Positions 1 through 64,000 of a DNA stretch of 64,000 bases are shown here, one piece after another. The notes below the pieces were generated by a model. It searched no databases and had not been told where the DNA came from. It saw only the letters and a program-made list of their open reading frames with translations. The stretch lies in NCBI GenBank assembly GCA_948146395.1, contig OX411543.1, forward strand, positions 61,927,676 to 61,991,675, read 5' to 3'. This DNA is from Fragum whitleyi. Its lineage: Eukaryota > Mollusca > Bivalvia > Cardiida > Cardiidae. The position numbers and the translations under genes were made by a program. Each line of letters opens with the position of its first letter. Position 1 is the first letter of the stretch.

Positions 1-84
1 TGTATCACCCTGTAAGAAGATCTAGACAAGTTAATGCAGTGGAAGAAAAATGGGACGTGGAGTTTAATCACGGAAAATGCATTG

Positions 85-225
85 TAGTCCAGTCAAATTA
101 GCCCATATTTTGGCTCAACCCAAAACAAATTCCAACAGAAATAAATTTGTTACTAGCATTTAGTATTAACCTTTGGCCATATCAGAAAAAAGTCCCAAAA
201 AATCCGACAAGGGGAAATGTGTGTA
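85..225 (+). repeat. Left terminal inverted repeat of the 7.1-kb transposon
   Basis: Shares TAGTCCAGTCAA, ACAAATTCC.ACAGAAA and AAAAAGTCCCAAAA, in order, with the reverse complement of 7050-7188. The arms have diverged and carry indels outside these blocks. Confidence 0.75.
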
Positions 226-491
226 ATCGGCCCTTGAATGGAGGTCCTGTTGGAAAAACTGATTTACCAAATAAAGAACACTGATATGTCGATATCATAT
301 ATTTTCCTGAGAAAATTCCATATATCACTCATATAATACAGGAATTATAAGCTAAATGATTTTGCGACCTTTTTAAAGAAAATTTAGGATAAGAAAGTGA
401 CAAAAATCTATTCTTTGCAAAAAAAATCATCGCAACTTACCCCACCCACTTTTTATATACATGTATATAATAAAAAATGTTCTAAAAGTAT

Positions 492-988
492 TTTTAAGTC
501 ATGTTACATGAAATTATGCATTTTAGACCTGCCATTGCTTCTTTTTACCAATTTTAACCTGTCACCCCTAAAGGAGCCATCTTCAAGTTGCAAAGAATAT
601 TGGCCTTTTTACGAAGGCGCGGATTTAAAGACTAATATATCCTTTTAACTTATGTTTTGGTTGTAGAAAAGACTAAATGTAGAGATGCATTAATTAGTTT
701 TTATTTAGGAATTCTTATTTTTTCTCTGCTATATCTAGGTTTTAAGTCACGTTTCATAAAATTATGCATTTTAGACCTGATATTGCATTTTTTTTTTTTT
801 TAAAAAATTAACCTGTCACCCCTAAAGGAGCATTCTTCAAGTTGCAAAAAATATTGACCATTGTACAAAGGCCCGGACTTTAAAGACTTAATACTTTTAA
901 CTTATGTTTTGGTTGTAAAAAAGTCTAAATGTAGAAATGCATAACTTAATTTTAGAATTCTTATTTATCTCTGCTTTATCTAGATATT
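492..988. repeat. Tandem duplication of about 248 bp near the left end of the transposon
   Basis: Units at about 492-739 and 740-988 share the blocks ATTATGCATTTTAGACCTG, AACCTGTCACCCCTAAAGGA and AACTTATGTTTTGGTTGTA in the same order and spacing. The unit lies in the 3' flank of the transposase gene. Subterminal direct repeats are common transposase-binding sites, but a binding role here is only inferred. Confidence 0.8.
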
Positions 989-1498
989 TTACGTTAAATT
1001 TCCACGCAATTGGACTAAGACGGAAATGACATAGCCGTTCAGGTTTTTAGATTCAAAAATATAGCTCAAATAGGTACCGTGACATGCAATGCATTTGTAT
1101 ACAAACACTAGGTCAAATTAACCTGAGTTCGGTAATGTGACCTGTGTTTTTTATACAAATGTATAACTCGAGTACGGTTTTGTGACTTGTGATTACAATA
1201 CATTTGTATACAATCGATTTTTGAAAACAGCGAGTTCCTCTTATACTTTAGTAACCGTCAATCAAAAGTAAATTTGTTTATACCTATAACGCCGAATTCG
1301 CTATTTTGACCAGTGGTTTGTATGCAGACGTACTCTGACCACTGCTCCCGAAAGTGAAATCTGGTTATACAAACATTTTCGACCTTAAAAAGCATGAATA
1401 TTATTACGAGGTTTGAACAGGTTCTACATTTCATCGTTCTCTTGCGATCCCTTTCGCTGATCAACCAAAAACCAGCTTATTTAATTCAATACTAACAT

Positions 1499-4400
1499 TC
1501 ATTCAAGACAAGAGTCGTCATTTGATCCTCCTCTGTTGCTACAACTGATACCATGACACTCTACACAGACCGAGGAACAATTCAAGCCATGTTTTTTACA
1601 AGTACATCTCCTAGAGTCACAGTTCTGTTTACATCCACATCGAATCATCTTCAGAAGTCTATCTGGCGCTGCGGGAAGTGTGCATTTGATAGGTACATAT
1701 TTGTTCAAAAGTTTTTTCCATCCCCATTCTAGTGGAGAAATTGATTTTCCAAGCCAGGTTTGAACTTGAAGGTATACACGGAAACTGTGATATTTTGCCG
1801 CGTTAGATGTTGGTGGGAGAGAGTTTACAAGGACAGCGCTTTTCTTCGTTTGCACTTTGTGTAGGAACTTACAGTAGCGCAAAAGGTCAAGACACTGTGT
1901 CCCGTTAAAAAGTTTTACTAAGACAGCTTCTCCTGCTTCTGCGACTGCTTGCTGAGTTGAATCTTGTAGAAAAACATTTGCGTAACTCCTAAGATCTGGA
2001 TCAGACATAACTTTTTTAAGTACTACACTTTTTCCGATACCAAAGATACGCGATGTGGTGTCACAACCCGAGAAAGCGTGTACAAACAAAATCAAGCTTC
2101 GGATATTATCTCCTAGAACGTTTATTGTGTTATGAATATTCCAAATCTTTCTAACTTTTGGTCCAGCTTTTACGTCTGATGTGGAGTATATCGTGTAGCT
2201 GTCATGATTAGCATAGAAGCAAAGCAATACTAGTAGGTCTGTATCTTCACCTATTACAATAACATTTGCCTCAGTAGCTTCTGAAACTGCAGTTTTCACA
2301 ATCAAAACATCGGCATCTTCTGAGGAATGTGATACTTTACAACCTGATTTAGAGAGACTTGCACCTAACATGCTGATAAAACTTTGCTTATTATCTGAAT
2401 TAGCGAGAAATAATTCTTTCTTTGATTTAAACGGTGTATTCTCATCGAAAAATGTATTTGTTCCCTTGAAACCTTTTGATCTGCGTTCATGTGCTTGGTC
2501 TTTGGTTGTTGCATTGTCACTATATCCATCAAAAACGACATGAGCATTTCTATAATTCTTTAACACAAGTTTGCAGTAACTTTCACAGATATCCCCAAAA
2601 GTTGAACCATATGCCCACGGTAATCTATGTAGTAACGATCCTCCATCTAACACGAAGGATATATTCTCTTGAGGTAGCACGTCAACGCCACAAGAACCTA
2701 AATCCCAAATTGCATTGGCTAGAATTGGCTTCTGAGCCTGCCTCATTAATCCGGACGAGTCAAACAGTGATGCTGGGTGACTACACAACTCATACTTAAA
2801 TACATCCAAGGGATTATCAAGTGAGATGTCCGATACAGTCAAGAGCCTTTGAAAAAGAAGCTGAGGATCAACTTGTATCTCATCCTCTCCAATTTTAATG
2901 GAGTTGTTTATTCCAAGTGTTACAGCTTTTTGAGACTTCTTGAAAGAATAAAAAGCGACTGTTTGATTTTCCATGCCTTTCAGAATGTCTTCACCAATTA
3001 CTCTCGCATTATCAACATTTACATTTCCCTCGGCAACACAACCTGTTTCGATATTTCGTAATTGTGGCTCTGGTGCAAATGGACTTCTGTCTCTTAAGAA
3101 ATCTACAAGTGTCCCCACATCTTTTGTATCTCGTTGAACTCTTGAAGTACGCGCTTCTTTATGTTGATCACTACTGTCATATGTTTGTCCGGAAAAAATC
3201 TGCATAGCGTTATTTACATCAGAGCAGGCTGGCATTGAAAGTAACCATTGTGCTCTCTGTGATTCGGACATTCCACGGCCTCTTGTCATTCCCCCTGTAC
3301 TCTTCAAACTACGCATCAATACTTGCTCTATCATTAAGTCTGTTGAAATCCCTGCCCAAAAACGGTCACTACGCCTAACAACATGTTTTCCATTAATGAA
3401 CAATTCATAGACCTCTGGGTGTGTTTCTTTGATTGAAGCCATTTCTTGTAAATAAATATAACCTGATTTCAGATACATGTGATGACCAGCAGCTGCAAAA
3501 TACGGTAGCATTTTGTTCATCGTCATCAGATGTAATTCCCAGTTTCCTGTTCTTTCAGCCTTTATAAATGATTTCAAAATACTGATCATATCCATATACT
3601 GTAACCAAAGCTTTGCAGTCCTGTAACATTTAAGTGATTCCCTTAAATTAATATATACATTGAATGCCTCTTGAAAAAACTGATCTTCGTCTACTGATTC
3701 TATTGCCAACTCACCACAGTGTACACCTTTGAATAATGCCTGTAAGCGTTCAACAAGTTCATGTTCATGTGTCATTTCCGAAATTTCATTACTCATAGAT
3801 GATTCGCTGTCATGGTTGCCCCTTGTAGCACCTGGAAACATTTTCTCTACCAATAAAGTATTCAAGGCATCATCAATAAGAAAATGTGCCCTTACTGCTC
3901 TTGACACTGCTTTCCCGCTTAGCATATGAGTGACAGTATTAGGTGCATACACAGTTTCAATCAACTCTTGCAAACCACTGTTGAGCATTAATTGTCCTAT
4001 ACAACCAAGAAAGCTCATTTCTGTATGAAATCCACCAAGTCTAAGAATAATAGATTTTAAGTCACTATCAGATTTTTCATTTTGTATGATTTGAACTGCT
4101 TTCCAGTAAAGTGGTTGGTCAAATGTAAGTATCGGTGTTACTGAAAGTCTTTTAGATTGTGTTACAACATAGCAAAGTGTTGAAAAAATACATGTCAAGT
4201 CACTAGGATTCATATCGATCATTGGTAAGAAAACAACAGATGACTGGCCTGAATGGCTACCAGTTTGAACAGTTTGCATGAATCCAGACCAACTCGGACA
4301 TTCTAACTTCAAAGGACGCGCAACATTTAAGAGAAACTCGATATTCTTTGAAGGATCATCAACTTGTTTCACCGTTTTCAAACTTTGAAATATCAGACTG

Positions 4401-6900
4401 TCAAAGCTATTATTGGTTTGACTGTAAAATTTAATGTTAATTTTGCATATTTCTGCGAGATCTTCGTGCGAGGCATGGACTCTAGGAACCGGCCTTGCAC
4501 ATTGAACACCGGGTGTTACAGTTGCTATGATCCCCATACCATGAAAAGTATTATGACCGTCGATTGTAGCGAGATTATGATCTACGTTGTCCGCTATGAA
4601 TTGAATTGCTCTGTTGCTTTCGCTACCATTCTCTATCTCGAAATTCCAGGTTGATGCAGCGGCAGCTTCAAACTTCTGCACTTCGGCATAAGACGAACAA
4701 AACCCCAGACTATGTAATGTATCTATCAAGAACTTTGAGCCAAAGTGATGGTGCATCTGAACTCCAAGGCCTATTTGTAAAGGCATTATTGCTCCTCGTG
4801 GACTTGACTGTTGAATAATACTCTGGGATAAAGCTAGCACTTTAGCATCGGATCGTTTGCAATTAATAATCTGTTGTAGGAACAATAATAAACTTGGTGG
4901 TACAAAACATTTGTTAGAGTCCACGGACATCATATCATTTGGGTCTGGGTAACAATATTTCGTAAGATCCAGTGTGCGTATATCTTCCATTATCAATCTT
5001 GCCGCAGTTTTTATAAGAGCGTTTTTCTCAGAAAGACCACTTTCTCTGTGCGACGATCTGTGAAATGAATGTAATATTGCATCTGCATTGGTCTTAAATG
5101 TTATGACATTGTGTTTCCCATCTAATTCCGATATAACTATCTCACAACCAAAGTGATCCAATAGTCTTTTTTTCATGTAGACGGAACTGTACGCATTATC
5201 TCCACAAAGCTCTTCCATTTTACTTACAAGGTCAAGGACTGTGATCTGCTTATCCATATTTTCTTCTAAGTAATTAATAATACTGGAAAATGCTTCGTCT
5301 GTGACACTATTAGATGGTCTACCTTTCTTAATATTGTTCATATTTTGTTGTTGTTGTTGTTGTAAAGGAATTCCGAGTCCAGTCCGGAAATTAGCACTAC
5401 AGGTTTGATGGTACCGTGCTTCAACAGCTGGTAAGTCTACTGCATATTCAAGTCTACCGAGCACACTTTCAGCCCATTTATCATTTCTTTTGGTACACAT
5501 GTCTTTAATTGTATTTTGAAAGTCTAGGGTTCTGACTGGATAAACATCATTACCTCTTTTACCTTTGAAATGTTTGGCATCGTTTCCACAAAATATGCAG
5601 TTCTTTTTAAAATCAAATTGTTTGTCTGTGGATCGTTTTACTCTTGTGGTAACATTTTCACTCTCTTCAATTTGAAAACGAGGTTGTTTGTTTGGGTGAC
5701 AATATTTTCTTCTACACTCGGCATGAACAAACTGGCCCACTCCAACACACAATGTTTGTCCTGAAAAGATAAATGGTTTGGTTTACTCTTTAAAGATATT
5801 CGATATATGAAAATAACCTTGTAAACATAAAGAATCGAAGAATAACAGCAATACTGTTCTTAATGTATATCATGGCGACATTAGGAACAGTATGGGAAAT
5901 GTTATCTTATACTAGATAGAGACTTAGAGGAAGCGACAAAGGTTGAGCAAGGCAGAAAAATTAGGGTCCGCAAAATAATACGGGTAAGTACAAACAGAGT
6001 AAAAATAGGTTTGTGTGACCGGAAATTGATACATTTTGAATGAATAAGAAAAGTCAATTTCTTAGGGTAAGAAGGGTATCTCATTCCTTTAAATTAATAA
6101 CGCCAAATAAAGAGTGAAGATTCAAAAGTTTTGCAGTCACAAGCCGATTAGTGAATCATTGGTATACCATGGGAATAAAATTTACGCTACATACTACTAT
6201 TTCATATATTACAGAATTGTAAAATCGTTAACTTCCTTAAATTGAATTAACATTTAATACATACGGATATTGTTTCCATTGCAAAAGAATTAAAATGGTT
6301 TGTATCCGCAATCCGATGTGAAAGAAAACCTACCTAGCCTTTTACTAGTCTCCACTAATCCACGGCAACCTTTTTCACCTAATTTCGCCAATTTTCCTTC
6401 ACTGTTTTTACATAGAACACAAATGGGCTGGTTGTCTGGCTCACTATCAAAGGAATGAAAAAAGAAATGTTACTAATTCCTAATTGTGACGAGAAAGTTC
6501 ATTGAGTGGTAAAAATTACGTTAAAAAAGAACAAAGATAGAAATAACCCGAGCTTGTATTTTCGTAAGTCCCAAATGGGCTTCCGTAGTTTAAAAAATCA
6601 ACGAAAACCCACCTATGAATTTCTCGATTCTTAATTTTTTTTTCCGTTTCCTGTATAAATATTTTCTTCCACAATACATATACAATTGAAAGATGTGCTA
6701 TTAAAGTGACTTTGTAGAATAAAAGTTTAATAAATGACCGACATGCCGGACCCGCGAAAACGGACTGCGCTTACGTATTTCGAAACAATTACGACAAGAA
6801 GGTTTCCATTTTCGGTAAAGCTGGTGTTAATTCTGTTTAAAAGTTAATAACTACAAAATATTACGAATGCCTACCTTTCTGTTGAGTCCGAAAAATCCAT
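1499..6900 (-). CDS. Transposase of Academ type: zinc clusters, DDE-like core, XPG/FEN1-like nuclease, CXC domain (three exons)
   Basis: Joined exons 6900-6875, 6443-6334 and 5760-1499 read through 1465 codons with no stop. All donors are GT and all acceptors AG, and the phases match. Domains in order: a zinc cluster across exons 2 and 3 (PICVLC...FVHAEC...YCH); a second cluster (CIFCGN...ARYHQTC) near residues 95-175; a central region with ADNVDHN (D436), TFDQPLYWKA (D593) and DLMIEQVLMR (E857), which I read as a possible RNase-H-fold DDE triad; and a FEN1/XPG-like nuclease with D1084 (LDGG), D1123 (VFDGY), E1193/D1194/D1196 (SSEDAD), D1218/D1220 (GEDTD) and D1279 (SGCDTTS). The last 49 residues are a nine-cysteine CXC domain that resembles tesmin/TSO1. 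The nuclease and CXC assignments come from visible motifs; the DDE residues are inference. An unbroken frame of this length suggests recent mobility or selection. Confidence 0.8.
6334..6900 (-). CDS. First two exons of the transposase gene
   Basis: Exon 1 is 26 nt, from ATG at 6900 to 6875 (MDFSDSTE plus two bases), and ends AG|GTAGGC. Exon 2 is 110 nt (6443-6334), entered through TTTGATAG|TGAG and left through CTAG|GTAGGT. It encodes a stretch with PICVLCKNS and LGEKGCRGLVETSKRLG, which looks like the first half of a zinc cluster. The other half (HAECRRKYC) opens exon 3 after acceptor CTTTTCAG|GAC at 5760. The start was chosen because it is the only ATG that opens this chain and it lies just inside the TIR. 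If exons 1 and 2 are missed, the first zinc cluster is cut in two. Confidence 0.8.
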
Positions 6901-7049
6901 TTTTTTTCGTTTTGATAAAACCATCCGTAAATACAACCACCCGGACACGATAGTATTTTGTGACGTCATCATACTACGTCATGTCAAAGTTTCTGAATAC
7001 TGTGGGAAAAACGGACCATCTAAATGATTTTGAAATATTGAGATTTTAA

Positions 7050-7188
7050 TTTCGATTTATGGTCATTTGGCAAGGTTTTTCTTTTGGGACTTTTTATGTG
7101 ATAATCAGGACATGACATACTATGTAAATATCGCAAAATAGTTTCTGTAGGAATTTGTTTTACCTTTTATGCTATATTGACTGGACTA
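7050..7188 (-). repeat. Right terminal inverted repeat of the 7.1-kb transposon
   Basis: Inverted partner of 85-225. It lies 150 bp upstream of the transposase start codon, so it may also hold the promoter. An ordinary CTTTT/AAAAG-rich stretch is present but no clear TATA box was identified. Confidence 0.7.
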
Positions 7189-7419
7189 TGTCCTAACTAT
7201 TACTTAAAAGAAGAAAAAGATTTCCTTTGTTTACAGGCTATAAGGACAAGTGCTAGAGACTGTGGACAATGCCAATTACCTATGAGTTATAATATCTGCA
7301 GATCCTTCCTGGAACAAGCAAATTTATATTATAACATAAAATTCAAATTAAACTTAACGTTTTCTCCGCAGAAACATCCATATCAAAAATAAGAAGATCA
7401 GAGAAACAGTGACACAACT

Positions 7420-7590
7420 TTGGTTAGACCCCAGGTAGAATACGCATCAACCGTTTAGAGCCCTTAAACAAGAACCTATATCAACAAAGTAGGAAAAGTG
7501 CAACGTAGAGCAGCAAGAATGGTTCAAAACATCTCTTATTATGACAGTGTCACCTGCAACCAGAAGGAGCTTGGCTGGCAAACTCTTTTT
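7420..7590 (+). pseudogene. Fragment of a non-LTR retrotransposon reverse transcriptase (C-terminal part)
   Basis: One frame reads LVRPQVEYASTV, stop, SP, stop, TRTYINKVGKVQRRAARMV, then YYDSVT and KELGWQTLF. This is the usual tail of CR1/L2/Jockey-type reverse transcriptases (RP.lEYas.vw.P...i.kiE.vQrrAaR...LgW.tL). Two in-frame stops and the lack of upstream RT blocks show a dead, truncated copy. It begins about 230 bp outside the right end of the 7.1-kb transposon. Confidence 0.8.
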
Positions 7591-8340
7591 AGAAATATTT
7601 TGAACATAATATTTTGAACTTGTATTTGCTACATTTCGTTTTTAGGTATGACAAATGAAATTTTAAGCAGAAAGTATTTGAACAGAGCCAATAACAGATG
7701 AACTTAACGAATCAAAGAGTCAAGAAAGGCAAAGAACTGTAGTTTTGTTTACATTCTAAATTTAGAACAAGAAGCCATATTGTAACCTAATTTATATGTA
7801 ACAAAGGGAGACAGTTAAAATAAAAAGAAAATCTGAAAAAATGGTTGTCTTTCTTGACGATATATGAAAAAATTCTCACCAGCTAAACACACATATTTAT
7901 TTTTTATTTTTTAACTCAAATTATGAATTATGAAACTTCTGCCAAAGATTATTTTTTTCTAAAAATCAAAAAGTCGATAATAAAAATAAATCAAGATGAA
8001 ATCTCTTTGAAAACTAACGCCGAGACTGCGTTTCGATCTTAAATTATAAGTTTGAATCCTTGGCCATCTATATCTGACTTTAGACAAATTAATTGTAAAA
8101 TACATTCTTCGGTAGGTCTAGCAATATGTTCCACCATGTGTTTATCTTTAAGACATAGTATTCTTACTTTTCTGAATGTTTCGAAAACAAAAGGATTCTC
8201 TTTCTTTTTTATACAAATATTTAGATTTTGTTGAAATATTTCTAAGCATTACGTAGAAAGGCATACTTATCTAGATTGTTTTCGTAAAAAATGAGTCGAG
8301 CTATTACATGTAAACAGCGGTATAAGATTACCAAATTTAA
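7591..8340. other. AT-rich spacer, nothing recognised
   Basis: Between the LINE fragment and the next satellite-bearing element I see AT-rich sequence with no coding pattern, tRNA or clear repeat. The first hundred bases may be the untranslated tail of the LINE fragment. Confidence 0.4.
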
Positions 8341-8344
8341 GTCT

Positions 8345-9690
8345 TTTTGTACTTTCTTGGCTCAACTGGACTTAGTCCAGCGGAGATCATTTGTCGTCTC
8401 GGGTCGTCCGTCGTTAGTTCGAGCGTAAACTCTTCAATTAAACATCTATTTCTCTGAAACTACTGGACAATGAAATTTCACAGGAATGACCTTGGAACAA
8501 ACTTTCTCACAATCCTGTGTTAACTTCTGATCGGGCTGATAACTTGGCGTTACGGGCTCACCAAAAAGGGGGCCCCAATGTTGAAATATATCTATAAAAA
8601 TCATCTCCTCTGATACAACTGGTCAGAATTCAACCAGATTTACAGAAATGATCCTCAGGACAAGTTCTTTCATTTCAGATTCATTCGTAAAATAACATGC
8701 GCGCTTCGGACTGATGTGTCACCAAAATAGGGGCCCGAAATCGTGAAATATGAAAAAATGAATCAATCATACTGTACAGAAATGTTCCTAAGGACATGCT
8801 CTTTTGAATTACTTCGACAAATTCTGATCGGGTTACATAGCCGTATCTAGGACTTTGAAATTTATACGTACTCAGAAGGCGACAACCAAAAAAATATAGG
8901 ATAAAGGCTATAGGATATTTGGATTGTGACAAAGATGAATGCCTTCGATCCGCTCCCTTTTTTAATTTGAGTGTTGGTGAACAATCAAAACATCGTAACT
9001 ACAGCTTGAATAAGCTGTAGTTACGATGTTATGATCTTCATCAACGCTATTTTTCAATAGATGATTATTTCTTTTACGCACTTGCGTAAATTTCGTAATT
9101 GGAGTTACGCCCTTGGGTTGATAACATGGGCGATACAGCTGTCACCAGAAAATTGGCCCCACTTATGAAATATTTTAAAAATCTGCTTCTCTTAAACTAT
9201 TGTACAGAAAGATCTTTTGGTCAAACTCTTTCAGATTTCTTCGTTAAATTCTGACTGAGGTAATATCATGGGTACCAAGGGCAGTTGCGTCATCAAAAAA
9301 GGCCCCATTTGATGAAATTTAAGATAAATCTTCTTCGCAGAAACTTCCTATCAGAATTCAACCTCATTTCACAGGCATTATTTTTTGGACACGCTCTTTC
9401 TTCGTTACATTTTGATAAGGTAGATATAATGGGTGCTACGGCCTACCGCGTAATCGAAATAAAGGGGCATCTGGATCTTTTTATAATCTTTTATCTCTGA
9501 AACTTCTTCTCAGAATTAATCAAAACTTCAGTGAAATGATCCTTACGATATGCCCTCTCAGATTTCTTTGTTAAATTCGTGTGAGGCAATAGAATTGGGT
9601 ACTGAATTCTTTCATGTCAACGGAAAAGGGGCCAAAACGAGAAATAAAAAATGCCAAATGTCTAAAACATTAATCATTTTGTCTAGGACA
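8345..9690. mobile_element. Degenerate satellite-bearing interspersed element, interrupted
   Basis: A head rich in tcgtc/cgtccgtcg (8395-8415) is followed by diverged direct repeats of about 150-160 bp. These contain CTCTGAAACTAC or TCTGATACAACTGG, then a hydrophobic-looking CAGAATTCAACC block, then a CACCAAAA.GGGGCCCC block (8452, 8604, about 9185, 9330 and 9490). A hairpin element at 8933-9111 interrupts the array. The design resembles bivalve pearl/Helentron-like non-autonomous elements. The boundaries are approximate. Confidence 0.55.
8933..9111 (+). mobile_element. Short hairpin MITE, copy 1
   Basis: The centre (8987-9032) is an inverted repeat: ACATCGTAACTACAGCTT, a loop of AATA-type bases, then its complement. 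A second copy lies at about 29590-29780 in the opposite orientation. The two share flanks on both sides, including ACGCACTTGCGTAA, so the unit is about 180 bp rather than just the hairpin. Confidence 0.6.
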
Positions 9691-9904
9691 ACACTGAGTC
9701 AAGCATAATGGAAGGTATATAATTACCTATATTCTGGCATCATGATGGAACCTTGGCCATGACCTTTGACCTATTTTTTCTAAAGATGTAACAAAAAAGT
9801 CCATAAGAATTGCAAATTACAAAGAAAATTGAAGGAACAAAGCTTAGTTTTGACACTATCATAGATCTCATAAATAGGCATCCACTGATATCAAAGTCAC
9901 TTAA

Positions 9905-10165
9905 TTGACTTGATTGATTGAATTGAGTTTAACGCCGCTTTCAACATTATTTCAGTTATGTAGCGGCGACAGGAGCACCTAACAATGGATTCCTGGTATT
10001 TCTCTCACCAGAACACCCACAACATTCTTTCCTAGCCCTCAGCCGCTATCTCACATAGGTCTAAGATTATCAACCTATTGGTGAGAGACAAATATTCGGA
10101 AGAATGAGTGCCGCCGTCGGGGATCGAACCCGCGAACTCTAGATTGACGGTCAGACGCGCTACAA
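9905..10165 (-). mobile_element. tRNA-derived SINE, copy 1 (nearly complete)
   Basis: On the minus strand it has a tRNA-like head with an A-box-like GTAGCGCGTCTG and a B box GGTTCGATCC (10130-10121). A conserved body with GTGAGAGAAATACCAGGA and TTGTTAGGTGCTCCTG follows, then a tail GCGTTAAACTCAATTCAATC at the low-coordinate end. The tail has the simple AATC repeats typical of LINE-mobilised SINEs. Three other copies occur in the window. The tRNA part is not a functional tRNA gene because no acceptor stem can be closed. Confidence 0.75.
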
Positions 10166-11283
10166 ACTGTCAATCAATGTCAATATTCAGTCAATCATAC
10201 TGTATCGTTTAGCTGCTCTTTTACACAAACTAAATAATAGTTCATTCACAATTTGCTTTCAAAAGGTCAAGATGTCAGAAAAAGAATATCCTGATTGTGC
10301 TCGTTTCCGATTTGATATTGACTAAACAAAACGGTGAGAATACTAGTTGTTGATAAATTAGTACACTACTAGTCATGAAAATTGTTTATGAAAATGAGAA
10401 AAAGCGTTTCTTACTGGTTTCCATAGCAACATTAGTGACAACCTATGTGTAAAAGTTGGAAGACGGCATATTCGATAAAGTCATATGAACAAATGACCAT
10501 TAACACATAAACATTAATTTGTTTTCATATTTCACCATATGGAGACATTTTTCGATAACGTAATAGCCCATAGCACCCAAAGTATCAGTCTGGTCCGGGT
10601 TAAATAAGGGAACCTGAAAGAGTATGTCCAACGCATCATTCCTGTGAAATTTGACATTCTGTCCATTAGTTTGAGAAAAGAAAGATCAAACTAAAAAAGT
10701 AAATAGTGAAAAGGACACCAGGCGTCGACCATAGCCACCCTGGACAATGTCCATTAGAGCAAAAATTAATTTGTTAACAAAACAATTTTAAGGACTGTCA
10801 AGATCGAGTGAAATAGTCTTCATTTTTGCAATGGAAATTCATGTTGCCGTTGCAACGAACACACAAGTTCGCCCTTGTGAATGTAGATGAGTCTTTTCCT
10901 TGAAAAAAATGTCAGTAAATTGTTACATCATTTGGAAAAAAAGCCCTCCACCCCTTCATTATAATAATCATAATGAAAAAGAGGACCATGATGGACCTAT
11001 ATCGCTTACCTGGGTAAGTTAACTACTAACTTGTCAACCATGTTATAAATACCAGAGATCACATTTAGGGTGATTTTTTAAGAAACAGACTTTAATGTCG
11101 TCATACTGCAATTTGTTGGGTTTTTTGTAAAATTTCAACAATTCTGTTACCATGGCAACCATATTAATCCATGGAATTGAATTCTTTTAACAACTTTAGA
11201 AGAACACCGCTGCCATGTTTAAAATTGATTGGCCAAATATTTTAGGAGAAGATTAACATTTTCTAAGATTTTTTGCATTTTTA

Positions 11284-12096
11284 AGCTCACCTGAGCACAT
11301 CGTGCTCAAGGTGAGCTTTTGTGATCATTGAATATCCGTCGTCCGTCGTGCGTCGTCCGTCGTGCGTCGTGCGTCGTCCGTCGTCCTCCGTCAACAATTT
11401 AAGTGTTTACACTCTAGAGGCCACAAATATGATCCAATCTTCATGAAACTTAGTCAGAATGATGGCCAGGTCACAAGGATGAACCCTATTGAAAATGGAA
11501 AGGATCCATGCCATATCACAGGAAAAGGGGCCTAAAAGACAATTTTCTTGTTTACACTCTAGAGGTCACAAATATGGCCCAATCTTCATGAAACTTGGTC
11601 AGAATGTTGGTCAGGTCACAAGGATGAACCCTTTTGAAAATGGGAAGGATCCATACCATATCATGGGAAAAGGGGCCTTAATGACAATTTTCTTGTTTAC
11701 ACTCTAGAGGCCACAAATATGGCCCAATCTTCATGAAACTTGGTCAGAATGATGGCCAGGTCACAAGGATGAATCCTATTGAAAATGGAAAGGATCCATG
11801 CCATATCACGGGAAAAGGGGCCTTAATGACAATTTTCTTGATAACACTCTAGAGGCCACAAATATGGCCCAATCTTCATGAAACTTGGTCAGAATGTTTG
11901 TCAGGTCACAAGGATGAACCCTATTGAAAATGGGAAAGATCCATGACATATCATGGGAAAAGGGACCTTAGTGAAAATGGTCTTGTTTACAGCCTTACAG
12001 GCCTCAAATCATAAAAGTACATCTTGAAAATTTAATGTATTTAATGAGACAAAGAAACGAAGGTGAGCGATATAGGACCATCATGGTCCTCTTGTT
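11284..12096 (+). mobile_element. Helentron-like non-autonomous element nested in a relative
   Basis: It begins with a perfect-armed hairpin AGCTCACCTGAGCAC, then ATC, then the complement, followed by repeated cgtccgtcgtgcgtcg. It then has four 145-bp units and ends with hairpin AGGACCATCATGGTCCT (12074-12090) plus CTTGTT. Compared with a neighbouring uninterrupted unit of the host element (CATTTTTAAC), at most one base is duplicated at the junctions. That fits rolling-circle insertion without a target-site duplication. Family assignment is by structure only. Confidence 0.7.
11404..11983 (+). repeat. Four tandem 145-bp units
   Basis: Units start at 11404, 11549, 11694 and 11839, exactly 145 bp apart, with ACACTCTAGAGG near each start and GGCCCAATCTTCATGAAACT inside. 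Divergence is low, indicating recent amplification or homogenisation within this element. Confidence 0.9.
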
Positions 12097-12724
12097 AACA
12101 TTTCCGTTACCATGGAAACCAGAGTTTTTTTATTGAATAAAATTATTTTCACAATTTTGGTAGAGCTTAACCCTTGGAACATCCTTACCAAGTTTCAGCT
12201 AAATTGACTCATCGATTTGGAAGAATTGAATTTTTTTCTAAGATTTTTTGGCAATTTTCAGCCAATTTTCAGCCCTTCTGTACCATGCAAACCAGAGCTT
12301 TTTAAGAAATTATATTCTTTTAACAACTTTAGAAGAGCTTCGCCCAAGGAACGGCCCTGCAATATTTCAGGTTGATTGGCAAAGAGGTTCGATAGGAGAA
12401 GGATTTTTCTCAGATTTTTTGCAATTCACTGCCATTTTTAACCTTTCTGTTACCATGGAAACTATAGGTTTTTTTTATGAAATTAAATTCTTTTAACAAC
12501 TTTTGAAAAGCTTTAACAAAGGATTATCCCTGCCAGGTTTCAGCTTGTTTAGCACAGTGGTTGAGGAGGAGAAGATGTTTAAAGTAATTGTTGACGGACA
12601 GACTTACACACGGATGAACGATTGGAATGAACGAAAGAAATCTCATTAGGCTAGTGTTTATTTAATTGTGTGGTGCATTATTGATCTATTCAGTTGCGAA
12701 AAAAGTCTAAATAAATGCCCTCGT

Positions 12725-13142
12725 AACAGAATTCATCAAAATGTTAACCTTGACAGATGGCATTGACCTAGTAACATAAAATTGACCTTGGTACTTGTAG
12801 ATGCACATTATTGAGATCTATCATCATGCCAAGTATTAGGCTTGTTCCTTTTAAAAGGCTGAAAGATATTGGCTTTTTTAAGACTTTTAGTAAAGTTTTT
12901 GAGTTATTTGACCTTGACATATGACCTTGACATTGTCACATGACCTTGACTTTGGTATCAGCTGGTGTGTATCTATATGTTTATCATCAGGCAAAATATG
13001 AGGCTTGTTTCTTGAATAGGCATGAAAATATAAGTAAAGTTAAGATTTTTGGTTAAGTTTTGCATACATACAGAGAGACAGATGGACAGTCGGACAACGG
13101 TAAACCAATGTGCCCCGATCTTTCAGTTCGGGGGAATAAAAA
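12725..13142 (+). mobile_element. Interspersed element with TGACCTTGAC repeats
   Basis: It has repeated short blocks of the ATGACCTTGAC type (for example 12905-12955) and two longer units with ATTTATCATCAGGCAAA or ATCTATCATCATGCCAA. It ends CAGAGAGACAGATGGACAGTCGGACA followed by CCCCGATCTTTCAGTTCGGGG, a terminal hairpin. This is the same general design as the other satellite-bearing elements, but a different family. Confidence 0.5.
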
Positions 13143-13144
13143 GT

Positions 13145-14100
13145 TTTTTTCCTATTATAAAAGCCTGTTTCCATAGCAACTGGAAGGATTTGTAGAAATG
13201 TGTATAATTACTTTTGGGTCACCTCTAGCCTAAAGTAAAAAAATATCAAAACCTGTGACATAAAATGCCTCTAGCCCAAATTTCAAAGTCTAAGTGCATT
13301 TTAGAATATTGCTATTAAAAAGCTTGTTTCTATGCATTGAACTACGTGCTGCGCAACCAAATGCTAACAATTTTTTAGAACATATAAGCAATAACGGTCA
13401 TAACAATTATCATATTTTTTTCTATTTTCACACTATTGATAAAATTAATTTTAGCAAAAAAAAAAAAAAAATGAAAATGAAAATGCTACTTAGAAAATGG
13501 ATTAATAGTACATGAAATTGCTGTTTTTGTCAAAATTGTATACTATTACATACTTTAGTTGCTATGGCAACCGAATATTTTGAATTTTGCATCTGTTCTT
13601 TTTTCATTTCTTTGGATGGATAATAAACTACCAGTATGCACCGATTTTGTTGATCTTTTTAACTTAAATATATGAGTTAATTTACTTTAAAACTGTCATT
13701 TAACAAAAAAATCTGCTAGGGTTTGGTTGTATGGATTCCATGGTAACTAAAATTAAAAATATTTTGAGTAATTTTATTGATGATACTTACAAACAAGATG
13801 TTGCAAACTTAGAAACTGTATGAGTTATACATTATATACCTTTGCTGTTAGGAGAAAAATAAATTTGAAAATGTTGAAAATTTGTATTTTGAAAAAAAAA
13901 AGGTTTTTATGGCTTACCTTCTGACGCCATGCAACACAATGCACTCATTTTTTGTAGCCTTAGTATCATTTTGGATGGAGCTTAGGTCCTTCTTTAAATA
14001 CAAAAAACTCAAACTCTTTAATATTGGCAAATCGGCACAAAAGTTACCATGGCCATAAACACATATATTACACAACTGTACACATGCACAATACAAAACG
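13145..14100. other. Diverged tandem-unit repeat region
   Basis: Several loose units carry CCATAGCAACT, TTGCTATGGCAACC or TTCCATGGTAAC motifs about 300 bp apart (13170, 13556, 13735). They look like decayed copies of a satellite-bearing element. No coding content is seen. A 16-base A run lies near 13456. Confidence 0.4.
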
Positions 14101-14730
14101 AAAACATTTTAAAACGACATCAGTACTTTAAGTTTTTTTTTCTAAATTCATCACATCACATATATTCAGCTCAACCTTCAGTTTAAAAACAAAAATTAGA
14201 TCAAACAGCAGGGATTGATATCAACTCCTGTCTCAAAACTGAGGCTTCTTTTTCATGAACAATATTTTACTATTCAATGGGAAATAAATGCGAAAATGCT
14301 GAGTTTATAACAACTGCAAATTATTTCTCTTTGATAAAACATATTCTTTCTTTTCGCCAACGAAAGCAATATTCGACTGCTTTATTTTTGGGGAATTTTG
14401 GCTTTAATTAAAATTGGAAAATAAACGAAATTATACACTTAGTTATTCTTCAGCGGTATCAGCTTATGGTACATGTAAAAGGCTGTTGACATTAGACATA
14501 GTACCCCTGATCATAATTTGACAGAAAATTTCGCATTTTTCGCTAATTTCTCGACTTTTGCGCCCCAGTGTCTTCTTTTTCTCTTGTTTATATACACTTA
14601 ATGGAGAAGTGAATAATGTTATTTGCCTGATAAGTAATTCGAAAGACAAAATTCTGTAAACCTCTGTCTAATTGTATAAGCCTTTTACAAAAGAAGTTTA
14701 CGTTATTTCTGAACATCATACGTCTTTTAT
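14101..14730. other. AT-rich spacer, nothing recognised
   Basis: No repeat partner, coding pattern or RNA gene was recognised here. Confidence 0.35.
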
Positions 14731-15940
14731 TAGCTCACCTGATGGCGAGCCGCTCAATGGTGAGCTATTACGCTGGTCCAGTGTTCTTCGTGCGTCCGTG
14801 GCGCGTCGTGCGTCGTCTACAATTTTCTTTAAACATTTCCCTCTTAACCGATAGACCAATCTTGATGAAATTTGAAAGGCATGTACTTGGGTCAAGCTTT
14901 ACCAAAGTTGTTAAATGAATAAAGGTCCAACTCTAGTTGCCACGGCAACAAAAAGGGTAAAACTTCTTTAAAATCTTTGTAATGTTAAACCAGAACTCAG
15001 ACAGCTCCCATATTTGGCATGTAGCATCATCTAGAGGATCCATACCAAGTTTGTTCATATCATGACCCTTTGGCCATAATTCAGCTTCGCCCGGCGCATC
15101 CCACATAAGAAGGAAGCAAAGAGCGGACTTCTTGCCTCGTCCACAATTTCTTTAAACATCTTCTTCTCCTAAACCAGTGGGCCTATCTTAATGAAACTGA
15201 GCAGGGATGTTCCTTGGGTCAAGCTCTTTCAAAGTTGTTCAAATAACTGAAATTCCCTTAACTCTCCCTTAACCCTTAACAAAACGGGTGAAAATAGGAA
15301 AATCTTCCAAAATCTTCTTTTCTGAACCAGAAGGCAGACAACTTTCATATTTGGTATGTAGCATCATTTAGTGGACCTCAACTTATTTTGTTTATATCAA
15401 TACCCTTTGGTAATATTTGGGCTCAATCAGGGTACAACCCTTTTTACAAAGAATCAAAAAGCGAGAAATTTTCAAAAATCTACTTCCCTGAAGAAGGCAG
15501 ACAGCTTTCAAATTTGTTATGCAACATCATCTAGTGGACCTCCACCAAGTTTGTTCATATCAAGACCCTGGGGCAAAATTTGGGCTCCACCCGGGCGCAA
15601 CCCTTTTTACATAGAATTTAAGAGCGAAAATCTTCAAAATCTTTCTTCTCTGAAACCAGAAGGCAGACAACTTTCCTATTCTGTATGTAGCATCGACTAG
15701 TAGACCTTTATCAAGTTTGTTCATATCAAGACCCTGGGGTCATATTTGGGCTCCATCTGGGCGCAACCCTTTTACATAGAAATAAAAAGCGAAATTCTTC
15801 ATTTTTTTTAAACCAGAAGGCAGACAGCTTTCACACTTGGTATGTAACATCATCTAGTGGACCTTTACTAATTTTGTACATATAAAGACACTGGGATCAA
15901 ATTTGGCCTCCACCCAGGTGCAACTCGTGATGTCTAAGGT
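14731..15940 (+). mobile_element. Satellite-bearing Helentron-like element with units of about 160 bp
   Basis: The head is a hairpin AGCTCACC (14732) / GGTGAGCT (14766) followed by GTGCGTCCGTGGCGCGTCG. Five diverged units carry CAGAAGGCAGACAGCTTTC, GTAGCATCATCTAGTGGAC and GGGCTCCACCCGGGCGCAA, with the TAGCATCATCTAG block at about 15025, 15360, 15525, 15690 and 15845. This type is familiar from bivalve genomes. No terminal hairpin is found, so the 3' end may be lost. Confidence 0.65.
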
Positions 15941-16285
15941 AACCATTAACTTAGAATATATTTTCTCGTGAAAACAGGTCAACATAAGTCATATCTTTAT
16001 AGGAAGGGAGATTATCTTTATACACAGGCTGTGATGTGGAATTGAATTACCTCTTGACTAAATTTTTTGGAGGAAAGGACCTACATTGACTTGGCCGTGT
16101 TTATGTTTGGGAAACTATACTCTATCTTCAATAACAACAATCGTGGATTTGATTTTTTGTTCGAACGTTATTTCGAAGATAAGCAAAAATTATGTAATTA
16201 TGAAACTTCTGACATTACAACGCTGTATTTAAAAGGACAAGTTCAGTTTGTTTGGCTGTTTGAAAGGTGGTTAAAACCGCTGTTT
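15941..16285. other. Spacer, nothing recognised
   Basis: One 73-codon open frame begins at 16067 but lacks family resemblance and splice context, so I do not treat it as a gene. Confidence 0.35.
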
Positions 16286-16289
16286 TAAA

Positions 16290-16480
16290 AAAATCCCAAC
16301 AATATCGCGAATACTTGAGTACCTTCCTCCGAGTTTTGGTATTTCTCGCACCAGTACAACAATTACACCTATTTCTAGTTTTCGGCTTCTAGCCAACATT
16401 ATTTCGATTATCATACCATTTCCGGGCGACAAATTATCAGAAAGAGAGAGTGCCACCGTTGGAGATCGAACCCGCTATCA
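16290..16480 (-). mobile_element. tRNA-derived SINE, copy 2 (degenerate)
   Basis: It matches the body of the SINE at 9905-10165 (TGGTATTTCTC.CACCAG on the plus strand, then GAGTGCC.CC.TTGG.GATCGAACCC). The B box is still readable as GGTTCGATCT on the minus strand at about 16471. The tail is lost. Confidence 0.6.
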
Positions 16481-16489
16481 ACTGCGAAA

Positions 16490-17635
16490 TGAATTGGACT
16501 TGTGTACTTCTAGTGTTCATACATGTCAAACAACAGTATAAGCATAAGATAATGACAGTTGTTACGTTCGAACCGTTCTCAACCAAAGTATAGCTGAAAA
16601 ATATCCCACGTAAGCCGGTGCAGAACCCACGCTCAAGGTGAACTATTGTGATCAGTCAATGTATGCCTGTCCAACTGTCAACAATACAAAAAACTTCTCC
16701 TCTGAAACTACTGATGCTTTTTCAAAATACTTCAAAGATGTTGAATCGGGCCCAAAACGTGAAATTTTTAAAAACCCTCACAAGTGATCCTTGAGTCATG
16801 ATATTTCAAAATACTTCAACCATAGGTAGCCAACACGGTATGGGATAGTGTAACATTACCAACAATTGACCACAAAAATTATGATATTATTTTTTTTCAC
16901 AATGTACAATATAGACAAGGTCCCGAAAATCCTCTTTTATGCAGAAAATCTGGTCAACCGAGATCGCGCATCTCTACTTTACACCAGTAAATCTAGGTTA
17001 AATTATGAAGGGCGTTGCTAATTTCCATATATGGTAATATTTAACTTTTCTCAGATTGATATTTAATGGCGACAGAATTTACTTTGTTGCACATTACATT
17101 ATTTTCTTTACTTGTTAATTGTTTCGAAAGCATATTATAGACTTTCTCTACTTAGAAAATGTGTAGGGAGATAATCTGTGAAATGCCCCTCCTTAGAATA
17201 CCAAGAATAGACCTTTAGTAATTGTACGAACGATATCCGTGAAAGGTCGCTTATTAAGCAAGCAATCACACTTATCGCTTGTCCAAAATTGAACACTTAT
17301 CGGACTTAATATGGTGCCGAACATGTGGAAGCGAAAATCTTTACTTCTTTTTAGCAATGGGTGTAATAGTATCATTAACACTGTAAATGAGAAATTTGAA
17401 TTGTCAGGCTTAAATGGACTATCTGGGTAATGCGTCAAGTATCGACTCTAGTCAACTGCGCGATCTGCGCAGTCTGACTTGGGTAAAACCTTTCCACAGA
17501 TAACAAATTTTATGAATCTTAAATGATTTTTATACTTTTTCCAAATATTTATCTTACGGCAAAGTACACCATGAGCATGATGTGTTCGGCTGAGCTGAAT
17601 ATCAAGGTAAATTACTTCAAGAAAAACATACAAGA
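16490..17635. other. Unclassified intergenic stretch with short repeat pieces
   Basis: 16600-16830 holds pieces like the satellite-bearing elements (CTCAAGGTGAACTATTGTGATCAGTC and CTCCTCTGAAACTACTGATG). 17443-17480 holds AGTCAACTGCGCGATCTGCGCAGTCTGACT-like sequence, which also occurs in the TGTGACCC hairpin MITEs. Nothing coding was recognised. Confidence 0.4.
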
Positions 17636-17639
17636 GTTA

Positions 17640-17990
17640 TCTCTTCTTTCTTTAATGCTTTTCGGAGGATTATCGAGAAATGACGATAGATTAGCATTTT
17701 ATAAACTCACGACCTAACCAGTGATATTGTGAAAACCCCGCTTAGAACCCAAAACGTGACGTCGGTATGAACGTTGCATTTAGGCAATCACGATCAAAAT
17801 GGCGTGCTTTGAGAAAATTAGTCATGAAATTGACTTGTTTTGTCTCATTTTGGCATTGAAGAATAAAATATTTGATTATTTTTCGAGTAAGATCACTTTA
17901 TATTTCATTTCGTGAGTAAAACAAGCTATATTTTCCCGAGTGGTCGAGCCACTCGTGAAAATATAGCTTTGTTGTACGACTATTGAAATA
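17640..17990 (+). repeat. Dispersed repeat, copy 1, ending in a hairpin
   Basis: Shares GTATTATCGAGAAAT-type sequence, ATTTTATAAACTCAC and CCAGTGA with 27200-27390. The hairpin at 17923-17969 pairs AAGCTATATTTTC with GAAAATATAGCTT around a GAGTGGTCGAGCCACTC centre. This reads as a MITE-like unit of unknown family. Confidence 0.5.
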
Positions 17991-18664
17991 TAAGACAATA
18001 CAATTGTCCTCTATATAAACTGTTATTCTACCCACTGAGTTCTTACGACCAACAAAGTTTGAAATTCATAACAATGAGACTTTTGAGAGATTTACCTAGG
18101 ATATTTTTTTTTTAATTTTTAAAACTACTTTAGGGTTAAGTGTTTAATATCTTACATTGATCCTCCGCACATGAGTTTTTTTATCCATTTCTGCACAGTA
18201 CCTCGGAGAAATTAACTATATTTAGACACAAAGGTTGATATTCATTGCAAGCACTCTTTCCGAAACATAATCTGACCAAAATTTTAGAAGAATAATTAAT
18301 TATAGTAGATATCAATGAAAAGTCGTTCGATTCCCGGGAGCTGCTATCGATCTTAGTTCTTTCATTGGCCCACACTTTCGGCGCGAGTACTGGTGAATTT
18401 AGAAGGAAGCAGAATCGAGAGGGATTAATCTAAGTTGAAAGAACTTGTTTCATAATCGATTTAAAAAAATAGGTTTAAACCGAATCAGAGAAAAATACGT
18501 ACATAAAAAACAAGACCCCAGCTTAAATAGTCTTGAAGAATTGAAGAACCAATAGTCCGTCTTATTTCAGAGTTGTTGAATCAAGGTGCCTGCGTAGTTG
18601 CAGTAATTTCTTTTAAATTAGAGACTATAAATAAAGCGATGTTCATTTTGAGCACAAATGTGTG

Positions 18665-19097
18665 CAGTTTCAACATTCTAAAATTGACAATCATTCCGTT
18701 CGAAATCACTTAAAATCATTCACTCAGCGCTCATTCCAGACACTCACCCAAATCGATCAAAAACTCCGAAATCATTGGAAAACAATTCATAATCGTTCAT
18801 GACGCTGAACATTTCATTCAAATCGATTAAACTATTCTACTTTCTTATTGGCTGGTGTCCATTTTAAAGTGTTTGATTGGTCCACGAAAACACATAACCA
18901 GAAAAATGACGTTTATTTAATTAAAGGGGGAGGGGGGTAATACATATCGCTAATTTTGTTCATCTTGAACAAAAAATAGCAAAATTGGATTACTTTCCTT
19001 TACTTTCACTCAAAACTCACTCTACACAGTCATCCAATTTCATTCCAAAATCATTCCAAAATCACTCATCTTGTCAATTTCACTATGTTATTAACTG
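18665..19097 (-). mobile_element. M1 MITE (Tc1/mariner-like), copy a
   Basis: The high-coordinate end reads GTTATTAACTG before TA. It has the internal palindrome around 18935-18990 (CGCTAATTTTGTTCATC / GAACAAAA) and many spaced ATTC motifs. The low-coordinate end is degenerate. Confidence 0.7.
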
Positions 19098-19556
19098 TAG
19101 CCCTTTCCCCGTATAATAAGATGTCAATTTCATCGAAATTTATTCAGTTCAATGTTAAGCATGGTCTGATTTGGATAAAGAATGTATCTTATACAATGCT
19201 ATCTTTCTCCAAAGTCAATTTGTTTCTCTTTTATTTAGTTGAGTCTTTTCAAATCTTGTCAAGTGATAGAATGTCCCAGTCAAAATTTACCCCTTATCTA
19301 AATCAAACCTTGATGCCTTCAAATGAAAGGGTTGTTAAAATACTCTTAACGAAAGCAAACAAGTACGTGATTGTTTGTTGGAGTTATGTGCATTTTACCA
19401 CTGGTGTACATCTTATTTTGACTTTTCTTGAAAAAATATGTGCACGTTGGGGCCATTATCAATTTGACATTTAAAAGTGATTGCATATTAAAATTGCCTC
19501 TTAATTTGGAATTGTTTGTTTTGTTTGAATGGGGCTTAATGTAGGTTTCATAAATT

Positions 19557-19680
19557 TTTCAGCTATATCGCGGCGGTTGAAGCACCTAACAATGGATTCC
19601 TGGTATTTCTCTCACCAGCACTCCCATTTCATCCTTTCTTTGCCTCCAGCTGTTATCTCACATAAGTCTACGATTATCAA
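19557..19680 (-). mobile_element. tRNA-derived SINE, copy 3, cut by a foldback insertion
   Basis: Matches GCGGCGG...GCACCTAACAATGGATTCCTGGTATTTCTCTCACCAG of copy 1 and proceeds to ATTATCAA at 19680. There the match ends exactly where the next element starts, so the tRNA head is missing. Confidence 0.65.
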
Positions 19681-20409
19681 GACGCATTTTGTCATACCGA
19701 TGACTTCCCACATACTTGTGACAAAAAATGCGTATTATAGGCGTATTTTCAAATCTGAGCTCTGACGTACACGCCGAGTCCATTACCATAGGTATATCGG
19801 GTATGTATTAAAAGCATGTGATAGGATTTGAACCTAATCCCTTGGCTTCAATTATAAAAGTACATGTAAGCATTAAACATTACGATATAATCATAACTTT
19901 AATTTGAAAGGTAAATTGTAACCTTTTTTTAAAGTGTTGCATAAACCTGGTTCATCTAAATCGATAAAATGACACGGGAATCTAACGGTAAAAAGTAGAT
20001 TTTACGGCTCACCGCACAAAATCTACCTATATAGGTAGATTTTGCGCTGTTAGCCGTGAAATCTACTTTAAACGGTTAAATTCTCGTAATATTCTATCAA
20101 AATAGATAAAACAGTTTTAAACAATACCTAGAAATGATACAAATTACCTTTCAAATGAAGTGTGTTGCTTGTCTAAGATAGTAAGGTTTTACTAATTCAT
20201 GTACTTTTAAAGGTGAAAAGGAGGTATCACGTTCAATTCCTATCATATGTTGTTTTTTTTAATATACCCGATATACCTATGGTAATAGACTCAACGCCTA
20301 CGTCAGAGATCGGTTTTGAAAATACACCTATACCAATCTATCAATACCTATGTAAAGTGATTGTTGTTGCTACTGTTTCGAAAGTCACCGGTAAGAAGAA
20401 AATGCGTCT
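19680..20409. mobile_element. Foldback element of about 730 bp
   Basis: The two halves are inverted copies around AAAATCTACC TATA GGTAGATTTT near 20030. The outer ends are AGACGCATTTT....TACCG (19680) and its inverse ending at 20409. Shared arm blocks include TATTTTCAAA....CTCTGACGTA, TTACCATAGGTATATCGGGTAT and GAAAGGTAA. The arms are about 350 bp each and noticeably diverged, so it is not very young. It has no coding capacity. Confidence 0.75.
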
Positions 20410-20763
20410 CAGATGTTTTGATGAGCCTGATCCCGGATAATTGCATCGTAAAAACACTCTTTAGTTTATTCATATGTTTTTTAACTTTCATTTTAAAGCA
20501 ATATGCAACAAAATATTCTATAGAGCTCTGCAATAGTAGACCTTCTTTTTACTTTTATTTTTTTTAATCAAAAGCAGCCATTTACTTTCACAAGTATTCA
20601 TATATCATTGTATGTCATTTTACATGTATAAACATTGGACTCTCGACCCTCGTTGTGAAAAGCAAAAAAAAATAATCATTTGTAATTACTCTAGTGGTAA
20701 GAAGGAGTAATAAGCCTTTTTGCTATTTGACATGAGTCAAGTGGATTTCTTTCCACCTTTGTT

Positions 20764-22891
20764 CAGTTAACGATATCATGAAATTGACTAGGCGATTTAG
20801 AAAGGCTTTTGGATTAAAATTGCATGAGTGCAATGTGTGAACTTCGAGTGAAAATAAGGGGACGTAATCCATTATTGATATTTTTTGTTCAGGATGAACA
20901 AAATTATCGATTTTTATTACCTTCCTTAATTCAATCGTGCGAATAAGTTCTAAATAGCATGCCATTTCTTCGAGTACCAATCAGATGCCTGCAATTTCAA
21001 TTGTGTCAGTGAAATCCAAAATTTTCTAGCTATATTTCTTTTGAATGTAGTTGTTTGTTTTGTTATTTTTAGTCTTTTTGGAGCGTTTTGGAATGATTTG
21101 AGTTAGTGTTTTGAATGAATAAATTAATGAATGAATCGCTAAGACATTACGCAAGATACTGGTGTCACTTAACAAAAACGTTCGACATTGTTAGCTTGTT
21201 TTTCGATAAAATCCTTATTTTTAGTCGGAAATAAATCAAATATACGCTAAACTTTGCATCAAATAACATTCTACATGATTTTTTGGAAAGATTCGTACTA
21301 TGTTCAATGTGCATGAGTTATTTTGTCATCTTAACATATAAAAATTATGTAAAAACGACGTGTCCCGCGTTACACTTTCCTCTGGTCGAGGCCTTTCATT
21401 TTGCTGTCTTAAATACTTGGCCGTAAACACAATGATAATTTTATATCTGGACGTAGTAATAATGTTTCTGGTTTCGTCAGTGTTAATTTTGAAAATGTAT
21501 TTGGAAAAATGAAGATCGAACGAATGAAAGATTAAAAGATAAGAGCTGTCCCACTTTAACGACGATGTAAGTGAAGTCGCGTTCTTGTATATACCGTTCT
21601 TTTCAAAGTTCACTAATTATACTGATTTTTACATTATGAAATATATTTTTCTTTATACACTAGAAAAATGTAAATAAAATTATTTTTGAATCGCCGTTAA
21701 GAAGCATAGCGAAAATACAAAAGTCACCAAAAATGTCCCACTGTCATTTTTTGACGTCGATAATTAAGAATTGCTAATTTCCACCTAAATAATTTATATC
21801 TTTAACTCGTTGCATTGAATTAAAATTTCTATAGAAAAATACATTTTTATTTCTGTTTACAACAATATTATTCTTTCAATCCTCGGCCTTTTAGTAATGA
21901 TTTTATTGATGAATACAAAAGTCACCCAAAAATGTCCCACCTACGTTATTTTTCAGAACGCGACGTTGAATTTTCCCCGTTACCAAGCCGCAAAGAAGAA
22001 TAAATATGATCAACTGTATTCGCATTTCACATGCTTTATTTTATTTTAATTTTATTTTAAATTCTATTTCCCTCGATTATGATAATGATACGTGAATAAA
22101 TTAAAATGCTCCAAATTTACGCATAATACAATGTATATAGAAAAGAAGACGGATATTCAAACTTCAATCAATATGAAATAAAAAAAAGCAAAATAAGAAA
22201 AGGATAGAATTGAAATTCAAATTAGAAAAAATGAATAAATAAATAAATAAAAATCCCATGATACTGTCATTAACTGATCTGTTTGAGAACATCCTTAACA
22301 CAAACACTTTATCAAACTGATTAAAAAGGAACTAAAATATCAAATTCTATTCAAAATAAGATTTCTACAGTGGTAAGATCAGGTTCAGATAAACGCGATT
22401 TTTTCGGAATCATTTTTACATCTTAATTGAAAGTCCTTGATAAATAATTAGTTTTAGTCAATATTCCGAAAATGCATATTATTTGTAAATCAAAATCTTA
22501 TTTTTCAACAGATAGAAATAATTGATATTGCCCGTATATCTTTACTTTGAATGAGTATTTAAAAATCACACCGAATTAATCCTACTCTGCGTTATATCAT
22601 TGGATCTGCGGCGGAATCTTTGGAAATTCGTGTCCATTTTGTTTCATAAAACAATTACAAACTTTTTTGTATTTGTATCTTGATAAAGATTAACAGCGTT
22701 TTAATAACAGAAATATATCGTTTGCAAATGTTGGTGTGAAGATAGTTTAGTTAAAATGCAACGTTATATATACGCTGACGTCGAAACAATCTGTAACGCA
22801 AAGGGTCACCAGTATCTTGCGTAACGTCTAAGTTAGTGATTTAGAATGGTTTTGATTGAGATAAATGTCAATTTCACGATGTTACTAACTG
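20764..22891 (+). mobile_element. M1 MITE, copy b, split by a nested 1.68-kb element
   Basis: The left part 20764-21143 starts CAGTTAACGATATCATGAAA and carries the M1 internal hairpin (TGTTCAGGATGAACA). The right part 22833-22891 ends ACGATGTTACTAACTG. The insertion has a 5-bp duplication CTAAG, which lets the original M1 copy be read continuously across it. Confidence 0.85.
21144..22827. mobile_element. Non-autonomous TIR element, 1684 bp, 5-bp target duplication
   Basis: The ends are ACATTACGCAAGATACTGG and, inverted, ACGTTACGCAAGATACTGG, flanked by CTAAG at 21139-21143 and 22828-22832. Inside are two similar subterminal blocks with AATACAAAAGTCACC.AAAAATGTCCCAC (21714 and 21915) and a third TGTCCCACTTTAACG at 21548. 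No transposase frame is seen. The family is unknown; a 5-bp duplication is unusual among common superfamilies. Confidence 0.85.
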
Positions 22892-23009
22892 TAAGAATGA
22901 TAAATTTCAGAGATGCTATGTTGGTTTGTTTGTATCGTATGAACCAAAGACTGCACTGCAATTCGAGCTTATTGAAATTCAACTGTAAAGCCTTAAAAAC
23001 AAACATATT

Positions 23010-23271
23010 TGTGACCCATCACGCTAAACGGGACTATCTGGGAACTCAAGAAAATGAATATTTCAAAAAGAGATTGGGTCCAGCATCGATCAACCAAAGG
23101 TCGCATTTCAAAAATTCTTTCGCTGGAATGTATATTAAACATTCTAGATTTAGAAAATAAGCACATTGTGAAAACTTTCGACCCTAGTCAGATTGCGCAA
23201 GCCGCGCAGTCTGACTAGGATCGACACTTTACGCTCTATCCAGATGGTCACTTTTCGCGTGATGGGTCACA
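23010..23271. mobile_element. TGTGACCC hairpin MITE, copy 1
   Basis: The ends are TGTGACCCATCACGC....GGGACTATCTGGGAACTC and the inverse CCAGATGGTCAC....GCGTGATGGGTCACA. The interior has CCCTAGTCAGATTGCGCA and GCGCAGTCTGACTAGGATCG, a second inverted repeat. Two more copies lie at 62816 and 63104. Confidence 0.75.
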
Positions 23272-23309
23272 TTTATGAAATATATCAATGTAACTTAGCT
23301 CCGCTTCCT

Positions 23310-23466
23310 ATAATTTTCACTCATATCGCCACGGTTTAAGCACCAAACAGCACTACAATTAATTCATTTTTCTTGCCTCTAGCTGCTATCCGACGTAGAT
23401 ACGAATATCCACTAATTAGTTGGAGGCAAATGTCAGAAAGGATTGGTGCCGCCGCCGTGGATCGTA
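23310..23466 (-). mobile_element. tRNA-derived SINE, copy 4, cut within its B box
   Basis: Plus-strand sequence CATATCGCC.CGGTTTAAGCACC, then GGATTGGTGCCGCCGCCGTGGATCGTA, matches the other SINE copies. At GATCG the match stops because M1 copy c begins after TA. The B box is therefore broken by the insertion. Confidence 0.65.
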
Positions 23467-23904
23467 CAGTTAGTTACATCGTGAAATTGAAATTCATCTC
23501 AATCAAAACCATTCTAAATCGCTCACTCAGCGCTCCATTGACTCATTCCGAACACTCACTCAAACCATTCAAAAACGCGCAAACCCATTGAAAAATATAT
23601 AATCAACAACGTCATTCAAAATGAATTTTGATAGAGAAAAATCGAGATTCCACTGACATAATTTAAATTGTTAGAGTCTCATAGGTTCTAAAAGAAAAAG
23701 GAAGCTATCATATAGAACTAGTATGCATAATTTATTAAAGGAAGGTAATCAATATCGCTAATTTTGTTAATCCTGAACAAAATTTGCAATAAAGGGTAAT
23801 CTTCCATTAAATTCACTCAAAACTCGCTCCACACACTCATTCAATTCAAATCCAAAAACATTCCTAAATCATTAACCTTGTCAATTTCACGATGTTGTTA
23901 ACTG
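23467..23904 (-). mobile_element. M1 MITE, copy c, with TA duplication
   Basis: CAGTTAGTTACATCGTGAAA at 23467 and CACGATGTTGTTAACTG ending at 23904, with TA on both sides (23465-66, 23905-06). It has the internal hairpin with CGCTAATTTTGTTAATCCTG and is inserted in a SINE. Confidence 0.85.
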
Positions 23905-25135
23905 TAGCCATATACCCAGATATGGAATAGCAGCTGAAAGATTGTTGAAAGCCGCGTAAACCGCATTCAAACAAACAATCATTTAAGTGTATTCAAGGGT
24001 GGAGTTTATTTAGATCTGAGGTGTCACGATTGAATTTGAGATAATATTTGCACGGAACAATTAATTATAGATTTGCTTTGGTGTTAAAGTATAAGGTTTC
24101 ATAATTATCATGCATAATCTAATAGAATTAAAGGGGTAAAAACTCATCATGTGAATCAGTTGAAATACGAGAATATATAACCTATAGTTTCGGGACTAAG
24201 TCTATTTTCGTTTTGACATGAATTTAGCAGTCAGTTGTCGCAATTTGTATTTTTAATGTGCATTTTTTTCCAAAGGACTCTGACAAAATCATAGATACTT
24301 GCAAATCAGGTACATTCTGTTATGCCGTCAAGCGGCGGGCTATGAATGGGAATTTATCAGTAGATCGGAAAAAATCGTTTATTGTACTACTCTTGATTTA
24401 CATGTGCATATACGATTGCATTCGCCTGTCCTACTTGTGTGCAAAGCGGGGTTTCAATTGCAAAAAGTGGGCATCGTTTTGTCATCCTGAACGCAAGGCT
24501 AGGGAAGTGGTATTCAAACATTTATACACTTACATGTTCATGTTCTATAATGGCACCTTACTTAATACGAGACTAAATCCACGAGTGTTTATTATAGAGC
24601 ATCGAATTTAAAAAACTTTAATTCGAAATAAATCGCAGAAAATTTTTCACAATGTTATGTTGTGATATTGCACCATACCTAACATCTATTAAAAAAAAAA
24701 AACAACAAAAAACATGTATTGTATGGTTTGACATGTATGTTGACAAAATAAATGGAAATTGATTGTTTTAAAAAGAATTTTAAGACTGAGTTTTATATCT
24801 AAGGTTGTAGTAGTACCTAGTGGAAACGTTTGACTACAGTCTGATCAAATTTGGGCAAATTTTATCCAGTCGTAATGAAGTTGTTGGTTCTGAACAAATA
24901 TCCTTTTTCCATAATGTTTTGACTATTCTGTTATGAGAAGGGGACTCTTATGTTGTGCAACTGCTTGTGCTCATCTACTGCTTCAATTTGATATATTGTT
25001 TAGCTGGGCAAACAGTCTTTTTGTAAATAGAACAGAAATAGGATTAAATTGGCTAAAAACTCTTTACATGAACCTTATCCGTTTGAAGTACATGATGTGA
25101 CTTTCCAAAAAGTTATCTTTAGAGGCTCAGAATAA

Positions 25136-25297
25136 TATAAATATATAATACATACTTAGTGTTTTGTATGAAAAAAAATATCTAACGAGGTTGGGAGAAT
25201 TGATCATTGTCGAGGCTATGCCGAGACAATTATCAATTCCCACAACCGAGTTAGATACTTTTCATACAATACACTTAGTACGTATTATATTTATCTT
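25136..25297. mobile_element. Hairpin MITE of about 160 bp
   Basis: An almost continuous inverted repeat: TATCTAACGAGGTTGGGA and TCCCACAACCGAGTTAGATA flank a GTCGAGGCTATGCCGAGAC centre, with outer TAATACATACTTAGTG / CACTTAGTACGTATTA arms. It has no coding content. Confidence 0.75.
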
Positions 25298-26103
25298 ATA
25301 ACCTCTTTTTGTCTTGTTTTCGTAGATGTTTCTAACTTAAATGCAAGTTTCTATAAATAACTGCATTATATCATTGTTCTAAAAATAACTATGTGATATC
25401 ATAAAAAAATATCATACGGGATGTTATCACACTGATATTTGTATAGTTATAAGATTAAACAAAATAGCATATTATCACAAGAAACGACAGTCACACTTGT
25501 GTATGTCGACTAGGAAAAGGGATTAAAATTGTAGTCTTAGATTCACAAAAAGCAATATCTATATAAATAGAGTTGTGGTTCCTGTGCATTACACTCTGTT
25601 ATTATGGGAGGAATATAAATGTAAAATTTCAATCAAATCGGACATTAGGTGGCAGAGTTACACTTCGGATACATAAGTGAAAAACGCCCTGACGCCCTGA
25701 CGCCGGACGCCATGGGTAATCCCATAATCCCGTCTTACGACGTGTGTATAAAAACACAACAAACGCAGGATTAAAAGGAAAAAAACAATAAGCGATAATT
25801 TCATAATCCGAATTATTGTCTGTCATGTATGGATAAGAAGATAATACTTAGGTAATACTTTATATGACAAAAATCGGATTATTACGCAATTTCATGTGGA
25901 AAGGACCTGTTTTAATTTCATGCATGTCTTCTTTACAGAAAGTGTATTCATAATAAATCAGACGTAATAAAAAAAGACTTCCATTCATGACTTGACAATA
26001 AAATTGACCCTTTCCTAAAACAAATAACCCATGTCATGCTAAATGAAAAATTGTTTTAAAATCAAAGTGCTGAAAACACTGAAAGTATCTATAGTAAGTG
26101 TTA

Positions 26104-26275
26104 TCTCTTTTGAAAATCCCTTTTATCCGGCTGAAAAATGCCCTGTGTTCAGGATGTTTAAAAGTTTTGCGAGCGCTTTGAGATGATACCCCGCTTTGCA
26201 CGTGCACAAACATGCAAAGCGGGGTATCATTTCGAAAGCACTTCGCTAACGTTTTCATCCTGAACGTAGGGCAGG
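26104..26275. mobile_element. Palindromic GCAAAGCGGGGT element
   Basis: The centre pairs ATGATACCCCGCTTTGCA with TGCAAAGCGGGGTATCAT around CGTGCACAAACA. The outer arms share CATCCTGAAC and GGGCA in inverted order. Single arms of the same family occur at about 24438-24505, 30000-30045 and 32120-32205. Confidence 0.7.
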
Positions 26276-26472
26276 ATATAGATTTAGACTAAGATAAGAA
26301 TGCACATACAATGTATGTGAAGTCTAATCTTAATCTTTTGCGTCCTGTCATACAGGGATATTTCGAGTTAAGCATTGCAAGGGTTGAAACCGAATATCCT
26401 TGAAAAATTCACGCATTTTTTCCATGAAGGAATTTTTTGTTATCACTCAAATTTAAATTCCATGTATACCTT

Positions 26473-26980
26473 CAGATAGTTACATCGTGAAATTGACATT
26501 CATCTCTATCAAAACTGGTCTCAATCGCTCAATCAGCGCTCCATCCATTCATTCAAAACACGCACTCATACCATTTAAAAACGCTCAAACTCATTCAAAA
26601 ATTTAAAAATCAACAACGTCATTCAAAATAAATTTTGATAGGGAAAACCCGCGATTTCACAGACATAATTTAGATTGTAAGCGTCTAATAGGTTCTAGAA
26701 GAAATGGGAAGCCATCTATAGATATGTTAGACTGGTCCCACTGTCGACTATCATTAAAGCTTTATACATGAGTCGACAGTAGGACCAGTCTACAGATTTT
26801 GTTTGCATATTTTATTAAAGGGAGGTAATCGATATGGCTAATTTTGTTCATCATGAACAAAATTTGCTATTTAGGATTACCTCAAATTAAAGTCAATCAA
26901 AACTCGCTCTTGACACTCAATCAATTTCGTTCCCAATTCATTTCAAAATCATCCACCTTGTCAATTTCATGATGTCATTT
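26473..26980 (-). mobile_element. M1 MITE, copy d, holding a nested hairpin
   Basis: Starts CAGATAGTTACATCGTGAAA and shows the M1 palindrome near 26835-26875. The high-coordinate TIR is degenerate (TTTCATGATGTCATTTAGG). A hairpin of about 65 bp (26728-26792) is inserted within it. Confidence 0.75.
26728..26792. mobile_element. Small hairpin element TAGACTGGTCC
   Basis: TAGACTGGTCCCACTGTCGAC pairs with GTCGACAGTAGGACCAGTCTA around a loop of about 23 bases. It interrupts M1 copy d, so it is a real insertion. A longer relative lies at 57331-57395. Confidence 0.7.
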
Positions 26981-27199
26981 AGGCAGTCGACACATAATAG
27001 TTCCGAAACGTTTCTTAAGGAAGGTGCTCAACAGTGTTTACTGAGGTTTCCTAGTGATTTCAACATTGTGAAAGATCATTGGTTATGAAATGTTGCGGGG
27101 CTATTACGGTTCAACTACCCTAAAAATCTATGAATGCGTTAGATAAAACACGTACTTTGATTTTTTTTATATACTTTTTGAGAAAACCCAGGCATCTAA

Positions 27200-27390
27200 C
27201 TTTTTAATACCTTTTTCTTCAATGGTTTTCAAGGTATTATCGAGAAATATCGGCAGACTATCATTTGATAAACTCACCCCAAAACCAGTGAAATTATCTT
27301 AAACTTATACCTCGCTTTTATAGTTCCACCACTCGTGCAAAATAAAGCTTCAGTTTTTCACTCAATGAAATATAAATCGATCTAGCAATG
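27200..27390 (+). repeat. Dispersed repeat, copy 2 of the 17640-17990 unit
   Basis: Shares TATTATCGAGAAAT, TTTGATAAACTCAC and CCACTCGTGCAAAATAAAGCTT with the first copy. The hairpin here has lost one arm. Confidence 0.45.
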
Positions 27391-27689
27391 CAACAAACGA
27401 TTATCTTCTATGACTTTTAAACAAATAAGATATGAAAATTAAATAATCGCCTGAGTCCGCCTATAATATAGTCCCATTTAGAGCATATTATAATTAGTTT
27501 CTAGTCTCCATTAAGGGCAATATTTGGAAGAATAATTATACGGACATATTACAAAGGCGCATAATTAACATTTCAACAAGTCAAATATTTGAATATTACA
27601 ATGCAATGTTAGTCGAACAAATTCTTATTTTATTGAATATTTTTCACAAAGTTATTTCATAATTATAATTGGGCTAATTACAGGAACAT

Positions 27690-27870
27690 TATAATATTAC
27701 CTACGTCGCGCTATTGAATTAACGCCGTTGAAGATTTTCAATATTACACGGATGTTATTACACTAGTGGAATAACTATGCAAATGGGCTCAGAGCGAATA
27801 GCTAAGCTATTTTGTTACAGCGAAAATGACATCATAATGCATATATGGTGATGTCAGTTCTAAACGGCGT
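27690..27870 (-). repeat. Dispersed repeat shared with 54370-54540
   Basis: On the minus strand it carries ATGATGTCATTTTCGC, AGCCCATTTGCATAGTTATT and CTAGTGTAATAACATCCGTG in the same order as the plus strand at 54395-54490. There is no hairpin and the family is unknown. Confidence 0.6.
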
Positions 27871-28940
27871 TGTTGAAAACGTAAAATTGAAATGTTGAAT
27901 TTCAAGAATTGACGATTTATTGCAAATATTCTGGTCATATTATAAATAGATTATCAAATTCGTGTTCATAAAATACAGAATGTATCAAACTCGCCATCTA
28001 AAACAGATTTTTTTTAAAAAAAAGCTCGGCGCAGCCTCGTTTTTTCTGTTTATTGATGACTCGTTAAGGAATAGGTATTCAATTACCACTCGTTCAATAT
28101 CCTCTTTTTACATGTATGAAGTTGACAAGGTCTATAATTTTTTAACTTATTTCGGAATGAAGAGTATGAAGAGCGGAATGAATGAGTTTTGAACGTGGTA
28201 CAAAAGAATATATTTCTTTCTAAATGTCAGTTTGGTGCACCGTGATACGATTCGCGGCAACAAACTCGACATATCTATATCGAGGTACATGCAGGGAAGT
28301 TCGGTCTTTCAATATATTAGCCCCCTATATTTGATTGGCTCTTTCATTAGCACAAAGGTAGACTGCCTTTCATGTTAGTTGACTTATCATCGATACTACA
28401 TTAAACATTTAGAGAAAAGCGTTCTTTGGATAATTGTGATATAATACCAATGGATTTTAAATACGTGTTTATAGAATAGGTTCATTACGTATTAAACATC
28501 TAATTTCTATTCTTTGTTAGAATTGCCTTGTGTGATATCTATTCGGTATTTGTTGAGTGAATTATGGTTAAACGCTTTGAATATTTGAATGTGTTAGAGC
28601 AACCTATAGGTTAAAATGAAGATAAATTTTGGATAAAAAAGTATAAGTTGCATATACTTTAGATAATAATGCGTTGAAAGATGTAATCACAAGTCACTAT
28701 GCCTCATTCAGTTGAGCCGCATTTCGCTATATACAGATATTTTAAAATAACTTGTCAAAATACTTATACCGTTTGTGCATGTATATTGCTATAATTGAAA
28801 TGCAAAAATGTCTCTAAAACACTATGAAAATATTTGTATCTAAAATATCAACGTAAAGGCAACTTTAAAAGAAAACTGTTATTCTTACGACATATTTGTT
28901 CAACATTAAACTGTTTTTTTCTCATTACTTCATATACGTC
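27871..28940. other. AT-rich intergenic stretch, nothing recognised
   Basis: Apart from short A and T runs I see no repeat partner, coding pattern or RNA gene. Confidence 0.35.
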
Positions 28941-28943
28941 TTA

Positions 28944-29377
28944 CAGTTAACAACATCGTGAAATTGACAAGGTGTGTGATTTGGGAATGATTTTGGAATG
29001 AAATGGAATGAGTGTGTGGAGCGAGTTTTGAGTGAATTTAATGGAAGGTAATCCAATGTTGCAAATTTTGTTCAAGTTGAACAAAATTTGCGACATTAAT
29101 TACCTCCCATTAATAAAATATGCACAAATGCTCTGGAATTAGTTTCTTATTATAACCAATCAGACGCTTAAAATTCCAATTATGTAAATGAAATCACAAT
29201 TTGGTTCTTACTTTTTTTTAATTTTGAAGGTAGTTGTCGATCTTTTATCTTTTAGTCATTTTGAGCGTTTTTGAATGGTTTGAAGTAATGGTTTGGAATG
29301 AGTGAATGGAGTGCTTAGTGAGCGATTGAGAATGGTTTTGATCGAGATGAATGTCAATTTCAAGATGTAACTAACTG
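28944..29377 (+). mobile_element. M1 MITE, copy e (best complete example), with TA duplication
   Basis: CAGTTAACAACATCGTGAAA opens it and AAGATGTAACTAACTG closes it, with TA at 28942-43 and 29378-79. The interior shows the palindrome TTGTTCAAGTTGAACAA flanked by GGTAAT / ATTACC and then CCAATCAGACGCTTA. The right arm carries GAATGAGTGAATGGAGTGC. Total length is 434 bp. TA duplication plus CAGT ends point to Tc1/mariner mobilisation. Confidence 0.9.
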
Positions 29378-29589
29378 TACATGTAGCAGAAACGCATGTG
29401 ACCGAAAGCGTTCAATATGCTTCATTTGATTCATTTATGCTTTTTATTTAAGACTTTTTTGGATGGGGAAGGGGCTGGGCTACTCTTTTGTTCGAATTTA
29501 ATTTAATAGCCAAATTTTTGCCTATTGATGAATCGCTAGTCCATCGACCTCTGTCTCGATACGCCCCTCAAATATTTAAAAAAAAAATT

Positions 29590-29780
29590 CAAGGGCGCAA
29601 CTACCATTTCGCACATTACGCAAGTGCGTGATAGAAATAAATTCTCTTTCGAAAAAAACCGTCGATGAATGATCATAACATCGAATCACAGCTTATTCAA
29701 GCTGTTGTTACGATGTTTTGATTTATCTTCAACGTTCAAATCACAGAAAGGGGAAGCGGACGGAGGACATTTATCTTTTG
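29590..29780 (-). mobile_element. Short hairpin MITE, copy 2 (inverse of 8933-9111)
   Basis: The hairpin AACATCGAATCACAGCTT / AAGCTGTTGTTACGATGTT matches the centre at 8987-9032. Flanking matches on both sides (GGGCG..ACTACC, CGCAAGTGCGT) define the unit. Confidence 0.6.
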
Positions 29781-30196
29781 TCGAAGACCACATATCGTCT
29801 CTACCCTATGTTTTCTACGATAGTCGCCTTCTAAGTGCGCATAAATTACACAATCCTTGTTACGACTGTGCGTCATTTATCTGCAAAGTATGTTGTAATG
29901 ATCACGAAACAAAGGACAAATCGTTTAAGAGGGACCTAAAAGTCGGAACTGCGATTGTTCAAATCGCCTAATAACAAACGTGCAAAGTTGGTATAAATCC
30001 GAAACGTTCGCAAACGCTTTTGCATCCTGAACGCAGGGCTTGTTAACGTTGGTGTACATGTGCGCGTTATAACAATATGAGATAAATCCATATGAATTGG
30101 TGCACTAATTATCCGCATTCTATACAAGACACTCTGCAATATCGAAGTACATGTAAAGTGATTGGTTTCTAGTGTTGATCATTGACATTCGGAGGT

Positions 30197-30263
30197 ATGA
30201 AAGTGAGGAGAAATTTCGTCTGTTTTTGTTTACTTTTGATTCCAGTCACTTTCTTTATGACAG
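30197..30263 (+). CDS. Sulfotransferase exon 1: cytoplasmic tail and membrane anchor
   Basis: ATG at 30197 opens MKVRRNFVCFCLLLIP and then VTFFMT, basic residues followed by a hydrophobic run. It ends at a strong donor ACAG|GTAAGT. The phase (one base carried) matches exon 2, which continues GFISFHLDRRF. This is the first in-frame ATG with a following anchor. Confidence 0.75.
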
Positions 30264-33200
30264 GTAAGTGAAATGTTACTCTGTAAAATATTTAATCTCT
30301 TATACAGAAAAACAAAAACTACAAACAATACAAAAAACGCCTAAGTGACAAAAAATTGACAATTGATTTCAACTCCATGACTAAAAGATGAAAAATTCAA
30401 ATTATATAAAAGAAAATAAAATATTTGCAAACACAAATAGATGCTTTTTACCTATTAATGTAACTATTTTCCCACAAATAGGTTATTTAAAAGGGATCAC
30501 ATAGCGAAAAAAAAAATAGAAAGTGTTTGTTTCAAGCATTATTCTGAAGTTACTTTTCAGTTTCAATGCCTTGATTGGACGATTCTATTGAGTTTGAACA
30601 GCACATTATTATTTAGAAATTCGCAATTACTTACATATTCAATCAAATTGTACTTCTAATTTGTAAACATGCCGTGAAATAAGCGAATATTCTTTTTAAC
30701 GATCGTTTTTTGCGGTCCCGTAGGTTGTCGCTTAAAATGCACTTGTAACTGTATGTTTAAATCACTACACTGTCCAAAAGGACGAAAACATAATTTAGTC
30801 GAAACAAAATAACTTGCAGTAATCTAATCGAATAAATAGATACTTTACACAATTTAAGTTTGTTACAAAAACTCAAATATGTCTAAATATTTCAGTAAAA
30901 CGTGTATTAAGTGCGATGGGAGAGTTTTGAGTGAAATTAAAGGGATGTAATCCAATATCGCTAATTTTGTTCAAGATGAACAAAATTAGCGATATTGATT
31001 ACCCCCCCCCCTTTATATATTATGCATAAGGTTCTATGAATAGCTTGATTTTTCTTCAAAAACCAATCAGACGCTTACAATTTCAATTTTGTCAGTTAAA
31101 TCGCGATTTTTTTCCTGCTATATTCATTTTGGGGGTAGTTGTTGATGTCATCTTTTATAGTCATATTGGAGCGTTTTTGGATGTTTTGAGTGTGTGTTTG
31201 GAATGAATGAATGGCGCGCAAAGTGAGCGATTAAGAATGGTTTTGATCGAGACGAATGTCAATTTCATGATGTTACTGACTCTATTTGTTCATGCGTGCG
31301 AATCATGCTTTATATATCTTACACGCTGTCAATCCTGGGACACAGAGTTCGAAGCCTGGCCCAGTCAACTTTCATACGAAATATATCTCTCACAAATGGG
31401 CGAATGTTACATGAGCAAGTATTGCTCCCAATTGGGATAAGCAGATGGTAGCTTGGATCGAATGCTGTGGTTGTACTTATGTGTGAAACATCAGGTTGCG
31501 ATGGATAGGTACACCAGCCTCCTCGCTACATTTCCGATAATGTTAAATGCGGCGTTTGACCACAGTCAAACCAATAATCAAGCATAATTAATCAAACCAA
31601 TATTCAAGAATAACTAAATCTTATCTATTCTTTTCTATACAATCCCGATCACCAGTAAGTACTTTGAAACAGTTTAATATGAAGAAATCGCTAGTAATAG
31701 ACAGCATCTTCATTCTCAAAGGAACGAAATTTCATATAAGTATAGAATTATCAGTCAACACGTCTTCGCGCTAGAGCATCCTATTTCTTGCAGTCTAATA
31801 ATAAGACTATATAAGAGGCAATCTCTTTTTTATTTGAATTTCGAACTTTTAACCGAGCTTTACGCCTTATTTAGGCTACAGGCAAAATAAAATCCCCATT
31901 AAAACTTAAGATTGCGGATACAATTTTCAAAGGTTAATTGCGTTCTTTTGTTAGAGACGAATCTTTCAGAAGTGACAATACATTTAACAAAAATGTCTAC
32001 CGTTTGTCGACGATGCCCCTTACCCATTTTTCACCCTATACATTTAAGTACATGGTATTTCATACCCAAACCGACAACTTAAAACGTTGGAGAAACTTTT
32101 TAGAAATGATACCCTTCTTTGAACGTGTATATCATTGCAAAGCGGGACATCATTTGAAAACTTTCGGATACGCTTTTGCATTCCTGAACGAAGGACAGAT
32201 TATCTTTTTACTGCATCAGTTTAATTGTTAACGATTCATTGACTTATTCAATTTGCCTCCAGACTTGATCACGAAAAAAATTGATTCGTCATGTGAACAG
32301 GGACAATCTGGGAATTCCGTAAATAGATATTTCGAACAACAGAGGAAACAGTTAGTAACATCGTGATATTGACATTTGTCCAAACCAAACCTATTCTAAA
32401 TCAATCACTATGCGCTCCATTAATTTCAAATACTCAATCGAACCATTCGAAAACACTCAAAAATGAATAAAAGGATAAGCTCAACAACTACACTCAAAAT
32501 AAACATTGCTAAAAAAAAATCGCGAAATTGAAAAAAAAAAAAAAGAAATTGTAAGCGTCTGATTGGTTCTTGAAGAAAAATGACGCAATAAATAAAACTC
32601 GTATGCATATTCTATTAAAGGGAGGTAATAAATATCGCTAATTTTGTTCGTCTTAAACAAAATTTGCGATACTGAATAACTTCCCTTTTCCTTTACTCAA
32701 AATTCACTCATCACACTCATTCAATATCGTTAAAAGATCATTTCAAAATCACCGATTTTGTCAATTTCACGATGTTGTTAACTCCAACTTGTGGTCTCAT
32801 TTGCAAATGATTATATGGGAAGTTGAGTTAACCTTCTAGATTAAGAAAAAACATAGAAATACCGCGTAGTCTAAGTAGTGTCGATGCTTATGGCATTTAC
32901 CAGATGTTCTTTTTGCATGACGAAATGTTTAAATCCTTATCACATATCATGCGGATATGTTTCTCGGGGCTACCATTGCATGGTAGCCCCACTTGGGCTA
33001 TTGTCATTGTGATGTGTCCATCGGGCGTCCGTCCGTACGTGCGTCCGTTTGTGCATCCGGTCGAAAACTTTTTTCTTTAAAAAACTTCTTATCATAAACT
33101 ACAGGGTGGATTTTCATCAAACTTCACAGGAATTATCATCAGGTGACCCTCTTTCAAAGTTGTTCTAGGATTTTTGAGACAATAAACAAGGCTTAAATGG

Positions 33201-36200
33201 GCTATAGGCCGGTTCCATATATGGTTATATGTGACTGATGGATGGATATCAACCAAAATTCATTTGATTGATCCTCTAGTAATCCTTTATTATTCTACAA
33301 AAAAGTATTGTGATCAGATGAGAAAAAAAAATTTTTTATGGGCAAAGGTCTTTTCTCTATATGTTATATAGTGGAAACACTGTAAAACACTCGTCTAATC
33401 ATATCAGAAGTTTCAGACCTGTGGATCGAATCGAAACAGCTCTACATAGTTCAATTAGCGTTAGATTTAACGGCAGTAATATCGAAATAGAATAAGCAAT
33501 ATCGTGAAGTTGACATTCACCACGATCATGATCATTCTAAATAGTTCCCTCTTTCATCAATAACTTTATTCGAAACTCTAACTCAGACCCTTCAAAAACG
33601 CTCCAAATCGTTCAAAACGATCTCTTTTTCATACAGATCACTCAAATCTTGCTACGCTTTTATTTGCTTGTGTGGGCGTTAAATAGCGTCTGATTGGTCC
33701 ATGGGGACGCAAAAGGGAAAGTATGTAGATTTTATGTAAGGGAGGTATAAGTTGCATTAATTTTATCCAATTTTACGATTTCATCAATATTGTATTACAT
33801 CCCTTTAAAACCATTCAAAATTATTTCCTCGCACACATTCGGGTTTTTTCTAAAATCATTCAAAATCATTCACCTAGTCAATTTCAAGAAGTTGTTAATT
33901 TTAACTACAACGAGAAATGAGCTAGTGCGTGGCATTTCCAAAAATTTCACACGTTCGCAACGTTAAGACTTAGATCAGCCTGCTCATCCGAATCTCACCT
34001 TCAATACTTACTCTATAGATCGGTTCGTACCTATTTTTTTTCATAATTCCAATATGTATTGAATGTATATAAAGGATGTTTAGGCTGCTGAATGTCTTTC
34101 CACTGCGCACATGGAAATTATTGGAAATGTCAGGCATATGCACAAACGATACTTGAGAGTTAAAAATTGCCGCCGTAACATCACATGTAATAAAAAATTC
34201 GGCTGTCCTTTTCTAAATCCAAATTCATGATTGGTGTATTTTCTTCGTAAGATATAGACCAAATATTTACGTTCTATAGAGTCTTTTGTTAATGATAGGG
34301 AATATCAAAATGGTTAAGTTAAATTGTAAAGATATACGATTAGGTGTACATTTTGAACCTTTATGTCAACAAATCTTTTGTACGTTTTGACTGCTACTTA
34401 AAAGTATACTGAACAACAAAAATAATGCATCGTCTGTTTTTGATAAGCCGTTCGCCATGATATTGAACATTTTGTATATGTCATTTCTTTATATAGGCTA
34501 GCCATTAAGTACACAATAATTGCCTTAATTCTATTCCTGATACAGTTAAGAACATCGTGAAATTGACGGTCATTCCGATCAAAACCATTCTAAATTGTTC
34601 ACTCATCGCTCCATTAATTCATGCCAACCACTCACTCAAATTGGCCTAAAACGCTCCGATATCATTAAAAACAGTTCGAAATCGCTCAAGATTATCGATA
34701 TTTAATCGATCAAATTATTCTAAGATTCTATTAGCTGGTGTGGATTTTAAAGTTGATAGGTCCTTAAAGACACACACACAGAAAATTACGTGAGTTTTAT
34801 AAAAGGGAGGTAATCAATATCGCTAATTTTGTTCATCCTGATCAAAAATACCGAAATTGGATTACTTCCCTTTTATTTCACTCAAAACTCGCTCCACACT
34901 CATTATTTTTTTGTTTCACAATTATTGCTAAGTCATCCACCTTGTCAATTTCATGATTTTGTTGACCGTATCAACCTCACACGAACAAAGACATTCAAAT
35001 GGAATATTATATTAGCTACCTTTAAAAAATAAATCCGTGTACCATTCTTTTTCTGTCTCTTCATCGACTATTAAGACTAATCAGACGCTAGAAAAAAAAA
35101 ATCAAAAATCGTAGACCGATTTGAACGATTTTTATTTTAAGTTTTTGACAATTTCGCAGCGTTTTTCTCATCAAAATGGAGCGCTGAGAGAGCAAGAATG
35201 TTTTTTATATCGAAGTAAATGTAAATTTCCTAATGTTACTACATTGTAGCTATATTTGTTTTTCTTTGTTTTCTGGATTTTCTTCTTCTACTGGGGACAT
35301 TGTGGCTTTATGGCTCGTAAAATATTTAAGTAAATGAACGCCATATTATTTATCTTACTTTTGCATTGGTTTGTAACATATTGAAGTAAATGAACGCCAT
35401 ATTCTTTATCTTACTTTTGCAAATGAAATTAATACCTATCCAAATCAAGCTAATCGCTCGCTCGTCACTGTACAAATTATAACAATTGAAGTGTACTTTA
35501 ATTGTTCAAAACGCTATGAGATCACTCAAAACACCAAATATATTCCCCAAAAAAACACAGTAGGTAAGTCATTTTAGAAGGAAGTAATCGAATATTGCCG
35601 AATTCGTTCAAATTGAGAGAAACTAACAATTTTGCGTTATTTCGATACAATTCGAAGCCCGTTTGTAACACTAATTTCTGGCCCTGTCCCACCTTAACGT
35701 TTTAGCCAGCGTGTGCCTAACGCGTTTGAAAAAACGACTAAGTCCGCAAAACGTCGGCATACGCTGACCTACATTTTCTTTTTGTCAATTCACGACGCGC
35801 TTGTAGCGAGTTTAAACGTGTGAGTAACGCGTGCGTAACGTGTCCAGAACGTGTTGATAACGTATGTCAGCGTATACCAACGTTCTTGAGCGTGTGTCCA
35901 ACGTTCTCGTAACGTCCTCGGAACGTGCTTAGCGTGTTTGTAACGCGCTGCTAGCGTGTTATAACGTGTTCGCAGCGTGTTTTGGATGTAAATATACATT
36001 CTGCAAGAAATGACCACTTCAAATTCATTCTTTTAATATATAAGCAGGCCATCGGCCACTACACATATTCAAATTCAAAGTATGTTGGTTCATGTAAAAG
36101 GAAAATAGGAAAAGACGAAAAGAAAAATATACTGGCACCTGTTACATATGAAAGCATGCATATAATAAAAACTTATAAGATTACAGGCTGATTATAGCTT

Positions 36201-39200
36201 TTGGTACTTTTTACTAGAAAAATATTGCGAAAGGGTAAGGAACTACTTGTCACAATGCACTCCTTTCTTCCTCCGTATGATCTTCCATGTAGGATGATTT
36301 TATTTCAAAATTTTTATTCCCGTCTACAACTTCTCTTAATCTTGAATAGTTAGTCTTATATTAAGGGGGAAAAGGTGTACCAAATATCAAACCTGTAGTA
36401 CATAAAATAGAATCAAATATTCTGAACAGAAGAGAATAGAGTAAAACACGTCTTGTATTATGTCCACTAAGTACAACGATGTACTTGTCTTTTTAGTATA
36501 TTCACAGTCGTATACCTGGTACAGTGCAGTAAAGAAGTGCCCAGTGTAGAAGCATGCAAGATGGCGGACGTAAACAACGATAAAAAGTACATGGTTCCAT
36601 ACCATGTGTCTACACAGTTTCCAAAATGTTTCTCCACTGGTTCAAAATCGCCTCAAAACCTTGTTTCTCCACTGTACCAATGGAAAAATAGGCCTGTTGC
36701 TGCACTGGACCGTTGTTAATTTACAAAAACTAAAAATGTCACTTTCCACAATGCTTTTTCAGGGCTGTCAAAATAGGGATAGTTTATGGGGGTTTGGGCT
36801 TACGATAGGTCGTTTGACATAGGTGATTTTATTTGTAATGAATCAAATTTTCTGGAATGAATCTTGCGATCACCGCTTCAATTTCGGTTTTTGCTATTTA
36901 CCCAACTTTATCGATTGAATCCAAGTTGTGTAGTAGGCATCACGAGAAATCAATGGGAAAATAAGAAAATCGGACATTTCATGTTGGTCACAATGCCTAT
37001 CATTAAACACCATCAGTTAAATTAACCTGTATTTTTGCGATTGAAAATGTACCTACTTTTTATCGTTGTTTACGTCCGCCATCTTGCATGCTTCTACACT
37101 GGGCACTTCTTTACTGCACTGTACCAAGTATACGACTGTGATATTGATAAAGATCAAATGAGACGAATAAATGTTTGTATAATGTGTAAAGTATTTCGCG
37201 AACGTATTGTTATTCTGACCAAAGAACAGGCGCACTTGTAAAGCTATAAACGCAATGTTTGATACACATTTAGGCTACATTTGCCACCTCGACAATCTAA
37301 GGAATTAAGAAAATCCGTAAAGGATTTATATGGAAGAAAAGACAAGCAGCTTATAACATAACATAACATAACATAAGTTTTATTCATATGACTTGAACGA
37401 AATCGTTCATCGTCAAATATAGAGAATGCTACTTATAATCGAGTTTTCAAGTCATTCTTAGGCTGGTCATGAGGAAACATGCAGATATGAACATATCAAA
37501 AGCATACACACGTACATGCACAAATTCATTCATTTACGACAATCTGATGGTAGAAATTCAAGACAAATACGCACCGGAACTTTTATAGGGCTGTCACACC
37601 TTAACGTTTTAGCCAGCGTGTGCGGAACGTGTTGGATTTTTTATAACACGCTGCGAACACGTCGGGTACGCTATGGACACGTTCCGCACACGCTATCGGC
37701 ACGCTGTAATACGTTGGCACACGTTGCGATACGCTGAGTATCTCATAAAATTTTGTGCATGCTTAAAATTTCTCAGCGTGTGCCGAACGTGTTGGAACAC
37801 GCTCCGCACACGTTCCGCACACGTTCCGAACACGCTCAGCACGCTAGAGACACGCTAGGAGCTTGTTCACTTACGCTACGGACACGCTAGAAACACGTTC
37901 GCCAAAAGTTTAACGTGCTTCGAGCGTGTCTCCAGCGTACTGGGAACGTGTGCATAGCGTGTCTTCAGCGTACTGAACGTGTGTCTAGCGCGTTGCCAGC
38001 GAGTTCACAGCGTGTTTCTGGCGTATGACAGCGTTTCAGTTTTCAATGAAAATATAAAAGTTCCGCTGCATGTTTGTCTTGAATTTCTACCATCAGCTTC
38101 TCGTAAATAAATGAATTTGTGCATGTACGTGTGTATGACGCCTTTGACATGTTCATATCTTCATGTTTCCTCATGACCAGTCTTAGAATGACTTGAAAAC
38201 TCGATTTTAAAGGCATTCTCTATATTTGACGATGAACGATTTCGTTCAAGTCATATAAATAAAACTTATGATATGTTATGTTATGTTATAAGCTGTTTGT
38301 CTTTTCTTCCATATAGTTCCTTTACGGATTTTTTAATTCCTTAGGTTGTCGAGGTGGAGAATGTAGCCTAAATGTGTATTTAACATTGCGTTTATAGCTT
38401 AACAAGTGCGTCTGCTCTTTGGTTAGAATAACAATATGTTCGCGAAAATACAAACATTCATTCGTCTCATTTGATCATTATCAATATACCAAAAAGACAA
38501 GTACATCGTTGTACCTAGTGGACATAATATAAGACGTGTTTTACTCTATTCTGCTCTGTTCAGAATATTTGATTCTATTATATGTACTACAAGTTTGATA
38601 TTTGGTACATCTTATCCTCCTTAATATAGGACTAGCTATTCAAGATTAAGAGAGGTTGTGGAAAGTCATCCTACATGGTAGAGCATATGGAGGAAGAAAG
38701 GAGAGCATTATGACAAGTAGTTCCTTACCCTTTCGCAATATTTTTCGAGTGAAAAGTACTAGAAGCTTTAATCAGCCTTTAATCTTATAAGTTTGTTATA
38801 TGCATGTTTTCATATGTAACAGGTGCCAGTGTATTTTTCTTTTCGTCTTTTCCTATTTTTCTTTTACATAAACAAACATACTTTGAATTTGAATATGTGT
38901 AGTGGCCGGTGGCCTGTTTATATATTAAAAGAATGAATTTAAAGTGGTAATTTCTTGCAGAATTTATATTTACATCCAAAACACGCTGCGAACACGTTAT
39001 AACACGCTAGAAGCGCGTTACAAGCACGCTAAGCACGTTCTGATGACGTTACGAGAACGTTGGACGCACGCTCAAGAACGTTGGTATACGCTGACATACG
39101 CTATCAACACGTTCTGGACACGTTTCTCACGCGTTACTTACACGTTCAAACTCGCTATGAACACGCTACAAGCGCGTCGTGAATTGACAAAAAGAAAATG

Positions 39201-42200
39201 TAGGTCAGCGTATGCCGACGTTTTGCGGACTTAGTCGTTTTCTCAAACGCGTTAGGCACACGTTGGCTAAAACGTTGAGGTGTGACAGGGCCATTATAAT
39301 TTCATTGAAAACTGAAACGCTGTAATACGCCAGAAACACGCTGTGAACTCGCTGGCAACGCGCTAGACACACGTTCAGTACGCTGAAGAAAATTCTATGA
39401 GATACTCAGCGTATCGCAACATGTGCCGACGTGTAACAGCGTGCCGATAGCGTGTGCGGAACGTGTCCATAGCGTACCCGACGTGTTCGCAGCGTGTTAT
39501 AAAAAATGCAACACGTTCCGCACACGCTGGATAAAACGTTAAGGTGTGACAGCCCCATTCAATTTGAAATAATTACAAAATGAATAATCTGGTCTATGTC
39601 ACAGTGTTCTAGATTAGCTATATAAAACAAATGTGATGATCATTGCCTAAATATATGGGCAATGCTTTATGAAGAGAACAAGTCTGTTTTCGTCATTTTT
39701 TTTCAACTACAGTTAACAACATCGTGAAATTGACAAGGTGAATGGTTCTGGATTAATGCATTTTGGTGATGCTAGAGCCTTCATATTTGGTATGGGGCAT
39801 TGTCTATCAAAATACGTTATTTTTTTTTACCTTACTAGATCTAATTTTGAATCATGAAAACGAAAGAAGTGACAATAATCTTCTACCTTTAAACAAAAAA
39901 GCATACATCCTTCAAATTTAGCCTGGAGAATTGCCACATTGCCTAGAACACAACACTGTACATTACTTTCAGATCAAAATAAAGCCTTTGTTGTTGGGAT
40001 TCCTTTCCAAAAACAGACGGCAAAAGAAAGAAATAGTTTCTTCTATTATATTTAGGCCTAATACTTTTCATTTTTTTTTTGTTTCAGCATTCATTCATTT
40101 CTTCTGTTAATATGATTGAAAATATACACCTTTGATCGAAATCAGCCCTATGCTGCATAGCTACATTTAAGATAATAGGTGATAAATGTTCTAAATCAAT
40201 CAACATATAATTTTCAGAATTTGTAGTATTGTTTCTTGCAAAGCAATTCACAGTACCTTTCACACTTATATTGGAAGTTATAGCTCTGTGTTGTTTGATC
40301 CTCTATATGACTATATGCAATAGAGAAATTGTAAAATAATTTAAAAAAACGGAATTCTCATACTCAGATGAGCGATATAAGACCATCATGGTCTTCTTAT
40401 TTTCTTAAAGGTTATTATATAAGTCTTATAAAATAACATTTTAGACAAAATTTGAATAAAGGTTTATGCTTCGGACGCTTTATGCAGATCTATACCATAT
40501 CTTAACCCATCGAAATGGGATCTATAGTTTTCCTACGTTGGACCAGATTTTTTTTAAAAAGACGTTTATAGCAGTTACTATATGGTCCATTTTCATGTGA
40601 CTTGTCAAATAATCTATATTTTTTTATCCTATTTTGCAGGATTCATCTCGTTTCACCTTGACAGAAGATTTGTGAGAGTGTTCGAACCTAAACAATTAAC
40701 TAAGATAACACCGCTGCCCCATTCAGATAATACAACATGTAAGTATTAACCCTTGCCATGCTGAAAAAAATAAAATGTCAAAACTGCATTAAAATGAAAG
40801 TGACGTGTGCATTGCCTATGATTATGACCCAAAATCTCAAAATGCTATAGGTTCAGGTTACTTACGAACACCAAGTCACCGACCTAGGCATAGCTGAAAT
40901 CAACCCTACGCGGGTGATTCAAACCCATGTGGAATACAATTACAGGAAAACGTGCATTAAACAACCACTTACGGGACCACCGAAAAAATGGTAGTAATTG
41001 AAAGAGAATAATCCTTAGTTCATATTTTGTTTACGAATTAGAAACATAATTTTGATCTAAATTGCGAATTTCTAAATAATTCCTATGTTGTTAAAACTCA
41101 TAAGAGTCTCATTGAGACGAATCTAACGCGTTTTAACAACAAAGGACTCATTTTACGATTTGTTTTAGACAAATTATATCTTCCTTTTAAGATGATTTAA
41201 TTTTAAGAAGAGTGTTTTAAAAACGGTCTTTTAATTGAAATGGTCGCTTAATAGACGTGGTTGCTCGAGCAAGGTAGCCTGTATACTTATTATTTGTTTA
41301 CAAGACCAGTGTGCAACCAGCTAAGTCCAGGAAGCCTAATGCAAGTGAAAGGCATTGTCATTTAAACCTTTAGGAAGCATATAAGGTAGGGAGTTATGGA
41401 AACACACTCCAACTTAAGAGTCGCCATAATGATGGTGTAAACCTACAGGCAGTAATCTGCTATTTAGACCACGCTTGAAACAAATTGGCCAATCAGAGAA
41501 CAGTATTTCAAAAGTATATATCACAGATACAACTCCGAGCGTTGTATTTACAGATTTACGATGGTAGCATGGCGTGCACGGGATCTCGACAGATTTTTTG
41601 TGCCGAGTCATTTCAAAAGGTTAACGAGCATTTCATATGATTTGTTTTTCAAAAAGCTTTCTATATTCTAAAAATGCAAAAGATCTGCGATAAGTAACGG
41701 GGAAAAATTCATAAGTAATTTTAGAATAATAACACTTTTTAACAGAGGGTTGTACTTGTTTAGGCGATTCGGATAAAAATACAGACAGTGTTAGCAAAGC
41801 GTGGTCTAAGTCGGATAGAAAATCTCGTGCCGCGGTATATGGGAAATAGTCACTCGCTGTCGCTCGTGTCTATTTCCCATATACCACGGCACTCGTTTTC
41901 TATCCTATACATAAACTTGCATAGTCGCTATAAATGCGATAAAGTTGACTCTAGGGCCAATATTACGAACAAGAAGTCCGCAAGTAAAGCATAGCTGAAC
42001 AAATCCTACATTGGCTAAGCTCAACCCCATGAGAAATAGAAATATACAATTGGTGGTTTACAAGACCAATGTGCTAGTCACCGTGCCAAAGAATCACCCC
42101 CTTGAATGTGTATTTCAAGTCTATTACAGTTAGTTATATCGTGGAATTGACATTCATCTCAATCCAAACCATTCTAAATCGCTCACTCAGCGCTCCATTC

Positions 42201-45200
42201 ACTCAATCCAATCAATCATTCCTACCAATTAAAAACGTTCAAAATTACTAAAAGATACAAGATTAACGTCTACCTTTCAAATGAATAAAGAAAGAATTAA
42301 ATCGCGATCTCACTGACATTATTGAACTTTTAAGTGTGTGGTTGGTTTCTGAAGAAAAAAGGTAGCTGTCTATAGAACTTTTATGCATATTTTAATTCAT
42401 ATACATAATATACTCTTCAGAAAAGTTCTTTGACATTGAAAACATATTTAAATGAAGACAAAACTATCTTTGTATATTTCAAGTAAGTCAAAAATGTGGA
42501 GCTCAAGCTTCTTCCCACTATATGATATTTACTGATCAAAGATTCAAAATCTTGACGTCGATTAAGACCGTCGAACATGTCGCAGCCCCGATCCCTTGGA
42601 TCTTGCTCTACACTTTTAATCGAGAGATTCTACGCCGTCAGGAGACTAAGTATGTCTTTGAGGTTGAGGTAAGAGTGAAAAAACTTAACCGTCGTTTTAA
42701 TATTCGCCGTGCTGGACGAACGTTGTTTTTTAGCTCCACTGGCTTTGAGTGTAAATTGGAAATGGTTTTATGCACAACTATACGCCAAACAGTCATTTTG
42801 CAAGTTTCAGTTCATTCAAATTCAAAGTCTGACCAGGTGCTCACAAAAGAAATATAGTGAAATTCAAACAATTCAAGGGCAGATAATACAAGAAAGACCC
42901 AAGCTTTTTGAATTTCTGAAGTCTTAAGTTCAACAAAATATCAGGGTTATATTGTGGTAAGATTCATTTCAATCCAATCAAATTTGTAGGAGTTGTGCAC
43001 ACACACACACAAAATGTGAAATATATTTAGTCCTAAGCACAAATAGACAACCTACAGAGTGATTGTGACAAGTTTCCTTTTATTCCCATCCAAAATGTAG
43101 GAGAAAGTGAGTTTCCTTTTATTCCCATCCAAAATGTAGGAGAAAGTGAGCTGACATTTTTTTATTTATTTATTTTTTTTCATTCAACTCAAGGGCAGAT
43201 AATTCAAGATTTCTCAGGAAATTACTGGAGCATTTTGAATTGAAACGTCTTATGCACAACTAGACATCATAGAGAGTAATTGTGTCTAGTTTCAGCTCAT
43301 TTCAATTGATGGTTAAGGAGCTGCACACAAAAAACAGTGATTTTCGTTTAATTCAAGGGCAGATAATTCAAGATTTCTCTGGAATGACTGAAGCCATTTG
43401 AATTTCTAAGGTCTTATGCACAACTAGACATGATAGAGAGTAATTGTGCCAATTTTTAGCTCATTCCCATGGATAGTTTAGGAGGAGTTGCGCACTCAAA
43501 AATTGCTAACGGACGGACAGACAGACGTACGGACAGACGGACAGACGGGCGGACGACCGGGGCCATAACATAATACGACCCTTCGGGCGTATAAAAATTG
43601 TTATTGAAATTTTGATTGGCCCATAAATATGGGCCTGGTAGGGCGGGGCTTATTTTGAGCATGATATCCTTGAAAGACCTTTCCTCCCGAACCTAATGTT
43701 TTAATAAGATGGGTAAAGGGATGCAGGTTCATGGGAATTATGTATATGGTGCAATAGGAGACATACCCAGTTAATTATTATAAAATAGGTCTTTAGAGAT
43801 TTCAAAGTGTTGTTTTCATTCAAAGAAAGTTTTATTTAATGAAGGTCTAAAGATGTAAAAGCCAGTGGAGCGATACAGGGCCTCTTGGGCCTCTTGTTAC
43901 GTGTCAGACTTATCTGGCCATACACATAATGTCCAGAAACATCAGAATCGTTTACAACGGCTTGTCTTATGAATCCTGCCTCAAAGTGACCTCGAGCATA
44001 ATGAAGATGTCCCTTCGTAAAATTAACCACATTTCATTTCAAAATCTGTGCAAAGAAGTTTGATTCCAAATACGAATTAGAGGTGGCGTTTCATTCCCAG
44101 CAAAATAAGGAACTTTCAATACTATCTATTGAATCTAAAACTACACGTGCTGTGTGAGAAGGGCAGATTTTGCTTAATTAGACGTTTACGTCGTTTTGCA
44201 GAAACGCGATCAAGTAATTCATTGCAACATGCGTCAAATTTTTGAAATACAATCACTGTTTACAAAACAATAAAATCACATGGAGAAATTTGTCCAAAAT
44301 AAGAAAAAAATCGATTTTCAATCGATGTCAAAGAACTTTTTTTGAAGAGTAAAATCATATCGCTAATCTTTTTCATCCTGAACAAAATTAGCGATATTGG
44401 ATTACAACCTACTAAATTCACTCAAAACTCGCTCCACACACTCATTCAATTTCAATTTCATTCCAAAATCACTCAAGAATCATTCACTTAGTCAATTTCA
44501 CGAAGTCGTTAACTGTAGGAATCTATGCATGTATGGTATGAAGGTATGGTAACAGTATGCATTTTTAATTTAATTGACTTGAGAGCTTTTTAAAATGTGT
44601 CTGCATAATGTACAGCCTAAATTCATTTATAACGTTAAAAGCAATCTATACATGTACGTATAAGTTAAATACATCGTAAAGTATCAAGAATAAAAGTTTT
44701 ATGTATTTTCTTTATTGATTCGATAACCATTCATGTAAATTAAAGTTTATTGGTATAACTAGAGCAGTAAGAGTAAATTAGCAATAAAATGTACGATTTA
44801 TCGATAGATTATAGAAAAAGGAAAAAAAAAGAAAGAAAGAAAAGCGTTATCCAAGAAAACGATTTCAGCTTGCCAATGTGAATATTTCATGATCTTTGAT
44901 TTGCAATAGTTTCATTTTAATCTCAACATTGAACGGCCGTCTTTTCATATACAATACTTCATGAACATAATAAAGAATTTCCAACTATTTTATATGTTTC
45001 CATCATAAAATAATATAAAAGTCAAACAATACCAAAGCATTATGTACAACATTAATACATGTATATCATAGACAGCATGAGAATCGTTAATGGTTAAAAA
45101 AACAAAAATAAAAAAAAGACAGTTTCTCTTTGGGCGGTTATCTTGTTCGCGTTTAAACTCCTAGAAATATGAGGCTGTGACATTTCCAACAATTTTACAT

Positions 45201-48200
45201 GCGTGTAAGGTGTAAAAATTGAACAGCCTATTAGAAGAGTATCATACTGTCTAAAAATACTTTGAGACATTGTCTATCTACTAAAGGCATAGAAAAGCCT
45301 TTGGCCAGACCGTGCGAATGCACGGGCTGACCAGAGCATTTGCTTTACGCACCTTTGAAGTTGGAAGTTGTGAACTACATGGTTTTGATAATCTTTGACA
45401 TTGTCGCCCTCCCCGTTTTGTTTATATTTTCAGTCTGAATATGCTATGTTTTTTTCTAAAACTCGCAAAATGATTGTTTTATTTCAAGCAGATCCAACAC
45501 CAACTTTGCGACAAGATTCGAAAAAGAAAAACGAGACGCTGCATAAGAAGACATCCGATGGGTCAAAACGATATCACGTGCTCATCAACTCCTATATGAA
45601 CAGTGGCTCGAGATTCACTGCGGCTCTATTCGGATTCAGGTAATTTTAAAAAGCTCTGATATTGCTAAAGTTTGAGCACTACTTGCCTCAGGACAGAAGA
45701 GCTTTTTTTTTTGAAGACGCGTCCTCCATCGTCCGTCCGTCTGTCTGTGTACCTGTCTGACCGAAAGCATTTCTCATCGCACAGTCTGACCAGTATCTGC
45801 ACATAGCACTCTACGAGTAGATAAGGTCTTAATATTTTTCAGCTACTTTAATTATTGGATTGCGTGGTTGTCTAGGCTGCACAGTGCATGTCCATCGAGC
45901 GCTCACGAAGTCGTTGAAAAGGTCACGGGCTGGCTCAAATATTGTCGAACTTGCTTGACACTTTTAAATGGGGAGAGCAGGTTAATAAAAGAATTTCCAT
46001 TCCATGAAAAAAATATTGGTAATATTGATTTGAAAGTTGACCCGGAATTTTTGAAAGATACCTTGTCATTATTTAACGATTTTTTTAAATAATTTCTTTG
46101 ATACTGCCACTTTTGGTCGCTTCTATACGTTAACATTTGAGGGATACATTGACAATAGTTAGTTAAATTACCGATAAACACCACAACAAAGAATCAGAGT
46201 GAAATGGAATAACTATTGTTAATAAACACATTTATATTCCTATAACCTTAGACGTAAAACAAAACAGCAAAATGACAGAGTAGGGATTGGTACAAATAAG
46301 CTTCTTACGTCGACTGTATTATAAGGATAAATAAAGTCTTTGGATGGGACTGGCATTTGACAAAACGTGTCCAATCCGATAACTTGGACCCATCAACCTT
46401 CAAAGAATCATTTCCGTCTCTCTATTAACATGATCATCGGACCCTCATGCGAAAATTGACAATTCGGGAACCTCGAAATCAAACATTTAGTTAAAAAGTC
46501 TGTTTCCCATGGAATGTTATCCTTTCTTAGTATTTGTTTATCTTTTAAGTAAGTTATCGTTAAAAAAAATTCATTAAACTTCCCAAAAAGTTAGTACATT
46601 TGTGTGCAGATTTTTTTTTTTAAAAAAACTGATTGCTCCTTAAGACAAACGAAGACATGTTTACCTAACTGCCTTACATTAATCGAACATCGTTTTTACT
46701 TAAAGAATGATAATTCACCCTAAAGGAAATGAACTCCGAGTGAACGGTTTTGACAGCTGTCGCAGCATAACCCAAGTCTATACTGTAGCCAGAAAGGACT
46801 TATTGGTGTGACGGAATATATATATAAAATACCGATACTTCGATAATAAACGTGTACGAGGTTAATTACCGCATTGACCATTTGAGAACAGTATAACTAA
46901 AATATTCATAGGGTGTTGAAATGAAAGATTGTATTATGTGCAGTTATGATGCATGACCAAATAAGTCATTTTAGTGCCTGGTCAATTTATTGTTCCATAA
47001 TTTCAAAATAGTAACCTCTCTTTCTAGTATTGTATTTCAATGATATTGATCTATTTAATAATACATGTATCAATCTGCCAGGCAAAACGGACCCCTGAAC
47101 CGTTTCGTATAAGAAATACAGTCAATAAGTTCGTGCAATTGATCAGGAAATTGATGCTGAAATGATTTCAGAATGAAATTGAAAGAATTTGATGAACGAC
47201 TATTAACGAATCATATTAAGGGGATGGGGCGGGGGTGGGGGTCGCTCATTTATTCAGGTCGCTTGATATGACATTTAACAAAGTAGCCAGGTTATATGGC
47301 AACCTTCGACAACAATCGAGTACATACACACAGACAGTAGTTTCTACGGACTCGGTGTAAAATGACAGAAAATCATACAAGGAAAACGCCATATATACTT
47401 TAGATAGCTATTCATAAAACCTACGTTAAAGGGCACTTTATTTGGACCACCAAAACGTGGTCGTTGAAAGGAATGGTCGCTTAGTACACGTTTCGCTTAC
47501 AAATAAGGAAACATAAAGTATTTTGCACTACTCTTATTTTGTACGAACTGCACGAAATTGCGAGGCGATTCTATTGAGTATAACAACAAAGAGTTCATTA
47601 AAGATAAGTTTAGACCAATAATAATAAAGACTTGGTCGTTCGAGCATGATTCGCTGTAAATATTTTCGGAAGATTTATTACTTTCGTCTCTTTTTAAGAC
47701 AAAACAAAAACAAAAACGGTTGAATATCGACTTTCGTGATTATTACAAACGTTTTTAGACCGCTAAATCCAAGCTAGCCAATAAAATCATAGAATAATTC
47801 GATCGATTTTAATGAATTTGTGGAGCGTTTTGGAGAAATTTAAGCATTTCTCATAAATCTTTTTTGGGATCTCTTTGAACGATTTAAATGAGTTGAATTC
47901 TGTAAAAGGGCTGAATGATTTTGATCGGAAACTGTTGTCAATTTAACAATGTTACTAAACTCTACTTGATAGTAATCGGATTGAAGGTCGGTCGATACTT
48001 ATCTGTATCTATATGTGTACGCTGCTGACGAGCCTGAATGCACTGTTGCATTTGACAGGTGATTCCACTGGATAGTTCGTAGTTCAAATTGACCTTTTTG
48101 GATTTTGGAATGTGATGAATTTTGATACAGACATGGAAGGTACAAACCCCTCAATGACTTTGTACATTAGAATTAGTCTCAGATTGTTTTTCTTCTTTCT

Positions 48201-51200
48201 TTTAGGGTCTCAAGTTCCATTTCTCTTTTGAAGCGATGGATGGTTCCTGGCTGTCTAGTTCTAAAGTCGTTTTTGATGAATCGTATAGCTTTGTTAAGGA
48301 TTTGTTCAGCTTTTCTATGTCTTAATGTCCATATTCCATGATAGATCTTACTAGTGTTATGTATGCCGTTTTTCATCGTGATTCTGGCACTTTCTTTAGA
48401 TTTCTTTTAAGCAATCCAAAACTAGAGATGCCTTTGTTGGAGACTATTTTCATATGCTTGTTCCATTTTTGATTGTCAGAGATTTGTAGTCCGAGGTATG
48501 AATTGTCCTGTATTTCTATGTGATCGTTTAGTTTGTAGAATTTAGATGAATTCTCATTGATGTTGCACTCTTTGGCATTGAGTCTCACTCCCCATTCTTT
48601 ACCCCCCCCCCTTTTTTAAGTAATTTGAAGTTAACTATAATCTTCAATTTTCTTAAGGATTCGGTAAAGGAAGCATTCATCTGCAAAGAGCCGCACTGAT
48701 GATGTTACTTCATCTGGGAGGTCATTTATTTGACATAAAAACATCAGAGGGCATAAAACACTTCCATGAGGTACACTTAAGTCCACTGTTGTTTCTTCTG
48801 AGAACTCCCCATAACCAAATGTTCTTATGGTTCGTTTTATTAAGAAGTTTGAAAGCCATTTGTGAAGTTTCCATGTATATAATATTGGTTGAGTATGTGT
48901 AGTAATTTCATGGGGGACAGTGTCCAATGCTTTCGAAATACCTAGGATAGCAACATCGAGTTGGTTTTCCCCTTTGTCATTTTCAGATTAAAGGTCATTT
49001 ATTGTTGTTATTCGTTGGGTTTTACATGAATACCCTGATCTTAATCCATGGTTGAGATCTGTAAAAAAAAATTTGGTTTTGTTCAAAATATTTACGCAGA
49101 TGTCTACAGATGACATGTTCAAGTATCTTACAAGGAACTGATGTAAGGATACCAGTAACGATCTTTAACTGTCTCCAGATATTTATCTCCCTTCTAGAAA
49201 AGGCTTGAGGTGTTCGCATTCCTCCAGTCTTTTGGTAGCTCTCCTGTGTGAAGCGATTTTTGCATTATGATCTGTAGAGAAGGGGCTACTTCTTAAGCAC
49301 ATTCCTTTAGAATTTATTTGGTATTTGGTCTGATCCCCATGCCTTATTAGTATTTATTTTCATTAAGAGTTGATATAGACCATTTTCGATGATGATTAAT
49401 TCAATTGGCGTTTTATCCTCCAGTCTTGTTGTTGGAAGATCTTGAAATGTGGTAATGTAAATACAGATTTGAATTTTTTTAAGAGGATTTCAACTTTCCT
49501 ATACTGTCAGTCACTAGGTTTGTCCCTAAGTGAGAAATTCCTGGTGAATCTTGTTTTTTTTATTATTTGATGGATTTCCAAAAAGGTTAATGATTGTTAA
49601 TTTCTAGGCTTTCTATAAAAGTTCGATTGACATTTTCCCATTTAGCTCTACGGAGTTCCTTTATTTGCAATTTGTTTTGAAATGCTCTATAGACGTTCCA
49701 TCTGTTAGTCTTTCTTGCATATTTATAGAGTCGATGCTTTCTTTTTATTGTTTTTCCTTTCCTTGTGTTAAATTCGAGGTATGCTGTTTCTTGATTTAAT
49801 TTCTCTACTTCGAATGTTTCTCTCCATTAAGGTAAATAACGATTCTTTAACGTAGTTCCACATGTCTTCTGTACTGTTCCCTCTGTGGAGATTTTCTATT
49901 ACTTTGTAAGGTTGAGGAGGTCTGGTTTCATTTGGTTCCAGTCTGCGTTTTTGTATATCAAGCATTTCCTGGCACTTTTCCTATTGTGTTTCAGGTTTGT
50001 GTCCAAGTCAGTTTCTATCTTGTCATAATCAGATATTTCTGTGATGTTAACAGATAATTTGACCATGATGGGATTTGTAACAAAGGCTTCGTCAAAAGAT
50101 TGTTTTCTCTTGTAGGTGTTGTGTGTATCTTGGTGAAGATGTAACCTGTTGATATTTGGGCAGTTGAAATATCCTGTCAGTATTAAATCTTATGACAATT
50201 GTTTTGTCTATTATTTCAAAGGAATTTTTTACTTCACTTATGTGTTTCTGCTCTCTAGAATTCTCCTACCAGTCCGTCTTTGGTGTTGTTCATATTATTT
50301 TTACCCATTCTATGTCCCCTTCGGTAATTAATGAAATTTGTTCAAGTGAGTTTATTGAGTTTCTACCAGTATGAAAACAAATACTTCCTCCTTCAGTGCC
50401 TCTGTCGTTTCAATACACATCAAAGTTCTTCAGGAATATTTCACTTGATCTTACGGCATCATTTTTGGGTTGTTTTTTTTTTTTTTTTTTTTTTTTTTTT
50501 GCATTGTTTTACTCCTTTGAGCCACGACTCTGTTCCAACAACGATACCTGGTTTAAATGTGTTGTAAACTCTTCTTTTGATGGTTGCCTTGGACAGCACT
50601 TTCTCTTGGAAATAAGTTCAAGGTCTTCAGTCAAGGTCAAGGTCATTTTTCAAGGTCAAATTTGTGAAAAAGATGCAAATTTGTTAACATTTTGTGATAA
50701 CTTTTGAATGGTAATTGATAGGGCATTCATATTACCACATGATGATTACCTTAGACAAGAACTTTCTGTAGCAACCAAGTTCAAGGTCATCAGTCAAGGT
50801 CAAGGTCATATTTCAAGGTCAAATTTGTGAAAAAATAACATTTTGTGATAACTTTTGAATGGTAAGTGATAGGGCCCTCATATTCCACATGATGATTGCC
50901 TGGGACAAGCACTTTCTGATGGTACCAGCTTCAAGGTCATCAGTTAAGGTCAAGATCTTTTTTCTATGTCAAATTTGTGAAAAATTTAAAAACTCTGACA
51001 TTTTTGTGATATCTCTGGTTCTACTGAAGGCATTCACTTGAAACTTGGCTCATATATTCACCGTGCAACCTTTTCTATCAACAGGGATAACTTAAGGAAG
51101 CATTTTCTGATAATTATGCCCCTTTCACTTCATATTTTTTTCATCATACATTAGTGGTTTTTTTCATCCAGCACTTACAGCCGAACGTAGGCTACGGTAG

Positions 51201-54200
51201 GCGATGCTCTTGTTCGTCTTTTGTATTTCTGCAGTTAACTATTAAGATTCGAAGGTTTTTCTTTTCAGGTACTTCATAATGTTTTCTAATGGAATGTTCT
51301 TCGATTTCTGACGTAGTTGATATTTTTCTGTCCTTGAATTTGGTGGGTTGGATTTTGGACTTCTTGCTTTCAAATAGCTAAATTGCGATTTGATCGATTC
51401 CATGTTGTTGTCTAGCCCTGATAGTTTTTCAAATATGTTGGCTCCAAATGGTGAATGTGCTGTCCCATTTGCAGCTTAGCCATTGGATGTTTGTTTTTTC
51501 CAGTAATTCATAGTCATGTGTACAGAGTTCTATGCAGGATTTGTGATGCTAAATGTAGCATGAGTCACAACATACTCATTTATTATTCCATTTATCTGGC
51601 AGTTCACAAAAGCCTCATAAATAAACACTGTTTTTCTTTTTTGGTCCTGAGTTCAGTCTAGAAAGTAAATTGCATAGTAATATCATGCTTGTTTTTCCTA
51701 CAAAGAATAGGTGGGTTTATTGGTCTTCTTCCTGCACCTTTTGATTTTGGGTCAGTAGACAGTGAGTGAAATGTTGTTGGTCCCATGACTTGGTTTTTTC
51801 CGGAGGTTATATTTGATAAGGGTGACTAGAGTTAACATGTATTGTCAGTATAGTGCAGAAAAAATTGCTACAGATATCTTCAATTTGTTCTCGAACATCT
51901 GGCTGGTTCCAAAATGGCGTTGTTTCCACACGGTGTGTGTTGAGGGCAGGGGCTGCCTTACCTTTTCTCAAAATATGTTTGTTTTGTGTGATGTGTTGAT
52001 TTTGTGGTAACAGATTGTTGCCGGTGGGTTAAAGTTTTGTTTTATGCAATAATGCGCTGTATTGTGCAGCTTTGAAATAAAGTCTTCGATTTTTATTCAT
52101 GTTGAAACTTTCGTGTGTTGACTTTCGCGACTATCTATTAGAAGATAGACAAATAATAAAGTCTAAGAATAAATTGAGGTATGTTTGTAACTTACAGATT
52201 AATGCGGATGGTAAAAAACTTGATTAGATAAACGAAACATCCATTTAAAGACTTATGTTGAATACCGGCATTCTCCGCAATTTTTATCAAACGTTTCGTG
52301 GATCTAGAACTAAAAAATCGACTAACAAGAATTATCAATGATATATTAGCTTTAAAGGTATCGATCATTGGTAGACAACGCGGACTGCAAAGGCGTATGA
52401 GGATCTCACTTCTGTCTGATTTCCCAATCTAGAACGACTATTGCACTTATCTTTAGAATATAAAAACCCAGCACGGAATGTCCTTCGATAGACCCAATCT
52501 CTTTTTCAAATATTTGTTTTATGGACAGAGTTGGCTCAGACAGGCAGATAGTTATTGAATAAATGTATCTATGTTAATGCTTTAGGAGCGACTCCTTCTA
52601 TTTCTACGAACCGTTATGGCGGATAGGCCTTTGGGACTATTTTCATCGACCCAGTCTAGTATGCAGTTCCATTACATACAAGTCGAGCTGTGCGTGAGTA
52701 TATTCAAAAGTTTTTTTTATGGGCAAACTTAAATAAGTTTTATTGGCTGATTTATAGACCTGCATTTTGTATTATAAAACGCCCAAAATTGCTAATAAAA
52801 TGCATAATCAGGGATTTGGGAAAGAGGAATTAAATATACACATCTTTAACGTATGGAACTTATTGGAACTATAATCATAAATCTTGTATACGATTACATA
52901 CGTGAAAGTCGGTAACAAAATGTTTAAATCTTATTACTTAATCTAAAAAATGAATAAATTATCCCACTAGAGTGTGACGGTTATTCATCACCACACATAT
53001 TTGCATCCTCGGATACCCCGGGGTCTCCCTATTTGCTACGCTATGTCGATATAGCGGAGCAAATAAGGAGACCCCGGGGTATCCGAGGATGATATATTTG
53101 TATAAAAAACAACCATTACCCCAACATAGGTCGAAGGTTATTTTCAGCCAAACATGATTTTTGTTTCACTTGTACCATTGAAACACATCCTGATTGACTT
53201 AAATTAACTTCCGGTTTAGATTTCACCAATAGTTATCTTTTATACAACTAAGTCTAGATCCTTACTGAATACATACACCTGTAATAGAAATAATTGAATA
53301 ACGATTTACATATCTTCTTTTCATATGATATTTTTTTTTAAGGATTTTCTCCCGGTGGTGTTTAGAAAGCCAGAAAATGAGACATTGTGTTACATGTATA
53401 TTGACCATTTTGTATATATTTTTCAGTTCAAAAACTGCGGAGCAGGTCAATATATACAGACAACGAGGTCGGATATATAAAGGCATCTCTAACGCTACGC
53501 AGTACGTAGAAAAAGCTTTATGACTTGGTGTTAAAGGAGATTATATTTTGGGCACAAATATTTGAAAACGGATGAAATCAAGCAGAGCTCAAGATAATCA
53601 TATCTGTTTCCACATTCTACAAGGAAAACATGTTAATGATCTTTCATTTACGAAAACTCAGAGCTACATGTCTCTATGTTATAAACAGCTTGCTCATTTA
53701 CCACTAGCAGCCGCGGGTGTAACTTGTAGTAGTTTCAAAAAAAAAAAAAAAAAACAAAAAACAAAAAAAACCGTCTCTCTCCCACAAGCGCTTTAATCAT
53801 TAATTTTTCCTTATTTGCGGTGCAAACAAATCGCTCGATTTGACGGAGCTTAACATTTTTTATGGTCAAAACGATGGTCCCAAATTTGCTATTTCATCTA
53901 GCTTTTGCTCAGATGCAATGTTTTTTACGGTTTAAATTTGATTTGAGAAAATAAAATTCAAAATTCAGGCCGAAACATGATTTAAGTATCATTCAATGCG
54001 CATATGATCGTATCCATGCGCGCGAACTTTCCAAAAATATTCAAATGAGCGAAGAGCAACGTCTCTCACCAGCCTTTGCATCCGCACAGGCTAATTAGGG
54101 GCACCAAGACTCGCTGTATAGTAAATAGAGGATATAGAATAAGATTTCATTGCATACCGAAGTTATTAAACAAGTCATCTATAAACAGACAAAAACGAGG

Positions 54201-57200
54201 CTTTATTGAGTTTTTATTTGTTTAGGATGGTGAGTTTAATAAATTCGGTATTTTATTTACTACACGTTTGATGTCCTATTCATAATCTGACCTAATTTTT
54301 TGCGATAAATCGAGGAAATTCCAGAAATCTGTGGATTTGAGTTTTTCCGCGAGACATATAACGCAGTTTACGAATTGACGTCATCAAATGTATAATGATG
54401 TCATTTTCACATAAAACATAAAGCTTTTCTCTAAGTTCTTAGCCCATTTGCGTAATTATTCTACTAGTGTAATAAAATCCGTGTAATATCAAAAAATATA
54501 CAACGGGTTATTTAACTCACGCTACAAAGTTCAAATTATAAGATAAGGTCTTAACCCTTCTTCAAGTGTTCAGCACATATTCCTTTTGTACTGTGTGGTT
54601 GTCTAGGCTGCTCAATGCCTGTGCCTCGCTAAAACATTTTGTGAATCACATTGTAAAATTGACACTCATCTCGTTCAAAACCCCTCAAAAACACTTCAAA
54701 ATGATCAACATTTAAATCAAATATATCAAATAACTGCGAGAATTTATTGATTATTAACCGTCCAATTGGTATGTGCGCGAACACAAAAACAGAAAAACGT
54801 AGTTTTATATTAAAGGAGGTAAAATTCATTGCCAATTTTGTCTTTTTGGACGAAATTTTGAATATGTTTTACCTCCATTGAAAATCATTCATAACTCGCT
54901 CCTCCCACTCATTCAATTTCATTCCATAATCGTTCCAATCTCATTCACGATGCTGTTATCTGTAAAATTGTTAGAAATATCACGCGCAGGCTCAATTGAA
55001 AGTCGGTGTTAAGATCACGTAAATTAATTTCAATATATCGACCCTACACCTTCTAGGAATTCTTATAAATGTTCAGTATTGATATATATCAAACCGGACA
55101 TTTTTACAAGGAAATGCTCATGGTATTTCGTAATTTAGATCATAGGGGTCCCAAATATAAACGACTACGACCCAATAGACCAATCAAATTGGTCTTGTGG
55201 GTCGTTGGGAGTATATTCGGGGACCCTTTGATTTAGATAATATTATATGAAGATGTATTTTTTTTCGGTTCCTTCTTATAAATATCATAACAAATATTTT
55301 TACAAGAAAAGACATTTATTTCAACGTAAATAGACAAACGGTTTCAACATTGTGAAATTCACATTCGTCTCGATCAAACCCATTCCAAATCGCTCGTTCA
55401 GCGCCTCAATTATTCATTCCAAACACTCAATGCAATCACTCAAAACTTGTTCAAAAACGCTCCGAGATCGTTAGAAATGATAAACATATTAATCAAATTG
55501 ATCAAATAATTGCAAGATTTTATAAGCTGATGTTGATTTTTATGCGTCTTATTTGTGTGTGCAGACACAAAATCAGAAAATAATGTATTTCTTAAAGGGG
55601 GGTAATTTGTTCCGATTGGGCGAAATGATCGATAATGTTTTACCTCCCTTGAAAGTCTACTAGAACACGCCCTTCAACTCTTTCAATTCCGTTCCGAAAT
55701 CATTCCAAAAGCATTTACCTAGTAAATTTCACGATGTTGTTAACTAAAACACGTGATATCTTCGGTCCTATGAAGTATAATTATTATAGCCTATCGTTAT
55801 ATCCAGAGTTTATTGTATATTCTATTAGGTACAAAACAGCTATAGAGATGATGACGGATATTCTCGACAAAATCTACCATTGTCAGCTGGCCGGACTGTC
55901 CAATTTAATAGTCCAGGGGGTACAGGATGATTATGGAGGTATATATACAATGAATCAATCATATATGAGCCTGTGCGTGACATTTCCAACAATTTGACTT
56001 GTGCGTGAGGTGAAACATTTAACAGCCTATACAGCTACGTAGTGTAATTAGAAGATTGCCTAACTATCTACAGATACTTTAAGACCTTATTTATCTACCA
56101 AACGCGAAGTGAAGGCTCAGGTCAGACTGTGCAGATGCACAGACTAGCCCGATTCTTTTCTTTGCGTACATTTCAAATCGTTGGAAATGTCACGCACAGG
56201 CTCATATATCCTTTATTGATTAAAATTGCTGAAAATTGGTTTGTAATCCTAAATGAAAACAATTTTGACTACGCAGCTTATTTAAATATTACACAAGATA
56301 GTCTCCTACAAAATCGGTTAAATTATTGATAATATTTTACATGTTTTCTTCAGGATAATAAGATATAAGATTTGAAGCAGGAAATTGTTGATTTCAAGGA
56401 TGAATGAAGCTTAAACCTAATCACATAATGTATGAATCCGCTTCATACAGTGTTATTAGGTTTTTAAATTCGTATCCCCGTAAATTCAACATATACTTCT
56501 TCATCTCTAAATGAAAGAACGAAAATTAAATTGGATGATCTACGATAAAGAATAATAAGAGACGGTCGAGTGTCTAATACGCTCAACCGCACCTAAATAT
56601 AACAGAGAATTATAAGGATTTAGGCTGCAATTTTTAACTTATCAGCACTATTTCAAATTCATACAAATAACATTCTTGTTTGACTTGAATTGAAATCAAA
56701 ATATACTTTATTAGGGAATGATCTTCCATGTTTTCATTATACAACATGTATGGAAATTGATATCGCCCATAATAATGTCATAGTACCCAAGGTTTTCTTC
56801 AATAATTAGACACAGCGTCACACAAGGATCTTATAAACAAAATCGAGATCTATAGTACATTTTCTGATAGATATGTACCTTTGTATGAAATAGGGTCTAT
56901 TTAAAAGCCATGTTTTTCAATCGAAAAATGTATTTAGACAATCTTTTAAAGGGCCAAACAAGGGTTTTTCATGTGGAAGTTGGTTGAAATTCCGCCATTT
57001 TGTTTCCAGAAACTCAGATTTAAAAGTTATAAATTAAAAAAAATGGAAATTAAAATCCTCCGTTGGCATGTTTTTCAAACTTTTTTAATCAAATTAAACT
57101 GTTTTGTCGTTGTAATAAAGGGTCTCCTGTGGATTATTTTGGAAATCTGGAGCTATAAACGAAAACATGTCGTGAAATACGATAATGTCCAGCTCAATGA

Positions 57201-58263
57201 AAAGGGAGACAATGAGCATATCAAAATGAATGAATAATTTCATAAAAGTTACCTCGCTTTATTCTATAAAACAACCATTGCGTTGGACACATTGGGCCAA
57301 CTTATTTATCGCCCGCTTTCGGGTCGGGTGTAGACTGGTCTCACTGTCGAATATCAGAATAGCCTATTCTAGGCTATTCTGATAGTCGATATGTAGACCA
57401 GTCTAGAGCTGGTATCCCGCTTTTTGAGAGATAGTCTGATATTGCGGGCAACAGTACCCGCCCAGGGTCAGAAATAAGTTGGCCCTAAATCTGAAAGGCT
57501 GTACAGAGATTGCACATTGTTCTTTGTGAAATACACTCACAGGGTTACTTTTCCATTACTGTTGTACATAAATTTGACCTACATTACAGGTCCAGGGTGG
57601 CAAGATTATAAAAATTGTGGGAGAGGGAAAATACCTAAACATAAGTGTTTGGAAAACCAAGAGAAGAAATGCCAAAACGCACAACACATCGTCACCAAGG
57701 TGCTTCGTCTAACAACCGAGTCTTTAGAAGAACTCTTACTTAAAAACGAAAATATCAAAGTAATCCATCTATTTCGAGATCCGCGTGCTGTAGTAAATAG
57801 CAGATTAGAATCAAAAGGCTATCCGACTAGGGACGCTACATCAAATGCACGGACGTTATGCCAGAAAATGGCGATCGACTACGAGGGGGGCTTACGATTA
57901 ATGCAAAAGTTTCCACTGAGATTTAAATTTGCTTTCTATGAAGATATTAAAACCGACGTGAAGGGAAAGATACAGACGTTGTACGATTTTGTTGGGATGA
58001 AGTTTGATTCGGCTGAGTTCGAACGGTTGAATCAAGTTAAAACCAATGATGCGGTAAACAAAAGTCCTCAAATGAAGCAATCACGATCTAGTGATAATAC
58101 AAAATGGTGGAGACACTATTTGTCTTTTACCAAATATAAAAGTATTGAAGATTTGTGCAATAACGTAGTAGACAAGTTTAATTTAACCAGGTTTAAAACA
58201 AGACAAGATCTTATTGATTTAAAGATTCCTTCATTGAATTTACCAAGGATTCTTCAGGTGTGA
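30197..58263 (+). CDS. Carbohydrate sulfotransferase (CHST family), five-exon model
   Basis: Joined exons 30197-30263, 40640-40738, 45489-45639, about 55712-55938 and 57590-58263 give 405 codons in consistent phase, the usual length for this family. Such enzymes move sulfate from PAPS to sugar hydroxyls in the Golgi lumen. A short basic cytoplasmic tail (MKVRRN) and a hydrophobic segment at about residues 7-25 make a type II anchor. A stem follows to residue 83. The 5'-phosphosulfate loop is YMNSGSRFTAALF (91-103), close to the family RSGSSF pattern. The 3'-phosphate site is FRDPRAVVNSR (about 243-253). Later blocks (FAFYEDIKTD, TKWWRHYLSF) also fit. The exact subfamily and sugar are not readable. 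Exon 4 is the weak part: its acceptor is uncertain and lies by an M1 copy. Confidence 0.8.
30893..31282 (+). mobile_element. M1 MITE, copy f (5' truncated)
   Basis: Starts inside the left arm at GATGGGAGAGTTTTGAGTG. It has a very clean palindrome, TAATCCAATATCGCTAATTTTG...CAAAATTAGCGATATTGATTACC, then CCAATCAGACGCTTA, and ends CATGATGTTACTGACT. Confidence 0.75.
31290..32270. other. Intron 1 stretch with one single-arm GCAAAGCGGG repeat
   Basis: The only repeat recognised is the single arm at about 32120-32205 (GCAAAGCGGGACATCATTTG, then GCTTTTGCATTCCTGAACG). The rest is unassigned intron. Confidence 0.4.
32349..32783 (-). mobile_element. M1 MITE, copy g
   Basis: CAGTTAGTAACATCGTGATA at the low end and TTTCACGATGTTGTTAACT at the high end, with the internal palindrome near 32620-32690. 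It directly follows a remnant of the TGTGACCC hairpin family (32290-32340). Confidence 0.8.
32962..33235 (+). mobile_element. 5' part of a Helentron-like satellite-bearing element
   Basis: The hairpin GGGGCTACCA TTGCA TGGTAGCCCC is followed by GGGCGTCCGTCCGTACGTGCGTCCG and one unit with ACTACAGGGTGGATTTTCATC. The tail is missing. Confidence 0.6.
33494..33903 (-). mobile_element. M1 MITE, copy h (diverged)
   Basis: AATATCGTGAAGTTGACATTC opens and AGTCAATTTCAAGAAGTTGTTAA closes. It contains the longer GCTTGTGTGGGCGTTAAATAG variant of the core (also in copies a, i and p), defining a subfamily. Confidence 0.65.
34543..34968 (-). mobile_element. M1 MITE, copy i, with TA duplication
   Basis: CAGTTAAGAACATCGTGAAA to TTTCATGATTTTGTTGACCG, flanked by TA at 34541-42 and 34969-70. 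The internal palindrome is CGCTAATTTTGTTCATCCTGATC. Confidence 0.8.
35068..35244 (+). mobile_element. M1 MITE remnant, copy j
   Basis: ACTAATCAGACGCTAG, then GGAGCGCTGAGAG, then ATTTCCTAATGTTACTACATTG: right half only, degenerate. A second remnant of the left half may lie at 35505-35640. Confidence 0.5.
35693..35985. repeat. Array of degenerate 10-11 bp repeats, arm A (left)
   Basis: A succession of AACGTGT / AGCGTGT / AACGCGT heptamers is separated by three or four variable bases, about one motif per 10-11 bp. The core is conserved while spacers vary. The inverse array is at 38980-39285. Confidence 0.85.
36503..37140. mobile_element. TIR element of 638 bp with 5-bp duplication and CACAGTC ends
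   Basis: TIRs of about 88 bp differ at a single site. Both begin CACAGTCGTATAC and go on through GGTACAGTGCAGTAAAG and GCAAGATGGCGGACG. The flanks are ATATT at 36498-36502 and 37141-37145. Without it, arm A reads on continuously and matches the inverted arm. The 5-bp duplication and CAC start are features of Transib elements, whose ends resemble the RAG heptamer, but the ATATT target is not GC-rich, so the assignment is tentative. Confidence 0.85.
37352..37376 (+). repeat. Short (AACAT)n microsatellite in arm A
   Basis: TAACA repeated four to five times; the inverted arm has TTATG repeats at 38274-38292, with a different copy number. Confidence 0.8.
37588..38055. repeat. Segment B of the compound foldback: 10-11 bp repeat array
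   Basis: Starts GGGCTGTCACACCTTAACG and proceeds through ACACGCT / ACACGTT motifs (GTTCCGCACACGTTCCGAAC, CACGCTAGAGACACGCTAGG) that switch orientation near 37905, where GCGTGT forms begin. It is therefore itself palindromic in motif orientation. It ends GTTTCAGTTTTCAATGAAAA, as does the inner end of 39293-39554. Confidence 0.8.
38980..39292. repeat. Array of degenerate 10-11 bp repeats, inverted arm A
   Basis: AACACGCTGCG, AACACGTTAT, AACACGCTAG and similar units follow in register. It is the inverse of 35680-35985 with few differences. Confidence 0.85.
39710..39765 (+). mobile_element. M1 MITE fragment, copy l (left TIR only)
   Basis: CAGTTAACAACATCGTGAAA, then TTGACAAGGTGAATGGTTCTG, stops abruptly where a satellite-bearing element seems to start. 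Confidence 0.65.
39766..40399 (+). mobile_element. Helentron-like element fragment with terminal hairpin
   Basis: Ends GAGCGATATAAGACCATCATGGTCTTCTT at 40397, the same hairpin tail as at 12074. It contains TCATATTTGGTATGGGGCATTG, like the 160-bp units at 14731-15940. The head is absent. Confidence 0.5.
40640..40738 (+). CDS. Sulfotransferase exon 2: stem region
   Basis: The acceptor ATTTTGCAG|GATTC and donor ACAT|GTAAGT are both good. It encodes GFISFHLDRRFVRVFEP and then a polar stretch to HSDNTT. Length is 99 nt, so phase is preserved. It sits 10.4 kb after exon 1 because intron 1 has gathered many repeats. Confidence 0.75.
40739..42120. other. Intron 2 of the sulfotransferase gene, first part
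   Basis: A hairpin of about 93 bp at 41813-41905 is the only clear structure (GGATAGAAAA / TTTTCTATCC arms with GGTATATGGGAAATAG inside). The rest is unassigned. Confidence 0.5.
41813..41905. mobile_element. Hairpin element
   Basis: GGATAGAAAA....GCC.CGGTATATGGGAAATAG pairs with CTATTTCCCATATACCACGG....TTTTCTATCC around a CACTCGCTGTCGCTCGTG centre. No duplication of flanks was found. Confidence 0.65.
42880..43597 (+). mobile_element. Satellite-bearing element with units of about 150 bp
   Basis: Units at about 42885, 43185 and 43345 share CAAGGGCAGATAATTCAAGA, TTTGAATT and GTCTTATGCACAACTAGACA. They are followed by GGACGGACAGACAG repeats (43510-43555) and GACCCTTCGGGCGTATAAAAA, a form I know from bivalve repeats. 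Confidence 0.65.
43072..43149 (+). repeat. Exact tandem duplication of 39 bp
   Basis: GTTTCCTTTTATTCCCATCC and the rest of the 39-bp unit occur twice without a difference (43072-43110, 43111-43149), so the event is recent. Confidence 0.9.
43600..43898 (+). mobile_element. Helentron-like element tail
   Basis: Ends GGAGCGATACAGGGCCTCTTGG and then GCCTCTTGTT, a short hairpin (AGGGCC..GGGCCT) plus CTTGTT, like the tail at 12096. The head was not identified. Confidence 0.5.
45170..45365. mobile_element. GAGCCTGTGCGTGACATTTCC MITE, diverged copy
   Basis: ATGAGGCTGTGACATTTCCAAC, then TACATGCGTGTAAGGTG, and GACCGTGCGAATGCACGG correspond block by block with the complete copy at 55967-56203. The right TIR is decayed. 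It ends 120 bp before sulfotransferase exon 3. Confidence 0.6.
45489..45639 (+). CDS. Sulfotransferase exon 3: 5'-PAPS-binding loop
   Basis: Acceptor TTTCAAG|CAG|ATCC is a tandem NAGNAG site, so use of either AG keeps the frame (SDP or YP). The exon encodes a lysine-rich stem and then HVLINSYMNSGSRFTAALF, with S94-G95-S96 in the place of the family SGSS loop. It ends GGATTCAG|GTAATT, carrying two bases. Confidence 0.85.
45700..47118. other. Intron 3, unassigned part
   Basis: 45715-45770 has a TCCGTCCGTCTGTCTG run, as in satellite-bearing element heads. The remainder, including a 74-codon open frame from 45868, shows nothing recognisable. Confidence 0.35.
47119..47962 (+). mobile_element. M1-related copy n, interrupted
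   Basis: Left end CAGTCAATAAGTTCGTGCAATT with GAATGAAATTGAAAG (47119-47225). Right end with GGAGCGTTTTGGAG and TCAATTTAACAATGTTACTAAACT (47770-47962). The middle, from about 47230, is unrelated sequence. Confidence 0.5.
50473..50500 (+). repeat. Poly-T run of about 27
   Basis: A long T run inside the endonuclease part of the LINE remnant; it interrupts the frame. Confidence 0.85.
50555..51213 (+). mobile_element. Satellite-bearing element nested in the LINE
   Basis: Three units of about 150-160 bp contain TTCAAGGTCATCAGTCAAGG, TTTCAAGGTCAAATTTGTGA and ATTTTGTGATAACTTTTGAA (50620, 50785, 50930). The tail ends GCCGAACGTAGGCTACGGTAGG and then CGATGCTCTTGTT at 51213. LINE-like sequence resumes on either side. 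Confidence 0.65.
52011..53000. other. Intron 3, unassigned part
   Basis: No coding pattern, repeat partner or RNA gene was recognised. Confidence 0.35.
53004..53091. mobile_element. 88-bp hairpin element, copy 1, 9-bp duplication
   Basis: CATCCTCGGATACCCCGG opens, and the inverse closes at 53091. The arms are 40 bp with two mismatches and the loop is GTCGAT. Flanks ACATATTTG (52995-53003) and ATATATTTG (53092-53100) are a 9-bp duplication with one change. Nine-base duplications are typical of Mutator-like elements. Confidence 0.85.
53740..53772 (+). repeat. A-rich run
   Basis: An A-rich stretch of about 30 bases with occasional C; no associated retroelement was recognised next to it. Confidence 0.6.
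54370..54540 (+). repeat. Dispersed repeat shared with 27690-27870
   Basis: ATGATGTCATTTTCACA, AGCCCATTTGCGTAATTATT and CTAGTGTAATAAAATCCGTG follow the order seen on the minus strand of the other copy. Confidence 0.6.
54638..54963 (-). mobile_element. M1 MITE, copy o
   Basis: CACATTGTAAAATTGACACTC to CATTCACGATGCTGTTATCTG, shorter than other copies because part of the right arm is gone. The palindrome is degenerate (GCCAATTTTGTCTTTTTGGAC). Confidence 0.65.
55146..55226. mobile_element. Hairpin element of about 80 bp
   Basis: GGGTCCCAAATATAAACGACT / GGGAGTATATTCGGGGACCC outer arms and GACCCAATAGACCAAT / ATTGGTCTTGTGGGTC inner arms meet at CAAA. The arms have small indels. Confidence 0.6.
55337..55745 (-). 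mobile_element. M1 MITE, copy p, abutting sulfotransferase exon 4
   Basis: Left end GGTTTCAACATTGTGAAATT, right end TTCACGATGTTGTTAACT at 55745. The long-core subfamily block is present (GCTGATGTTGATTTTTATGCG). The coding text of exon 4 begins within about 5-16 bases of this end. Confidence 0.75.
55712..55938 (+). CDS. Sulfotransferase exon 4 (5' boundary uncertain, may be M1-derived)
   Basis: The reading TRDIFGPMKYNYYSLS...AIEMMTDILDKIYHCQ...LIVQGVQDDYGG matches the FYVFEPLKY...ilkdIy.C.f block that follows the PAPS loop in this family. The donor GGAG|GTATAT at 55938 joins exon 5 perfectly (GG|PGWQDY). The start is open. The M1 copy ends at 55745, 16 bases before the FGPMKY codons. The only phase-compatible AG I find is at 55711, inside M1. 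If it is used, about 11 residues come from the MITE. The family glutamate of FEP reads as glycine here and two residues seem missing. Confidence 0.6.
55967..56203. mobile_element. GAGCCTGTGCGTGAC MITE, complete copy
   Basis: The TIRs GAGCCTGTGCGTGACATTTCC and its inverse are almost perfect over about 30 bp and lie between ATATAT runs, so the size of the duplication (up to 6 bp) is ambiguous. The inner GACTGTGCAGATGCACAG hairpin also matches 45170-45365. It lies 28 bp into intron 4. Confidence 0.8.
57289..57487. mobile_element. Nested palindrome with TAGACTGGTC core
   Basis: Outer arms GGGCCAACTTATTT / AAATAAGTTGGCCC surround the inner hairpin 57331-57395 (TAGACTGGTCTCACTGTCGA....AGACCAGTCTA). 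The inner part is related to the hairpin at 26728. It ends about 100 bp before exon 5. Confidence 0.65.
57590..58263 (+). CDS. Sulfotransferase exon 5: 3'-PAPS-binding site and C-terminus
   Basis: Acceptor ACATTACAG|GTCCAGG is followed by 223 codons and TGA at 58261. IVTKVLRL precedes the beta-strand HLFRDPRAVVNSRLES, with R244, D245, R247 and S252-R253 in canonical places. FAFYEDIKTD and WWRHYL follow. The upstream open sequence from 57517 is intronic and should not be taken as a start. A polyadenylation signal AATAAA lies at 58711-58716. Confidence 0.9.
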
Positions 58264-58363
58264 TGTCATTGATCAATGAGAGATTGAAATAGAAAAATTC
58301 AAAAAAAAATGTTGTCAATTGAACTTTAACTAGTCTCACATAATGTGTCGTCGTTTGTAACTT

Positions 58364-58528
58364 TAGGTAGTAGACCCGTAGTAGTTACGCAACGTTTTGG
58401 GAATAATGAACTTTAACATTGTTAACCGAGGTTTCCTAATGATTTTCATTAGGAAACCAAGGTCAACATTGTTAAAGATCATATTAAGTTCTGAAATGTT
58501 GCGGAACTATTACGGGTCTACTACCTTA
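58364..58528. mobile_element. Hairpin MITE GTAGTAGACCCGTAG
   Basis: TAGGTAGTAGACCCGTA / TACGGGTCTACTACCTTA outer arms and ACCGAGGTTTCCTAATGA / TCATTAGGAAACCAAGGT inner arms form one palindrome of 165 bp. A decayed relative lies at about 27000-27125. It starts 100 bp after the stop codon and may be within the 3' UTR. Confidence 0.75.
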
Positions 58529-58710
58529 GATAATTTATCTATCTAATTATTTATTTATTCATTTATTTTCCATTGATTCGTTTATAATTTGATATTTTTG
58601 TATTTTCTTACAAACCCGAACTTGTATGAATGTAAATCGATTAATATTTTTTTTCAATTTTAGTGTTTTCCTAATTGAAAAAATTGGGTACAATTTTACC
58701 AACCTTTCAT

Positions 58711-58716
58711 AATAAA
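58711..58716 (+). promoter_or_regulatory. Possible polyadenylation signal of the sulfotransferase gene
   Basis: AATAAA, 448 bp after the stop codon. It is the first canonical hexamer noticed downstream on this strand; no cleavage site can be seen. Confidence 0.4.
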
Positions 58717-58850
58717 ATATTGTGGGTGTAGGGGAAATTACTTACCACAAGCAATTTCCTTTTTTTTCACAATATTTTTCAAACACAAAATCACAGGCAA
58801 ATAGCCTAAAATCCGAACTATGCAAACAAATTGAATGAAATGGTTTCGAC

Positions 58851-58938
58851 CATCCTCGGATACCCCGGGGTCTCCCTATTTGCTACGCTATGTCGATATA
58901 GCGTAGCAAATAGGGAGACCCCGGGGTATCCGAGGATT
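58851..58938. mobile_element. 88-bp hairpin element, copy 2, perfect 9-bp duplication
   Basis: The 40-bp arms are exact complements (ATCCTCGGATACCCCGGGG...) around GTCGAT. GGTTTCGAC precedes (58842-58850) and follows (58939-58947). The length equals copy 1, so the whole element is 88 bp. Confidence 0.9.
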
Positions 58939-58949
58939 GGTTTCGACAC

Positions 58950-60770
58950 TTATCACATCTTTTTAAAATGGTTATGGAAATTCTAGCAATTTTCATGTAT
59001 GTTTTAAAGTCCAATTTTATACATTTGATCCGTTATCAAAAAAGCCTTACATGTAATAGAAATAGAGTTGACACTAGTCTTAAACACCATTATACAAAAA
59101 AGAATTATTATTCACGAAACAAGAAAAAATGTTTTACCAAAAATGCTTGGATACATTGTATCTGTTTCTTTCATCCTTTTCCCACAGACCAAATTTTTCT
59201 GGCACTAAGGGAAATAAAGTGGGAAAACATTGAGGAAAAAAGAGAGAAATAGGTCTTTTTTCAAGCAATTTCTTCCCCTTTCTCGATGTTTTTCTTGAAT
59301 ATTTTGCAGTCTAAACTGAAACCAACTACTAATCGGTTAATGCACGTTTCCCGCTTTTCCACACATTTACAAAAACAAAATTGAATAGAACATTACGTTC
59401 ATGCAAAGACGGATCAATTTCAAGCATTTTGGTGAAAGAATTGTGTAAAAAGGACCGACAGAACGATTGTAGCAAACAAAAGAAGACACCAACCCTACTT
59501 TGAAAAAGTCACAAATCTCGCAAAATAAAGGGAATTTTCAAAATTTCTGTTGAAGAAATACCGTTATGTTGTTGAAAAATCTATATGCTTTCAATGCCTT
59601 AAAGGTAGCTGAATAGAAATATGTAAAGAAAACATTTTTTAAGACGTTCATTTGCGTAAATACAAGTTAAATTTCTTTCCCTGGAGAATTTTTTTAATCA
59701 TTTTGGTTTTGCTATCTATCAAGTGCATGGGCTATCGGAAATCATCAAACACTTGCTTCTTTATCATTATTAAACATTACTTTTCGTGCTTTATTTGAAT
59801 GACCGATTAGAAGTTGGTTTAAGTTTATTTTCAACTTCAATGGACATTTGATGTACGACTAGAATTTGTTGAAATTTGGACAATTCTAAAACTGTTCGTT
59901 TTGTATTGTATGGGCAAAACACCTGGGTTTGAGGTTATTAATCTTTTCTCATTCTCAATTCAAAATTTGCTCAAATTTCAATTCGAGATTAAAGCCGTTC
60001 TTCTGTTTAATACTCATTTTAATGTATTAACATTAAAGATAATATAACTAAGTTGTTATAGATAACAACTTATTAATTTTATCTTTTATTTTCATACACT
60101 TATTTAAATTCAAAATTTGAGAATTTTAAATTGAGCCTGAGAAAAGTTTTTTAACCTCGGGCCCTGAAGTTACAAAGTGACGTCTTTTTGGCAGTTTTTC
60201 CTCGAAAAATTCATTCAAATATTATCTTTTGTTTTGATAATATTATATATCACCTTCTGGCGTGAAAAACTCAATTATACATACATGTAAAAAATATTAA
60301 TTTACGTTGTGTCCATCAATATTCGTGCGTTCTTATTGACTGAAACGTTGGTTTTATTCCTCAATGAATTTTGAGAACGCAACTGTTTCGTAAGCTCCCG
60401 CAAAAAGTAAACCCGACATGAAATCTGTTTATTAACTAACATTTTCTTTACATTTTTGCTTCATGCTTTTAAATTGTAAGATACAAAGATAATACTTGTT
60501 GATTTCAGAGAGGTATGAAACTGAAAACCTGACCACACTCATGTATGAATCCGCTTCGCGTATTCATTCATTGTGTTTAGATTTTTAGTGTCATGCCTCA
60601 ATGAAATCAAGAAATATTCTCTTCATATCTAAGGTATAGTTCCATTAATTTTCCGTACCAAGATTGCTATAACTATTGGTAAACCATGACATTTGAAAGT
60701 TCATAAACAAACTTTATAGGAGTTAAATATATTGGGACCAACGATTGTTTTCTTTCCTTCTTTCTTTCTT
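58950..60770. other. Downstream AT-rich stretch
   Basis: Only short palindromes were noticed, such as ATGTATGAATCCGCTTCGCG near 60540, which resembles 56435 in intron 4. No gene was recognised. Confidence 0.35.
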
Positions 60771-60774
60771 TTTC

Positions 60775-60912
60775 ATTGGGGGTCACAAATTTAGCAATAT
60801 TAGATTCCCCCCTCTTTAATTTCACTGAAATTGACTCATAAAACCCATTCAATTTCATTCTAAAATCATTCCGTAAACATTCATCCCGTCAATGTCATGA
60901 TGCTGTTAACTG
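60775..60912 (-). mobile_element. M1 MITE fragment, copy q (right half)
   Basis: Begins in the palindrome (TTTAGCAATATTAGATTCCC) and ends GTCATGATGCTGTTAACTG before TA. Confidence 0.65.
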
Positions 60913-61289
60913 TATGATTTTCTCAGACATATTATTTCAAAAGAACTTGTTTTGGCCTTGTAATATTTGTCTGTACCAGGTAGAATTGAGTCCGTCGGGA
61001 AGAATCGAGAAATAAACGGAAGTGAAATTTGAATATTCGTAATTAGAAAGTTCCTCAGAAATATAGCGGAGTCCTCGCTTTCAAACAACTTACCTTTCTC
61101 AAAATTGAACACCATGAAAAACTTTCTTTATTTGTTTGTTTGTCTATTCTTTCTCTCGTATCTTTTTAAATGCGATTTTATATTTCGTTATCAAACGATT
61201 TCATCTATCGAAGTCATGGTGTATAAAACGAGGCCCTTTCTAGTTGTTTGTGTATGTTAAAAAAAGAAAAAAAAAATCTTAGATAATTA

Positions 61290-61450
61290 CAGTTAAAATA
61301 TTTTGAAATGGACAAGCTGAATGATATTGGAATGATGTTGGAATGAAATGATCGAGAGAAGTAACTTTTGAATGAAATTTAAATTGACGGGAGGTAATCC
61401 AATATCGCTTATTTTGTTCACGATGAACAGAATAACCGTTCTTACTTCTA
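61290..61450 (+). mobile_element. M1 MITE fragment, copy r (left half)
   Basis: CAGTTAAAATATTTTGAAATGG, then TAATCCAATATCGCTTATTTTG; it stops after the palindrome, where another M1 copy begins in opposite orientation. Confidence 0.6.
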
Positions 61451-61451
61451 T

Positions 61452-61775
61452 AATTAATTACATTATAAAATTGACATTCACCTCGTTCAAAACTATTTTT
61501 TAATTCTCTCACTCAGCGCTCTATTCATTCATTAAAAACACTCACTCACACCATTCTAAAACGCTCACAACTCACTAAAACTTATAAGATCAAAAGCTAC
61601 CTGCCAGCATACTTTATTCAAGGAAGGTAACAAATATCGCTACTTTTGATCAGGGTTAGCAAAATTAGCGATATTCGTTTACCTCCCTTGAATTTCACTC
61701 AGCACTCGCCTCACACACATTCAATTTATTTCCAAAATAATTCCAAAATCATTCAGATTATTTACCATGTAAAAT
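61452..61775 (-). mobile_element. M1 MITE, copy r2, next to copy r
   Basis: TTACATTATAAAATTGACATTC, then CTCACTCAGCGCTCTATTC, palindrome ATCGCTACTTTTGATCAGG, and a degenerate end AATCATTCAGATTATTTACC. Confidence 0.65.
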
Positions 61776-62069
61776 ATGTCGAAAAAGTAAACATCAAACC
61801 CTACATACACGGCGAAAGGTTGGTAACTAAATAAGGCCAAATGTTACACTCAATTCTTGTACTGGTATACCAAAATTACATTGAATTTGGGAGAAGCATG
61901 CAAATGAACAAATGAGACCTATGTATATTTACATAATATTTATTTCATTCAATGAGTTGGTCAAGCTTTCATTAAATCAGTCAAATAAGTTCACAAACAT
62001 TTTTAAAAACTCAACAAGCATTCAACAAGAAGTCGCTAGCATGAAGCATTTTCATACGCATCACAATTA

Positions 62070-62517
62070 CAGTTAACAACATCGTTAAATTGACAAGATG
62101 AATAATTTTGGAATGATTATTGAACGAAATTGAGTTAGTGTAATGAGTGAGTTTTGAGTCAAATTTAAGGCAGGTAATCCAATATCGCAAATTTTGTTCA
62201 GTAAGAACAAATTTTGCGATATTCATTACCTCTCTTAAAAATATGCATACAAGTTCTATTAATAGCATCCGTTTTCTACGGGGACCAATCAGACGCTTAC
62301 AATTTCCAATTAGTCGGTAAAATCGCGATATTTTGTATAAGACTAGGTATATCTATTTTGAGTGCAATTGTTCACCTCATCGTTTTAGTCCTTTTGGAGC
62401 GTTTTTAAATGGTTCGAATGAGTGTTTGGAATGAATGAAAGGAGCGATGATTGAGCGATTCAGAATGTTTTGTTTTTTTTATTGAGATGAATGTAAATTT
62501 CATGATGTTACTAACTG
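62070..62517 (+). mobile_element. M1 MITE, copy s, with TA duplication
   Basis: CAGTTAACAACATCGTTAAA to TTTCATGATGTTACTAACTG with TA at 62068-69 and 62518-19. The internal palindrome is TCGCAAATTTTGTTC / GAACAAATTTTGCGA. Confidence 0.85.
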
Positions 62518-62523
62518 TAGGTT

Positions 62524-62810
62524 AGCAAGAGCACCGCAAACGGTTGCCTAGTCTCGGCCATTGGGTGCTGTAAAATGTTAGCCTTAAAAAGGACATAATT
62601 CGCACGAATGCATCTAGACTTATTCCCCTATAGAGTATATGTTGTTCTTTTGAAAGAGAACGTGTGTGCTAAGTTTCAAGTGAATGTCCTTGTTCATAGC
62701 GCTAAATGTCGAAGTTTTTGCGTGACGACGCCACGTCACCGACGAAACCGACTTAGACAACGAGGATGACGCTAAGGCTATATCAGTAGCTCGGGGTTCC
62801 TAAAAAACGA
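62524..62810 (-). mobile_element. Helentron-like fragment (inverted tail)
   Basis: Begins AGCAAGAGCACCGCAAACGG, then TTGCCTAG, the inverse of a ...CGGTGCTCTTGCT tail, as at 51200. It then has one body unit and CGTGACGACGCCACGTCACC. It is only a few bases from M1 copy s. Confidence 0.45.
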
Positions 62811-62815
62811 ATAAA

Positions 62816-63068
62816 TGTGACCCGTCACGCGAAGAGGGACCATCTGGGAACTCCGTAAGATTAACATTTGAAAAAGAGATAGATTCTTGTAAAGGCCAAC
62901 CAGAGGACGCATTTAAAACATTCTTTCATGGGTGGGTAGATGAATTATTGTAGATTAAGAAAAATAGCAAAATGCGAAAAGCCTCGATCCTCGTCAGTCT
63001 GCGCAGTCTAACTAGGGTCGACACTTTTCGCACTACCCAGATGGTCCCTTTTCCCGTGACCGATCACA
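62816..63068. mobile_element. TGTGACCC hairpin MITE, copy 2
   Basis: TGTGACCCGTCACGCGAAGA, then GGGACCATCTGGGAACTCC, and the inverse CCCAGATGGTCCCTTTTCCC then GTGACCGATCACA. The inner CGTCAGTCTGCGCAGTCTAACT is conserved with copy 1. Confidence 0.8.
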
Positions 63069-63103
63069 AATAAGAATACAAAGTAAGCAACTTGTGGAAT
63101 CCT

Positions 63104-63332
63104 TGTGACCCGTCACGCGAGTGACTATCTGGATGTTTCGTTAAATACACATACAAAATGGCAGTTTGAACTAATTGAGATCAACTATAAGGTGGTTTTT
63201 TGAGGATTATTATATTTAAAAAATGTTCCTGGTTAAGACAATTCACTTATCTCAAAGTGTCGACCACATCAGACTGCACAGGTTGACACTTTGCTCATTT
63301 TCCAGGTGGCTTTTAACGCATGACGGGTCACA
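63104..63332. mobile_element. TGTGACCC hairpin MITE, copy 3
   Basis: TGTGACCCGTCACGCGAGTG to TTTTAACGCATGACGGGTCACA. It lies 35 bp from copy 2 in a tandem arrangement and is more diverged. Confidence 0.75.
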
Positions 63333-63467
63333 TATGTAGACAAGTTCTGAAAATTGTTGATATTTTGTACATTGTAATAGTTCAATATTCAAGATCATTC
63401 ATTGACTTAAACTTTACAATTTTTGCAATACAAATAACTCAAAGAACAAATTTTATATTATAACTAC

Positions 63468-64000
63468 AGTGGTCTCGCGTTACCTCGAGAGGGCGAAAAC
63501 TCGAATTCATGCGGAAGCTCGAGCTCGCTCTCCGGTCCCGACGCGTCTTACTCTATTTTCTTGTTGGTTATTACTGCACTTACTCGAACGCGCGATTGTT
63601 CGATCGCTCGAGCAGCAATCTCAGTCCCGTGGTCAAATTTTACTGCATTCACTCGAGCAAAGGGGTTCGCACCTTTCTGACATCCATTGTTTTGCATTAA
63701 AATTAATTTACAGTGCGTATTTGTTATTTTGGCCCATCGTCAAGAATACCTTTAGGCCTTTTTCACGGGGTTTTCACAAGTCAGAAAACTTGTTTTCACA
63801 CCTCATTGTATGTCACACTTATTCAGATTAAGGGTGTAAATGACGGGAATGTAATGATCAGAGAAAAATTGTCAGACTTTGAGACAACAATAAAACACAC
63901 AGGCATTTTTGTCGAATTAATGCTCATCATCAATTTGAAGGTCATTCGGAAATCATCCTCGTAACTTTCAGCAAATTATTCACCTTTATAACGAAAGATA
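63468..64000 (+). mobile_element. Possible start of a pogo/Tigger-like element (runs off the window)
   Basis: TA, then CAGTGGTCTCGCGTTACC, then a CTCGAG-rich stretch (CTCGAGAGGGCGAAAACTCG, GCTCGAGCTCGC, CACTCGAGC) resembles the ends of Tigger/pogo elements. No second end or transposase lies inside the window. Confidence 0.3.

Follow-up and report, generated by a model that had tools for sequence, protein, structure and literature searches.

Helix-phased arrays of a seven-base core in the arms of a gene-less, probably PIF/Harbinger-type transposon from Fragum whitleyi: putative binding arrays for a transposition protein

The window, that is, the whole stretch of 64,000 nucleotides of the Fragum whitleyi genome that was analysed, carries at 35679-39557 a gene-less DNA transposon of 1.71 kb twice, the two copies lying in opposite orientations and one within the other. 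We consider it probable that this is a self-nested pair of a PIF/Harbinger-type transposon whose arms are cis-acting binding arrays for a protein acting in trans. The best reading of the arms is that they are selected, helix-phased putative binding arrays for a transposition protein, and this protein is probably the Harbinger Myb-like protein.

Copy 1, the outer and older one, lies in reverse orientation at 35679..39557 between target site duplications (TSDs) of TTC (35676..35678 and 39558..39560), and its ends are TGGCCCTGTCCCACC and, on the reverse strand, TGGGGCTGTCACACC. Two insertions break it, one being copy 2 and the other a small 640-bp element whose inverted ends are 88 bp long (99%). 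The latter sits in the interior of copy 1 at 36502..37141, a stretch that is extra with respect to the family consensus and absent from copy 2. Copy 2, the inner and younger one, is complete at 1708 bp (37586..39293, forward strand), agrees with the family consensus at 98.1%, and is flanked by TTA (37583..37585 and 39294-39296). Its left arm (37586..38060, forward) is a phased array whose blocks run in either orientation, its interior (38061..38970, forward) is without periodic signal, and its right arm (38971..39293, forward) is a phased array that mostly reads ACACGYT. The right arm of copy 1, also a phased ACACGYT array, lies at 35679..35990 on the reverse strand, and its left arm resumes past the insertion at 39294..39557 (reverse), where it matches consensus positions 3-169 at 96.4% and 377-472 at 97.9% and is without positions ~170-376.

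A sequence-only reading of this DNA had described a foldback at 35680..39554, and its coordinates were right within a few bases, as the position and the TTC duplications of the outer element show. The large foldback as the element's own structure was rejected. The longest inverted pair joins 35679-36169 with 38792-39293, which are the right ends of two different copies in opposite orientation, and the interior palindrome is therefore a by-product of nesting, which accounts for most of it. The two ends of one and the same copy are inverted repeats of each other only over 46 bp (87-89%) and one weak stretch of 108 bp (73%).

The family has termini of about 20 bp, TAGGGCTGTCACACC... and TGGCCCTGTCACACC..., and the genome-wide search for the terminus that had been proposed returned 449 and 458 exact ends, with 0 for the reversed-pattern controls. 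On contigs C1 and C2, 47 of the 53 paired ends are spaced 1.57-1.80 kb. In 16 of 19 copies the same TSD, TTA or TAA, stands at either end, and three copies (L036, L042, L050) differ; in the window, the TTC of copy 1 departs from TWA, and copy 2 has TTA. No open stretch in the family consensus is longer than 101 aa; this consensus was built from 20 copies chosen because they resemble the initial 173 bp of the left end, and it is thus biased towards young copies. Because TTA/TAA is the 3-bp TWA signature of the PIF/Harbinger superfamily, the family appears to be a non-autonomous cut-and-paste transposon of that type. Most PIF/Harbinger terminal inverted repeats (TIRs) are shorter than 60 bp and usually begin with A or G, according to the part of the source available (PMC4482050), whereas the first base of the 46-bp termini here is T. 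Satellite DNA, with head-to-tail units and no defined ends, is ruled out, as the copies are dispersed with fixed ends and TSDs; this also disposes of the satellite without TIRs that had been named as the counter-case.

The arms do consist of a recurring 7-base core, as had been claimed. ACACGYT occurs 23 times on the forward and 21 times on the reverse strand inside 35680-39554, against 5 + 6 in the window's remaining ~60 kb. Exact cores number 21 in the consensus left arm (480 bp; mean of 0.67 and maximum of 3 in 500 shuffles) and 10 in the right one (330 bp; shuffle mean 0.47, maximum 3), so that 31 of the approximately 50 core sites per copy, spaced about one helical turn, are exact. The autocorrelation that had been suggested as a check gives the expected 10-11 bp signal with harmonics: positive peaks with z >3 stand at 9, 11, 20, 22, 31, 33, 42, and 53 bp in the left arm and at 11, 31, 43, and 52 bp in the right arm, and there are none in the family interior. 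Among periods from 5 to 25 bp, the best is 10.64-10.66 bp in the left arm and 10.62-10.66 bp in the right arm. The array blocks switch orientation within the arms, and TRF (Tandem Repeats Finder) reports units of 11, 21, and 31 bp there. CpG observed/expected is 1.63 and 1.82 in the arms vs 0.97 in the window; a CpG is contained in the core motif.

Compared with uniform placement of cores, none of 2000 trials matched the observed coherence in three of four tests, and in the fourth, with the ten exact right-arm cores, the fraction was 0.0005. Compared with a random walk of the observed steps, phase coherence in this family alone (family 1) is no better (fractions 0.63 and 0.56), and when the observed spacings are put in a different order, the fractions are 0.27 for the left arm and 0.015 for the right. 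When six arrays of family 1 and a sister family are pooled, the phase lock has P 0.062 for all strands and 0.013 for the same strand; coherence shows no smooth fall with distance and at 9-12 units is no better than a random walk. Long-range phase lock is marginal. Of the one-face binding surface that had been proposed, the conserved core, the ~10.6-bp period and the drifting spacers stand, but strict phase on one face is weak.

That core and period are conserved as spacers drift is borne out. Within arms, the spacers of adjacent units resemble each other no more than do spacers far apart (0.310 vs 0.285, permutation P 0.30). Between diverged copies, with a site scored as core when either compared sequence has one, cores change more slowly than spacers in all nine comparisons, which share sequences and hence are not independent; four are singly below 0.05, and in five of these older comparisons the difference is not significant when taken singly. 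Examples are std vs L062, left (core 8/210, spacer 25/230 changed), std vs L063, left (13/205 vs 27/223), and L065 vs L066, right (4/133 vs 13/156). When cores are defined on the consensus alone, they are again slower in nine of nine arm comparisons, two of them <0.05 two-sided. Spacers change near the interior rate wherever the two are comparable (L062, L063, L065/L066), interior divergence being 0.094 for L062 and 0.117 for L063, near the spacer values. For L060b, the result depends on the alignment (P 0.019 with MAFFT, 0.35 with local alignment). Among recent copies, core and spacer do not differ significantly (67/5480 vs 109/7220, P 0.19) in a test that omitted the first 175 bp, since the copies were picked by that stretch; the right arm is less variable than the interior (93/6600 vs 451/18000, P 8e-8). 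In the arms of recent copies, 11-base deletions are recurrent at four positions, indicating that unit exchange through cores also shapes the array.

The sister family, of which two loci were read, has the same termini, plan, and period as family 1, and its core is ATACGYT: position 2 is T in 50 of 55 sister-family sites vs C in 35 of 54 family 1 sites. This change of core would follow a change of protein specificity. It is quite possible, though somewhat less likely than not, that two paralogous families of one genome, differing in the same letter at most arrayed sites while both keep one site per helical turn, preserve like a fossil the shift in specificity of a DNA-binding protein, with its arrays following in concert. 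At one sister-family locus (L065), the outer inverted pair reaches 75% over 255 bp, so the arms may once have been inverted repeats of each other.

Non-autonomous PIF/Harbinger elements, such as Tourist-like MITEs and mPing, share with this family the 3-bp TWA duplication, short inverted termini, high copy number, and absence of genes; the present family differs in being longer (1.71 kb), in its first terminal base T, in its two long phased arrays, and in having no Harbinger transposase tied to it. The terminus of mPing is GGCCAGTCACAATGG, which the family terminus GGCCCTGTCACACC resembles. The string GGCCAGTCACAATGG occurs in PMC3480845 by text search. Repeated subterminal sites are known, and no element in the literature searched was recognised as being of the same build. 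In the excerpts at hand, MtPH-A6-4 of Medicago truncatula (PIF/Harbinger) comes close, with TWA-type duplications and with oppositely oriented subterminal repeats at one end or at both, but these are longer, conventional 60-bp tandem units, each with a short motif triplicated (PMC2213677), unlike the 7-bp cores, unrelated spacers, and 10.6-bp period found here. Galileo, of the unrelated P superfamily, has multiple transposase binding sites in long repetitive TIRs, proposed to raise specificity, and such repeated sites are described as convergent between superfamilies (PMC3688188, PMC3573991); one subfamily has a tandem repeat of ~210 bp (PMC3573991), and the passages available describe no spacing of one per helical turn, in contrast to the family here. 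Tm1 (Mutator/Foldback, root-knot nematodes) likewise has ends of many short repeats, 13-15 bp in length (PMC3169594), but the excerpt presents true tandem repeats, 8-10-bp duplications, and another superfamily.

In our reading, a trans-acting protein would bind the arm arrays cooperatively, and the best candidate for it is the Myb-like partner protein of a Harbinger element. Lined up along roughly one side of the helix, this protein would load the transposon ends and help them come together for the transposase. The available parts of two sources provide precedent, in that the Harbinger3_DR Myb-like protein recognises a subterminal motif of 9 bp (PMC9710019) and GT1/Myb-like domains contact ~6-8 bases (PMC9921582).

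The autonomous partner with the same ends that had been anticipated was looked for among long end pairs, at PF13359 loci, and at L060, and was not found there. Across the genome, 150 matches to PF13359 (Harbinger-type transposase) were scored; all six loci examined are without family ends or arrays, and the nearest of the 25 matches on C1-C2 lies 5.8 kb from any of 113 listed termini. On C1-C2, where 30 of 83 right ends lack a partner and one of the 53 pairs spans 2.1 kb, three longer pairs were read. The longest end distances, 9.2 kb (L057) and 5.8 kb (L058), are cases of the family interrupted by insertions with long reading frames, labelled retrotransposon-like from those frames themselves, and a candidate with 2.9 kb between ends (L059) has no frame of 100 aa. 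At L060, chosen for its two arrays at a distance of 7 kb, a diverged arm has been duplicated locally, and the locus had no match to the six transposases at E 0.01.

Several features of the arms would also be expected of an old 10-11-bp micro-satellite spread by slippage and unequal exchange, in which the period is that of the repeat unit and nothing is bound: the recurrent 11-bp deletions, the TRF units, and the equality of family 1 phase coherence with a random walk. We regard this as unlikely, given that neighbouring spacers are no more alike than distant ones, that cores are slower in every comparison of diverged copies, that array blocks switch orientation, and that the sister family keeps the period with another core.

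Less likely still is a role of the arrays in binding a host protein, whether a chromatin, methyl-CpG, or transcription factor, that aids persistence or expression of the element. The CpG in the core and the CpG-rich arms fit such a protein; however, the core change between families fits a family-specific protein more readily than a single host factor, and the arrays lie just inside the termini, as do the sites of transposition proteins in known cases, as far as the excerpts describe them. That the long arms act as TIRs, which would make this a true Foldback or Mutator-type element, is very improbable: the long, internally repetitive ends do resemble those reported in the available parts on Tm1 and Galileo, but the TSD is 3 bp (TTA/TAA) and not the 8-10 bp given for Tm1, the arms of one copy are inverted over so short a length, and the large palindrome comes from nesting.

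Subterminal repeated binding sites occur in several transposon superfamilies, but selection on their spacing and sequence is rarely visible. With ~50 sites per copy at one per turn, spacers that serve as an internal control, and a sister core, the need for phase and the co-evolution of protein and array become directly testable.

The 3.9-kb structure at 35680..39554 was resolved by inverted-repeat search and self-comparison into two copies of one element. The outer and older copy 1 spans 35679 to 39557 in reverse orientation, with TTC at either side and about 207 bp missing from its left arm, and the younger copy 2 lies inside it at 37586 to 39293, forward, with TTA at either side. The palindrome across the interior arises because copy 2 is nested in copy 1 in the opposite orientation, so, contrary to the sequence-only reading, the large foldback is not the element's own build. 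Copy 1 also contains a further inverted-end element of 640 bp (36502-37141), with 88-bp inverted ends of 99% identity and a terminus of approximately TCACAGTCGTATAC. Elsewhere in the window, the longest open frame by far (1427 aa; 1499-5782, minus strand) has no Pfam match at E 0.001, a 261-aa open frame (57478-58263, plus) carries a sulfotransferase domain (PF00685, E 5e-14), and a fragment at 48631-48987 (minus) matches the reverse-transcriptase profile PF00078 weakly (E 2e-4, under the curated cut-off).

Both copies belong to a family (family 1) that was searched for in 1.22 Gb of genome on 38 contigs. When 173 bp from the left end served as the initial query, 840 candidates were returned, and all 40 that were scored matched; stretches of 28 and 27 bp from the two ends had 449 and 458 exact matches, respectively, with 0 for reversed-pattern controls. 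On two contigs, C1 and C2, 53 of 83 exact right ends had an exact left partner, with an end-to-end distance of 1.57-1.80 kb in 47 of the 53. The right end was reached in 19 of 20 fetched stretches (the exception being locus L046), and the target-site duplication (TSD) was TTA or TAA, the same on both sides, in 16 of these 19; for L044, a tandem pair, the comparison used the outermost ends. The consensus, built from 20 full copies, is 1710 bp long with a longest open stretch of 101 aa, and individual copies diverge from it by 1.5-4.0%. The tandem copies at L044 have one TTA in common, and on C1 right ends also occur in pairs 1.68 kb apart near 16.15 and 64.05 Mb. In addition, at least four loci (L031, L040, L060 and the window) have an element inserted into another member of the family or into a diverged relative, which perhaps reflects an insertion preference or mere copy-number chance.

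The seven-base core recurring every 10-11 bp, as originally described, is borne out: exact ACACGYT cores number 21 in the left arm of the consensus and 10 in the right (against means of 0.67 and 0.47 after shuffling), with a best period of 10.62-10.66 bp, in blocks of both orientations. Across 51 aligned cores, each holding CG with at most one mismatch, all seven positions carry 1.0-2.0 bits, partly due to site choice, and flanking positions 0.02-0.53, the information at +10 to +12 being present because the next core falls there. A search for the terminus followed by another base found 84 and 81 matches (controls 0 and 1), TWA-TGGGGCTGTCACACCA accounting for 84 among the 100 matches listed (manual count), and led to a sister family whose description rests on a small sample of two loci, L065 and L066. 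They follow the plan of family 1, though their parts are shorter, and their arrays consist of ATACGYT: at core position 2, L065 has T at 50 of its 55 sites, against C at 35 of the 54 family 1 sites, and L066 holds 25 exact copies of ATACGYT but none of ACACGYT. The four L065 arrays have periods of 10.64, 10.60, 10.62 and 10.32. The TSD is TTA at L065, which fits with either of two possible right ends, and TTA at L066 (read by eye). Further alignment between the families is confined to an 85-bp stretch at about 71% and one 37-bp stretch in L065; a tRNA-like sequence was seen by eye at L065 2396-2470.

Recent slippage does not explain these arrays, because adjacent same-strand spacers resemble each other no more than non-adjacent ones (0.310, n=31, versus 0.285, n=618; permutation P 0.30) and core likeness is 83% whatever the distance, in cores that had been selected for motif fit. 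Selection on the cores is favored by the diverged copies. With a site counted as core if a core was present in either sequence, cores differed less than spacers in 9/9 comparisons, which have sequences in common and hence are not independent (one-sided P 0.0037 to 0.22; 4/9 below 0.05), and cores set by the consensus alone gave the same direction in 9/9 arm comparisons (2/9 below 0.05, two-sided). The outcome for L060b is alignment-dependent, with consensus-defined cores giving 19/186 versus 28/208 for spacers under local alignment (P 0.35) and a MAFFT alignment giving P 0.019. In L062 and L063, interior divergence (0.094, 0.117) lies near the spacer values (0.075-0.122), not the core values (0.030-0.061); for L065 versus L066 (reference L065), the interior, spacers and cores stand at 0.072, 0.058 and 0.018. 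However, the 20 recent family 1 copies show no core-versus-spacer difference (P 0.19), as expected if most of their variation post-dates insertion. In the recent copies, the right arm varies less than the interior (93/6600 versus 451/18000, P 8e-8).

The proposal that the cores occupy one face of the helix, taken strictly, is weakly supported. In family 1 alone, coherence does not go beyond that of a random walk built from the observed steps (fractions 0.63 and 0.56), with 0.27 (left arm) and 0.015 (right arm) for reordered spacings. Pooling six arrays from both families gave a coherence of 0.547 versus 0.406 for the random walk (P 0.062); for same-strand cores, the values were 0.618 versus 0.436 (P 0.013). 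At separations of 21-24 units, pooled coherence exceeds that of the random walk (P = 0.055 and 0.022), but at 9-12 units it does not (P = 0.23 and 0.40). Overall, these values are suggestive of long-range phase coherence.

Subterminal repeats or multiple binding sites have already been described, in the available text, for MtPH-A6-4 of Medicago (PMC2213677), Galileo (PMC3688188, PMC3573991) and Tm1 (PMC3169594). In the available portions of the literature searched, we met no description of cores placed one to a helical turn between drifting spacers, or of a sister family keeping the rhythm with another core. Since no autonomous partner element was found among six PF13359 loci and the longest end pairs on C1 and C2, we can only infer mobilization of the PIF/Harbinger type, from the TSD and terminus, together with the protein loading and the changed protein that would go with it. 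For PIF/Harbinger elements, DNA binding has been demonstrated for a separate Myb-like protein, which in Harbinger3_DR binds a 9-bp subterminal motif (PMC9710019, available text), and Myb-like domains of such type contact about 6-8 bases (PMC9921582, available text). Just inside each terminus, a 7-bp core recurring at roughly one-turn intervals would fit an array loading many Myb-like proteins side by side, and the changed core of the sister family would match a changed binding protein.
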